The notes below the pieces were generated by a model that worked only from the letters and a program-made list of their open reading frames with translations, had not been told where the DNA came from and made no database searches. The translations under genes were made by a program, and so were the position numbers. A stretch of 64,000 nt of DNA from Isoetes taiwanensis. Lineage: Eukaryota; Streptophyta; Lycopodiopsida; Isoetales; Isoetaceae. Below are positions 1-64,000 of the stretch, one piece after another (position 1 is the stretch's first letter; each line of letters starts with the position of its first letter). The stretch is from positions 120,306 to 184,305 of the forward strand of contig JAJEKV010000470.1 in assembly GCA_021234155.1 (NCBI GenBank). Reading direction: 5' to 3'.

Positions 1-3000
1 TGGTCTTCTCGGCCACCTAAACTTGGTCCCCGAGGATAATGCGACATTCCGAGTCCATTGGCGAGCTGAATCGCGATTCGGAGAGGGAAGTTGCCCGTCC
101 GTCGCCCGAGGGGCCGGGAGAGGACTTTGGGGCAAGCTTCCTGTGGTTTTAGGGTCGTGCTCAAGGCCAACAATTCCCCTCTACGCCAAGACACCCGCAA
201 GGTCCTAGTCCTAGTCGACGGGATAGAGCCCTCCAAACGTAAACCCTATGAGTTGCGAGGGTTCTAGCGGGGGTTTGCGTTTTTGGGTGCCGAAGTTTTG
301 GTCTTTTGCACTTGGGACTTGGCCGATAAGATGCAGTTGAGAACGCGAAAGCAAGGGAACCTGACGGAATGGAGTTTGATCCAGACTCCTCCGTTGTGGC
401 GGTTAGAAGTAAAGGCGCCTTTACGCAAGAGCAAGACATTCATAAATTCGTAATTAATGCATAGTACGGAATTAAATTCTGATTTTTTGTCAGCAGGCTT
501 CCTAAGTCATGCCAACATACAGCCAATTTTCAAAAATTTTCGGACAAGGTTTAGATCAAAGTGTTTGCATTAGGAACGGTCCTAAACTGTTGTTAGGTGG
601 CAGTTTAGCACACTTGCCTAAGTCAAACAAGGCCGAGGACCTTGCAAGGCCGCCTCATTAGAGGGGAGAGTCCGAACCCCAAGAGGCGAAAGCCCCAAAA
701 GTTTCGAGGTAGCCTTTCAGCGGCTCCCGGGCCAGACGCTAAAGACCACACTCCCGGATCTCGGTTCCCTATCCGGCCGTTGAATCCTTCGTTCAAGGGC
801 CCTGGCCCGATAAGGTCCAACAAAATCCAACATCGGTCCGGGAGAACTTATCAAACCCCAAAGCCGTTAGCGGCCGACCTTGTAGAAACCAAAGTGTTTT
901 TGTCGTTCGGACATTCGTGGACTCCGGAATGGCGATTGACTTAGCCACATCGTCAGAGAGGCGAAATTACCCTAGAGACCAAGTTGCAGTGGTCATTTTG
1001 GAAAAAAGAAAGAAACACTCGCCCATGCCAGACGTTGCAAAGATTGGCAACCCACCTCCTAGGCCAATTGACTACGAAAGTGTGTTGGACATGAGATAGT
1101 TTTGACTTCCTCGAAGGGTGGTCTTCAAGCCATGAAACTTGGTCCCCGTGGCAATGTCGACGTTTGAGTCCATTGGCGAGCGAATCATGATTGGGAGGAG
1201 AGGGGAAGTTGCCGTCCGTCGCCGGGACCTTGGAGAGGACTTTTGGGGCAAGTCGGCTGCTTGGTGGTTTTAGGGTCCCTGCTCTGGTGTCAACACCCCC
1301 TCTACGTCAAGACACGGCGCCAAAGGTCCTAGTTGAATCGACAAGGATAGAGCCTCCAAACATAAACCCTATGAGTTGCGAGGTTCTAGGGGTTTTGCGT
1401 TTTGGGTGCGAAGTTTTGGTCTTTGCACTTGGGACTTGGCCGATAAGATGCAGATTGAGAAGCGAAGCAAGGGGAACCGCCGGAATGGAGTTTGGATCTG
1501 TACTCCTCCCGTTGTGGCAGTTAGAAGTAAAGGGCAGCTTTGCAGTAGCAAGACATTCATAAATCTGTAATTAATGCATAGTACGGAATTAAATTCTGAT
1601 TTTTTTCAGCAGGCTTCCTAAGTCATCGCCAACATACTGAGCCAGTTTTCAAAATTTCTGGACAAGGTTTAGATCAAAGTGTTTGCATTAGAACGGTCCG
1701 GGCAGCCTGTTGTTCTTGGCCGAGCTGGCACACTTGCCCAAAGTCAAACAAGGCCAGGACCTTGCAAGGCCACCTCATTAGAGGGGAGAGTCCGAGGACC
1801 CCAGGAGGCGAAGAGCCCCAAAAGTTCCCCCGAGGCAGCTTTTTCGGCAGCGCTCTCGGGGCCGTGACGCTAAAGACCACTCCGGATCTCGGTTCCCTAT
1901 CCGGCCAGATTTGAATCCTTCGTTCAAGCGGCCCCGCACCGATAAGGTCCAAAAATCCAACATCCGCCCGGGTGAGAACTTATCAAACCGGCGAAGGCCC
2001 CAGGTGGTCGACCGTGTAGAAACCAAAGTGTTTTGTCGCTCGGACATTGCGGGAGCTTTCTCGGAATGGCGATTCGACTTCGCCACATCGTCAGGGAGGC
2101 GAAATTACCCTAGAGACCAAGTTGCACGGTCGGTTTTGCAAAGAAAGCAACACTTACGCCCTACGTTGTAAATGATTCGACAGTACCACCTCAAAGGCCA
2201 ATTGACTACGAAAGTGTGTTGGACATGAGATAGTTTGACGCTACCTCGAGAAGGGGTGGTCTTTTGGCCATGAAACTTGGTCCCTGTGGCAATGTCGGCG
2301 TCCGAGTCCATTGGCGGAGCGAATCACGATTCCGGAGAGGGAAGTTGCCCGTCCGGTCGCTGTGGCCTTCTCAAGGAGGACTTTGGGGCAAAGCCGCTTC
2401 CGGATGGTTTTAGGTCCGTGCTTCGGCGTCAACACCCCCTACTCGTCAAGACACCTGCAAGGTCCTAGTTGAATCGACAAGGATAGAGCCTCAAAGCGTA
2501 AACCCTATGAGTTGCGAGGTTCTAGCGGGGTTTTGCGTTTTGGATGCCGAATTTTGGTCCTTTGCCCTTTGGGACTTGGCCGATAAGATGCAGTTGAGAA
2601 CGCGAAGCAAAGGGAACCCAGCGGAATGGAGTTTGGATCTGTACTCCTCCGTTGTGGCGGTTAGAAGTAAAGGGCGCCTTTTGTAGTAGCAAGACATTCA
2701 TAAATTCGTAATTAATGCATAGTGCGGAATTAAATTCTGATTTTTTGTCGCGAAGGCTTCCTAAGTCATCGCCAACATACGGGCCGGTGGCCAAAATTTC
2801 CGGACAAGGTTTAGATCAAAGTGTTTGCATTAGAGCGGTCCGGGCAGCTTTGTTGTTGGGCGTGCGGAAACCGCACACTTGCCCAAGTCAAACAAGGCCG
2901 GGACCTTGCAAGGCCGTCTCATTAGAGGGGAGAGTCCGAACCCCCTCGAAGCCCAAAAAGTTTCCAGGGGGCCGACGCTTAAAGACCACACTCCGGATCT

Positions 3001-4215
3001 CGTTCGGTCCCCTATCCGGCCGTTGAATGCTTCGTTCAAGGGCCCCCGCCTCGATAAGGTCAAAAATCCAACATCCGTCGGGAGAACTTATCAAACCGCT
3101 GAAGCGTCCGCGGTCGAACCCGTGTAGAAACCAAAGTGTTTTGTCGTTCGGACATTGCGGAGGGCTCGGAATGGCGATTTGATTCTCGCCACATCGTCGT
3201 AGGCCGAAATTACCCTAGAAACCAAGTTTCACGGTCGGTTTGCAAAAGAAAGAAACACTTACGCCCTACGTTCGCGATTTCGATAGCCACCTTCTAGGCC
3301 AATTGACCACGAGTGTGTTGGACATGAGATAGTTTGACGCTTCCTCGAGAAGGGTGGTCTTCGGGCCACGAAACTTGGTCACCGGGACAATGTCGACATT
3401 CCGAGTCCATTGGCAGAGCGAATCACGATTCCGAGAGGGAAGTTGCCCGCCCGCCGTGGCCGCCGGAGAGGACTTTGGGGCAAGCTGCTTCCGTGTGGTT
3501 TTAGGTCCGTACTTCGAAGCGCCAACACCACTCCCTACGCCAAGACGCGCTAAGGTCCTGGGTCGAACCGACAAGGATAGAGTCTCCAAACGTAAACCCT
3601 ATGAGTTGCCGTGTTCTAGCGTGGTTTGGCGTTTTGGTGCCGAAGTTTTGGTCTTTTGCACTTGGGACTTGGCCGATAAGATGCGCTTGAGAACGCTGAA
3701 AGGAGGGGAACGGAATGGAGTTTGGATCTGTATTCCTCCCGTTGTGGCGGTTAGAAGTAAAGGGGCGCCTTTGCAAGAGCAAGACATTCATAAATTCGTA
3801 ATTAATGCATAGTGTACGGAATTAAATTCTGATTTTTGTCACAGCTTCCTAAGTCATCGCCAACATACAGGCCAGTTTTCAAAAATTTCGGACAAGGTTT
3901 AGATCAAAGTGTTTTGCATTAGAACGGTCCGGCAGCTCGTTGTTGGGCAGTACCGGCGCACACTTGCCCAAAGTCAAACAAGGCGAGGGACCTTGCAAGG
4001 GCCTCTCATTAGAGGGGAGAGTCCAACCCCAAGAGGCGAAAGCCCAAAAAGTTTCCCCTGTAGCCTTTCTGGCTCGGCCCCGGGGGCCTTACGCTAAAGA
4101 CCACACTCCGGGATCTCGGTTCCCCTATCCCACCATTGAATCTTTTCGTTCAAGGGCCCTCGCTCGATAAGGGCCAAAAATCCAACATCCGGCCCCGAGA
4201 ACTTATCAAACCGCC
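1..4215. repeat. Tandem array of a ~1.1 kb satellite-like unit (about 3.8 copies)
   Basis: Four successive copies of one long unit are visible. The anchor AACCCTATGAGTTGC starts at 242, 1365, 2501 and 3595, giving spacings of 1123, 1136 and 1094 bp. Other shared blocks, such as GGACAAGGTTTAGATCAAAG and CTCATTAGAGGGGAGAGTCC, recur at the same spacing. Copies differ mainly by one- or two-base indels. The array is already under way at base 1 and stops near 4215, after the fourth copy of GAGAACTTATCAAACCG. No open frame is conserved across the copies and I see no rRNA, tRNA or LTR signature. It could be a satellite (pericentromeric or subtelomeric) or a tandemly amplified piece of a mobile element. 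Confidence 0.9.
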
Positions 4216-4451
4216 ATCCGGGCTCAAACATGCCACCCTGTGCTCAAACATTCGTAAGTAGTAGCAATAGAAGATTGGTTAAATCCGGAATGCGATTTTG
4301 ATTGCATATATATGGCGGGGAATGTCCAAATTAGCATAAGGACAAACTTTCATGACCATCGGATGAAAAAAAGGCACCAAAAATTAAAAGTGTTAGACGC
4401 CGCTATAACAAAATACGTCGCTATAGACGCCGGGTGATGCGACGTTAAACC

Positions 4452-4512
4452 ATATATACGATTTTGAAATCATTATATACGATTTTGAAATCGATATACG
4501 CATTTTGAAATG
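4452..4512. repeat. Three short tandem copies, ~20 bp unit
   Basis: The motif ATATACGATTTTGAAAT occurs three times in a row with small changes (about 4454, 4475 and 4494). It lies just inside the left end of the CACTA-like element and is probably part of its subterminal repeats. Confidence 0.75.
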
Positions 4513-4748
4513 ATATATATTTTAAAATTACGTCAGATAGCGACGTCGCATACGCCGCATGCGACGCTGCAGGTTTTTACACCTCCGCGGGCAGTCTTTT
4601 TTGGACCATTCCTAGCTTCCTTCTATCGACTATTTTGGGCGATCTTTCGGGCTATCTGACCTTGAACGAATTTGTAAGCACTCTTTTTAAGGTTAGTAGA
4701 TCATGGTTTTGGATTGAATGGTTTTGGATTGAATGATTTAGTGTAGAT

Positions 4749-5060
4749 TTCCAAATTTTTTTCTATTTCTTTTTTTCTTCTTGTTTCTTCATTCTTCTTT
4801 TCCTTCTTTCCCTCATTTCTTTCTTCGATTCTTCCTTATTTCGCTCTTCCATTCTTCTATCTTCTTCCATTTCATTTTTCTTATTTCTTCCATTCTTTTC
4901 TTTCTTCCCCTAATTTCTTTTTCTCCTCTTTCCCTTCTCTTCTTTCTCCCCCCTTCTCTTCTTCTTTGATTCATTCATTTTTTTCTTTTCTTGTTTTACT
5001 ATTTCTTCATCTTTTTTTTTTTGTTTCTTCTTGACCTTTTTTAGTTGTTCTTATTCTTCT
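4749..5060. repeat. Pyrimidine-rich low-complexity tract
   Basis: About 300 bp consist almost entirely of T and C (TTTCTTCTT-like runs). The open frame of 62 codons here encodes only F, L, S and P and is a composition artefact. Confidence 0.85.
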
Positions 5061-5177
5061 AACTCCTTTGTTGCTTTCTATTTCGATTTGGACCCGCCAG
5101 ATCTTGTTACACACGCCCTTCTTTTTGGTAAGTTGATCGGCTTGCATTTTATTTTTATAATTTTAAGGTGTTAAAAA

Positions 5178-5480
5178 ATTGATGGAGTGGCTTGTTCAAG
5201 GCACGGTCGGCTCCACCTAAAGTGGGGAGAGGACCATGTAGGGTTCAAGTCCACTTCACTACGATCATATATATTTTCCTAGGTTAAGGGAGTGGTTGTT
5301 CAAGGGCACTACGGCCTCCACCTAGAGTGGAGAGGGCCACGTGCCTAAGTTCAAGTCCTGACCACTTGTTATTTTTTAGGTTTAAAATAAAATTGTAGTG
5401 GCTTGTTCAAGGGCACCAGTAGGCTTTACTACGAGTGGAGACGCACTGTGTGTTCGGGTCCAAGTCGACTTTTCTTTTGT
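5178..5480 (+). repeat. Three tandem tRNA-like (SINE-like) units of ~105 bp
   Basis: Three units begin with GTGGCTTGTTCAAGG or a close variant (about 5186, 5290 and 5397). Each then carries CTCCACCTAGAGTGGAGA or a variant and ends with GTTCAAGTCC-type sequence, which resembles the RNA polymerase III B box. Head and tail spacing is similar to a tRNA-derived SINE head. No unit folds convincingly as a functional tRNA by eye, so this is best described as tandem tRNA-related repeats. Confidence 0.5.
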
Positions 5481-6182
5481 AATTCTTAGGTAGAGGTGGC
5501 CAAATCTAGCTTATAACCCTAAAAGTTTATGTTAGCCAACTCTAGCTTTTAATCCAATGGACTAATCCAGATTTGGAAGGGGCTCATTTTGGATGATGGG
5601 GAGCCGCTCAAAAGAAGGTACATGACCTAGTCATAGTCTTATTTTTATTTTTGTTTTGTGTTAATCTATCGATTTATAGAAAAGGCAAAGAGTGATTGCA
5701 AAATTGAAGTCGAATGCCAAAAAATTGGGAGGCGATTGGTCAAAGGTCCCTAAACCACTTAAACCATTCATAAGGAAGATATCAAGGTATTTGTTATTTG
5801 TTGTCATTCGCTCAATTAAATAAGACATTTAACTTGTCATGTTGTATTCCTTGCAATCGATCACTTCAACATGCAAAGGATTCCAAGAAAACATCCGCCT
5901 CACCTGACCGCCAAGGCAACTTTGGCAAACGAATTCGGCCTCACTTGGTTCTCCGGGCGGCCTAAAAAGGCTTTTATATAGATTCGTAAGTGCTATAAAC
6001 TCTTAGTTCATTTTAACTTTCAATGTCATTGTCTAATATTGGTCGTATTGTCTAATATTGGTCGCCAATGTCATTGTCTAATATTGGTCCGTTAGGGTTT
6101 CCCCTAACGGGAACACGAAGATAGCCACTACCGCCCTCTTGCCTCTTGTATATGATATTGTAACTAACTATTAAAATTTTTT

Positions 6183-6185
<3 letters not shown>

Positions 6186-6220
<35 letters not shown>
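6186..6220. repeat. Poly(T) run of 35 bases
   Basis: An uninterrupted run of 35 T separates AT-rich sequence from the GACGC-rich block. It could be the poly(A) tail of a minus-strand retroinsertion or a simple slippage product; no target duplication was found. Confidence 0.9.
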
Positions 6221-6224
<4 letters not shown>

Positions 6225-6470
6225 CACGCCGCAGACGCAGACACCACGCCGCGACGCGACGCCACGAGCGACGCCCGAGCGACGCCCCGAGAGACGCCCG
6301 AAGTCACGAAGTCACGCCCCGAAGACGACGCCGGCGCCGACGCCGTGATAAGACGCGACGCCGCGACGCGGTTCCGGAACGACGTCAGGCGACGCTCCGT
6401 GGCGACGCCGGCCGACGTCGCGATACGCGTCGTCGCCGCCGTGACGCCGCTATAGACGCCGCTAAATGAC
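6221..6470. repeat. GC-rich degenerate GACGC/CGACG repeat block
   Basis: About 250 bp are built from irregular GACGC, GACGCC and CGACG words with frequent CpG, sharply different from the AT-rich flanks. The block leads directly into the CACTA-like terminus near 6480, so I read it as subterminal repeats that transposase would bind. Retained CpG density is notable for a plant transposon, where methylation tends to deplete CpG. Confidence 0.7.
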
Positions 6471-6540
6471 CCTTTTCTTGTTGTGTACTTTGCGTGTTCT
6501 AAAAGTGGTACACCCTAACATGCTTTTACCCCCATCGCTA

Positions 6541-6784
6541 AGCTAATCGATTTGGCTACAACAACCTTCCCGCCATGGAGAGCTTACTAACCTCCACCAT
6601 CTCAAATGTTTGTCTAAACCGAAGTAAGATCTCATCCCATACCGCCAAGATGAGGTGCATACCCCGCATTGGAACGCCAAGCAACTTTGATGAAGATCCA
6701 ACAGTACTATGGTCCAGGGAAAGCGCAGAACATGAGTCTAAGAGGTTCATTTGCAAAAAGGAAACCTCCATTTTTCCTCGCTAG
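6541..6784 (-). mobile_element. LINE fragment, same family as the element at 18.7-24.5 kb
   Basis: This stretch is nearly identical to 23086-23300: both contain CTTCCCGCCATGGAGAGC, GATGAGGTGCATACCCC and CTTTGATGAAGATCCAA in the same order. On the minus strand it encodes the part of a LINE reverse transcriptase just after the catalytic core, including SSSKLLGVPM and KLSMAGRLL. It is only ~240 bp with no further LINE sequence on either side. Small differences are spread along the length, consistent with an old fragment rather than a recent duplication. Confidence 0.85.
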
Positions 6785-8118
6785 CTTCATACATGCTAGC
6801 ATCAATGCATGCATTTAAAAGGAACAATGAGCCATCCCGATTGGATTAGATAAGTGCTTCAATTTGGCCTTATTTTCGGTTTGGTGTTTCATGTAGTGTT
6901 GCAATTTGACATAGTGTTCAATAGATTTTGCATGCAATTTAGAATCACAACAAAGCATGACATGTGTTAGCATGCAATCCGGTGTATCTAGCATTTGTCC
7001 TACATCCAAGCAAGAAACCTCAAGATCCTCTTTGCAAGAATGTATTTTAAGTTTCTACTTGGACATCTTACTTTTGCTACATTTGCACATGGTAACTACT
7101 TTTCTAGCATTTTATCATCTTACTTCGGTCTATTTTAATATTTGGCTGCATTTTGTAGCTAAAATGTAAATGTTCGTTGTATCTTAGATGTAATACTAGA
7201 GTTATATAGTGGTATATACTAGGAGTTAGAACATGGTTCTTAGGGTGGTATTACGTGGCACAAATGGCATGCAACAATCAAAATTGCTAAAGCTCGAGGG
7301 TGCTACTTGTGTACTTTTGTGTTGGCTCATCCTATTGTATACACAACTCTATTTGGGTAGATCCATATGCCATTTCGTATGTTTATCAAAGATGAATTAG
7401 ACATACAAAAGCATGGCAACTTTGGGCAATCGTAACGTAACTTTCTTTCCATATGTTAGATCTATGGTTTGGTCGGGCATGAACCCAAGACTCATATTAT
7501 GATTTTACAATGTTGAACTTTTATGCACTTGGGTACTGAATCTTGTTGTTTTGCTAAGATAAATCCAAAAGGAAAACCATCATTATCTACAAGATGTGTC
7601 TAAAAGGTAAAATATGTATATTTTTCCAGCCGATTACATTGCAACTTACTTGCAGCTTTTCTCCAAACTACTTAATAGAGATGTTTTTGTTGTAAAACTA
7701 ATATGGTCCTCTTTGTTCGTTTCTGATTTTCCAAGAATGAATGAATAAATGGAACTCTATAGATTACTATTTCAATCAATACTGCAGAATGTACATATAA
7801 CAAACGTAAAAAAAATGCACGCCAAGATGCAAGAGATCAAAGAAGAGCTTTGGAAACCAAATACGTGTTGAGGACGACGTGAACATTAGATCTTATGTCG
7901 CATGGAAATGGGACAATAAATTTGAGACCTCTCAGTGAATGCTTATTCGAAATGAAAGAGAAGGAAGATTGTTGGTATGTTGGTGACAATACAAAGTTGG
8001 TGCTCCATTGTTGCTCCAAATCTTTTTAAACAACCACCTCTTCAAATTATTACTAACCCCGACAATGCCGGGCTAACTAGTGTTAGAATATATGCTAGCT
8101 TAATCACTTCACATTCAT
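6785..8118. other. No gene recognised
   Basis: AT-rich sequence with only short open frames that resemble no family I know. No repeat with a clear period was seen. Confidence 0.6.
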
Positions 8119-8190
8119 AACAAAGTTTAAAATGAAACGCACTTATTTGCTGCAAACGCACTTCAAAAGGAATCTTTGAAAGATTCCCTA
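8108..8190. repeat. Left arm of a ~70 bp inverted repeat
   Basis: A 23-bp core at 8126-8148 is the exact reverse complement of 12879-12901, and similarity extends for some tens of bases on both sides (the words AAACGCACTT and GAAAGATTCC are shared). The arms are 4.75 kb apart. They may be terminal inverted repeats of an old DNA transposon or opposite copies of a dispersed repeat. Confidence 0.7.
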
Positions 8191-8664
8191 AAATTCCCTT
8201 TAAAATGCCTTTTTCTTGGTATATTTGTGACAAGTGTGACAATTTGAATATTTTAGGCACCATTTTTGGAGGGGAATTTGAACTCAGCTTCCATTCAAAA
8301 TTGTTTGGTACCATTTTTTGGCCTCCTAGTTTGGTTTGAGAAATAGTAATATTTTTAAGGACAAAACAAAATAGACATTGAAAAAAAACAACACAAAATT
8401 ATGAACAAAATTGCAAAAATGCAACACATTTTGATATTGCCTCAATGAAGCAAATATTGTCACCTTTAAAGTATGCCCTCACACGAGGTTGAAGTTGAAG
8501 ATGCTTGCTTTGCTTTTATACACTTGCTCTTATTTGCTCCTCCAGCTTGCTATAGACTTCCGTATACCGCGGACGCTTAATGCATGTATCCAACTGACTT
8601 TTAAACTTTGTAATTTATTTGTTCTCTGTAGAGTCCTTAGTTTCTTCCAAATAAATTTCAAGAT

Positions 8665-8936
8665 GGTATAAATTTATACCTCGATAGATAGTAATATGTG
8701 GACATAGTATGCTAGAGAGTTTGCACTGGTATAAATTTATACCGCAAAGAAGACTTGAGCTGTATAGATTTATACAACAAAAGAACTCGAAAGCCGTATA
8801 AATTTATACAAAAAAAGGACCTCGAGCGGTATAAATTTATACCCAAAAGAGGACCTGCTTGGTATAAATTGATAAAAGAGGATTCGCCGGTATAAATTTA
8901 TACCGCGAAGAGTTTTCTCGGTGATAAATTTATACC
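8665..8936. repeat. Minisatellite of ~33 bp built on the palindrome GGTATAAATTTATACC
   Basis: The 16-bp perfect palindrome GGTATAAATTTATACC, or a one- or two-base variant, starts at 8665, 8728, 8761, 8795, 8828, 8861, 8889 and 8920. After the first gap of 63, spacings are 33, 34, 33, 33, 28 and 31 bp. The ~17-bp linkers are themselves related (AAAGAGGACCTCGAGC-like), so this is an ordinary tandem repeat in which each unit carries a palindrome. A TA dinucleotide run follows at 8940-8960. Further single copies lie at ~11600-11650, ~11757 and ~12394. Confidence 0.9.
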
Positions 8937-8960
8937 AAAGATATATATATATATATATAT

Positions 8961-10830
8961 GTATATTATCTATCTAACCTTATATATATTTTATAGAGGG
9001 TCTGCCTTAACACCGATAATTGGGGCCATCCGGCCTTCCAAACTACCACGCGGGTACAATGGACGATGGGTCGCTACCCTTCATTTTTTCCTCTTCGATT
9101 CGCCTTTGCAGCTTTTTGCTCGTTTCTCGCAAGTAAACCTGAATTTCTATTGGTATAACAGTGGATGCCGGAACTGGATGTCCGGGTTTTGTTGCCGGAT
9201 CTCGTTGTCCTTTCCATCTAACCCTTTTCGTGTTGCAAGGATTTGATCGGCTGTGGTATCTCTCGATATGGTCAAGCTATGGGCATTGAATGGGTTCTGC
9301 TTTTGTGGCCCTATCTCTATTTATCCGGTAGGTCATGGTTGGTATAATGATCGGCCTCAGATGCCTTGCCTATGGTCGCTCGTGTGGATTATTAGAGATG
9401 GCGATCTTACCGTAGTAGGGCATGATAGGCATGCCGAGGAAGGGCGTAGGAACTCTTGGCCGGGCGTAACCCACCATTTTTTGCATTATCTTTAAGGCCA
9501 TGCGTTTTAATTCGCGTGACCGCTAAGCTTTCCCAGATATGGGACTCTTCAATCCATTCATTAGCCTAAACCCATTTTTCCTCTTACCGGAGTTGAAGCC
9601 GGCCTTTAGGGTTTATCCGAATTTTTGTTGGGTCCCTTACTACTTGCATTTTTGCCTTGAAATTTCTATGTGCTGCCCTCCATCCACCAAATCCACGCAT
9701 CGCCGCTGGCTGGCTCGCTCATCGGATACCGCCATGTCAGTGGAATCTAAGTATGGTAAATCTTGTCAAGTGCCTTTGCTTCAAATGTGTTGTTTTGTTG
9801 GATATGGATTCTCCTTGCCTTGAGCACAAAGACTAATCCCTCACAGCTTCCAAGCTCTTGGATTTTGCCATAGATTTGCATTAAGCCATCCCACGATGTC
9901 GTTGGATTCTTGCCTTAGATCAAGGCACCAAATTTTGGGCTGCGTGTAGCAAAGAACCTCTAAGCATGAATCTTCACTGTAAGGCTTAGCGAGATTGTAT
10001 AAAATTGGACCGGATGATATCATTGGGTTTGTTATCTTTCACACACAAGCCTGAATTGCCTACATCTTTTAATGTATCGGGGCATCCATACGTATTGTTC
10101 ATTTGCTATAATTTCTTTTTATGAGATAGCAATGCACATCCCGGACATTTTTTGGCCTTTAATTCTCAGATAAAGAATGTCAAGTTTGACTATGCTTAGC
10201 CTTCCACTGGATGGTCTAAATTATTACATACCGACTATGGTCCTTCCTAATGTAATACCCAAAGATTCGCTTATGTCGAAATGCGAATGGCCCGCACAAA
10301 GCAGAAACATGAAGACAGCCAATTATGGAGGTAATGCCCTTCCGCCTCCCATATGGGACAATGTTTTTCTTTACCCTAAGATGGTTGCTTGAGAGCTAGA
10401 TTTTGTGAAGCACATTGAAAATACTTTTCCTTATGCATTTGCAACTCCATACGCAGGCGGTTTCAACAATTTGGATGGAGTTGCAACAATTTGTTGTATG
10501 CATTGAGTATGCGAATGGGGGGTGATGGAATCTCCCTCGCTTGTGTGTATCAACTTTAACATTTTATTGGCACTTTTGCATGTGTGCAGCAGGTATTTGT
10601 AAGGGTCTAATGTATGCACTTGCTAAGATATGGGAGGAAGAAGCCTCGATGCAAATAGAGGAGAAACAACGGATGTCTATTGAAAGAATCTCTCAAGAAC
10701 ATAAAAGTGCCTCGGTTGATCTTATCGACGACTCAAAGCTCTAAAACAAGACATGCTATTCTAGAAAAGACTCGGATTTATATAGATCCGTGTACAAACG
10801 GCCATCTCTAAATAAGGAAACTAATAAGTA
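8961..10830. other. No gene recognised; several short open frames
   Basis: Plus-strand frames at 8959-9246, 9253-9495, 9539-9823 and 10177-10392 look somewhat protein-like and follow one another, which suggests a decayed coding region. I cannot match them to a family. The small frame ending at 10744 (rich in E, Q and I) sits after a CAG and could be an exon remnant. All are unassigned. Confidence 0.4.
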
Positions 10831-10831
10831 A

Positions 10832-11530
10832 CTAGTTTGTTGTCTCGTGTAGTTTGCAACTATCCCAGATTCTCTCTGCCACTGGATTTGATGATATCAT
10901 CCGTAACAACAAAGATTTATGATACGCGGAGTATCCAGCAACACCCCACTTTCGCTGACAAGAGAGGATCGAGCCCCAATCGGAAGAAACGCGCACTAAT
11001 TCATTTGTAATAAATTTGAGATGTTTGCGAAAGCAAGAGCTTTTGTGAGCATGTCGGCTAGCATCTCGCCCAGAGGGACAATACTTGAGAATTATGGTAC
11101 CATCGTGAACAAGATTAATGAAATGGAATTGGATGTCAATGTGCTTGATCCGGCCGATGTAGAACTGGATTATGAGCAATGGAAATAGCTCCTTGATTAT
11201 CCACATGAATTAAGGTTGGGCTGGAATCAAGGAGATGGAGTTCATGCACAATAATGAAGCCAAAAGCCTTCTCTGGAGGCATGAGAGAGCGCTGCATACC
11301 CAAATCTTTGGATAAAGAGACACAAGATTGTTTAGTACCGCCCAAACCGATAGCTCCAACCAAGAAATGTAAAAATGTATCCAGATGTGGACTTATGATC
11401 ATGATGATCTCCTCGCCTATCGGCATCACAAAGTAAACCTTGTAGGGAAGCATCTGAATCTGCAGAATAATGAAGGCCATGATCAAGCGTGCCAGTTAAG
11501 TATCTGAGGACGCGTTTAAGGGATGCACAA
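10832..11530 (-). pseudogene. Ty1/Copia retrotransposon remnant, RNase H region
   Basis: The minus strand encodes the 3' end of a Copia polyprotein in shifting frames. Near 11500 it reads LKRVLRYLTGTLDHGLHYSA, the segment between reverse transcriptase and RNase H. It continues with a counterpart of the family's WSSKKQ..VALS segment (here GGTKQSCVSLS), then TLIHVDNQGAISIAHNPVLH, and after a shift GRIKHIDIQFHFINLV. Ty1/Copia RNase H normally reads DNQGAIALAKNP..H.RTKHIDIRYHF, so the assignment is firm. At least two frameshifts are present, and neither LTRs nor upstream integrase or RT were found, so this is an isolated dead fragment. It lies between the arms of the 8.1/12.9 kb inverted repeat. 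Confidence 0.85.
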
Positions 11531-11549
11531 TGGGTATTCTTTGGATCAA

Positions 11550-11760
11550 TGGAATATATAACATATATATTTACATATATATATCGAAAAAAAAAGAAGT
11601 CTTGCCGGTGATAAATCTATACCGAGACTTTCTCTGTGATAAATTTATAAATCGCTTTTTTTATATATACAAATATGTGAACGTATATATATTAAATATA
11701 TATATATTAAGATGTATATAAATATATATATATACATAAAATATGTAGTCCAGAGTATAA
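11550..11760. repeat. TA-rich tract with extra copies of the palindromic unit
   Basis: Runs of TATATA and ATATAT flank two diverged copies of the GTGATAAATTTATACC-type palindrome at ~11608 and ~11636, with the linker word TTGCCGG seen also at 8.9 kb. It is therefore a satellite outlier of the 8.66-8.94 kb array. Confidence 0.7.
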
Positions 11761-12849
11761 GTTTATATCAGGCAAAAATCTTGTGGGGTCTTTCTTGCTC
11801 CCAAAGGTTTTTGCAACTTAATCTTGTTGAAATAACACACTTAAGGGATAATTTTATTTAGTTTTCTTAGTTTTTAGTTCAAAAAGTTCTAAAATAGTTC
11901 TAAAATTCTCGACCTTGTAATGCAAATGTTAGAGCATAAATTAGTCGAACTCGTTGTTATTTTTACTTTTTTTCTCTACACACATGCTAACTTCACTTTT
12001 AGGCAAAAGCTCAAAACTCGCTACTAAAGGCAAAGGACCCCAAAATGTTATGGAGACACATGTGTTCAACGAGAAGGAAACTACGTAGTTTGTCCATAGG
12101 GGTGCGAGGAGTAGCAACCCCAAAAAAGTTTACCTATTTCTTTGCAAACAGACAAAAAAAAGCAAGATAGACAAATACTTCTCTGTGGAGAAATGTGCAG
12201 TGACGCCCACTGCTACAGATGATGGAATTGTGCTGAAGACTCTCAATATTGACAAGGAGCTTGACTATCTTCTCAACATCACTATATTGTGGATTGGTAT
12301 TGTGCAAGCCCAAAGACATGATAAATACATCTCCGAGAACAACAAAAAAGGCCATGTAATCACAGAGCTTCACTACTTCAACTTCGTTTCCTAAAGATAA
12401 ATTTATACGGCATCGTCCGGTTGGAACTTCAACTAATCGCATGATTTCATGGATGTATTACCATTTGTAATACCATATGATGCAAAAACAATAATTTTTC
12501 ATTCAAGCAGTTTGTTCAACTGTCTCCCAATGTCTTTTAAGGTCAATTAGGATGTTTAGCCAAAATGGTTGTGAAATAACAAATTTTTTGTCTTCTATAA
12601 CAGCCAATATAAATGTTCTAAGGGATAAGATACAAAAGCGTTTAATTTTATCATATGAGTTTGCCCCATAATAAATCTTTGGCTTTCGTAGTGGTCCTTT
12701 TCCCCTCTAAAATTAGATATTTTTCTTTGTTGTTCTTCTCCTTAATGTTAAGTCTTCCTAAAATGTCTTTTTCATAAGCGCTTTATAAATCTTTAGACAC
12801 AAGATAGTAAAAGAGTCCTTTTAGGGGTATTTTAGAATTTTGTAAATTT
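11761..12849. other. No gene recognised
   Basis: AT-rich sequence. Two opposing open frames of 69 and 102 codons overlap around 12134-12442 and are probably chance. A single GATAAATTTATAC half-palindrome sits at ~12394. Confidence 0.5.
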
Positions 12850-12920
12850 TTAGAAGGAATCTTTCAAACGCACTTCTTAAATAAGTGCGTTTCATTTTAA
12901 ACCTTGTTTCATAAATCAGG
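12850..12920. repeat. Right arm of the ~70 bp inverted repeat
   Basis: Reverse complement of the arm at 8.1 kb (exact over 12879-12901). Within this arm AAACGCACTT and AAGTGCGTTT form a small hairpin separated by CTTAAAT. Confidence 0.7.
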
Positions 12921-13029
12921 TTGAAACAAATAATTTAAAAGCAAATAACATTGTATGAATCTCACTATGCAGATGAAGAGTTTTAAAGTCGTTTTCCATC
13001 TCAAGCCTTGTTTCAAGACCATCATTGCA

Positions 13030-13200
13030 AGTATAAATTGACTTGCAAAGTCTAGTTTCCAAACCAAAGATCATGCCAAAAATCGAGGGTATAAATTGCA
13101 AAAGAAAAAATCGTAGGTATAGTTTCCAAACCAAAGATCATGCAAAAAATGGTAGGTATAAATTGCAAAGAAAAATCATGGTATAAATTGACTTGCAATT
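13030..13200. repeat. Short tandem repeat around GGTATAAATTGCAAA
   Basis: Two to three copies of a ~60-75 bp unit: the words TTTCCAAACCAAAGATCATG (13051 and 13121) and GTATAAATTGCAAA alternate. The sequence ACTTGCAA/TTGCAAGT also flanks the block. Confidence 0.75.
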
Positions 13201-15180
13201 TTGAAACAGGTATTTAACAATGCACAAAACCACTTATGCAAATGTCAATATTGAAGTAGATGATGGATGATAAGAAAAAACATTTATAAAATAGTGCTCT
13301 TTGTAATGTCCGACTTTTTTTTTCTTTATTTTTCTACTTTTCCACCATGTCATGCCATCAATTGAATCCCTACAGCAATTTAATAATGCACTTCAATATG
13401 ACTATGGGCTTTGCTTAAAATCCGCGACACTTGTGTGACCATGAAAATACACGGTTTTATAGTACCATTTTAATGCTCCCTAACTGCTTTTTTAATTTCG
13501 GAAGATAAGTATTTTGATGCTCTCTAGTTATTATATATATATTTGTAAGAATATACCAATTCCAAATTGTAGCTTCATGAACATAAGATGGCTCGTTAAC
13601 AAAAATTTGATCCAATGCCACTTTTATTTACATCACACACTAGAGTAAAAGGCCAAGTTCGGGAGGGGATAATAATCCTTCTAATACCACCGGTTTCATG
13701 GTCCGAGGCCTAATTCAAAGCCGTGAATCATGCCCTTGATGCCGAATCTAGTTTTCTTAATGCCAATTCTAGTCTTCGCAGGCACGCCTTGCAAATAATT
13801 GCTGTCAACCCTTCTGCCAGATTCATTGTGACCAGAATAATGGAAAATTACCTGCTGTGCAAGTTACATGGTTTGAACAGAGGATATCACCTGCATAATT
13901 TAAAAAGGATGTAAATCAAATGAGTTATAAAGGGAGGACGACTTGTTTGAGCAAAATATCATTGAACAGAGGCAAAATATCATTGAACCGTTGCAAATGC
14001 TAACATCTAATATCTCCAGTATCGCTTCCTACAGTTCAAGGAAAGCTCTTGAGTGATATGCTATGGAAGGGAAAAATGAAAGAAGAATATACAAACACAG
14101 AGAGCTATACGATAAACACCTAAATGGCCATGGTTGATCCATTGGTTGGAGATATCTCGCAATAAACATTATTATAAATTCTGGTTTCATGAAGACATGT
14201 AAGGACAAAGAATTATGAAGAATGTAGGCAAAAAAGGAAATAATAATGCTTCATCTAACATAGATCTACCTCTGTTATTGTATTTTCTGTGAGCAAATAG
14301 ATGAAGCAGAAGCAAAAGCAAATGCAGTCCAAATAACTAAAACAAAAAAGGGGGAATCATTTCTCAAAAACAAAATAGCTTGAGTAGATCCATTATCTGC
14401 ATTTCTTACTTGTTTAACTTGACATATAAATAATGCTTGTTGGGAAATTAGAAACTGAAGATTCACAATATATCTAGAGGAATCGAATCATAAAATTCTA
14501 CATTGACAATATACCATCTGCCTAGATAGTTTTAAAACGACGCTAAAGAATGAGCTTACTGTTTGAGCTAAAAGTTGAACTTTTGAATTCTTGCTAATGA
14601 CTCATTTCTTCAATGCTTTTACAACATCCCTTGCCTGCCTGTTTTAATTGAAATAGAAAAATTATGTTCTTATGGAGGGCTGTAGGCATGGCAGTATTTC
14701 TACCTCGAAGTTTCTCAACCGATTCTCTACCTCAGCAGCCTGTTGTTGCAACTATTAATACAAAAATTTCAAATAAGAATTGGCAATCGAATGTATCATC
14801 TTGCTTCAAAACTACATAAACAGAGAGTAGCATAGAATTATACATATGCTATGGTCACAAAAGTTACAAAAATACCTCCACTCCTCACATACAAAGGTTT
14901 CTTGGACCCAAAATCTGCCAAATTGGTTCGCTATTGGAGTAGCACTAAATCGGCCTCTCAGCAAAAATAAGGTTGCATGAGGAAAGGAACGACAAAAAAA
15001 CATGGGAGACCCACATTCTTCAAAGTGTCGAGTTCCACTATGTGCTGGCTTGAGCTCTTGTCGATGAAAGCACCCGAAAGTATCCAAAGATCAGAAAGAA
15101 TGTAATTCACAGAGAAGAAGAAGCCGGGGCTCGCATCTTCTGCCATCACAGCCTTGGCCTCTTGCTCCTGCAGGAGTTAG
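13201..15180. other. No firm gene; possible minus-strand exon remnants at 14590-15170
   Basis: Most of the stretch holds nothing recognisable. On the minus strand, around 15170 a CTCCTGCAG acceptor-like site precedes EQEAKAVMAEDAS. Near 14750-14700 QQQAAEVENRLRNFE ends at a GAG/GTAG donor-like site, and near 14640 an AG precedes KARDVVKALKK and a stop. The charged, coiled-coil-like segments at plausible splice sites could be exons of one gene, but I cannot name it and no complete model can be built. Confidence 0.3.
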
Positions 15181-15759
15181 AAGGAATAGACCTAAAAATG
15201 TGTTGTTCAACCATAAGATTGAGAGATTGTCAAATCTTAACCATAGGATCAAGTGGTCAAACCTTAGCCATTGGATCTAGGGCGTGATCAACGACACTAA
15301 ATAATATGGATGATAAGGGGGCAACTTAGAGGTATGTGGTATTGTTATGGGAAGTTATATTTTTTGCTTTTGGACACGTGTAAGCTTTATAAAATATTAA
15401 GAATCAGGTTATATGTTTTAGAGACTGACATCTAAGCCTAATAGTATTTTGAGAAGTTTTAGAAAGCTCAAGCTTGAAGCTTGGTTCTCGAAGGGCCTAG
15501 GCCCGTTGTTTGAAGTTCCTGATTGTCCCAAGATCGGATAAAATAGGGAGAGGCGAAGAGTCCGTGCCCATATTGGCGAGATGGCAAACTTGTTAGTAAC
15601 GCAATATTTGACAAGGAGTCCTTCCCTCTAATCCAAGCTTTCTATAGATCATCTGGGAATATCTTCAATCCGTTACGGATCATTATATAGTTAAGATAAT
15701 CATACTTTGATCCAATCCGGATCCAATGGTTATTAGATTAGGTTAATGTGCGAGGACCA

Positions 15760-16020
15760 AACATTTGAGTAAAGTTACGCCACATAGTCCAATGTAGATC
15801 CAAGAGCTAGGCATGTCAATGCAATGGCAACTTTTTTGGCACTTCTATTGCCATACGCATATTGGTATCTCGTTTTCAATAGGACAGGTGCAAAATATCA
15901 CAAACCCATTGAAAGGTTGCTCTAGAAACCCTCATTCTTTGTCGAAACATTCTATATGTGTGGCTCCGGTGATAGAATGTTCTCGTGAGAAGCCCTCGGC
16001 CCTTTATGCACCCAACAAAT
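15760..16020 (-). pseudogene. PIF/Harbinger transposase remnant (N-terminal part)
   Basis: The minus strand reads FRQRMRVSRATFQWVCDIL, then KRDTNMRMAIEV and KKVAIALTCLALGSTLDYVA across shifted frames. This matches the conserved N-terminal block of plant Harbinger transposases (FRM.R.TF..L...L, then a segment on tolerated and preferred residues, then LA..L..LATG.S...VA). The DDE catalytic part should follow towards lower coordinates but I could not recognise it, so it is truncated or badly decayed. It lies directly downstream of the Myb/SANT-like frame on the same strand, which is the usual two-gene make-up of this superfamily. Confidence 0.7.
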
Positions 16021-16399
16021 AGGCTTTGCCCTCTTCATGAAAGGCATATAGCTTACTAATTCAATCACCTGCATACACGCCTTCATATATCTTGTTGACG
16101 GCCGTGCATCACTAGGCCTCAATAACTCTAGCATGATGAAAACGTGAAGTGCTTGGCAAATTTGAAGTAGACCCTTTCGCATAGATAGTCCATCCATGCC
16201 GAAAAGAATGTAAGTGTTGAAGCAAATAAACACATTCAAAAGCAAGTAAGTAGAGCATCAATAAATAGACAATGGTAATTGCATATGGGAATGAAACAAA
16301 ACATTGACAATAAACTAGTACTAGATTGGAAACACAACTAATGAGAATGATTTGACATTTAGAAAACACTTGTTACTTCATTGACAACAAAGTTGACTA

Positions 16400-17430
16400 T
16401 TGGCAAATAGAAGACTAGTTTAACAACTCAAATTGGCAACCATGCGGAGTTTCTCAAAGAGGCCTTGCAAACTTTGAGATATTCCCCTCAAACATATTTA
16501 ATTTTTCCTTCTCTAGTGCAAGGTTATCATCCCGGCCTTCTCACTTATTTCGGGTCATTCTTTTAATTGCCAAAGCAACCTCGATGATGCAGCACCTTTT
16601 GCTTTTTTTTTTTTTCTTTGGATTTACGTTTTCCTTCTCATCCTGTGTCAACTACTTACCCCCATCTTCTTTGTCAATGTTTGTCTTACTACTCTCCCCA
16701 CCTTCTGTCTCAACATTTTCAACCTCTTCCGTATTTTCTGCCATGGGTGTATTAGCATCTATGGCACTATCATGAGCATAACAAACAACGCGTGAGCACG
16801 TTCAATCGATGTAATCGGGTCTATTAAATCAAACCACTTACACTTCTCGGATCTTTTCGCGACCCGAGATTATTTTGGGCCTTGTCTTGTTTATAGTCTC
16901 CATAGACTGCTTGCCACTTCTTCCTACACCCATCAGCATCTTTGTCCACGTCTGGACATCGTGCCACTAACTGCACGTACAATTTTTGCCAAATATCAAA
17001 ACCATATTTTCCCGCTTTGGTAATGAACTCCTCGTGCATTTCTCCACATAAATGGATTAGGGCGACCACCCAATTATCCTTCCAGTTTGTGCCTCTTCCT
17101 TTCTGCACGTCTCCAGTAGGTGTTTTAGCAGGCTCCTTTACTTTTCTTCCACGAGGTTTTTTCTTTTGACCCGATTCTTGAACAATTTCAGTAAGGTTTT
17201 GGTTTGGCTCATTCACAATAGGGGGGCTAGCATAAGGTTATACTTGAGGGAAAGAGGATCGTCTTGCAACTGGACCACGTGAAAATGCATGAAATGAGAC
17301 GAGGATAATTTGGAAGGTTGAGAGAAGGTTGAGAGGAAGGTTTGCGATTCGAGATTCCTCAAGGCTTTGGGTATAAGGGAGGGGATCGAATATCCTTGAG
17401 GCATGTAGGAGTAACCATCAAATCCATCCA
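16400..17430 (-). pseudogene. Myb/SANT-like (trihelix-type) DNA-binding protein of a PIF/Harbinger element
   Basis: The longest piece is 130 codons at 17216-16824. A basic stretch (KKKPRGRKVKEP) is followed by a Myb/SANT-like domain: tryptophans in TNWKDNWVVALIHL, DIWQKLYVQLVARCP and CRKKWQAVYGDYKQ. Upstream, 17430-17215 encodes MDGFDGYSYMPQGYSIPSL and ends in a different frame; a one-base difference near 17228 separates the two frames, which otherwise read through continuously. After 16824 an acidic tail and a lysine run (KKKKKAKG, ~16600) continue with further breaks, and KLNMFEGNISKFA lies near 16490. Such proteins accompany Harbinger transposases and help them bind element ends; a stand-alone host trihelix gene is the alternative. 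The multiple breaks argue for a pseudogene. Confidence 0.65.
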
Positions 17431-17779
17431 TGGCGGATATCTGGGAATCTAAAATGGCAAAAATAAAGAAAAAGAAGAATGATAAGTTCAAAGTTATAGT
17501 GCAAAAAAGAAAAAAGAAAAAAACAATGATCACATCATTTACAAGATACAAATTCACAATTCACTACTTGGAAAAATGTCTAGTAAAAATGCAAAATACC
17601 AATATAAAAAAAATAATTGATAGAATATAAAATACCAATATAAATTGATAGAAGAACATGCAAAACCATTGATAGAAGCAAATGCAAAGACCAATTGTGA
17701 TAGAATACTTTTGTAGCTAATAATAGTACAAAGACCAATTGGTTAACAATAGTACAATAGTAGGAAAATTTGAATCGTA

Positions 17780-17900
17780 GAATAGTTGGAAAAAAGTAAA
17801 CACTGGTAAACACAATAGTACAAAATAGTAAACACTGGTAAACACAATAGTACAGTAGTTGGAAAATAGTAAACACTGGTAAAATAGTACAAAGGCGAGA
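17780..17900. repeat. Tandem repeat, ~40-45 bp unit
   Basis: AATAGTAAACACTGGTAAA occurs three times in ~90 bp (about 17791, 17825 and 17867), each followed by ACACAATAGTACA or a shorter variant. Related AATAGTAC words continue to ~17970. Confidence 0.8.
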
Positions 17901-18099
17901 ATAGTAGAAAAATGGGTGACATTGGTAGGAATAGTACAATTGACTAGGAATAGTACACCGATAGAAATAGTACCGGCTGACGACGATTTTCAGCGGAACA
18001 ACGTAAGAAAGGAGGTTGGATTATAACCACGCATAGTAGAAACAATAGAAACAAGAAGTCTGGATTAACAAGCGGGGATTAACAAAGAGGTCGGATTTT

Positions 18100-18480
18100 A
18101 CGGATTTAAGGCGAGTTCTGGATTCAAGACATATCTGAGTTCGTAAGTTCGATTTGGATTTTCGAAGTTTTGGATTTTTTCGGACTTGGAATAAAACGTA
18201 CTTCGGATTTGGATTTTCACCTGAGTTCGATTTTTTCGGACTTGGAATAAACAAGAACACACGGACCCACAAGGATCTACAACAATTTGATCAGAGTTTC
18301 GATTAGGATTACTGACCCACAAAGGCAAATGATAAACTTCGATCTACAAATACCTTAGTTTTCTACAATCCGACCACTCCAATCTTCAATCCGACCTGCA
18401 ATCCATCCCACTCCCATCCAAACCACTCCAATCCGTCCACCCAATCCGACACTGCAATCCGGCCCACTATTTGAAGTACT
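18100..18480. repeat. Short duplication and CAATCCGACC-type microrepeats
   Basis: TTTTTTCGGACTTGGAATAA is present twice, ~57 bp apart (about 18175 and 18232). From 18365 to 18475 the words CAATCCG, ACCACTCC and CATCC recur irregularly. No gene is evident. Confidence 0.6.
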
Positions 18481-18694
18481 CTCTGCTTGTCGATTCCATA
18501 CCCGCCCCGGGTCGATTCCATTCGATTCCATTCCAGCTGCCTCTTCTGCTTCTCTGCTTTGTTTAATTGTTTCTTGTCAACTTTTTTTTTAGGACACCCG
18601 AATCATGCGGCAGAGAAGCTCGCCGATTGGATAGAAGAGCCTACCTTATTTTGTGGCAGGGGGTTTCCCCCGGAGTAAAATGCTCCTCTTAAGT

Positions 18695-18709
18695 TGTACG
18701 GACCAATTT
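18695..18709. repeat. Left target-site duplication of LINE-A
   Basis: TGTACGGACCAATTT is identical to 24483-24497. It abuts the poly(T) run that is the complement of the LINE poly(A) tail. Confidence 0.93.
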
Positions 18710-18780
18710 TTTTTTTTTTTTTGAAGGATCAAATATATATTAATTGGAACTCATCAATGACATACATACGCCAAGTGATA

Positions 18781-19431
18781 TCATACACCTACACACCACA
18801 TTTGGTTATGTAGGGATAACCACTCGGCTATGAAGCTAAACTTTTTATAAGAGATGAAAAGAGCATCGTGGGCTTGGGAAGCCCACTCCTCCTCCTCAAA
18901 TGCAGCAAGATATTGCCGAACCTTTTGTTTCAAAGATGGCCATAAGCTGTTAGAATGAAGATATTCTTGAGAGAATACAAATTTTCTCCGCCTTTTCCAT
19001 ATTAACCATAGAAGCCATCCTTTGCACAAATTCAAAGCAACTCTTTTCCCGGTTTGCCAAGATAATGGGTATAGACCAAACAAGATCTCTTTTTCTGAAA
19101 TAGAGGTCTCAAACGCATCCTTCAATTTTTCCCATACTGGGTGGAGTTCTATACAATTCAGGAAACAATGTTCAGTTGTTTCTACTTCTCGACCGCACAT
19201 TGGGCAATTCGATGATACATCAAGGTTGAACTTGCTCACTAATGCGTTGACCCTGACTTCTCTATGAAAAATTTGCCATATTAGTGTGGATACCTTTGGT
19301 GGTACATGGCTCCTCCAAACCCATTTCCATATTTGAGTGACCTGGTGATCTTCTAATGCTAACTCCCACTGGGAAGGGAGACTTATCAGTTCATTCACAT
19401 GCAGGATCTTGTATGCCTTTGAAAAAAAAAA
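18781..19431 (-). pseudogene. LINE-A ORF2 C-terminus, zf-RVT domain
   Basis: An uninterrupted frame of about 205 codons ends at 18781. It carries WKWVWRSHVPPKVSTLIWQI, then the zinc-binding cluster CPMCGREVETTEHCFLNC (Cys-x2-Cys, His-x4-Cys). WLLWLIWKRRRKFVFSQ follows. This is the classic tail of plant L1-type ORF2 (zf-RVT). It joins upstream to KAYKILHVNEL at about 19431, where LINE sequence stops abruptly at an A-rich/C-rich junction. The frame itself is open, but it is cut off from its RT by about 3 kb of inserted sequence. Confidence 0.9.
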
Positions 19432-22400
19432 CCCCCCTTATCATTAAAATAGTCGGATCCCCTTCCTCTTGTATTTTTGGGTTTCACGGAAATCGAACGG
19501 GCGGGATTTTTTTTGGCGGAAAAAGAGCTGGAGCCAGGTGAAAATGACGGAAATATTTATGATAGGCTAATTTCGATTTTGCCTTTAGGTAAAACGTTTT
19601 TACTTTTTAGGGTTTTTTAGTTTTTCTTTCTTGATCTTTTGGAGCAACGGCGGCAACGACAGAGATGGAGGAGATCGCCTCTGTGATGAAGGGCGCCAGA
19701 TTTGATGTTGAACTGCGGTTTTGCACACTGGTGTTTATTTGAGAGCAATATGGAGTGGGATTTTCGCTGATACTCTCTCTGCTACATGCTGCTCTCAAGT
19801 CAATACCAGTGTTCAAACATCTAAACATTCTTTTATTCTGCCTATCTGCTTCACAATTTCTATCATCAACATGGTATATTTCTACTTTACATTTTTAGTG
19901 CAACAGTAAAAAATCGTGATGCTATGCATTTGTGTATTGCATTTGAATGCAAGAATGGTAAAACGTGGTTGGTTGCTCATTGCTCATTGGCACTGCTCAT
20001 TTTTCTATATTTTTTATATTTTTACATATCTGATTTTGCAGGCAGATAACTATCATCTTACAGCAAGTATAAGCAGCTACTACTGTTAGCAAACTCCAGA
20101 TTCTTTCATGCTGCAATCTGCTTCACGATTCCTATCATCAACAAGGGTATGGGCAGCATTTTTACTTCATATTTTAGTTCTAGAACAGTAAAAATTCGTG
20201 GATGCTGTGCATTTCAACTTTATATTTTTTATTCAAAAATGGTAGAAAACCGTGAATGCTTGTTGATAGATACTACTCATTTCTGTAATCTTGTATTTTT
20301 GTAATTTTGTAGGAAGATAACTGTCATTCTAGAACAAGAATGAACAGTATTAATTGTTCAATGGCATCTGATTTGTCAAACTAATGGCATATATATATTT
20401 TTTTGTTTCAGAAAATTCTGCAATGGAACAGCAACATGGAACTGCCAGAAAGAAGACTCAAACATCTCTTTTGCAAATGATAGGATTTAAGCGAGATGTT
20501 CAGGCCATGGAAACAGTTCATACATCTTTTGTTGATGCTGCTAGTACTATGTCAGCTCACAGTCAAGAGCTTAATGCTGAACATGAAAGGATAAAACAAG
20601 CTCGAAAACTGTGGAAGGAGTCCTGGTTAGATGATAATGATTGGTTGCGGTTTAACCATGACAATGGTATTTTACTGCATATATCTTGTAAGGAAGATCG
20701 AAAATGTCAAGTGCATTTGGTAAGGAAGGTTCTACCAACTTAAGGGCGTCTGCTTTTTAGAGAACATCTTTGAGTGACCAGCACAGGCATGCTTCTTGGG
20801 TGGCAACATCAGGAAAAAATGCATTGCATAAAGTGGAGAAAAAGAAGAAGGAATCTGTTGACAAAGAGCTGGTCAATCTATTTAAATGTGCTTATTTCAT
20901 AGGAAAAGAGAGCTTGGCTTATAGAAAGTTTGTACCCATGGTACATTTACGCCGAGGTTGTGGATTGGTTGCTCCATTACTGTACAATGATGATAAAGCT
21001 TTGCAGCGATTTCTTGAACTGCATTAGTAAATCATTAGAAGAGAAATTGTTGAGAAGATAAACTTAAGCCCATGGTTTGGCATAATGGTGGATGAGTCCA
21101 CGATATTAGTGTGACCCAAAACTTAATTCTTTATGCTACTTATCTCGATGAATTCCAGCCAAAGAAGGCTTTCTTAGGCATGTTGTCCCCTGCCACAAGC
21201 TGATGCAAAGACTATTGTAGCAGCCATTCATGATAAACTTAACAAAAGCAAGTTAGATTTTGCTGAAAATGGTTGCCTTTGGGTCTGATGGAGCTGCTGT
21301 TATGATTGGTTTGCAGAACTGGAGTTGCGACTAGATTGAAGGAGCAAGCATCCTTACATGACATCCATCCATTGTGTCGCGGCGCCAGAACCAACCAATT
21401 TATGTGTTGCTTCAATTGCCAAGCATCAAGCTGCAAGCTGATTTGTGAGAAGATCGACAAGCTTATCAATGGAGCAGCCACTTATTTCTCAAATAGCAGT
21501 CTAAGGGACGTTATCTAAGAGAACTTGAGGAGGAGCTTGCATATTCCACACTTAGACTTGAGAATATTAGCACAACCAGGTGGCTCAGCAGACATATTTG
21601 TCCAAAAGCTATGTGAAGTATTTGAACCTGTTATGTTGGTATTCAAAGACAATTCTGTTAATCTATCAAGAGCTTAGAGAATTCAAGGTTGTTTATATAT
21701 TACATTTTTGGCTGACATTTTGAAGCATTTGTCTATCCCGAGTTTGGGTTTTCAGAGAAAGATTGGGTGGATGTGACAGCAATTGGCAGCCTCGTGTATA
21801 TTGAATTGGAATTTCTAGATGAGGTAAGCATTTTAGATTTAAATGGGTATTTGAAAGACGACAAAGGCTATCCGGTCATTCCCCGATTTTGGCACCCGAA
21901 AGGATATCTTGGAGCACTTAAAGGTGCCATCAAAGGAAACATGTCTCAAGCGTTGAATTAATTAGAGATGTTGAAGGAAATGATTTTTGGATGCCATTGA
22001 ATTTCAGAAGGTATTTTGTAAATGTGTCTTAGATGCTTTAGATGAAAGGTTTCTTGAGCAAGAAATTCTATCATGCTTTAAGATCCTTTCACCGGCATAT
22101 GTTCCACCGGCTGCGAGGGAATTAAAGGAATTTGGGTTAGACGAGCTCAACCATTACATTAAAATTTTATGGGGAACCTCGTGTTGTTGGTGGGATTACA
22201 TTTGATAGTCTTATTTTAAGATAAAATCGGGATGGAATTGAGAAAGTTTAAAATACAAGCAGTCTTGAATGGCAAGGAAAAAACCTTTTGGACACTTGGT
22301 CAATTATTCGTCTCAAAATCTTTGAGAGAAGATAAGTATCTTTGAATTAGCAAAGTTGGCAACAATTGCCATGGTTCGGTGCTCAAGTACTGACTATCTC

Positions 22401-22440
22401 GTGAAAGGGGATTGACAAGCGTAAAGCACCTACGTGGAAC
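19430..22440 (+). pseudogene. hAT-like transposase remnant (DUF4371/KIAA1586-type) inserted in LINE-A
   Basis: Plus-strand frames from about 20405 encode a C-C zinc-finger-like N-terminus (ESWLDDNDWLRFNHDNG), a second piece from 20770 to 21027, then WFGIMVDEST (~21078) and NLILYATYLDEFQPKKAF in shifted frames. KLDFAENGCL, SDGAAVMIG and HDIHPLC-like words follow at 21250-21390. Near 22340-22440 the frames give ELAKLATIAMV and ERGLTSVKHLRG, like a hAT C-terminal dimerisation segment. The MVDES-T and SDGA motifs are typical of hAT transposases related to DUF4371 proteins. At least five shifts or stops make it inactive. The left boundary is near 19430 and the right near 22440; an 8-bp target duplication was not found. 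Confidence 0.7.
19846..20215. repeat. Local duplication, ~270 bp apart
   Basis: CTGCTTCACAATTTCTATCATCAACA at about 19846 reappears with few changes near 20118. Each copy is followed by TTTTACTTCATATTTTAGT-like sequence and AACAGTAAAAATCGTG. A third weaker AATGGTAAAAC...GTGAATGC echo lies near 20240. It lies upstream of the transposase frame and may represent duplicated 5' untranslated sequence. Confidence 0.65.
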
Positions 22441-24470
22441 CATAGGATGGAATATTGTCATGTACCAAGCTCCAAATTCGCTTATCTTGCATTTTCAAGT
22501 TAAATTCCCTCTGGAATGACTCCCAGGAATGTTGTACACCACATCGATACAAATCTCCAACGTAAGACAAACCTGCCCCAATCCATCTTTTTTGGGTTCT
22601 TTTGTTCACCACCGAGAAAAGTGGCACACGACCTCTGTTGGTTTCCACTTGCAACCACCACAAAGGCATGGACACAGAGGTACAATTTTTGATATCCAGG
22701 CGCCACAGAACTTTTACTATCTCCCAAGCTCTTAATAGTCCTTTAAGAAATGGCGAGGCTCCTGCATACGGTCTCAATTTATAAAAGAGGGCCCAGGGCA
22801 GATGTGCTTTGTGAAATGGTTTTCCGCAAGGTGTACAATGAATTAGAGATTGTTTGAGAATTTCCCACATGAATTTGCAAACTAGGATCTTACTGTGTAA
22901 CTTGAAATCGAGCATTCCTAGTCCTCCATGAGATTTGGATCTCAAACATTTTCTCCATGCTACTTTGACATTTGCCCCCTCCTCATTTCCACCCCAGATA
23001 AAATTTCGCACCATTTTTGATAACTCTGCTAGTTTTGATTCAGGGGGGGCAACAAGATATCGGCAAAGATAAATGTGAGTACTTGCTAAGCGACTTGGCT
23101 ACAACAATCCTTCCCGCCATGGAGAGCTTACTAACCCTCCACCATCTCAAATGTTTGTCTAAATCGAGGTAAGATCTCATCCCATACATTTCGAAGATGA
23201 GGTGCATACCCCGATTGGAACGCCAAGCAACTTTGATGAAGATCCAATAGGTACTATGGTCCAGGGGAAAGCGGTAACATGAGTCGGAAGAGGTTCATCT
23301 AATGGCCAAACAGCTGCACATTTGTTCCAATTGAGAAAACAACCTGATGCTATCGAGAAAGAATCCAATAGCTGCTTTGCATTCAAGAGATTATCTTCCG
23401 AGGCTTCTAAGAACAGGAAAGTACCATCAGTGTATTGATTACAAATTTGTTGCGATCCATCTGTCATCTGCAGCCCTGTTATAACCCTATCTTCCACTGC
23501 CGCCAGTAACACTTGAGATAATCCTTCTGCGACAATGTTAAAAAGAAAAGGCGCCAGGGGACACCCTTGTCTAATGCCCCTGCGTACGTCGAAAATGGGG
23601 GAGGTCTCTCCCAGAACTAACACCGATGCACGCGATGATTTCAATAGCTTTGCAACAATATTAGTAAACTCCTGTCCACAACCAAAAGCAAGCAACATCT
23701 TATCCAAAAGGACCAACTCACTTTGTCATATGCCTTCTTAAAGTCAAGTTTTAAATAAAGCACCTTTTGACGTGTCTTTCTTGCCCAATGTATGCCTTCA
23801 AAGGCAGCCGCAATATTACTGAGAATACTTCTGCCTGGAATAAATCCTGATTGAACATCAGATATATGATCCATCAGAATAGGTTTTATTCTTTCCACAT
23901 AACCTTTTGCTATAATTTTGTAAAAGGTTGACAACAATGTGATAGGTCTCCAGTCCCCTATGGACTTCGGTTCCTTCACCTTTGGGATTAAGGTGATACA
24001 TCCAGTGTTTAGTTTGCTATCAAGCTTATCTGCTTGGAGAAAGTCCTGATAAGCACTGTACACAATAGGCTGTACCCATTCCCAATACTCCTGAAAGAAT
24101 TCTGCTGGAATGCCATCTAGACCTGGGCATTTGTTTTTGGCTAATGAGTAGGTGGCCTCACGCATCTCTTCAACAGACAGCGGTTGTCCGAGCTGATCCC
24201 TTTGTGTAGGGGATACTTTAGATACGACTTTGGAAAGGATTAACTCCTCAAAGCAGTCTTGATAATTTACATTCTTCTTCTTAAAGAAGTCTTCAAAGTG
24301 TTTAGAAACATATTCCTTCACCTGTTGTGGGTTCCGGATAATGAGACCATCCTCTGCCTGTACTGAGGACAATGTGGCTGCTTGTTTCCTCTGCTTTGCA
24401 ACTCTGAAGAAAAAACCTGTGCATTTGTCACCTTCCTTGATCCACGTCAATCCTGCTTTAACCTTAGCTT
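22430..24470 (-). pseudogene. LINE-A reverse transcriptase with a mutated YxDD box
   Basis: From 24450 the minus strand encodes TWIKEGDKCTGFFFRVAKQR, then CPGLDGIPAEFF, WRPITLLSTFYKIIAKGYVE, QSGFIPGRSI and LKLDFKKAYDKVSW. A frameshift at about 23712 moves to the next frame with GIRQGCPLAPFLFNIVAEGL. The catalytic box, normally YADD, reads QYTDGT. It continues with SSSKLLGVPIG, then after another break LSMAGRIVVAKSL and KMVRNFIWGG. The order of RT motifs is complete, but the Asp to Gly change in the YxDD box and the shifts mean no activity. Sequence is lost near 22430, where inserted DNA begins. Confidence 0.9.
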
Positions 24471-24482
24471 GTTGAATTTGGA

Positions 24483-24497
24483 TGTACGGACCAATTT
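24483..24497. repeat. Right target-site duplication of LINE-A
   Basis: TGTACGGACCAATTT, identical to 18695-18709, marks the 5' junction of LINE-A. Confidence 0.93.
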
Positions 24498-25590
24498 ATG
24501 TCTTAAATTGTTCAGTGGAAAAGCTATGGTGACTTATTTTCTTACGTGGCCCAATAACGTGACTCTAAATATAAGACATAGGTGCCATGGAAAAAGGGCC
24601 TTATGCATGTGTTAAGAATTTTACTTCTATTATTGCGTTCAATTTAGAACTTTGAGCATACTCACGGCCAAGTTTTAGAAGTTGCGTGCAATGACGAACG
24701 AAGTTCCTACTTGCATGCCGATATACAGAATTAGGGCTCTCGAACGTACGATAGATGCAGCATAATTATTGCTCTTCTTTATCTAGAACATTGGGGATCA
24801 ATTGTTTTCGCATGGCGCTTGATCACGATTTCTCTGCAAGCCTTGTCTTTAAGTGCAACAATCTCAGGGTAATTACATAAGGCATCTTTGGGAGATTGCC
24901 ATCAGTTCGCTCTACTGCCTTGCCCATCTTGTCAAGGTATTGGCAGAGTCTGCAATAGAGATGAATACATTTTAGAAGCAAGAAAGAATGAAAACTAGAG
25001 TTTACTCATACGGATTTCTCTAAGCATAGTATAGACTGCCCTATATTGGAAGGAACATGTATGCACTTAACTATCCTGTTTGAAATCTCACATTGGCTGG
25101 CCTAGTACATAAGAATAAGAACGACATTGATAGATTACAGTAGGTTTGCAATTCAGAGCAGGCATTTACACTGTATTCTCACGTAGCTTCGGCACTCTTC
25201 CTTTTCCCAGGTACTGAGGCTGCATGCAAGACCACAAGGTATTATATGATGCAGTTTTTGAACTTCTCATTCAAGGAAGGACATCTTTCTCCTTAAAATC
25301 ATCTCCACTATTGAATGTTAGTATACAATTGAAAGAAAGCCTTCCAACCACCACATTTTTCCGTTTCCAGTAAGCACCCAGTATTGTGTTCCATACAAGT
25401 CAGGTTTAAAAGGCATGTTTTTACTACTGCACTGCATCATCTATGTAACTGGACTGGGCAAGGAGATCAAGCACACAAAAATAATGTTCCATTCTAGGAT
25501 TGATCAAATACTGCAGGCACATTGCCTGAAAGTAACTGTTTTCCTTTGTCAACAAGAGAGACTGCATTTCAGAATAGAGAAAATTTTTGA
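24498..25590. other. No gene recognised
   Basis: Unique-looking sequence between LINE-A and the PPR pseudogene. It may include the decayed 3' part of that pseudogene but nothing can be assigned. Confidence 0.5.
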
Positions 25591-26900
25591 TGCTACCTGC
25601 TTGAATACCTTCTTATGAATGGCGTATTTACAGTCTTTCTGGTGAGAATACCCGATAGAAGTGCATTCCATACTACCAAATCTCCTGCACTATTTAAATT
25701 GAAGACTTTGTCAGCATCAGCCATGATCCTACATTTCCCATAACAGGCAACCCGACAACTTGCTAAAACTGCCTTATTCTGAAGCTGAGCAAATTTGCAT
25801 ATGAATGTTGTTTCCAGTTTCCATACTGCTAGCGGGCACAAGCCTATAATGCAGCAACATAACTTGGTAAAAGTGGATTGCAGCCTTTGTCCTACATGCA
25901 GGTGAATAATTATGAAGTCAACTCACTCTTTGCTTTCTCCACGTAACCAACAGCATTGCGTTCCTTGATACTACATTAGGACATAACATTTTTTCAAAAA
26001 TCCACATCTTTCATACATATCCTAAGGAATCTGGTGTAAAACCTTCCTCTTGCATGTAACTAAATAGTTATCGACCCAAATCGCCTTCCCCACTCTCTGC
26101 GTATCCAAATTCAATGTCACTAATATGGTGCAGCATTTTGCCAACCATTTGGCAAGCACGTACCACGCTCCAACACTTGAAATAACACGTCAATCAGCAT
26201 CCCTGAGATCAAAATGTCCAAAATTTGCAAGTTAAGAGTGGATGGATATAGTCTTCTCCGAACGCTCTACTTTTACAAATTTCCACCAATTTGTTTGGCT
26301 TTTCTTTCATTGTATAACTAGCACATGTCTAGTATCAGTTAGAGTTTCTGCAGACCCATATATCATGGCATTCCATGTCACTAAAGAATGGTGCGTCAGC
26401 CTCCCAAAGAGCTGATGGGGCATGCACCATGCGTCAGCATTTGACATATATCCACCGAGAGTGTTTTCCACACGAATGTATGTTCCATTTTGGTCCATAA
26501 GTTGAGAATGTATAGCTATGTCCTTTTAAGTACTTCATCTTAGAAATAATTTTAGAGCCAGCTCTCGCACCATATTCTCAATGCACTCAAACATCATAGT
26601 GTGTTGGGCATAAAACCTTCATCCTGCATGCATTCCAAATAACTTCAAGGTAAACTTGTCCTCTTGATTATGTGCACCGAATATTAGTATTCATGATACC
26701 ACATTGTGATCTGGCATACTGTCAAAAAACCAAGAAGCTTCAATTTCTTCCCACATGTACATGTGCATTAAGGTATGAGCAGCAAGTATGCTTCTATCCT
26801 CACTATAATCAATAAACTTTGCATAAATTTTTTATCCCGGTTTGTAGGTCTTTAAAGTGATGCATTTCTAGTAACTAAGATGGAAAGTTCTTATCTCACA
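25590..26900 (-). pseudogene. PPR protein pseudogene (PLS-type repeats)
   Basis: Minus-strand pieces in changing frames carry typical pentatricopeptide helices. From high to low coordinates they are AAHTLMHMY with FFDSMPDHNVVS (~26800-26690), LFG.MQDEGFMPNTLMFECI (~26640-26580), HQLFGRLTHHSLVTWNAMIY (~26400), LFSYMQEEGFTPDSLGYV (~26060), CPNVVSRNAM (~25980), and ACYGKCRIMADADKVFN with DLVVWNALLSG (~25740-25640). Words such as DLVVWNALLSGY and LF..M...GF.PD mark the PLS class, whose members bind organellar RNA, usually for C-to-U editing. Every repeat is separated by stops or shifts, so no protein is made. It points the opposite way to the DYW remnant at 28.3-28.8 kb. Confidence 0.85.
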
Positions 26901-28300
26901 CGATTCCTGATTTTTCTTCCTTGATTATATTCAACGCAGTTCCCAACAGAAAACTTCATTGGATTGTGGAAAATTGGACTCGTAAATGTACTATAGCCGG
27001 CCATAATCTTTACTGACCATTTGGTTCTACTAGTTGGGCCATGTTTCACTGAGCATTTTTTTCCATTTATGGCTGGTTTACTTGCTGCATAGTTGATCTA
27101 GGGCCTAATTCAATTCCAGTCTGCTTGATATCAGGTTCATCCTCCGAGTCTCATGATAGACATTATTATATTGTATGTGTTCCCACAGTTAGTATAGTTC
27201 CTCAAAGCATATTCTGAAACAGCAACCCGGAGTTACGTCCTGAAACGAAAACATATCATGGTACATCTGCTTCTACATTTTCCTGCCATCGTTACCATGA
27301 CTTTCAATATTCCATTAGATATGGCTACAACCAGAGTCCCTGAATCTGGGACTACTTGACCTTCCAATTCGGACATTTTTTGGGTTTTGAAAGTGGAACT
27401 GCTTGACATTGCATATTAGAACCCTTTGAAGCATGATTTGCATCATATTTTACATTGCATGCATTAATGGTAGCAAATAAGAAAAGTGAAGCATGGCATC
27501 CCTCAAATGTTGCCCTTAGTTCTTGTACATGGTTCTTGATTTAATATCCTTATAAATCTGCTCTAAATCCTAAGCAATCCACATATTTATGTCTGTATTT
27601 CGTTAGTATGAAATTTTATTATTGGCTTGATATAAGTAGAGATTAGCCCTGAAAAATAGTGACGATTATTAAAATAAAGTAAGAAATAGATATCTTCCCT
27701 TTGGCTTGAGATAGGAGAGATTAGCCCTGAATATAGGCTGAATTGAGCGACAAAGGTTTAAGCTACAGGAAATTGTGTAAATCAGAGGGAAAGCATGTTG
27801 ATGACAACAAAATGCGAGTCCCTGGACCTTTGGAGATAGTTTTATGGGCTCTTCTACAGAACATTTATTAAAATAAAGTAAGAAATAGCAAAGATATCGT
27901 TTAGAACTAGGAAAAGAAATCCAAGTTGATGTTACTGTTAGCAGAATGTCTGGTTGGCTATGAGCAGTACCCCAGAAACATTGAAATATAAGGTCCATAA
28001 CTGCGAAGGTACTGGTATTGGTTTCCCATGTGAGCAATGATTACTGAACCAATATGCTAAGGTAAAACACACAAAGCACTGTGTGATATGAACTACCATG
28101 ATATGGCAGAAAATGGGTGTCACCACCTACAAACCACCTACAATTGTGTTGTCCGAATTTCTCTGTGAGATGTTCTATTTTCTGAAACCGACCTTCAGCT
28201 CACACATATTCCTTTTACTTAAGTGCTATATGCCCCTGTCCATCTAATCCAACCACTCCCAAATGCCCCATTGATTAATTGCATTTGATAGCTAATCTTT
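26901..28300. other. No gene recognised; small local duplication
   Basis: TTATTAAAATAAAGTAAGAA occurs at about 27667 and 27867, 200 bp apart. TAGCCCTGAA and GGCTTGA(G/T)AT words repeat at 27615-27730. The minus-strand frame of 122 codons at 27669-28037 has no recognisable features. Confidence 0.55.
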
Positions 28301-28309
28301 ATGCAGGTT

Positions 28310-28800
28310 CAGGCATGTGGAAAGAAAGTGAAAAATCAAGGCCATGAGTAGGACCTCTAGAGCCCTGGAAACTCCAGGAAAAAGTTGCTGGAGTTGACAG
28401 TGCTGGAATAGTCCACAGCTTCCTCCATTGTAAAAAAGACTTGCAAGAAGATTTTGTGGTCAAAATGAAGAAGCCAGGATACAAGCCTGACTTATTATGC
28501 AGTCTTTGCAGGACATATCTGACAATGAAAGCAAATTCTTACTATTTGGTCATAGTGAGAAACTGGCCATTTGTTTTGCAATGATGAATACAACACCAGG
28601 AACAACCAGGATTTATGATTGCTTTGTATGCACGCATATACGGATCATAAAAATCTCTGAGTTTGTGATGATTGTCATGAAGCTATTTCTGTCAGCACAA
28701 GATAGAACAATGAGTTATCATCTACAAGATGCAATGTATTTGAAAGTGGAATCTGCTCTTGTGGGGATTTTTGTGAGCCAGGGTACGTGTCATGCTGCAA
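28310..28800 (+). pseudogene. PPR-DYW pseudogene, E and DYW domain remnant
   Basis: The plus strand shows the C-terminal end of a DYW-class editing factor. E-motif remains (ETPGKSCW near 28370, then VHSFLH-like and KKPGYKPD near 28465-28490 in mixed frames) lead to LQDISDNESKFLLFGHSEKL followed by AICFAMMNTTPGTTRIY (28500-28612). The HSEKLA segment contains the His and Glu of the cytidine-deaminase-like HxE site. The second zinc-binding part (normally CVDCH) is lost: the frame reads VCTHIRIIKISEFV. Close to the end GICSCGDFC (~28755) is still visible in another frame, corresponding to the CSCGDYW terminus. The upstream PPR repeats are missing on this strand. DYW proteins edit organellar RNA in plants; this one is dead. 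Confidence 0.88.
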
Positions 28801-29249
28801 TGGGGGTCTTTGCAGAAAACAATAGTGGCAATTGGTAGACATTAGATCACATATTTTTTAACCAAAAACGGTTATTTTAACAATTGAAATCTATACAACT
28901 TCAAAACATAATGCACATTTGGGGTTCAAACCCAACTCTACTTTGTTCTAGTATACATCAATCAGCCGGCTTCTATCAAGACATTATTGGATTCATGCAT
29001 GAGATTTCACAGTAGAACAGATTCCAAGATGAGAAGAAGGAAGTCCGGCTTTAAATGGCAAGTTAATGTGCATGTCTTCTGTTTCACTATAGTGCAGATT
29101 ATGAAGGAAACATAAGTGGGCACTTCAAGTTGGAAAATCTGAGCTGAAGAATCATGTCCAAAAATCCTGTGCTCCAATGGATGATGAGATACATTTGGAG
29201 GTGGGACCTGGGGCGCTGTGAGCCACAAATAAGATTTCTTTACAGGACA
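28801..29249. other. Upstream region of Lhcb3, no gene
   Basis: No coding signal; a minus-strand frame of 73 codons at 29007-29228 has no homologue I recognise. Confidence 0.5.
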
Positions 29250-29316
29250 ACGTGGCAGTTTTTCATTAGCCCATTTCCAACACCTTATCTTGCCATATCC
29301 CGAAATCTTTACAAAA
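29250..29316 (+). promoter_or_regulatory. Candidate light-responsive promoter motifs of Lhcb3
   Basis: ACGTGGC at 29250-29256 is a G-box-type core, and CTTATC at 29284-29289 is a reversed GATAAG I-box. Both classes are common in promoters of light-harvesting and Rubisco small-subunit genes. They lie 119-125 and ~86-91 bp before the start codon. No perfect TATA box is present; TTTACAAAA at 29308-29316 is the nearest AT-rich candidate. Confidence 0.45.
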
Positions 29317-29374
29317 CCCTGTAATCACTCTCGTTTCCCATCAGAGTGACCTGATCTTTCTGCCGGACTTAGCT

Positions 29375-30678
29375 ATGGCGTCTGCAGTTGCTTCTAGCAG
29401 CTTGGCCACATCTTTTGTCCTTGGATCTGGAACAACCAAAAATGCTCTCAGAGACAAGGTCTCTTCTTCCCAGGCCAGAATCCAAATGGTATGAGGCCTT
29501 CAATCTCTTTGATCCTATTTGAATTTGAAGTTTCTTTAAGAGTTGCCTCTTACTTGGGTTTTATGATGAATGTTTTAATGCAGGGCACTGATTTGTGGTA
29601 TGGACCTGACCGTGTTAAATACTTGGGCCCCTTCTCTGCACAAACCCCCTCATATTTGAAGGGCGAGTTCCCTGGTGACTATGGCTGGGATACTGCTGGT
29701 TTGTCTGCAGATCCAGAAGCCTTTGCTCGGAATCGTGCTCTTGAGGTAATTGCACATGCTTTTTGTTTTAATTTTTGTGTAGTTTGGCTGGAAACCAAAA
29801 AATTTGAGTAGTAAGTCACTGTTATTTGTAGATAAACACAATTCTGCCTGGGTGACAGATAATGTATCAAATATTGAATTGTTTTTCATTTTAAGGCCAT
29901 CCAATGTAAAAAGAGGCAATAAATTTCAGGACAGGACCTGACAAAACAGAGCTAATCATAAACAGAGTTTATAAGGTTTGAAGTAGAACCTGTTTATGTA
30001 ACTAAACTTGCTCTGTGTATTCCTAAAACCATGTCCTGACAGATTTGTTAGAACGACATTCAGTTCAATTTCTGAATGTAGAAACAATAAAGAAAACTAG
30101 GAATATGTGCAGGAAAAAAAAACAAGGATTCTGTCTTATAAGTTGCTAACAAGTGTGGTGCATTGCAGTTAATACATGGAAGATGGGCAATGTTGGGAGC
30201 ATTGGGATGCATATTTCCAGAGGTATTGGAAAAATGGGTAAGAGTGGACTTCAAGGAGCCAGTATGGTTTAAGGCAGGGTCACAGATCTTCACAGATGGA
30301 GGATTGGACTACCTAGGCAATCCAAGTCTGGTACATGCCCAAAGCATTCTAGCAGTATGGGCAGTGCAAGTGGTGCTGATGGGTGCTGTTGAGACATACC
30401 GCATCAACGGTCTCGCCGGAGTCGGCGAGGGCGGAGATTTGTATCCAGGAGGCAAGTACTTTGATCCCCTTGGCCTTGCTGATGACCCTGAAACTGCTGC
30501 AGAGCTTAAAGTTAAGGAGATCAAGAATGGTAGGCTTGCCATGTTCTCCATGTTTGGCTTCTTTGTCCAGGCCATTGTCACTGGCAAAGGTCCCCTTGAA
30601 AACCTCTTTGATCACCTTGATAACCCTGTTGCTAACAATGCCTGGGCCTATGCCACCAGATTTGTTCCTGGTGGTTGA
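29375..30678 (+). CDS. Lhcb3: Light-harvesting chlorophyll a/b-binding protein of LHCII type III (Lhcb3), three exons
   Basis: Exons 29375-29488, 29584-29745 and 30169-30678 join in phase 0 with GT-AG introns of 95 and 423 bp, giving 261 residues and a TGA stop. Residues 1-38 are a Ser/Thr/Ala-rich chloroplast transit peptide. The mature part opens [18 protein letters not shown], the short N-terminus typical of Lhcb3, which lacks the phosphorylated Thr stretch of Lhcb1 and Lhcb2. It includes the WYGPDR trimer motif (43-48). Helix B holds E92, H95 and R97. [15 protein letters not shown] (115-129) is Lhcb3-like. Helix C follows (about 148-171). Helix A holds E209, N212 and R214 of EIKNGRLAM, then Q226 and H241. 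These are the chlorophyll ligands and ion-pair residues of LHCII. The product sits in thylakoid membranes in LHCII trimers feeding photosystem II. No frame damage is seen. The start is the first ATG, 5' of the transit peptide. Confidence 0.96.
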
Positions 30679-31950
30679 TACCCTCTTTCTCAAACACACC
30701 ATTTGTAATATACACTCTTAGGAATTTAAAATTGTTGTTGCAACTTTTACCTCCCCCATCAATAGAATCAGATATTCAAAGAATCAAATATTCAAAATTA
30801 GCTATCCAAAGTTATGGTGACCAGGCTTTAAGACCCATGGGGATTCTATAATCAAAATAACTTGACATTTCAATCATTAAACAGCTTAGAGAACCAAAGA
30901 AAAAGAAAAAGATGCATATCCGAATTAAAATAAATTTTAGGAAGGGAAGATGTACAAGGTAGTGCAAAAGTAGGTGGTGTATTCCTAGGATAGGTTATGA
31001 GATACAATCAAATGGCCTATAAGTGAAATGGTGTTCTCATTGAGCTTTGAAAAAACTTCGAATGCAATATGTCTGGCTAATGTAGGGTTGATGGAAGAAT
31101 GATGAAAAGCATATGCTCCGAAGTATAGACAATTATCGAGAGTATTTAATTTGCCAAGCTGCATATAAGTACAATGAGTAAGGCCGGGATGCCCTCAAAG
31201 GAAGGTGCCCCCATTCAACGTCCAAAGCATTATGACAGGAGGTTGACAAAAGGAGTACAGCCGGTCCCGACTCTAGGTGTCCCTATGGACTGTAGAAAAT
31301 GTAAGATGACAAGAAGATTAGGAAAGAAACCTGGCGAAAAGAAAAGACCCGTTTGACATCCGAGGAACGATGTCAAAAAGAGGAAAAAAACTACTCGAAG
31401 GCCACAGGGCCATGCCAAACTGAACATCCAGTTGGTACTGCCTCAAAGGCGAAGTTGTGACCCGAGAATGAGAAAGAGAGAGAGAGAGAGTATACAAAAC
31501 CGGAGGTACTCATGAAATAGAAGTCGAATAGCTGAATACAAACCAATAAAGAAAGCACCACGCAACCACCTCTTGAAAAGGAGGGGAAAGGGAGGGTGGG
31601 AAGCTAGGTGAGATAGGCAACAACCAATAAAACAGCTCCAGATTATGCCGATAGCAAGCAAGGTGAAAAAAGGCATCAATAAGAGGATGTGGTGATATGG
31701 CATCCCCATCCAAGGAATGTCGATTCTATTGCTAGAATCATGGCATTCCTAGGATGGGCCCCGGAGACACAATCAAGTGGTGTGATTTAAGAGAACCTAG
31801 CTCAAACCCGGAGGTGCACTCAAGAAAAATCGAGAAAACATGTGGAGTGTAACGAGGGGTTTTTTTGGGGCCAAAACCATACCCATTTATGGAAGGGGAT
31901 GTTTTTCTTGGTTGAATTCCATATATATAAAAGAAATATGGTAGGATTAT
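30679..31950. other. Lhcb3 3' flank and unassigned sequence
   Basis: The first ~100 bp should hold the 3' UTR (AATAGAATC and AATATTC words near 30761-30795 are possible poly(A) signals). Beyond ~30900 the base composition and style match the DIRS-like region that follows, and a short AG repeat occurs at 31471-31490. No open frame is recognisable. Confidence 0.45.
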
Positions 31951-32099
31951 ATGGAATATGAGGGGTATATTTTCAGGGAAATTTCAGAAAAGGATAATTT
32001 CTCTTTAACCCTATGCACTACATGCTATATAGACTTTTACCTTAGATTGCACCTCCAAGAGCTCAAAGACCAAGATGGCGACTCGTGAGACGCAGCTCC

Positions 32100-32340
32100 T
32101 AAATACCTGAAGAATGTAGTGTGAATGAGAGGAAGCAGAGCGCCAAAGCCCATGGAGGATAAATGTCGGCGGGAATAGAAGTAGTAGCAGATGCAATGGC
32201 TTTATCTCTGCGGACTGCATGGGTGCCAAACTCCGAATGATAAGACGCAAAAGGGCTCAAACCACTAGGAAGCAGTAGCAGCGATATGACAGAGATCACC
32301 GACGCATTAAAGAAGAGAGAAACAAAGGGCCGCGATTCAG
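32100..32340 (-). pseudogene. Tyrosine recombinase, C-terminal catalytic part
   Basis: The minus strand reads SEFGTHAVRRDKAIASATTS followed by IPADI, then in the next frame HGLWRSASSHSHYILQVF. This follows the conserved end of DIRS and related tyrosine recombinases: a GTHS.RRG.AT....G....I..HGRW.S.....YI pattern. The H-x-x-R pair (HAVR) is present. The Arg of the usual GRW is replaced by Leu (GLW), and a shift near 32165 separates the two halves. In a working enzyme the final Tyr would be the nucleophile; which Tyr in HSHYI serves that role cannot be settled here. Upstream, LKTPLPLIAKPPR at ~32690 may be part of the same protein. Confidence 0.72.
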
Positions 32341-35125
32341 GAGGGTCCAAGATGTGAAAGCAACAAACGATAACAAACGCTACAACAAACATGATAGGAC
32401 CAAAAAAAAATGTGCAAGCTTGGCGCGGACCTCCCGACCTAACATTTGTCACATTTGGACCCTTGAACCGCCAAGAAAAATGGAAGTTCACGCTAATTCG
32501 GGATGCAATGCTTTAGGAATACGAAGAAAGCAAGAAAGTCGACCGCGAAAAAGGCAAACTATTATAAGGATCTTCTTAATCGAATTTGTGGTGACGCTGA
32601 AGTACAAGATAACCGACATGGAAAAACATCAAAACATAAATGCACATGCAAAGAATTGTGGATACGAGGCGGCTTGGCGATCAAAGGCAGTGGGGTCTTG
32701 AGAACAAGGAGACGAAGAAAGTTAACCAAGCTATGAAAAGCAATAAGCAACGTAGGCGATCCCTATAAAGCAGGGGATCCGTGATGGGCTTAATACCAAA
32801 GACGAGAAGAATGAAGCGACATGCAAGGAGGAGGCATAAAAAGTTACTGCTTCTTTGAGAGCCTCACTAATGATGAAATGGAGCCAAGTGAAGGAATAAC
32901 TAAGTATGGTAGAGTGAGCCAAGACTAGAGAACAAACAAAGCCGAGGCAAAGAAGAGCAAAAGAAAAGGCAAGCTTATCTGAAAAGAAAGGGAAATAATC
33001 GAATAAGTCAAACTAGAACTTAAAATAACAATGGACATCAAAATAAGTCGACTTTAAACTACCAACTTACAAAGAAAGCAAAAGCGTAACAAAAGGAAAA
33101 ACAGCTTTTATTCGGTCAAAAAACTACATCATAAAGCAAATATGGCCACATAATAATGAAAGCTTGAGAATAGAGAAGAGGGTAGCGAAGGCACTTGAGA
33201 ATTCATGAAAGACTAGTGTGTCCGGGACAAAAAGGTTGCTAGGGAATTGAGGACAAGCAACGGCCACCAAAGGGCGAGAGGACCATGATAAAACAAGCAA
33301 GAAGATGAGCTCTGCAAAGATGAGCATGATGTGAGACTTCATGAATCAAGGAAGGCGAGAAAAGCAATAGTTATTGAAAAAATACTACCATAAAAAAAGA
33401 AGGCGATGGGAGCAATGTGATGCGGATAACTATCCTTATTGTTAAAAACCGCGAAGGGTATTATAAGGACTAGGCAAACCGGCCGCCATTACGCAATAAA
33501 AAACACATCTGGTTGCCCCTAATGAAAGCTATTACACGAGAATCTGTCAATAAAGAAGCTGATCACGTAAAATTTGAAAAGAGCAAAGAGCTTGCTCCAT
33601 ATAAAAGACTGAATGTGAGCATCCACTAAGAAGACAACCATAGAAGGAGAGAGAAGTTCGTAACCGTGATCGTAAATGCCAACCACTCCATCCCTCATCG
33701 CCAAAGATCAAAATCCAAGGTAGACTTGACCCCAACAAAGCGCCACAAGGGAGCTTTATCAAACCGGAAAAATAATGGTCCTTAAAAGATAAATCTCATG
33801 TTTTGCAAGTGGGGATAAAAGAAGTGGGTGTCCCATAGGTCGACAAAATGCGGTCGCCCGGAAACCACAAGACAAGGCAAGACAAAGATGACCTAGGACC
33901 AAGTCAATTTGGACAAAGCCCAGGGAAATGGGCAATCAAATGCTTGAGTGACATATTGGAATGACCCGGTTAATTAGATCGAGAGATAAAACCGATCCCT
34001 CTTGGCTCTGAGAAATGCGAAAGAAACATAAAAGAAGGAACCATGAATAAAACCTAGGAAAATGGTATCGATATTGGCATTTCTTCTATGCTAAGAAAAA
34101 AAACAGCCCGTTGTAAGTCAACAATGATGGGAGGAAGGATTCTGACCAAAGATGCCATTGGTCGCGTTTCTTGGCGCTTGCGGCTAGAGGCGGCAGGATC
34201 CTTGCCCTTCCCAAACCGCTGCGGCAACATTTAAATTCTAGTTTTGAAGCGGGTGTGGCGAGGGTAGGTTAACGATTTCTTGGGTGCATCATTCATCCAC
34301 AAAATAACGATTTACATATTGGAAGCATCTTCAAAGGCTGGGTTCTTGATCTTGCGGTTAGACCACTAACGTGGTATTTCATTCGATGCCTCTTGGCATT
34401 TTCTTGAGCATTATAATCTTGAGTGGCATCCGTCTTTCTTTGCAAAAGATTACGCCAAAAAGCCGCGTGGATGCTTATAAGGTGGAAGGAATTGCTATGA
34501 GGAGGTTTCTTAGCCCTTGTTAAATCTTGCAGTTCTTGTATTTTGTATTGAATCGAGAATTGTTACCATTTCGTCCCATATTTCCTTCCTCCTACTCTTT
34601 CTTTGCTAGCAAGAAAGGTCCAAATTTACAAATGGTATAATAAAAAAATTTCATGTAATGTTTGACAAGAGGCCTCTTTGAATAATTTGGAAACATTGTT
34701 GGTGGATTGAATGAAGGGAAATACTTGGGCTCTATGGCGAAGGCGAGGAAAACGCGGGATTATTCAAATCTTCGAAGCTTGAAAATATTTCCACGAGCAT
34801 CCTAGTGCTATTTCAAGAACAACAATGCTTGAATAGCCACACAAGTCTTTGCTTCTTGCGTGCTTTCTTTTTTAATCTTGATATGCCAAATGCAGTACAT
34901 TCAAATGTGATTTGGACCACCCAAACTTTGCTTTATGTTCTGAAGTTTTCGAAATTCTATGCCTTCCGCTGATTTTGGTGCTCGAGCAATGAGCAAAGCC
35001 ACGTTACTTCTTTCTTCCTCGTGTCCTTGAATATTCAACTCTGCCTCTCCAGGATTAGATGAATCTTTCGGGAGCTTTATTCCTAGCATCTTCTTGTACA
35101 TTACGGTTATTAAACTGGAGGATTT
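32341..35125. other. Interior of the DIRS-like element and LINE-D body, not resolved
   Basis: Minus-strand frames at 33124-33342, 33519-33762 and 32562-32922 are enriched in hydrophobic residues and may be decayed RNase H and recombinase, but no motif is secure. The segment from about 34100 to 35125 should belong to the LINE whose tail ends at 35312, yet I could not recognise LINE protein in it. Confidence 0.35.
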
Positions 35126-35312
35126 ATGCGCTTAATATATATCCAAACTTTTAGGCGAGAAAATAAGTTTCAACACGTAGAGGATGAAGATGTTAAGGTT
35201 TACTCCTGTAGTAATTCTCTATGCATGATGAAGCATTGTATTTCTTATCTCATATATAATATAAAAAAATATCTCGTTCTCTCAAAAAAAAAAAAAAAAA
35301 AAAAAAAAAAAA
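35126..35312 (+). mobile_element. LINE-D: 3' end of a LINE with a 28-base poly(A) tail
   Basis: The segment GATGAAGATGTTAAGG...TGTAGTAATTCTCTA...CATTGTAT followed by AATATAAAAAAATATCTCG and a long A run closely parallels the 3' end at 50.85-50.96 kb. Both end with TTCTC or CCTTC plus poly(A). It interrupts the DIRS-like RT reading frame exactly at 35313. The 5' limit is unknown. Confidence 0.7.
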
Positions 35313-35620
35313 GCAACGTGATGTCACGGATCTCAATGGCGGCCCGACACAAGAACAAGACATCATCCACATAAGATAAGGCACCTATTCCATAACCTCG
35401 GCAAAAGCAAAATGGTTTAACTAATTTGGTAAAGACAATGGAGGCAGAGGCAAGACCAAATGGAAGGATGTTAAAGACGTAAAATTGACCTTGCAACTCA
35501 AATCCTAGGAAAGTGCAGTGAGGGGGTGAAATAGTGACATGATGATACCTTGACTTAAGATTGACCGAAAGGAGGGGATTATCAAAAAGAGTTCAAAAAC
35601 AACAAGTATAGCATGAGACG
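35313..35620 (-). pseudogene. DIRS-like reverse transcriptase fragment
   Basis: Reading the minus strand from 35620, VIPKGQNK is followed across a shift by KFRLM, then VNLKSRYHHVTISPPHCTF and LGFELQGQFYVFNILPFGLA. SASIVFTKLVKP and YGIGALSYVDDVLFL complete the block. The signature LPFGL..A..VFTKL..P, with YHH and LGF spacing, is typical of DIRS/YR retroelement RTs rather than Copia or Gypsy. The first catalytic Asp, normally in VDLKS, is Asn here, whereas YVDD is intact. At least one shift precedes the block, and the frame runs into the LINE poly(A) tail at 35312. Best alternative: a Gypsy-like RT. Confidence 0.78.
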
Positions 35621-35639
35621 AAATTTTGTTTTGGCCTTT

Positions 35640-35917
35640 GGGGATGACACCCAGGGAAACAAAAAGAAAGGACGGGAGGTTGTGAGGACCAAAAGGATTT
35701 GAAGGGGAGAGAAGCGTGGATCGACCGGGACTATAGTTGAATATGTAGCACAATAACAGGGGGTTACTTTTAGATTTTTATACGTTTTTTCACATGGTTT
35801 TTCTATGATTTCGTTGTTGTATTCGTTGAGATGTACTAAATAGTATTTCTAGAGTGCACCCTTTATGGGCCGTTGATTTTTATTGGTTTGGAACAATCCG
35901 AGGGTTGTTGTCTTTCT
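35640..35917. other. Upstream of the DIRS-like RT, unassigned
   Basis: The minus strand contains PVDPRFSPLQ and a stop-broken run leading to the RT. No gag-like protein is recognised further upstream. Confidence 0.4.
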
Positions 35918-36245
35918 GCGCATGTGTTTGTGCATGAACACATGCACATGCTACATGCACATGCATGTGCACATGCAATAGCGTGTTTGTGCATGACAAC
36001 TTTGCAAATGTTTGTGCATGAACATCTTGCGCGTAATGTCATGTGCATGTGCATGTGTGTAGTGCATACACATGCATACACATGCAAGCAGATGTTCATG
36101 CACAAACTGCGTGTTCATTCTTTTAAACAACTGCACATTGCATGTGCACATGCATGTGCATGTGCATGTGCATGTGCGTGCATGTGCATGTGCATGTGCG
36201 TAATGTATTGTGCATGTGCATGTGCATGTGTATTGTGCATGTGCA
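35918..36245. repeat. TGTGCA/TGCATG alternating repeat
   Basis: About 330 bp are dominated by TGCATG, GTGCATGTGCA and CACATGC words, most regular at 36134-36245. The alternating purine-pyrimidine pattern is of the kind that can adopt Z-DNA. Both strands have long open frames of C, M, H and A only, which are composition artefacts. Confidence 0.9.
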
Positions 36246-37743
36246 AAAAAACCCCTTTTTGTTTTCCTTCCTAAAAGATTTGTCATAGATTCAAAAAGAG
36301 TTTAGAGTTTAGGCCCTATGTTTGCTTCCAACTCTTGGATATTCCCTCGGGTGCGAATTGTTCATAGCGGCCGGCCTTTAGCTTCAATCAACAAAGCGGA
36401 TTCTTATGCACACAAGGCCCGGATTATTCCGCCCTTTTCCATATCCGTAGATCAGGTCAAGCGGTGGCCACAAGAATGCATTTATATTGTAGGTTTGGAA
36501 CTTTAATCGAACCATAAGGTGAATCATGCATTACCTTTAAGCTAGAGATGGAGCATCCAAAATCATATGGATTGATAAACAATGGTGTCATTGTGAAAAG
36601 AAATAGTTGTAGCGGAAGTAACAATATGTAGCATAATACTTGAGGGGTTTTCTTTGTATTGCAAACTTTATAACTTCGAGAATAATGGGATCAATACGCT
36701 CTATCTTTTATTGTAACTTTTACTTATGTTCTATTTGCTTTATTGTGATCAAATTCAAAAGCTATGGGATGAAAGCCTCAAATGAATTCTAGTTCGTGCA
36801 AAAATACAATTATGAGGCATCCAACATATAAAAATTAAATCCCCCAACACATAACAACCATTGACATTAACAACCAACACATAACTACCAATGACATTAA
36901 TTAACACAACCATTGGGTCCAACACATTTAAATTAAAATCCCCCTTAAACCCCCTTTGGTTTGGGTGCATATTCACACGGGGGGTGACTCCGGGCAGCGA
37001 GAGCTGTTGGATAGGCATATTCACCCCTTATTCCTTAATCTAAACCGTACGTAAAGTTCCTCGTTTGTGGGGTATGCAAGTACAAAATTTGCTATACATA
37101 ACAAGATTTGCAAAATACTATAAGATTTCAAGCAGGGGCATATTCTATGCCAAGATGAGGGATGATTAAGGTAAATGGAGGACACTCTGAAAAGAGGCAC
37201 AAGTCATAAGTAACAAAACCATCACATGCAAAGTGAAAAAAGTCGATGCATGACAACCAAGCACATGTGGCCCAAATAATCAAATTGTTGGATCAAGATT
37301 ACAAAACTTAAATCTACCTAATGACATTCCAGACAAAAACCAAACAACCCTAGCTACCTAGCACATTTAGCACGCTAAAACTTAAACCAAAATAAACTAG
37401 ATAACATGCATCTAAACAACATGCAACAATTGATGCTTTAGAAAGAAAACGATGGACAAAACAACAAGCTCGCATAGAGTAGAAGGCCTTAAAAATGTCG
37501 AACAATCCTATAAAATTAAACCAACCTATGTCTAGGGCAAACACATAGCCCATTACAATACGCATACTCTAACAAAAATCTTATGTCCACAAACTAGCAC
37601 AATCCTAAAATAAATAATTCCCAATACATTTTAACAAAGACCGGGGACAAATTCCATACAAATGCCCAATAAATCCTTTGAAAAAAAACTAAGATTCTAT
37701 AAACAACAAACAACATTTTATCTCTCAAACAAAAGAGATTGCT
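36246..37743. other. No gene recognised; small repeat at 36840-36930
   Basis: AACACATAAC(A/T)ACCA(T/A)TGACATTAA is present twice in a row. The rest is AT-rich unique-looking sequence with short frames only. Confidence 0.6.
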
Positions 37744-38142
37744 TTGATTACAAAAAACAAGAGATGGAAAATTGTTGATGAAAGGGAGGCGATGAATCAA
37801 GTACCGGTTTCTAGAAAGAATGGGGCTAGTCACGAGGAACCAAAGGACACTGGAGGCAAAATTGAAGGCGAGGAGCACAAGAGCATCAGCTTAGTTCGTA
37901 ATTGCGGGGATCGGTCACGATGGCCAAAACATATCGCAAAAAGTGCAAAATGGGCGAGCACCGGACCGCATGAGGAAAATCGAGAATGGGAGGTTGTGGA
38001 GGAGAAACGGGAAGAAGATGGCATAGATCTAGAAGTAGCCATGAAATCTCAGATTAGGAGTTGGCAGCGGATGGCGTTAATCCTTATGTGGACGCCAATC
38101 GGCAGCGTGGTCAACTTGGCGGGTGGTGTTAATCAACTATAA
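37744..38142 (+). CDS. Hypothetical protein, 132 codons, doubtful
   Basis: An open frame of 132 codons starting MITKNKRWKIVDEREA, rich in charged residues, with no family I recognise. It lies ~800 bp upstream of CACTA transposase remains on the same strand and could be part of that element, or chance. No splice sites or promoter support it. Confidence 0.2.
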   Translation: MITKNKRWKIVDEREAMNQVPVSRKNGASHEEPKDTGGKIEGEEHKSISLVRNCGDRSRWPKHIAKSAKWASTGPHEENREWEVVEEKREEDGIDLEVAMKSQIRSWQRMALILMWTPIGSVVNLAGGVNQL

Positions 38143-38859
38143 TTTGCCGTGGTTACTCATGAAGACTAGCTATTTAATGGTAGTACTATTATAGTTCGAG
38201 GACGAAGAAGGCGGAAAGTCTAGATCCGTATCTCAAAATAGTTATTGATGAGCTTACGACACTATGGGTGAAGGTATTGAAGTTTCTGATGTCTCAAGAG
38301 AACTTCTGTTGAGCGAAGATTTACCTTGAGAGCAATCTTAATGTGGACAGCAGTGATTGGCCCTGAGTTTTGTATGAACTCTCTGCGGACTCCAAGTGTC
38401 TAGATATCAGACATGCCACTTGTGTGGGTTTGAATAGTTGAACTCTCACAGGTCAGCGGCATTGCACAAAGTGTCTATGCAAACTTCAAGAGATATCTGC
38501 CAGCGAAAAATCAAACCGATCGTAGGTCAAAGAAAAACAATTGCATTGAAGAGCCTCCCAAAGGTTGACAATGAGATTGGAGTAACACGTGGGATGTCGC
38601 CAAAATCACGGTTAAGGAAATGAAGTGGAAAGCATCCTTCTTCCTTCTACCCTATTGGACAGAATTGAAGATCCTTCATCTTCTTGCACATCTTTAAAAA
38701 AAAAATATTTAAGTCGTCCATTTGGAGGCACGTCATCGGGCGTAAGGACCACGGCGCAGCGAGAAGATCTATAAAAGCTGGATCAAAAGCTAAAGCATGG
38801 CTAAATGTCGAAGAAGGAACAAAAGCCTGGTCGATTGGATCGTTCTAGAAAATGTATGA

Positions 38860-40420
38860 AAAAGTGATCAAGGCAATAAAGACTTGATGGGATATATGCA
38901 TTCGTTGCGTAATTATTTCTCTAACGAAGGGGAATTACTTAGGGTTGAAATCCTATGATTGGCATAAGATGTTGCAAGTATGCTTCATTCCTTTGTAATT
39001 GCTTTACATTGTACATTGAAGTTCCAGCATAACAAGTAGCATTCGACTTGTGCAGTTTGTTATGCCTATTGTTACGAGAGGTCATCTCGCTGACGGTCCC
39101 TCACGTGCAATATGTCTTGATCGAGTTTTCTAGGTTCGTATGGATTTTTGAAATACTCGAGGCTAAACTCTCCTTAACTCTTTTCTTTCTTAAATGATAT
39201 CTAGATGGATTACAAGGAAGGAGATACCGACAATAGAAATTGCGAACATGCGAACTAAGGTCGTTGAAGCATGTTGTATGCTCGAGAAAGAATTCCCAAC
39301 AAGTTTTACGGACATACAAACTCACTTATTAGTGCATTTAGTGGGCAGTAGAGCTTGCGGGCATAACAAATCCTAGATGGATGTTTTTATAGAGCGTTTT
39401 TTAAAGGTCCTCAAGGACTTGTGCGTCGAGAAGGCAAAGGCCGGAGGGTTGCATGGGTGAGGTTGGTTATACGAGAGTCATCATTCTATGTCATAGAGTT
39501 CTTGGCGATCTACACCACGGAAGTGCTCCACGATTATGGACCAGGATGAAGACACTCCGACTATGATTGGGAAGCTCTCGAAGGAAGACCAAAAAAAATT
39601 GTTCACAATAGAAGAGCGAGCAAAAGTCAATAAGTTTCTCATCTACAACTCCACTCCCATGGAGAAATGGATAAAAAATACGAGGAAGAAAACATAAAAG
39701 AGATGATGATGAGAAGATGCTATCGATAAAAGAATCGCAAACAACCATTTTCGAGGATCATCTAGGGGCCATGCCAAGTAGGATAAACAACAAGCGGTTG
39801 CTTGAGCAGCTAGAGGTGATAAGGCAGCGTGTGAACATGTTTCTAGCGAAGAATTTGCATATGCTAAAGGCGTGTCACTAGTGCATCAATATGGTCTTTT
39901 GGTGCTCACCCGACAACAAAGTGTGGATCATGGCAAATGCACTTATGATTGTGGTATATCAGCAAAGTTTAGTGCGGTTTTAGCGGTGGTAGTGCGGACC
40001 CAAATCCAATCGAGGCAATGTTGGAATGGATTGGTACTATAAAGACTATCATGGAGGTTAATGTCGGTAGTGCATTTAAAACAATGTTGTTTGATGCCGA
40101 ATGGTTTGATCTTGTGTTTATTGGTGCTCATGCTACGATATGCAAAGAATTTGGTGGCCTGTATTCGCTAGATTCAACTCATCGGTATCATGGTCAAGAC
40201 ACACTCGTGAGGATTGAGCAATGTGAACAAGTATGTTTAACTAGATGCAATAAATTTTATTTATCTCATTAACAAATGAACTAATGTAATAGAGGTTTTA
40301 TAGGTCACCTTCATCCCAAATCCTTTGCAAGATGTGTGGTGGTTCGTAATTCCATGTAAGGCTCGCTCGCGTCGTATATTTGAAGGTCAAGAAGAGATGG
40401 CAGTCGAATAGGGGGGCTAT
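38860..40420 (+). pseudogene. CACTA (En/Spm) TNP2-type transposase remnant
   Basis: Three successive conserved parts of plant CACTA transposase are visible. GLKSYDWHKMLQ (38942-38977) is the end of the catalytic TNP2 domain. EIANMRTKVVEACCMLEKEF with PTSFTDIQTHLLVHLV (about 39230-39340), followed by ERFLKVLKDL and YESHHSMS in shifted frames, is the DUF4218 part (normally LVHL..E....GP...RWMYP.ER.L..LK). ECNVGSAFKTMLFDAEWF-like sequence, DTLVRIEQCEQV and after an intron or break VTFIPNPLQDVWWFVIPCKA (40070-40370) match DUF4216. Stops lie between the parts and the N-terminal DDE region is not recognisable, so it is dead. It might supply the family to which the 4.4-6.5 kb element belonged. Confidence 0.82.
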
Positions 40421-40990
40421 ATACTATTGTCATGATAAGAGACTATCATCGATTGAACCTACATTACTGTATCACTATTATATTTTTCCCACGGATGAAT
40501 AAGAAAATACTTTGACATGCTTATTTTTGTATATTCAAACCATTAGGCAACATTAGTATTGCACAACTCCATAGGGTGATTTCGCCATTCACGACGACTT
40601 AGCGAAGTCAAATCGTTGTTACGAGTCTCGCAATGCCCGAACAATGTGGCGGTGAATCCCGTTCGGGCGTGTATGCTGGTTATGACACAGGATTCTACGA
40701 AATTTGACCCTACAAGCCACGAAACCAAGAGCTAGGATATTTTGTTTTTATAAGGACGAACAAACACATAGTTGTGGCATCAGGTGCCTTAAAAATATCT
40801 TGTCAATAATAGTAAAGGAAATATTTTCTATTCAAATAGTAAAGAAAATACATAGTCGTTCTGAAATGATAGGCTTTAGGCATCAGATAGACACTAGTAA
40901 TGGTGCCCAGCGTTGCTGGACATAAGTTGGGAACCTGTGTGGATGGAATCTTGTTCAATTCAGACTCCTCATAAAAAGGTTTCTGTGCAT
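40421..40990. other. No gene recognised
   Basis: Sequence 3' of the CACTA remnant with short frames only. CACTAGTAATGGTGCCC at 40887 has a CACTA start but no supporting second end. Confidence 0.45.
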
Positions 40991-40999
40991 TCTGACATC

Positions 41000-41109
41000 C
41001 TTCCCCTTCCTTTCGCCTTTTGCTCTCTCTCCATTTCTTTTTTTTTTCTTATTTTCCTACACACTTTCCTTTTTTCCTTTTCCTTTTTTCTCAATTTTGC
41101 TTGCTATAC

Positions 41110-41189
<80 letters not shown>

Positions 41190-43385
41190 GAGCTCTCTAA
41201 CTCGCTTCTCCTTCTCTTCCCTTTTCCCTTCCCCTTTTTCACTTTTCTTTTTTTTTGGTGGACTTTTTCCCTTCCCTTTTCATCCTTTTCCCATTTTTCC
41301 CTTTCCTTTTTTCCTTCCTTTTCCTTTTCCTTTTTAGTTTCCCTTTTTCCATGCCCTTTCTTCATTCTCTTTTCCCCATATTTTCATGTACCCCTTTTCT
41401 TCCTTTCTCCACCCTCTTCCTCTTTATCTCTCTCCCCCCCCTCAACTTTTTCTCTTCTATTTTCCTATTTCTCTTTCCCATTTTTCCCTTCCCTTCCCCC
41501 TTTTTCTCCCTTTTCCTTTCCCTTCCCTTCCCTTTTCATCCTTTCCCCACCCTTTCGTTTTTTTTTCCGTGCCCTTTTTTCCTTTCCTTTCCCACTTCTT
41601 TTTTTATTTTCTCTTTCCCTATGTCTCTTTCCATTCTCTTCTATCCACCTTTTTTTTATGTGCCCTCTTTTTTGTTTTCCCCCACCCTCTTCCCCTTTTT
41701 CTTTTTTCCCTTTTCCACTTCCCCTTTCCTCTTTTCTTTTTCGTTTCCCATGCTTTTTTTACGTTTTTGTTTTTTCCTCCTCACCCTTTCCTTCTTCCTT
41801 TTTTCCCCGCGCCCTTTCCCCGTTCCTCTTTTTCCATTCCTTGCTCCCCACCCTTTTCCTGTTTCCTTTTTTTCCCTTTCATTTCCACATTTTCTCACCC
41901 TTTCCCTCTTTCCCTTTTCTCGGTGCCTTTTTATCTTCCCTTTCCCTCTCTCTTCTTTTTTTTCTTTCCCTTTCCCTTTTCCCATGCCATTTTTCCGTTC
42001 TCTTCTCCTCTTTCCTTACCATTTCTCTCCTTTTCCCCCCTTTTTCTATTTCCCATTTTCATGTGCCCTTTGCCCTTTCCTTCTTCCCCTTTTCCTCGTG
42101 CCCTTTTGCCAGGTTCTCTTTTCCCTTTTCCCTCTCCCTTTCCCTTTCCCTTTCCCTTTCCCTTTCCTTTCCCTTTCCCTTTTTCTTTTCTTTTCCCATG
42201 CCTTTTGTTCGTCCCCTCTACCCACCATTTTCCTGTTTTCACTTACCTTTTTCTCCTTTTCCCACCTTTTCCTTCCTCCCCCTTTTCTAGTGCCTTTTTT
42301 CCTTTCCCTTTCCCCCTCCCTTTTTCTATTCCTTTTCCCCTTTCCCTTCTCTTTTCCCTTTTCTTTGCCCTTTTTCTCTTCCCATTTTTCCCATGCCATT
42401 TTTCCCTTCCCTTTCCCTTTCGTTTTTTCTCTTTTACCCGTGCCTTTCCTCCCCTTTCCTTTTCCCTCTTTTTCCTCTCCCTTTCCCCTGAACAAATCAA
42501 ATCATGATCAATTCATAATGGTGGAAAGTCGTGCGATAAATCTCGGCCTTCAGGTTCAATCATATGATCTCAGCCATTCAAATTAGGGCTTAATCCATCC
42601 AATACAGTATAATTTTTTTATGTGCCCCTTTTTTTTTCTTTTCCCCACCCTCTTTCCCTTTTTCTTTTTTCCCTTTTCCACTTCCCCTTTCCTCCTTTTC
42701 TTTTTTCGTTTCTCATGCTTTTTTTCCCTCCTCACCCTTTCCTTCTTCCTTTTTTCCCCGCGCCCTTTCCCCGTTCGTCTTTTCCTCTTTTTCCATTCCT
42801 TGCTCCACATCCTCCTTTCATTTCCACATTTTCTCACCCTTTCCCTCTTTCCCTTTTCTCGGTGGCTTTTTATCTTCCATTTCCCTCTCTCTTCTCATGC
42901 TATTCCCATGCTATTTTTCCGTTCTCTTCTCCTCTTTCCTTACCATTTCTCTCCTTTTCCCCCCTTTTTTCTATTCCCTAATTTCATGTGCCCTTTGCCC
43001 TTTCCCTCTTCCCCTTTTTCCTTTCCCCTTTTCCTCGTGCCCTTTTCCCAGATTCTCTTTTACCCTTTCCCTCTCCCTTTTTCTTTCGTCCCCTCTACCC
43101 ACCCTCCTGTTTTCCCTTACCTTTTTCTCCTTTCCCCACCTTTTCCTTCTTCCCCTTTTTCTAGTGCTTTTTTTCCTTTCCCCCTCCCTTTTTCTATTCT
43201 TTTTCCCCTCCCTTTTCCTCTTCCCAATTTTCCCTTGCCATTTTTCCCTTTCTTTGCCCTTTTTCTCTTCCCATTTTTCCCATGCCATTTTTCCCTTCCC
43301 TTTTGTTTTTTCCCTTTTACCCGTGCCTTTCCTTCCCTTTCCTTTTCCCTCTTTTTCCTTTCCCTTTCCCTTTCCCCGGAAGAGA
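41000..43385. repeat. 2.4 kb polypyrimidine block (C and T on the + strand)
   Basis: Apart from one ~120-bp island of normal sequence at 42485-42612, the + strand is almost only C and T, in TTTTCCC, CCCTTTCC and TTTTTCC patterns. Long open frames in all three + frames (up to 443 codons of F, P, S and L) and in the minus strand (K, E, G, R) follow from the lack of stop codons in such DNA and are not genes. The block contains a 73-bp CT dinucleotide run and an internal duplication. Confidence 0.93.
41113..41185. repeat. (CT)n microsatellite, ~36 units
   Basis: Uninterrupted CT dinucleotides over about 73 bp. Confidence 0.97.
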
Positions 43386-43501
43386 TCAAACCGTGATCAA
43401 TTCATAATGGGGGGAAGTCGTGCGATAAATCTCGGCCTTCAGGTTCAATCATATGATCTCAGCCATTCAAATTAGGGCTTGATCTATCCAATACAGTATA
43501 A
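41651..43501. repeat. Tandem duplication of a ~0.9 kb unit inside the pyrimidine block
   Basis: Unit 1 is about 41651-42612 and unit 2 about 42613-43501. Both begin with TTTTTTTATGTGCCC, pass through GCTTTTTTTCC, TTCCCCGCGCCCTTTCCCCG, CTCATTCATTTCC-like and CATGCCATTTTTC words in the same order, and end with a non-repetitive island. The islands 42490-42612 and 43379-43501 share TGATCAATTCATAATGG, GTCGTGCGATAAATCTCGGC and CAATCATATGATCTCAGCC and are ~97% alike by eye. The pyrimidine parts differ by several internal deletions. Confidence 0.9.
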
Positions 43502-44060
43502 CATTATAATACAAGATATCCTTCTTTGTCTTAATAAGATCTTCTAAGGTGAATTCCTCAATCTCATCTCGGCTAAACAGTTCGAGCCAACCATCTATGG
43601 CTATGGTATGGTGAGGTGTGGCGTCCAAGAGAATGAATGCCAAAGATTCACGCTGCCCTTGTTGTCTCTCATAAAGAGTTTTGAAAAAAGGTTTCAAAGA
43701 GTTGTGGATCAAACATCATCTATTCTTCACCTCTTCAATGCCTTTGCCCTGTAAATATGGAACTTGAGAGTTACCAGAAAAGGAGCAAGCTCCTGCTTTG
43801 CAGTCATTCCGATTCTTTGAACACTAAACCCGACCTCTTCTCTCGAGATTTCCTAAGCCGAGTCGTGACCTCCTTTGTTCTATGCTCATTTGAGTTCCTT
43901 CTCACCTCGTCTTTATGACGTCGGCATGAGCGGAATGGCTTTAGATATCTAAATACTGCATTTCGACAATTTAAGAACCTCTTGATGGCTCGTTCCGGCC
44001 ATTCTTGGAGCGTCTATACGAAATGACCAAAAAAAAATGAAACACATAAGATTTAAAAAA
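43502..44060. other. No gene recognised
   Basis: A minus-strand frame of 81 codons (43467-43712) contains EFTLEDLIKTKKDILYYN but resembles no family I know. Otherwise empty. Confidence 0.4.
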
Positions 44061-44067
44061 CCGTACG

Positions 44068-44152
44068 ATGTCGTTATAAACTAGGACATCATTATGGAGG
44101 TCGACGAAGGAACGTCGTTAAACGACGCTAGGACGTCGTTAAACGACGTCTC
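44068..44152. repeat. ACGTCGTTAAACGACG hairpin repeats
   Basis: GACGTCGTTAAACGACGTC at 44132-44150 has two 9-bp perfect arms around one base. A near copy lies at 44111-44128, and looser GATGTCGTTATAAAC, GGTCGACGAAGG and TAGGACATC echoes precede it. The GACG words recall the CACTA-like subterminal blocks at 4.4 and 6.3 kb. Confidence 0.75.
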
Positions 44153-44887
44153 TATTGTTTTATAATGTCTCTATGTTTGTCCGGGGCTGGCTTTCATTTT
44201 TTCCTGTTTACAAAAATCCTTTTCCTTTTGTTGGCCTTGATGATCGCTACTCCTTACTTTTTTTTGCATAAGCTACTTCCTTAGTTTCTTAGAGTAGTTG
44301 AGATGCTTTTTGCATTGCTTTTCTGCGTTTTTTTTGAGGAAAACATTGGAGGTTAGAGTTCTCCAACTTAGCTCGCAAGTCCATAGCTGAGAAGCTTTTG
44401 ACTTAATACAAAACTCTTTTGCCACGAGTTGGGCAAAAGAAATGTTTGCAGCAGCCTTGGCTGCCGCGATAAATTTCTTGTAATATTTAATGAATAATAA
44501 CAACCTACTTAATGATAAGGAAGCAACTTCTTTATGTTTAAATGCACTTGTCTAATATATCCATGTTGTAGAAACATAAAATAAAAAGTCTACCTTCTCA
44601 AAGTTAAATCAACATTGCTTATATATCTAGATAAGTCATAGCCCCTATGTAGTAGCAACCATCTTCCAAAATATTCAATGGATGCCACTTGTTTAAATGA
44701 GTGAACCATGTCTACTTAGATATGATATGGTCATATGGTGTTAACATATAATTTGGACCATGAATACAATTGTAAGCTCTTTTAATCTAGGTTCATATAC
44801 CAGTAATGTTATCAAAGTATTATAGATGGAGCAACATTAGGATATTATAATCACTTTTCTATGCTATAGAGTAATGATAACTATCTT
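44153..44887. other. No gene recognised
   Basis: AT-rich sequence with short frames. The 5' end of LINE-B may lie within or just after it. Confidence 0.4.
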
Positions 44888-45385
44888 TTGTATCAGGTAT
44901 ACACTCCTAGCTTTTTGCCTAGCAAGATTAGTGCACTTCGGATGCCATGCTGGTTTGCCTTGGAAGATTTTTCGATTGAGTTGCAAGTTCCAGAGTTTAT
45001 GATGGCTATTGCTAGTGGCTTGGGTCTTCATCTTGCTTATTCTATTGTGAATGGTCCTCGTATTTGTGTCTCTCTTCCAGCTGATGCATCCCTCCCAAAA
45101 TTTGTTGTTGTCAAAAGTGGTCCACTGTTCTTCAAATATGGTTTGTCGTTACTTAATGGTCCTGAGCTTGCAGACATGTTTCCTGATGCTGAGGCATTCT
45201 CTAGTTTTCGCGTTAGAAGAACACCTTCCTTTGCTCCTGTCGCATCCGCAGCCCATGGCCAAGTGTCTCCATCTTCCTTTGATCCCTCTCCAGTCTTGGC
45301 AGCTTTAGATTCTAGCCAATCTACTCCTACTCCTGTGTCCATTCTTGCTCCTCTTCCTCCCTCTCCTCCCCAAGGTAGCCCTTAA
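44888..45385 (+). pseudogene. LINE ORF1-like protein, DUF4283-type domain
   Basis: An open frame of 165 codons. ISALRMPCWFALEDFSIELQ, MMAIASGLGLHL and GPRICVSLPADASLP follow the order of the DUF4283-like domain of plant L1 ORF1 (W..F..LP.E......I...LG..L.........R..V..D.S..LP). The C-terminal third is Ser/Pro/Ala-rich (SFDPSPVLAALDSSQ). The usual zinc knuckles are absent, and the frame stops with QGSP. It lies 1.4 kb upstream of LINE-B endonuclease on the same strand, so I take it as ORF1 of that element. A separate decayed ORF1 is possible. Confidence 0.55.
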
Positions 45386-46539
45386 GCTCGAAATATCGCC
45401 AAAAGGCTATTTTTTTGGACATTTGCATTTTTTTTCACTATTGTTGAGTAGGATCAATTAGGAGTGATGCCAATAAAATATCGCCACCTTGTCTACGAAA
45501 TTTTCTCCCTCCACTCATAAGTTAGCCTACATCACTAAATGATGGATTCTTGGAATCGCCCCCATGTGAATTTTATTCTTGGTAATTATTCTAAAATCGC
45601 CCCTTAACCCCCTAAAATCATGTAAAATTAATATGAATCCTATTCTTGGTGAGTTTTTTAGAATTGCTATTTACCTCCAAGAAAAAAAAAAAAGGAAAGG
45701 GAAAAAACCATGCATGTTATATGGATTTCATGATCCAGTTCCAACATCCAGGTATGCAATACTGGAGTATTTTTTGCTTTTGGTGCATTGTTTATCCAAT
45801 CTTAAAAAGATGACTGAAATCAAATTGGTTTGTGCTTGCCCACCATAATATGCAATCATGCCTCGGCTAGATCTGTGTACTTGTTGGTGTTTAGCCCTTA
45901 GTGTGGAGCTATTGAGATTTACAATCATATGCCAATGTCTTAACATGTATATTCATTATGTGAGCATTGCGCTTACAACTGTATACGGACATAACAAATA
46001 TATATTGTAGACTCAAATTTTACTTGAGAAAAAGGTATATATTCCATCGCTTGATGGATGAAAGATTCGCCAAGGTTGCTACAACTCAAATTGAAGTTCG
46101 AAACAAAATCGCCAACATAACTAATCGGAAAAAGCTAAGATTAAGCCTCACATTCTAAATTACACCTATAAAAATTTGGGCAATATGAAAGGCTTGTAGT
46201 CATTGCTTTCATAAGCCGGAACATTTGGAAGCATCTTGTTGTGAATGGTCCATCCCTCATATGAAAAAAGAGTTGCGTCCGGAGAAACACTATTGCACCA
46301 CAATCTCTCCACGTTGAGTATGCAACTCCAGTTGAACCGGCATTGGCTACCATTGTTACAACCCTTCACGCATCATCACGGACTAGCTTTGGGCTGTCGG
46401 TGGAAGTATCATGTCTGATAGTGACTCCATAGATTTAAAAAGGCCACCAGACCACCCGCATTATGAAGCTGGTTTCTGGAGCGTTCGGGGTGTCGCTTCT
46501 TCCCCAACCAAAGGAGGCGGACTTTCCATGGCTCTTGCT

Positions 46540-49090
46540 AGGTTGAATTGATTTTTATTTTCTACAAGAGCACAAGTGCAAAAGGAGGATGTGCACATAG
46601 TACGTGGTAGGTAGGCAATACAATGTCTTGGTGGCTGCAGCGGACTCGGCAAAAGCGGGGTCCTTATAGCATGGAGACATGATATAGCGGTCACATTCAC
46701 TCATCTTGTGATTTGCTCATTTGGATTATTATCAAGTGGTTTGATAAGGAAAAGAGTGGGGACTAGTGAATATGTATGCGCACAATAGACCTCAGACAGG
46801 TGCACTCTAGATGGCTTTGAGATCCAAACGAGTTCGACTAGGGGCTCATGTTGCATGGTTGTTGGTGGGTGACTTCAATATGGTGGAGTTGGAAGTTGAT
46901 CGTCTGTGAGAGGATCAGAAATCATCAAGGCTTTGAGCGTGAGCGATGGCGGCGCTTGATGCATATTTGTGGTTTGGTAAAGGTGGATGGCGATGGAACC
47001 TTCACTTGGCGCAATGGCTGGCTTGGAGCTGGTAGATCATATGCATGTCATGACAGGGGATATTATAATGCATTGGCAGCTACATATTTGCATAATTTCT
47101 CTTGCCAAAACATGCTTGACAGCTCTATTTCGGATCACAATCCGCAGTATTTCTCTTATTCTCGGGATGGGGCACATAAGCGGGACCAAGACTTATTTCA
47201 AAGGTAAACACTTCATACTTGAAGGATGAGGGAGTTTAAGAATGGATGCAAAGCGGCCTGGTTCTGCATTTGTGAGAAGGAAAGGAATGGCTGGGATTGT
47301 TGATGTTCTAAACATCATGAAGTCCTTTGCTAAGAATTGGGGTCGTCGGTGAGTTCTTTGCTAATCGAGGGATTTTGATTGCTATGTACCAACAATTAGT
47401 GGCTTACTTGGTCACATTTGTACCATCGGATGCGAGGAAGAAGAAGTAGATTCTGGCGGCGTTAGGCGGATAGAAGGCGAGCAAGTTCATCATGCTTGAG
47501 TTAAAGCGGGACTGCAATGGTTCAAAAGGGGATCGTTGTACAAGCTTTTTAGAGCTGCAAAAATTCGGAGACAAGATTCTCTGCGATGGTGTCCTTCAAG
47601 TTCAAGATGGAGCTCTCATCTCGATCTGAGCAACTTAAGTTCTTTTACGCATGGCCACTTTTCTTTCTTTTTTTTTGCTTGTCATTGCTTTCCCTTCAAT
47701 TAGATTTTAGGGAGGCATTACTTGGAAAGATACATCCTATTATATCGAGGAGCAAAGAGCTACTCTAAGCGAGATGCGGTGGATGATTTAGCGGATGCTA
47801 CCTTTCTTTTTAAAGAAAGGAAAGTGTCTGGTTGATGGTATTCCCATGGAGTTCTTTTCGGGGAGTTATGGGATTGAGTTGGCGATGATGTGTGCGATGC
47901 GTTTGAGGTTTCATGAGGCAAAGCGTCTAGACAAAATTCTTAACTTTCGGGCTATATTTCTCTCCTTTCAAAATGCAAGAGCCTTCATCATTTTTGGTGG
48001 CACCCTATCACTTTGTTATCTTACGTTGTACAAGATCTTTGCCAAAGCTTATGCACAAAAGCTTCGGGATATTCTTGCTGATTCCATACCAGGATTTCTG
48101 CCACGATGATGCATATTAAATAATGTAGCTGCTGCTTTTGAAGGTATTTATTGGGCTCGACTTCGGGGCCATGAAATTCTATATTTCAACTGGACCTTGC
48201 AAAGCATACGACGGTGTTGATTGGGCCTTCTTAAATATCTCTTCGCTTTTTGGTGCACAATTCACGGTGATGTCAATGAGGCTTCATTATTTTCGCTCTT
48301 CTATTCTCTTCCAAGGGGAACCCTCAGCATTCTTTCAGGTGGGTCGTGGCATCCGTCAGGGCTGCCCATTAGCTCCACTGTTATTTACTGTTGTGGCAGA
48401 GGTCCTTGGCTAGGTCTTCTCTCTTGCTGCTCAGGAGGGAACCTTGCATGGACTTCCTATGAACAATGGGTCACAGGAGATCTGTAATCAATATCACCGG
48501 ATGACACTCCCCCCTTTTTTTTTTTTGAAGGACGTCGGACTTAATTAATAACACTCCAACATAATCTTGCATAGATTTCCTATGAACAATGGGTCGCGAG
48601 GAGATCACGTAATCAATATCTGAGATGACACTTTCCTTTTTTAGAAGCCCGGATGAGCAAAATTTGCAGAATGCCATTTCCTTGTTGGATTATTTTTCCC
48701 TAACATCTAGTATTTTTGTGGGTTGGCAGAAGTGCACAACACTATGGGCATTGGACTCTCCAGTTCCACCATGCGTATCACGCCTATCCATGGAAGATCC
48801 TTCCCCATGGTAAAGCAACCAAACTTATTGGTATCCTGTAAGTGTTCATATCTCATCAGGAGATACTTGGGAGGCAATGATTAAGGGCTTGGAAAAGCAC
48901 TTTTTCTAGTGGTCCACACCTAAGCTTTCCATGGCGGGACGAATCTTTGTGGCTAAGTCAGTTTTAAATAGCACCCATGTGTATATGGCTTCATTCATTT
49001 TGGCTTCATTTGGGGAACGGAGGAGGGTCTTTGTTGTCAAAGTCGAGTTAGGGGAAAAGTGCATATTGCCAAAGTATTTTGTGGCCTTAG
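46540..49090 (+). pseudogene. LINE-B ORF2: endonuclease and reverse transcriptase, multiply broken
   Basis: The endonuclease part reads FLQEHKCKKEDVHIVRGR, GKSGVLIAW, NMYAHNRP and WLLVGDFNMVELEVDRL (46555-46905), then DGTFTWRNGWLG and a remnant of the SDHNP box (ISDHNPQYFS, 47130). The RT part has GIPMEFF (47840), YKIFAKAYAQKLRDIL, AYDGVDWAFL (48203), then RGIRQGCPLAPLLFTVVAEV (48343-48405). The YxDD box lies next to an inserted LINE scrap at 48.5 kb. SPDEQNLQNAISLLDYF and LSMAGRIFVAKSVL (48925) follow. Each domain keeps its family motifs, but the frame changes at least eight times, so it is inactive. Confidence 0.85.
48443..48636 (-). mobile_element. ~50-bp LINE 3' scrap flanked by a ~70-bp duplication, inside LINE-B
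   Basis: CTTGCATGGACTTCCTATG...GATGACACTCC (48443-48514) is repeated as CTTGCATAGATTTCCTATG...GATGACACTTTCC (48566-48636). Between the copies sit 12-13 T, then GAAGGACGTCGGACTTAATT and ATAACACTCCAACATAAT. Read on the minus strand this ends ...CCTTC plus poly(A), like the LINE-A end (GATCCTTC plus poly(A)). It is therefore an extremely short LINE copy with an unusually long target duplication, and it split the YxDD region of LINE-B. Confidence 0.8.
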
Positions 49091-49179
49091 GATGATCAAT
49101 TTTTCTTTTGTAGAGCGAAGTGATGATTTCTAAGTTTATTTGGAGAATTTTTGAATAATGTGGATGAGTCCCGGGTTCC

Positions 49180-50409
49180 CATCTTGTTTATCGATCTTAT
49201 AAATGTGCATTTCTTTTGGATCGCCATCTGTTTAGACCACTTTTCCACAGGCTCTGTTTTATCCACCGATCGCATCCCCAATGCTTCTCCAATTCTTATA
49301 GGATTGCTAGTTGTGTGGAAAGGCTGTACAATCTGTTTCATTTTTCACCGTCTTGCGCACACTAAGCGTTCTTGCAAGTTGTTGGTGGATTCTATTGGGC
49401 GGTGGTCCTTTAGTATTTTCAGTCCACCCATTGGCCTTAGCGTAGATGGAGATCGGTAGTGTGTATATAATATCGATGATATATAATAATGAAGGCAATT
49501 GTTGACATGGGAAGAGTTTAAAGCTAAGTTCCTCCTTTTAAAGGTGGGGGATCGGGCTATTTGGCGAAGGTGTCTTAATTCTTCCTCCAATAGCACAAGT
49601 GGATGACCCTAGCCTTGAGTAGTTCATGGCGTGTCAGCGGATAAGTTGTGAATTCCATGTACAAAGGTCTTGCTTCTTTGGGACGTCTTGCCTCCTTCAT
49701 CCAAGTGGCCATTGGTCATTCCTAGAGATCGGCGGCGGTATGGAAATGGGTATGGGATAAAACTGCTCCATCCCAAAAAGTATGTATTTTATGGTGGCAA
49801 GTCATTTAGTTAATGCACTTGCGTTAATATACGGTGCCGCAGTTTAGATCGAGGAGATATACGCACTTTATCCCATATATTGCCTGAGAGGGGCCGAGAT
49901 AATTGAGCATTGCTTCTTCCTATATAGACATGTCAAGCATGTTTGATTGTGTCTTCAAGGTCTCTTTCGTTTGCAATTTGAATATCCACCGGTGTTATTA
50001 GCGAGTCTATCCAAGTGGTTAGAAAAATTTGGCAAAAGGGGCATTCACTTGGCCTGCATGGATCACACAGTCCATTTGGAAAAGAAGAATCTTCTCATAC
50101 TCAAAGGTTTTGCTTGTTCGGATGCCGCGAGGTCCTTCTTGATGCCCAACAACGAATTGTCAAAGCATTCATATGCTCATCAATTGCTAATGAGGTGAAG
50201 GGGCCATATTTGGGCACACTATCTTGATTCACACTTACTCATGAGATTTTACTTGCTCTTCATATTGTTTTTAGATGTTTTATTTGGAGTGGGGTGGATT
50301 TGCTGTGGTGGACATTCTCTCCACTGAGTTTTTTAGTCCCCATTGTACTTTGTAACTTTCTCTGGATAATAAAGGCGGGGTTTATGATTGCAAATCTTAG
50401 AAAAAAAAA
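49180..50409 (+). pseudogene. LINE-B ORF2 tail with zf-RVT domain
   Basis: Across changing frames: HTKRSCKLLVDSIGRWSF (49360), WEEFKAKFLLLKVGDRAIW (49515), WKWVWDKTAPSQKVCILWWQ (49745-49805) and a shifted zinc cluster, PY CLRGAE.IEHCFF (~49880-49920). Then WKRRN-like and SKHSYAHQLLMR (50090-50195) follow. This parallels the zf-RVT tail of LINE-A (WKWVWRS.VPPKVS, C..C..E.E..EHCF, W..WKRR). Stops occur throughout. Confidence 0.75.
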
Positions 50410-50512
50410 AGGGTTTTGTGTCTATTTTCAAAATCAAAAATTATTTGGCATTCTCAATAATAAAATCCATTCTCTAGTCTACCATATTAAAGTAGTGCAA
50501 TAATAGCATGAA

Positions 50513-50974
50513 AACTTCTCAAATATGGATATGGATATGGTTTGCTCAAATACTGCTACGTTTGAGCTATGTACTAAGATCAGGTACTAATGCCTGAATT
50601 CCATTCTATTTGGCTACTCTGATACCTAGGCCTTGTGAAACAAGGTGCATATATCTTCCTCTTATTTTGGTGTTCGGATTATGCGTAAGTGCCTTTGATG
50701 AGGCAATTATTTCCAAGTGCCTCTTGGCAACTTCTGAGGATATTCATGAGTAATGTCAGTTCACGATGGAGATAGGCCTCATGAGCTTCTCAAAGAATTA
50801 TCGGCTTATAGAGCAATTAATAAGTTCTGTTTGTAGAGAATGAAGATGTCGAGATTACTTTGTAGTAATTCTCTACAAGCGATTAATAACATTGTACTTT
50901 TTAATCTTTTAATATAAAATATAAAAATTCGTACCTTCAAAAAAAAAAAAAAAAAAAAACTTCTCAAATTGGAT
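50513..50974 (+). mobile_element. LINE-C: ~430 bp 5'-truncated LINE copy with target duplication
   Basis: ACTTCTCAAATATGGAT (50514-50530) and ACTTCTCAAATTGGAT (50959-50974) flank the insertion and differ by one base. The copy ends with TTCGTACCTTC and ~20 A (50940-50958). Its last 120 bp match the tail at 35.15-35.31 kb (GATGAAGATGT...GTAGTAATTCTCTA). It inserted just downstream of the LINE-B tail. Confidence 0.85.
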
Positions 50975-53505
50975 AGCAATATATCTAAACTTATATGTTA
51001 CTACCTCATTTGATCAAAGCTTTTCCTTGTACAAGAAGGCAGTTGATGTCCAAATTTCCCATTCTATTCTTTGTTGAACTTGAAAGCTTTATACAGACCA
51101 ATATTCTCTCTTAATTGATCAAGAACTTGTGTTCCATTACAAACTCAAAAAGATTTATAAACAAAAAATTATTGATCATACATTTTAAAGATTACTGTAG
51201 CATTTGAAAGATTAATCTAGTCTTCAATATTGTCTACTGCAGTATCTTAACTTACACCATATTATTACAACATTCTCTCTTCTTCTCTTCATCTTCACTT
51301 TGCCCCAAGCTTGCCCTACTGCTAGTATTTTTGTTTTGAGGGATGGCGTGTGGGACTCAATAGGCCATCTAAACGAAAGAAGAACCAGTTTTCAATTGCC
51401 ATGAATTTAGTTTATTTAATAAGCTATACCACCACTAATTTGTTAATAGAAGCACTTTAAGATGACTAATAGGCCCACTAGCATTTATTATATATTGTTA
51501 GTAGAAGTTGTTGGAATATAAGGAGCATTGGTGGTCTCTAAAAACACCATAACTATTAGAAGGAAAAGAAGAAGAATAGCAAATTTCTTGATCCTGAATA
51601 AATATTCATGACATCCATTGGAATGTATATATATATCACTATCACTAATATATATACAGGTATTAGATGTGTGGTTTGTCATCTCATGGCCATGTTCATA
51701 GAGATTGATCCTAGCCGTCAAATGGTTGAGATCAAGGGTTAGGAAGATTCCACCTCGTATGGTGGATGATGGGCATACACATGAAAATTCCTTTTGTGAA
51801 TTTGCAGGGTCTTGCGTACCTGCTTTATTTTGCGAAGATGGGGCATGTATGGGTATGCATGGGCATCCACCTAGCCCATGGCCATATTCATGTCTAAGCC
51901 ATTGGATGGGGGAAGATGAAATCTGGCCTTCGATACATGGGGGCAATGGTAGGGAAAGTGCAAAGAAAAGTGCAGCATGAAAAGGTAAAAGGTGGCACCT
52001 TTATTTAATGAGGAAATAATTAGGTGACAATATTTATTAATGGACCATGTTCCTAGAAATTGATGACAACCATTGGTAAAATGATGGGTTCACCGAATAT
52101 ATACGATGGCTCTTTGTCTTATATGGCATTTAGTTTTATTGAGGTACCTAGCCATTGGCATTTGACGGCAGCCGATGTGACATGCATTTATGAATGGTAG
52201 TAAAGGTGAGCATGTTGGGAGGATGCGATGGGTGTGTGGATTAATGTACTGAACTTAAAAATTGTGACATGTATAATTGTCATAATTTATCGGGTCAATG
52301 CATTACAACATCAACTTTGCAAAATAGTCACAGGAGGCATATGGGTCCCCGAGGTTGAGAAAAATGGACCAGTTGACGTGGCATATGCAGAGTCTCCGAC
52401 AGGGGGGACCGGATCTGCCTCTCTGTTGAGACGGACCTACGCTGCCCGACGATCATGACAGTTATTTGATATAAATTTGGAACCAGATAATTTAAACGCC
52501 ATCTCAAGTATGCTTCATGTACAGTGGCGAATGTTCTGCAAATGGAAGTGGTGAAGATGATTCCGGCATGAGCAGAAGATTGCACTTTTGCCTGGCGGCG
52601 AAAATTAGGCTACAAGGCTGCGAATTGGTGCTGCATCTAGCCTCTACTTTGGTGCAAATCTGGCTTTTACGTCTGAGGTCAGTTTCTTTTGGATCTTCTA
52701 TGGTGTGATAGTTCTTAATTTACCTAGGTCCTGTTGTTATCCTATCTCATGCTTGGGGCGTTGAGCGAGCTAGGTAAGTGGGTTTTAGATTCAGAGAAGA
52801 AATGTCATACATCATCCTTCTTTTGCTCTTTTTTGTCATGTTGTTTGCTTGGCCTAAACAATGTGGGTGTGATCGTGCTCTTCTGCATTTGCATCTTAAG
52901 CTCTGGGAACCAAAGGGAAAAGCGACAAGGGAAGCGAATATTTAAGGTATGATGATAGTGATTATTCCTCTTTATTGGTAAATTCTTTGAAAGTCCTTAT
53001 TCACAATGAAGCTAGACGTATGGGGGAACTAAACTAGAGCATGGTTGTTAATTTCTGACGATGCTTTCATCACATTATCTACTATACTAATGATAGTGAA
53101 TTGAACAAATTGCATGCGGTTCATGACCAACAAATCGGTGTTTGGCGGAGTATCAAATTGATGATACGCTATCTATTGCTTGAAAAGGCGTTGATGTTGC
53201 CCGGTAGTCAAGCGAACTCATTGTGCGCGTTACGCTTTTTTCTCTTGATTGCTTACAGCGTATATGTAGTTAGGCGCTAGTCCTTGACCCTTAACCATAA
53301 GGCTCTATGTGATTTACGCATTTTTACGTCGGTAATTTCCTATGTTTTATATGGATGCAATAAAGGCAGGGCATTAATTATGTGCTACTGAAAAGCGGTG
53401 CCATTATTTGGTGGCAATTGTGACACGTTTCCTATGTTAGCGTGGGTCAACGATGATTTGTGTATGTTAAGCAACATATCTAGTCACCATTAAAAGCCAT
53501 GCCAA
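50975..53505. other. No firm gene
   Basis: Two overlapping opposing frames at 51488-51980 (152 and 91 codons) and frames at 52228-52708 show no recognisable domain. Around 52550-52680 the sequence has a reading QKIALLPGGEN...RIGAAS followed by a GAG/GTCAG donor-like site, which hints at an exon remnant. Nothing further can be said. Confidence 0.4.
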
Positions 53506-53509
53506 AGGC

Positions 53510-56500
53510 GGCGGTAGAGATAGATCAAATAGAAATTACAGTGAGGAGTTGAAAAGATTGAAGCGAAATGAATATCAACGAAGATGGTATGCTAGGCTAT
53601 CAGATGAAAGGAAGAATGACCCGAGGTTGAAGGGAATATATGGGGCATAGAGGGGTCAAAGCAATCAAGATCTTGGCGGAAGCGGCGAGAGCAAGTGATA
53701 GCGACTCGTTGAATGGCGTGTACGAAGGCGAATGCATTTCACAATTTCATAACCAACAAGTGGATTGAAATTGTGTATTGATTGCTGCATCGTAACGCCG
53801 TCAAGCCGGTCACAAATTACTTGTTCGAGGTGCAAGCATTGATACTAGTGCTTTTAGTTAGGCGACAATAGCGGGTCAACAAAGCGAGCGTGGCGGAGAT
53901 GGTATCTTTGACTCTCGAGGAAAGAAAGGCTGATCGTGAGAGCAAAAAGACAGTCTGAAGGAAACAGGGACAAAAGCGTAACAAGACAACGTAGTTAGGT
54001 TGAGAACATCATTCGATTACCAATATTAGCCCCTATACTCCATCATGGTCGTGATGCGATAATGGCCGGAACCCATCGCAAGTGCTAGTGACAAGTCGGT
54101 GTTAGCAATGCAACATTGGCAGCGTCAAATATGTAAGATGCAAGCCCAGGGCGCCCATTGCAATTCTATGGAGTAAGTCATGTATATATTGTGGTGCTAG
54201 ATTTGCGAGACGAAAGTGATACGCCATTTGTAACAATAGTAAATTCGCATGCTTCCATTATTTACCAGAGGTGCCTCTTACCCTTGCAAATCTTTTATAC
54301 TCAACGAGGGATAGGTCGATTGCATCGAAAATTGAACCGGCTCTTTTTGCTTCATCTTGCGCTTTGTGCGGATGGACAATTGTTGATTTACCAACTCCAT
54401 CTTCCATTCGCGTCGATGGGGCGGTTATATCACAACTTTTCCGTGTGTCCAAACCACATCAACCATTGCATTGGTATATCTATGATGAAAGTGATGAAGA
54501 TACGGACATGCGGGGGATGCATGGTGTAAGAGCTGATTGGGTTTTACAAATAGGAGAGGCTTTGGAAAATGTAAATCCGTATTGTGGACTGATCGAGAAT
54601 GATGCGGGGCATGCAACTAGAGGCAGTGCTAAGGTTGAATGGGACAATTACAGCGGGGTGGGGATTCTTCATACATGCCAACAACTCAATGTGACAAAAT
54701 CAAGAATTTGTATTCCCCAGGTTGCATGATAACCCACGGCGGTATATATAAGCATCTTAGATCCACAATATGAGCCTTTGCAATATCCTTTATTATATCC
54801 ACCGCGGGCGTTGGGTTGGTCTCAAGATAATGAACATCATTTATCACAACTAGATTGGTATAGATGTAGACTAATCCATGAAGCAAAGGTTCTTACAGCT
54901 AGAGAGGCTGGCTTGCATGTGAATATATTGTTGATATGTATTCTAGGGTCGAAGAAGAGAAGCTAAATTTTCTAGCAAGTGAGTCGTTATATGAAATGTG
55001 CCAAGTCTAGAATCAGGACTTTGCGAAGAAGGGACGAACGAGCGGTCCTGAAGCAGATTGCCTTCATCTTTTCTTGGGCAAAGAGTTGGTGCTTTCGGTT
55101 CAGATTGCGGATGCACTTGCTCTCACTAAACAAAAGGACCCCCAAATTTTTGTGACAATCACAACTAATCGGTGGCGAATTAAAAGCAATATTCTGGCCT
55201 GGACAAACATCGTGAGAGATACGGTAATAGTTGTCCGTTCATTTCCATGCCCGTTTCCGGTGAGCAAAAGGCTTTGTTACGTTCATATTTTGGACCAATT
55301 GTGTACATGTTGCATGTCATTGAGTTTGAAGCGTGGACTTCCTCATGGTCACATAGTGTTTAAACAAAATATGATATATCTCGAGAATGATCGACTCTTT
55401 GATATCAAGCGGAGATACCGGTGATGCCGGCGCATGCGCAACAATGAATGCGCCAAATACATGATCCACCACCATTCTAACCCGTTGCTCCAAGGATGGT
55501 TCTTCTAACATTGGAAGTATCCCGACCTCTTAACCAATCAACACGAATTGATGCTAAGGGTTTGTAATGATCGAAGGCGTATGAGAAGACACAAATGTTG
55601 TTCCTTATTGTGCTTTTCTATTGAAACAAGCTGATTGCCATGTGAGCGTGAATATTGCCGCCATTGTTCATGTCTTCATGTATTTATACACCTACATATA
55701 TAAAGGGTTTGATAAGGTACAGTACCATATTGGTTCCCGGCAACATCAGGTGAGGTGGACGATTATATAAGTGCCGGATATTTGTCATCGGCAAAGATGG
55801 CATGGGATTCTCAAATTCCATATCACGAAAAACAACCTCTTTGTGAAGTGCCTTCCTATCCACCTTGAGCGAGGATTTTCAATAAGATATAGAAGAGATC
55901 AAGCGGCATCGTTCTTGAGGCGATATTTCCTCGGACCACTAATTTTGAGTTCTCGGATCGACATATGTGGACTACTATGGCGCTACACATTTTTGCCTTT
56001 GAGGTCGGGCGCAGATACACCTATGAGCACATTGAAATAGGTCATGGCGCCAATTCTAGAAATATTGTGCGTGCGGAACAAAAGAGATCTCATTTGCGAG
56101 AATAAAAGGCTGGTGATGCCTCGAGAAGGGAACTATTCTATCTCCGTGACTACTCTTGCATACATCTCAAGGACATGGCGGGAATTAAAAACATATAATG
56201 GGCAAGTCTCTGGAACTTATCAAGAAACCTGTCCACTGCAATGGGACTTCTACAAGATAGATCCGAGCCAATATCCACAATGCAAAGAAGCAATATCCTT
56301 TCTACAAAAACACCCTCACGGCCGTTTTCTATTTACAATCTTAATTCTTGATGGTCTGCTGGCGGTGGATTTATGGAATAGGTTCCATATGGACTTGATA
56401 CAAGATTATTACATCAATACAAACTCTAATGTGATGCTTGCTGATCAATGAGGCACTTATCTCCATAGAAAATATGCTTACTTCGGCACAATAACAACTG

Positions 56501-57900
56501 CATCCGCGGTTTGGGACTTCCACCCTATCGATTATCCACTCAGTTTTCGTCTTTGCAAGAGTTCTTTGAAATTCCGGATCATGATTCATACATGGAGCGG
56601 CAAGAGCAATGCGTGATATCAGGAATGTAAAGGCGGCACAAATATATGATCACGTGATGAGCATGCTAGAACAACCAACACCAAGACAACTTTGTGTTTA
56701 TATATGGGCAAGGTGGTGCTGGGTAAGACCTTCCTCTTGAATGCTATATGCTTGAAAATTAGATCTCATCGGAGGAGTTGTGGCGCCTTGTGCAACAACA
56801 GGGGGTTGGGTGGATTGTTGTATCGGTGCAAAACATCGCATAGCTTATTTGGATACATTTGTTGATGATAATGTTGGAATTGAGTCAATAATCAATCCGA
56901 CATCGCTGCTCCTTATAGAAGCCGAGATGCCATCATTTGGGACGAGTTCCCAATGGCCAGTTCGCCATCATTTGGGACGAGTTCCCAATGGGCCAACAAG
57001 GCGTCATAGAATCGATAAATACCTTGCTCGGCAAATTTGTGGAAACAACCTTCCATTTGGTGGAAAATGTTTTATTCTTCTGCTGGAGACTTTAGACAAA
57101 TAAGCCCCATTGTCCGGGGCGGGTAGACAAGCTACTTTTGAAGCTTCCATCGGGTCCTCCGCACATGGGATGCATTCATTATATACAAATTAGATCAACC
57201 AATAAGGAATGCGGTAGATTTGGAGCTCGTTGGATGTGTAACATCGGTGTTAGCGGTCATGTGATCTGATTCGTTGACATTGTTCGGACAACAAATAACA
57301 TTGGCCGATGCTCGTGAATTCTTATTTCCCTAGTGATATACTCTCGCCGCCTTCATTATGTCAAAAAGAGCTTTTCCTTTCTCCTTTAAATGTATATGTT
57401 GATGACTTTAATAAGTCTATCCTAGATCGTCTAGTTGCATCGAGAGGTAGCTCCATGCGGAAAATGACCAAGTGACCAATAGCTCCGGTGGGCTTTAGAA
57501 AACGACTTCCTTCATAGTTATGATCATCCAACGCTCCCCAAACATGCATTGCACCTAAAAAGGATCAATCGTCATCTCATGAAGCTATTGGATAGAGACA
57601 AAGGTTTGGTAAAAAATGCGAGTAGTTGTCCATGAACTTCATGAGAAGTATGTCCTTTGTTAAATTGTTGGGGTTGATAATGTATCTGGCGATTACATCC
57701 ACCCAATCTCTAGAGTGGACTTCTTTTCATCAACCACGAAATTCACCATTCACCATCCATCCGTCAATTGCCATTGAGACTTGCTTACTCAACAACATTT
57801 CCACGGTTGTCTTGGACTCACACTTGACAAGATAGTTCTAGATTTCCGGGCCGGATGTATTTGCACATGGGCAACTTTACAGCTCTCACGAGGATGGGGT
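53510..57900 (+). pseudogene. Helitron Rep-helicase (RepHel) pseudogene
   Basis: All parts of a plant RepHel are found in order. First comes a charged N-terminus (EELKRLKRNEYQRRWYARLS, 53535). A zinc-finger region follows (CIYCGARF at 54188, then C...CN...F.CFHYLPEVPL). HWYIYDESDEDTDM comes next (54474), then the helicase-like domain, QYPLLYPPRALGWSQD (54781) and EEEKLNFLASESLYEM (54950-55000). The Rep HUH box GLPHGHIV has its HGH at 55344-55352, and the twin-Tyr segment YLYTYIYKG is at 55681-55707. YLSSAKMAW and CLPIHLE lie at 55780-55865. The Pif1 helicase follows: a broken Walker A (GQGGAG/GKTFLLNA, 56708-56745), CATTG, WDEFPMA, and the C-terminal TLDKIVLDFR plus FAHGQLY (57820-57885). Rolling-circle nuclease residues survive but many frameshifts prevent expression. 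Element ends (5' TC, 3' hairpin and CTRR) were not resolved. Confidence 0.92.
56929..56995. repeat. 35-bp tandem duplication over the Helitron Walker B motif
   Basis: GCCATCATTTGGGACGAGTT followed by CCCAATGG starts at 56929 and again at 56964. It duplicates the codons for AIIWDEFPMA, so the helicase Walker B box (DE) is present twice and the frame changes. Confidence 0.92.
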
Positions 57901-60900
57901 GAAGGGAGGATGTCTTATCTTACATAATAGTGATAGTCTGTTGTAACAACAGAAATGTTGTTTTTAGAGACTGCTCCTATGAGAGCATTGTGATTGGCGA
58001 ATTCCTACGCTAAAAAGCAGAATCACTATTTTTGATTTTTATGGGATAGTATATGGTTGTGGGGAATCAATGCTAAAATAAATATGTTTTTTGAATCTAT
58101 AAGAATATATGTTTTAGAATGTCATGATATCTAGTTGTAACCTTGGATATTAATGTACATGGGTATTGGATTTTAAATAAATAATGATTGGTTCTTGGAT
58201 ATTAATTTTTGGTATGTCGAATTTAATTTTGAGCTGATTTTTTGTTTATTCGTGATTTTTAGAATTGAATATTTTAATGCTCATTTCTTAGATTTTAGGA
58301 AGTATTTGGACTTGCTCATTTCTTAGATTAATTTCTTGGAAGTATCTGGACTTACGCTATATATTATAACTTTTTCTATTCAGAACTGTTGTTCTAAAGA
58401 TTGGTATTGATTCAGTATTGCTTTCCTGTAAATGATTAGAATAGAATATCGGTTCAATTCTTATTAAGTATTAGTTGTACGTTTGTAAGCTTGGATACAT
58501 CTATGTAAATGGGTATTGTATACTAAATAACTATTGGTTGTTGGACATTGATATTACATTAGCAATATTTGAAGAGTTGCTAACATATTTCTATTATGCT
58601 CATAACAAAAGTTTTTGGATAAACCAGTCACTCGATTTGAACCTCCTGAGAGCTTTGCCAAAGGCTCCCCGAAGACATGGCCATTGCAAAGGGTATTTTT
58701 AGGCATGCTTGGATCTGGAATGCAAAATCTGCGACAGAAGACTTCTGATGAAGACCACTTGAGAATGTTTTATTGAGAGCTTTAATAATAATAATATATG
58801 AAAAGAGTCTAGGGATTCAACTTTAATATCGTGTATCTTGATATTTCAATTCTTGCATGCACTGAACATAGCATGATTGAGGTTTAATCCTTTGTTTTCC
58901 TTACAGAATGCTATTTTCCTTTGCACCCAAATGCTAGGATGATTGAATGAGACTTGACATTTTTCTTGCTACTTACTAATTGCGTATAAATTGGTATTTG
59001 CAGTAGTTGAAAGTAAATAAGGTAGTTTAAAGCTTTGGATTATCACATAAAAGTCTTGAGCATTAGAATGGTAGCAATTATATTTAAAACATTTTACTAT
59101 CACGGGTTCTATAGATTTTCATGCTCCAAGTATGGGAGAAGGGGTGAGATTGAAGAAGAATTAAAAAGAAATTAGTTGCTTTAGACATTGCAATTTCGAC
59201 TTCATGTGTAATTTTTTTTTTTGTTGTTGTTTATTGACTAGATTGTTGAATAACATTTGGATAGATAAAAAGGTTTTACCAATTGGCCCGGATTGTTGAA
59301 TAGCATTTGGATAGATAAAAAGGTTTTACTATTTTTCTTATTCAAAATAGAATCCGTGTACTTTGATGAAAAGCCATTTAAACCTTCAAATTAAGTAGAT
59401 TGCATTAAAGAACTTTTATTTGCAGAACTGATGAAAAAACAACAAGATAAATGAAAACAAAAGGATATGCAGGGAAAGCAGATAAACCAACAGGCCCTCG
59501 GGTGCACTATGAAGAAATTAATTTTGGGATGGTGATCCAGTCCTCTCATTTTGATATTGAACAATCAACATCTTCAAATTACCAAAGGACTATGAGTCAT
59601 AAATGCACAATAGGGCATGCCGATTCAGATGGTTTATTCTTAGAAAAGTTACCTAGATATCTATGTTACATGTAATGGCCATATTGCAATTTTGATTGCT
59701 TTTTTGAAAGTAGCATCCCAAATATAACATCTATAAATTTGATTGAAAAAGTTCAAACACGTGAGGTGAACGAAATTAGATGGAACCTAAAAGGAACTTA
59801 CAACCTATTCCACGGCTATTTGCAACTTTGGAAGTCCATTTTTTAATTGAAAAATAAGGATCCTAATAAGTACAACGTGCAAAATAATTATAGAATTTGG
59901 TGGCAATGCCATTAATTTCTTTAACCATGTGTTCCCCATAATTATTTGGCGGTAAGAAGGCCACAATCCTTAACACGAGGTTACACTTTTGTAGAATTTG
60001 TTATTGTTTTCTAAGGGGATCACGAAGGGAATCTCACATTAGATCATTCACATTGGGTATGTTTTTTGCGATTGTATGTTTGTATAATCTTAAGCAATAC
60101 TTGCGGTATCTTGGACTCTAATAGATTTCTTCAAAAACTTGGGTTATACTTCCTAATGTATGTACATTGACTTCATACACCCTCTCGCGGTACAAATACT
60201 TGTAAGAAATATAAATATTCCTACATGTCTTTTATTGTTTCTAACATTGCATAAAGATTTAAAGGCTTAATATTATAAATAAAAATAGATGCTTGTGGAT
60301 TATATTTGTACTTGTATTTTGTCTCTTTATTATCTCATCGGTCATGGTAAATGTTATGTGCATTTTTTGCTGCAAGATCATAAACCCTTGTATATAATGG
60401 CATAGCTCAAATATGCGGACCAGATATTTATAACCAATCGCACTTGAAGTTGAGTCATAAGTTCTTGGCCAACTATGAGGTTAAATTTGGATGTAAAAGA
60501 AAATTTTATGCACAAAAATGTCGAAGAATGTAAACAAAGCGCAAAAAGCTGCAGATTAAATATAGTTTCGTAAATAACTATGATCCATGTATCTTAGTAC
60601 TATTCTTGATCAAGAAAATAAACTTGCATAATCATTATGGAAGATCACATTAAGAAAAGGAGTTCAATAAATTCCAATTGTCGGGATGCATAAAATGAAG
60701 AAAACAAATATCAATGAATATGATGTTGTTTCATAAATTTTTCAGATGCCTCTCTGCGATAATAATAAAATAGAATACAATAGAATACTATTTTAATGTC
60801 ATCAAACTATGGGGTCAATGGAAGATGGAAGACAAAGTATTACCACCATAATTATAGTTTTGAAAGAAAAAATGTTTATCCGTTATTGAACATACATTGC

Positions 60901-62450
60901 TGGCCAAATACATTTTAAGATCAATTGACAAATTAGAAGAATTAGTTTTATATCTTTTGGATAATCTTTTAGCATTTTATGTTCCTTGTCTACCACCAAA
61001 GCTGCTGTTAAATTAACATATATATGTTTATCTTCATTGGGGACTCACTAAGGGAGATTTATCTCTTGAAGTTTGTGTGCCCTTGTGTGAGGTGATATTG
61101 GGAGAGAACTATAGTTCCTCCAAGAGCTTCATAGGTTACACAATGGATGCCACTTTAAAAGCAATAGAATGATTGAACTTCTTAGGATTGTCCCGATTAC
61201 ATGATGTTGGCTACTTCTTGATGTTCTCCTAGTAATCTAGACCAAGAGTTTTGTCAATTTTGTGGGTGAAAAACACATGCTAACAATTGGATTAGAACAA
61301 TATCATGAATTCTTTGAAGCACACTAGATGGGCTACTACTGAAATAGGAATATATTTCTAGTGATTGAGGACACACTAGTTCTAGAAACGAGATATATCA
61401 CCAGTTGGGGGCGCTTTCGAGTTGCATTGAATGTAAGGTTATTAGGGGCAAGACCACTGGCTAGCAATGATGTGTATTGTGTGAGTCATGTTTCCAATAG
61501 GATCTTTGCCAAGGTGGCATGTTGTAAAAAAATCTCTTTTCTTCTTAATGAGACCATTCCATATTAGATGAATGGAAGTAGGTTCACAATGCAATGTTGC
61601 TCGAAACGTTCTAATTATTTATGTAGTATTGCTCAAAAGTTCTAGTGCTCAAAAGCTCTAGTCTTATAAAGATGAACGATTATGCACTCATTAAAAAAAA
61701 AAATTTGGTGGAATGAACTTGAAGCAAGACTTGCATTGTTTCTGAAAAATAAGCTAGGAGTCACATGCGATAATAGATGAGTCATACGTAATTTCTGGTA
61801 AGTGCAACTAACATCTTAAAGATATAGGTGAGTATGTTCGAGCAAGACAAATGGACCAATATTTTCACATGTTAATGACATGTGAAAGAGATACTTTATT
61901 TATGAGACTATATTTGTGCAGGAGTTTTTTTAATGGTTTGAAAGTAGGCAATTCATTCTAGAATCCCGTTATTTCCCTTAGAGCATATCTACAAAAATCT
62001 TTTGCTCATTTTCCTTTTGTTCATGGTCTAAAACCAATGTTGGTTCCTTCTCTTTTTTGGATGGTTGGCCACAATTGGGAGGATCATACTATAGAGGCAT
62101 CAGGCGAAACTGTGCAGTCGTATTGAATAGTTTTGAGTCTAGATCTAGCAGATGAAAGGGCCGTTGGAACCACTAGTTCTTTGAAATAAATCTTGTTCAC
62201 CTAATTTTCTTACATTGATGTAACTCAACAAACTACCCACAATAAATTTGGCCAAAAATGGGGAATAAATTTGATTTTTGTATGATTTGCATACAACGAT
62301 CAATAGTACCAATTTTTATTTTTAGTACTGCAGCAAAAGAATTAAATTAGCACTTTTATCGTCCACGAAAGCCAGATGCAAAATAGGTTCAGGTGCTGCA
62401 CAGAGTGGGGCAATGGTTCAATTTCTGCCAAAAATAATTGGAGGGTATGA
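57901..62450. other. AT-rich stretch without recognisable genes; small duplications
   Basis: About 4.5 kb with only short frames. GATTGTTGAATAACATTTGG plus ATAGATAAAAAGGTTTTAC is repeated in tandem at 59241-59280 and 59291-59330. A looser duplication links 58133-58210 with 58470-58550 (AGTTGTAA..TTGGATA...ATGTA..TGGGTATTG). CTCATTTCTTAGATT recurs at 58280 and 58316. The 3' end of the Helitron should lie shortly after 57900. Confidence 0.6.
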
Positions 62451-62520
62451 TCAATGTGGTTATTTTTAAAAGATAGGCCAAGAGCAATATGGGCCACCCA
62501 TGGAATATCTTATGTCATGC

Positions 62521-62684
62521 CACGTGTTCTGATTTGAGCCATCTCCAAAATTGGCTAGAGATAAAATGCACGTCTAAATCTGGCGTCCTTAGCAAGCTGG
62601 GGCCATCATTGTATGCCACGTTGTGCACGGAGCTGGAAAGGGTCCCATTTACCGGGCAGCGGATAGGGCGTATGGCCAATCAGG
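62521..62684 (+). promoter_or_regulatory. Candidate promoter of the terminal + strand gene
   Basis: A palindromic G-box CACGTG at 62521-62526 and a CCAAT box (TGGCCAATCAGG, 62673-62684) lie ahead of a pyrimidine-rich leader (CTTCTCTGTACCTTCTCTC, 62757-62775). This arrangement is typical for a plant polymerase II promoter. A TATA box was not identified. Confidence 0.4.
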
Positions 62685-62759
62685 TTAAACCTTTCTTTTA
62701 CTTGCCAGAGTAAAGTCAAGAAAACATGGTGGCCTTTTCTTTGGTTTAAGAGCTCGTCT

Positions 62760-63342
62760 TCTCTGTACCTTCTCTCTACCCTGTTCTTCCGTCAATACCA
62801 AAACATAACATCCCTCATGCATTTCCGGCATACTTCAGGAGCTTGAGAACCACGCTTGCCTTCAATGCTCTTTTTCTATTCGATTTCAGTTTTCTCGGCG
62901 TCAATATTTGAATCTCTTTGTGTTTTGGCTCAATTTTTCTTTTTCGACTCTTAAGCCTCATCCAGAAGCTTGCATGAGCTTATATCAGAGTAATTTGCCA
63001 AGTTTTTTGTACTGTCCTATCAATCAGTACTTGGCTGATAATTTGGTAAGTTTAGCATTTTTTGGTTTTGCCTTCGGAATGTTCAAATGCCCTTTTTTTT
63101 GTGGTAATCACGGCATTTTGTGAATTCCTCTAGAATAATAGCAATCTCTTCAATTAGAGATTCTAGATTCGAAGATTTCAATCTTGAAACTAGACAAAAC
63201 ATTATTTCAAGATTGGTTTGACAGAAGTAAAAGACGTATGATCTACTCTAGAATAATTGGCAACAGGAAAACTTGAAGAGCTGCAATAGTCCATCTTAGA
63301 ACACGGTATCTGTAAGTACTTTCTGTAAATAGCTTATAGCAG
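62760..63342 (+). other. Probable 5' leader exon and intron of the terminal gene
   Basis: A possible leader exon ends near 63042 at TTGGTAAGTTT, a good donor. An AG at 63341-63342 precedes the next ATG. The frame inside the leader (62908-63123) is not convincing as protein, so I treat it as untranslated. Confidence 0.35.
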
Positions 63343-64000
63343 TTAATATGTCTTCGGCATTCAAGTCGACCACCCAGCGGAGCCAAATAGGCCGTCTGGT
63401 AGCAACAAGGGCAGCTCGAAGGTCCCAAAGTTATACAGAATTTTGCCAAATCCTTATCTGATTCTGTCAACTCAGATTCTAGTCTATCCTCTGTTGATCC
63501 ATCCCCAAAAATTGTGAAAGATAAGAGCTCAACGGTTGCCAGAAGGGAAGGACTAGTACAAGGGATTCAGATGTGGAAGAAGATTCTTCTACAAATGCTG
63601 CCACAGGAAGAAGGGGTCGATCTTCCAGCCGAGTGGCAGATAGAAGAAAAGGGTATTTAGAACCCACCATTGCATATAGAGGAAGATCGACAAGCCGGGG
63701 TCCTGAGTTTTCTAGCAGATCCGGACCAGACACCCCAAGCAGTTATTCTTCTTCTGATACATTTTTTCTGGAAGAGGGCGATCTTCACAACCAGCTTGGA
63801 ACAGCAATACCGCTGTAGAAAATTCCCGAAGAGGGAGGTCCGTGAGTAGAGGTCAGAGACAAGGGATTACTACTCTACAAGGGGAAGATCTTCCAGCAGG
63901 GCAACCTTCTGTGGAACCAAAAGGAGGCAACCTTCCTGTGGAACCCAAAAGAAGGCAACCTTCTGTGGAACTAGAAGGAGGCAACCTTCTGTTGAACCTA
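63343..64000 (+). CDS. Ser/Arg-rich protein, 5' part, runs off the window; several frame breaks
   Basis: The first ATG after a CAG acceptor is at 63348: MSSAFKSTTQRSQIGRLVAT then RAARRSQSYTEF. The sense continues in other frames as AKSLSDSVNSDSSLSSVDPS, RTSTRDSDVEEDSSTNAATG, RRGRSSSRVADRRKG, YRGRSTSRGPEFSSRSGPD, RRGRSVSRG and RGRSSSRA, then QPSVEP repeats. Shifts fall near 63441, 63548, 63811 and between the repeats, each explicable by one base. RGRS-x-SR blocks and acidic Ser stretches suggest a disordered phosphoprotein; a plant family of unknown function beginning MSS.FKSTT with RGRS.SR blocks comes to mind, but I cannot confirm it. Either a young pseudogene or a live gene read with base-calling slips. 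The 3' part is outside the window. Confidence 0.45.
63901..64000 (+). repeat. Tandem repeat encoding QPSVEPRRR-like units, 27-bp ideal period
   Basis: CAACCTTCTGTGGAACC-type units start at about 63902, 63928, 63956 and 63982, with spacings 26, 28 and 26 bp. The ideal coding period would be 27 bp (nine residues). One unit has an extra C in CCTTCCTG. The repeat continues past the right edge. Confidence 0.8.

Follow-up and report, generated by a model that had tools for sequence, protein, structure and literature searches.

On the reverse strand of the stretch of Isoetes taiwanensis DNA analysed here (64,000 nucleotides, hereafter the window) lies a decayed retroelement that spans 30981 to at least 37466, has regions for reverse transcriptase (RT), RNase H and tyrosine recombinase (YR), and has been split by two later insertions (Table 1). 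The first-pass annotation had described a DIRS-like tyrosine-recombinase retroelement in a land plant, and this description was borne out by the recurrence of RT with YR, a separate RT branch and split direct repeats. The span then assigned, 31950-35760, was too small and took in the first of the later insertions. The placement of RT and the recombinase end on one strand held in tblastn with genomic copies (E = 5.8e-30 for RT and 7.4e-17 for YR, both on the reverse strand). The best matches scored 112 bits (RT) and 73.6 bits (YR), the maxima from 30 local shuffles being 26.6 and 25.0 bits and the reversed stretch giving at best 20.4 and 16.9 bits, respectively. The Gag protein match in the window was at the shuffle level (27.3 versus 27.3 bits).

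Table 1. Parts of the decayed element and its later insertions in the window (L009 to L016 are the eight genomic loci fetched for comparison)
Feature	Position	Strand	Basis
Right end, repeat B2, terminus ...CCTATCCTAGGAAT at 30981	30981-31055	-	84% over 75 nt to L010 B2 region
Repeat A2 (left-end sequence, internal second copy)	31590-31747	-	73% over 150 nt to L011 A1 620-766, E = 5e-14
B1-A2 junction, inverted arms GGGCCCATCCTAGGAATG and CATTCCTTGGATGGGG flanking inner hairpin	31703-31761	-	Sequence and pattern matches
Tyrosine recombinase, frame-broken; GTHAVRR and GLWRSASSHSHYI in separate frames	32060-33012	-	tblastn E = 7.4e-17 and 3.5e-9
Remaining RT, RNase H and methylase-like region, broken	33188-34132	-	tblastn pieces; blastn to L011 4880-5603, E = 5e-67
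Later insertion, poly(A) end 35284-35312, foreign to element	34133-35315 (approximate edges)	+	Missing from L010 and L011
RT catalytic block, LPFGLASASIVFTKL and YVDD	35317-35679	-	Pfam, tblastn and alignment
Second later insertion, CATGTG microsatellite, foreign to element	35680-37131 (approximate edges)		Repeat matches
RT frame 5' end	37131-37466	-	blastn to L010 3837-4172, E = 1.7e-13; tblastn 37122-37193
Possible Gag remnant	37384-38038	-	57.6% over 688 nt to L010 3453-4111, E = 3.8e-15

The RT block of the window (LPFGLASASIVFTKL...YVDD, 35317-35592, reverse strand) matched Pfam RVT_1 with E = 3.2e-05 and 24.2 bits, below the curated cut-off of 29.6 bits. The Asn noticed earlier in place of the first catalytic Asp is present in this copy, which reads NLKS where other copies read DLKS, and is a decay of this copy, the Asp being invariant in all six aligned genomic RT frames. 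The recombinase end was correctly recognised by its motifs, as GTHAVRR and HGLWRSASSHSHYI both lie at 32011-32512 (reverse strand) and resemble GTHAGRRGG...HGRWRSASSHSRYI of a genomic copy, but the two are in different frames. The region 32060-33493 aligned with L010 5691-7166 (blastn, E = 2e-95), and the two broken recombinase pieces of the window gave no Pfam match.

At the right end, the arm pattern was matched with three mismatches at 30981-30997, and a weak continuous match joined 30981-31816 to L010 7149-7927 (blastn, E = 1.6e-33). The sequence ATTCCTTGGATGGGGA is exact at 31703-31718; with three mismatches allowed, the window has about as many matches to its pattern as chance would give (shuffle mean 0.99). 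The core AAT of the B1-A2 junction occupies 31745-31747. No left end A1 of the window copy was seen in blastn of the window against the fetched copies. The first insertion is a repeat with 783 first-look candidates in the genome; within the second, 36270-37120 is a high-copy repeat (2424 first-look candidates, the best other copies being 93-95% identical) and 35730-36067 is 85% identical to L009 33-357. A second element at 40.9-43.4 kb of the window was considered and rejected, the weak L014 alignments there being ascribed to a long pyrimidine tract.

Copies in the genome and their gene content

At least 150 RT and at least 122 YR matches were found in the genome. A same-strand RT neighbour was present for 60 of the 122 listed YR matches, 0.02 being expected, and opposite-strand RT/YR neighbours within 6 kb numbered zero among the matches listed. 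All eight fetched loci of 10 kb carried both RT and YR, on the same strand and in one gene order. These loci were all picked from the RT list, seven of them ahead of any YR detection at the locus and L012 after its YR appeared. The hairpin motif of the A repeat was found at 893 exact genome sites (428 + 465), and its reversed pattern at none. The motif is nearly self-complementary, exact sites matching the other strand with one mismatch, and therefore the tally with up to two mismatches (1405 forward and 1390 reverse) counts sites twice. The I. taiwanensis genome carries hundreds of copies.

Profile searches, which the first-pass annotation had suggested, placed RVT_1 (4e-16 in L010) and Phage_integrase (4.1e-09 in L012, 6.8e-10 in L016 and 6.5e-09 in L014) above the curated Pfam cut-offs in open genomic frames. 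The L009 frame fell under the Phage_integrase cut-off (24.8 versus 27.1 bits), RNase H models matched the open frames weakly and below the Pfam cut-off, and no DDE integrase or protease family was among the Pfam matches of these frames. YR was also matched by a PHROGs integrase (E = 4.7e-14), and over 277 positions its profile matched Tre with E = 0.0011 and Cre with E = 0.0033 at best. In the alignment with Cre, H-x-x-R was in register, and the C-terminal Tyr was in register in two Cre chains; in Cre these residues are catalytic. One YR frame alone gave no recombinase match against the PDB (phmmer).

A CCHC motif, C-x2-C-x4-H-x4-C, was recognised by eye in Gag of L010, L015 and L016, the Pfam zinc-knuckle being sub-threshold in L010 and L016 and without a match in L015. 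The stretch following RNase H, HHVDRFASP.N..LPV.NT...DAF.YDW...FPPP, shows strong conservation across six aligned copies, and methylase (Dam) matches fell there in two copies below threshold (E = 0.072 in L013 and 0.29 in L014), none being reported in L010 and L015. A YR with a fused ALOG domain, as in ALOG-type DIRS elements (PMC3537659), was looked for in four YR frames, in which no Pfam match to ALOG was found. The genome has seven ALOG matches. Non-plant relatives were not confirmed in the viral contig or genome contig collections.

Split direct repeats, insertion edges and the junction hairpin

All four split direct repeats, in the order A1-genes-B1A2-B2, were seen in five of the eight fetched loci (L010, L012, L013, L014 and L016); L011 has the A pair and a shortened B2, L015 the B pair only, and L009 no clear A1. 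The identity of A1 with A2 was 98-100% in five of the six loci showing both and 90% in the sixth, that of B1 with B2 was 97-100% (six loci), and the A2-B2 spacer ranged from about 0.5 kb (L010) to 0.7 kb (L014). A repeat search in four of the eight loci (L009-L012) gave no inverted pairs of 30 nt or longer, and self-blastn of all eight showed inverted matches solely between the A repeats, which contain the hairpin; these matches were about 45-56 nt long. Because of the split direct repeats, the Gag CCHC motif, the direct YR orientation and the internal repeats downstream of YR, we would refine the assignment, by architecture, to a PAT-like element within the DIRS order and not a DIRS1-like one with long inverted terminal repeats. 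The window very probably holds a decayed copy of a PAT-like tyrosine-recombinase retrotransposon of the DIRS order, an element of which the I. taiwanensis genome has many copies.

The left ends read AAT in 21 of 22 copies and TAT in one, and position -2 was A in 17 of the 22 (p = 5e-05 before any correction for the 12 positions). Among the 12 right ends listed with them, 11 read AAT and one AAC, and 12 of the 14 right ends read terminated at the core; B2 of L015 diverges from B1 ahead of AAT. As B2 was missing from view in 8 of 16 pairs (and cut in one), deviating right ends may be under-counted. At one empty site, the joined flanks with a single AAT were 100% identical over 86 nt to two uninterrupted LINE copies and had no other duplication, in agreement with the DIRS-order trait of no target duplication beyond the core. 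The other of the two empty sites (L011) deviates in having an 11-bp direct duplication, TTGCCAATAAT, and B2 of L011 is without its last 12 nt. AAT at both edges would by itself also fit a 3-bp target duplication; recombination is favoured because a single AAT is found inside the B1-A2 junction.

In the proposed mechanism, working copies would make RNA that is copied by their own RT and RNase H, and the internal B1-A2 junction would be the template joining both ends into a circle with the junction ...CCTAGG-AAT-GCC.... The phage-like recombinase, as the putative inserting enzyme, would then recombine the AAT of the circle with a chromosomal AAT (preferred A-N-AAT), leaving A1 on the left, B2 on the right, one AAT per edge and no longer target duplication.

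The B1A2 (circle) junction is able to fold into a two-part hairpin, which is kept in 30 of 39 loci with five arm types, the 39 including L080 and L099 that gave no candidate. The folding z-scores of the junction were -8.61, -7.35 and -6.43 in three genomic copies, the window junction being known from sequence and pattern matches. This hairpin was unexpected, and it brings split direct repeats together with short inverted arms. Since the stem and inner hairpin hold their shape while the letters change, like integron attC, it is conceivable, though we consider it rather unlikely, that the circle junction works as a folded attachment site and that a eukaryotic retrotransposon may integrate by recombination at AAT within a hairpin, whether single-stranded or cruciform. 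Owing to the conserved hairpin, the integration step is open to in vitro tests that use a purified recombinase and short synthetic DNA. The junction hairpin may already stand in the original papers of Goodwin and Poulter.

Alternative readings of the locus

A grouping of the window RT with Gypsy or Copia was one of the two refuting outcomes named in the first-pass annotation, the other being a recombinase reading that does not recur beside RT. It was examined in a tree with Gypsy and Copia RTs of the I. taiwanensis genome. On one side of a branch with support 83/94 (not starred) stood the window RT together with eight YR-linked RTs, separate from eight Gypsy RTs (97/93) and two Copia RTs (100/99). 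When a LINE row was added, the support of the YR-linked branch dropped to 61/84, and the tree was rebuilt without this row because of its long branch and the lower support. The highest identity of the window RT fragment was 65%, to a YR-linked RT. Ty3 RT heads the PDB matches of the RT, and when the 92-residue window fragment was considered by itself its placement with Gypsy was not formally rejected (AU test, p = 0.074), as might be expected for a decayed Ty3/Gypsy element next to an unrelated or chance recombinase reading; but YR follows RT in all eight fetched loci and in 60 listed pairs, split direct repeats replace long terminal repeats, and the RT branches are separate, so that this reading is very improbable.

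An Ngaro-like element, having split direct repeats without a methylase-like domain, is an improbable alternative to the PAT-like reading. In its favour, the Dam matches stay below threshold and some copies have none, and the position of the internal repeats, downstream of YR, is the one that the cited part of PMC4157794 describes for Ngaro and Viper; against it, the stretch after RNase H is strongly conserved, and it is the site of the Dam match in two copies. That the element is algal or fungal DNA contaminating the assembly has a negligible chance, since a chlorophyll a/b-binding gene (E = 4e-39) lies some 300 bp beyond the end of the window copy, scaffolds as long as 53 Mb contain copies, and some copies are embedded in LINEs that in turn recur on different scaffolds.

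Comparison with known systems

In the portions cited here, a 2022 review excludes DIRS from land plants on the ground that they were found only in green algae (PMC9033089), and a 2019 review states that plants do have DIRS elements. Iyer and Aravind (2012; PMC3537659), in the section on which we draw, give complete ALOG-bearing elements as not known from streptophytes; the quillwort elements differ from that class in being without ALOG in the YR frames searched. The presence of many YR retrotransposons in a land plant would form a link between algae and land plants, and it suggests that a whole order can be missed when the repeats of such genomes are annotated.

Integron attC sites offer an analogy of working only. 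In them the triplet that is cut lies in the outer R-box, whereas the quillwort AAT stands at the inner stem end, and use of the quillwort site as a single strand would be hypothetical. The two are alike in the extract of PMC11641012 cited here, which gives attC a two-box stem under a variable hairpin, a tyrosine recombinase and an AAC triplet cut. With the DIRS1-like elements, the quillwort element shares RT, RNase H and YR, a 3-bp circular junction, often AAT, and no target duplication, as far as these are set out in the excerpt of PMC3266345, but it is without long inverted terminal repeats and has split direct repeats and inverted arms of about 15 nt at the junction. Kangaroo of Volvox and TOC of Chlamydomonas and other algae have split direct repeats, RT with YR and the green lineage in common with it. 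In the relevant part of PMC4157794, however, the YR of Kangaroo is inverted and both Kangaroo and TOC are without a Gag zinc finger, whereas the quillwort YR is direct and CCHC is present.

In architecture, the quillwort element resembles the PAT-like echinoderm form of Pat1, which by the definition in the same part of PMC4157794 has split direct repeats A1-B1-A2-B2, a direct YR, internal repeats downstream of YR and the Gag CCHC motif. The quillwort element differs from Pat1 in its land plant host, in the inverted arms and inner hairpin added at the B1-A2 junction and in the A2-B2 spacer of about 0.5-0.7 kb. Forms intermediate between the PAT and DIRS1 architectures are given as not observed in the passage concerned of Szitenberg et al. 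(2014; PMC4157794), and the quillwort junction, which joins split direct repeats with short inverted arms, could be such a form.

The element copy in the window and its genomic family

The reverse transcriptase (RT) block and the tyrosine recombinase (YR) end were found on the minus strand in the order claimed by the first-pass annotation, well above shuffled and reversed controls, and both kind and host, a DIRS-like tyrosine-recombinase element in a land plant, were as described there. The window copy was broken in several frames, and two gaps in its alignment to other copies were both occupied by repeats. The right end lies ~300 bases past the end of the chlorophyll a/b-binding protein frame, and the left end was not found when the window was aligned to other copies. 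The Asn noted at the first catalytic Asp is present in this copy but is peculiar to it as a decayed copy, Asp being found in 6/6 aligned genomic frames.

Coordinates of features in the window (G000:C186:120306-184305) and elsewhere in the genome
Feature	Coordinates	Strand	Remarks
Chlorophyll a/b-binding protein frame	ends at 30678		Pfam E=4e-39
PAT-like element copy	30981-37466, perhaps to 38038	minus	extent from nucleotide alignment to other copies
High-copy repeat	36270-37120		2424 first-look candidates, the best of the other copies at 93-95% identity; in some copies an inverted second piece follows ~63 bp on
Pyrimidine-rich tract, 2.4 kb	40985-43378	plus	91% at 41001-42000; internal near-duplication
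Nearest relative with adjoining insertion	L002 and G000:C1025:669756-671205		93% RT identity among matches listed
Three A motifs within 10 kb (L029, L030, L049, L050)	G000:C273:118890-129851		one orientation

Grouping with Gypsy or Copia, which the annotation had named as a refutation, was not seen in the RT tree. With the LINE row left out, the branch of YR-linked RTs and the window fragment was supported at 83/94, Gypsy at 97/93 and Copia at 100/99; the first value fell to 61/84 with the LINE row in the tree. Forcing the 92-residue window fragment into Gypsy cost 4.1 log units (p=0.074), which is no formal rejection of that placement.

The genome searched (1,658,258,908 bases, 1110 contigs) contained at least 150 matches to this RT piece, counting the window itself, from 4684 first-look candidates. 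Open frames of at least 400 residues hold 47 of those listed, and the longest has 767. One open YR frame as query gave 123 rows among the matches listed (2247 candidates). For at least 60 of the 122 YR rows used, a listed RT lay 0.5-2.1 kb upstream in the same orientation, against 0.02 expected, and none of the rows had a listed RT on the other strand less than 6 kb away. The 60 pairs are a lower bound because each search scored the best candidates only. For scale, the Gypsy integrase and Copia RT models gave 13,394 and 13,951 first-look candidates. The YR followed the RT in 8/8 fetched 10-kb loci (L009-L016), seven picked from the RT list before a YR was seen there and L012 after it had appeared, a recurrence of the recombinase beside the RT whose absence the annotation had named as refuting. 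The repeat A motif, the inner hairpin of one subfamily, had 893 exact genomic sites and its reversed pattern 0.

The nearest relative is flanked by the insertion found in the window copy (91% identity). Because the same insertion adjoins both, a single element, already interrupted, may have been duplicated to give the two.

Anatomy, ends and target sites

The copies combined gave the order A1, Gag, RT, RNase H, a conserved stretch, YR, B1, A2, spacer and B2, where A and B are split direct repeats. A Gag CCHC motif was seen by eye in L010, L015 and L016, with Pfam matches sub-threshold or absent, and in two copies the conserved stretch matched Dam below threshold. Both repeat pairs were complete in 5/8 loci, spanning 6.0-7.9 kb; in L011 the A pair was accompanied by a shortened B2, in L015 only the B pair was found, and L009 had no clear A1. 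The YR frames carry LRISEAL, H-x-x-R, HGRWRS and SRY, the last two being absent from the L009 frame. The YR profile matched both Tre and Cre along 277 positions, with E from 0.0011, and phmmer with a single YR frame found no PDB recombinase.

The sense strand was pyrimidine-rich along the whole element (60-66%, A 14-18%) in L010, L012, L013, L014 and L016, with flanks of 45-49% pyrimidine, which agrees with the purine-rich plus strand at 31-34 kb of the window. Matches of the separate pyrimidine-rich tract to such elements were weak and probably spurious.

For the ends, 17 A-motif pairs drawn from the first 100 sites listed were fetched, and one was dropped as its two matches came from different copies. 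The left end was AAT in 15 and TAT in 1 of the remaining 16; together with six whole loci it was AAT in 21/22, with A two bases before in 17/22. Edges were placed by eye, with 1-3 bases of doubt in L010 and L016 from chance-matching flank letters. B2 was read in 7 pairs, cut off in 1 and not found in 8. The right ends of the 7 pairs and five whole loci were AAT (11/12) or AAC (1/12); those of L011 and L015, outside this list, deviate, so that 12/14 right ends read fit. Where three A motifs are clustered, one element accounts for two of them and the flank of the third does not resemble B1, so that pairs could be misassigned there.

Two copies inserted in LINEs were compared with empty sites. 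For the C19 element, two other copies of the host LINE contain the flanks joined intact through a single AAT (100% over 86 nt), giving a clean 3-base core. For the L011 element, TTGCCAATAAT occurs once in the LINE without the insertion (best match 100% over 91 nt) and twice in the flanks, an 11-base duplication; the final 12 nt of B2 are missing. Because element letters in the 12 fitting copies reach the core on both sides, leaving no room for a longer duplication, L011 is read as an exception, arising by repair of a staggered exchange or by another route; copies in which B2 was not found could hide further exceptions.

A predicted hairpin at the internal junction

The least expected part of the finding is a hairpin at the B1|A2 junction, which folds as single-stranded DNA with z of -8.61 (L010), -7.35 (L014) and -6.43 (L016) relative to shuffles. 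The AAT core is located at the inner end of the outer stem. By eye, the fold output contained a hairpin in 28/33 stretches just downstream of YR frames, a few of them weak (L076, L096, L100), and none in L085, L087, L092, L097 and L099. By a threshold set after the folds were seen (outer stem at least 8/12 pairs, inner at least 6), 30/39 loci qualified; a candidate was present in 37 and absent in 2. Five arm types differ in their letters and keep the pairing. Standard pairs made up 83.8% of the 17 distinct arm pairs, against a mean of 69.6% and a maximum of 78.9% in 2000 partner shuffles that ignore relatedness, the anchors having been selected for maximal pairing. Since a double-stranded recombinase site would likewise have inverted arms around a core, the hairpin stands as a computed fold, which may or may not form in life.

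Comparison with published elements

The word DIRS is absent from the main text on Isoetes sinensis, and a full-text literature search for DIRS, Isoetes and genome listed two papers, whose titles point to other subjects. In the portions available, a 2022 review excluded DIRS from land plants (PMC9033089), a 2019 review recorded them as present in plants, and 361 elements were listed for Ceratopteris. The rows of Arabidopsis thaliana and A. lyrata in a published table start with 0, taken as YR matches per the table note (PMC4157794). According to the sections of PMC3266345, PMC4157794 and PMC6681497 used here, DIRS1-like elements combine inverted terminal repeats with a circular junction of 3 bp, and 23/28 annotated ones start and end with NTT, most commonly ATT; split direct repeats together with an MT domain define PAT elements, and Ngaro is without MT. 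The class of the Isoetes elements is provisionally narrowed to PAT-like by the architecture read from sequence, the methylase match being sub-threshold. By anatomy, they match the echinoderm form of Pat1 as described in the parts consulted, a form also recorded from Volvox (PMC4157794).
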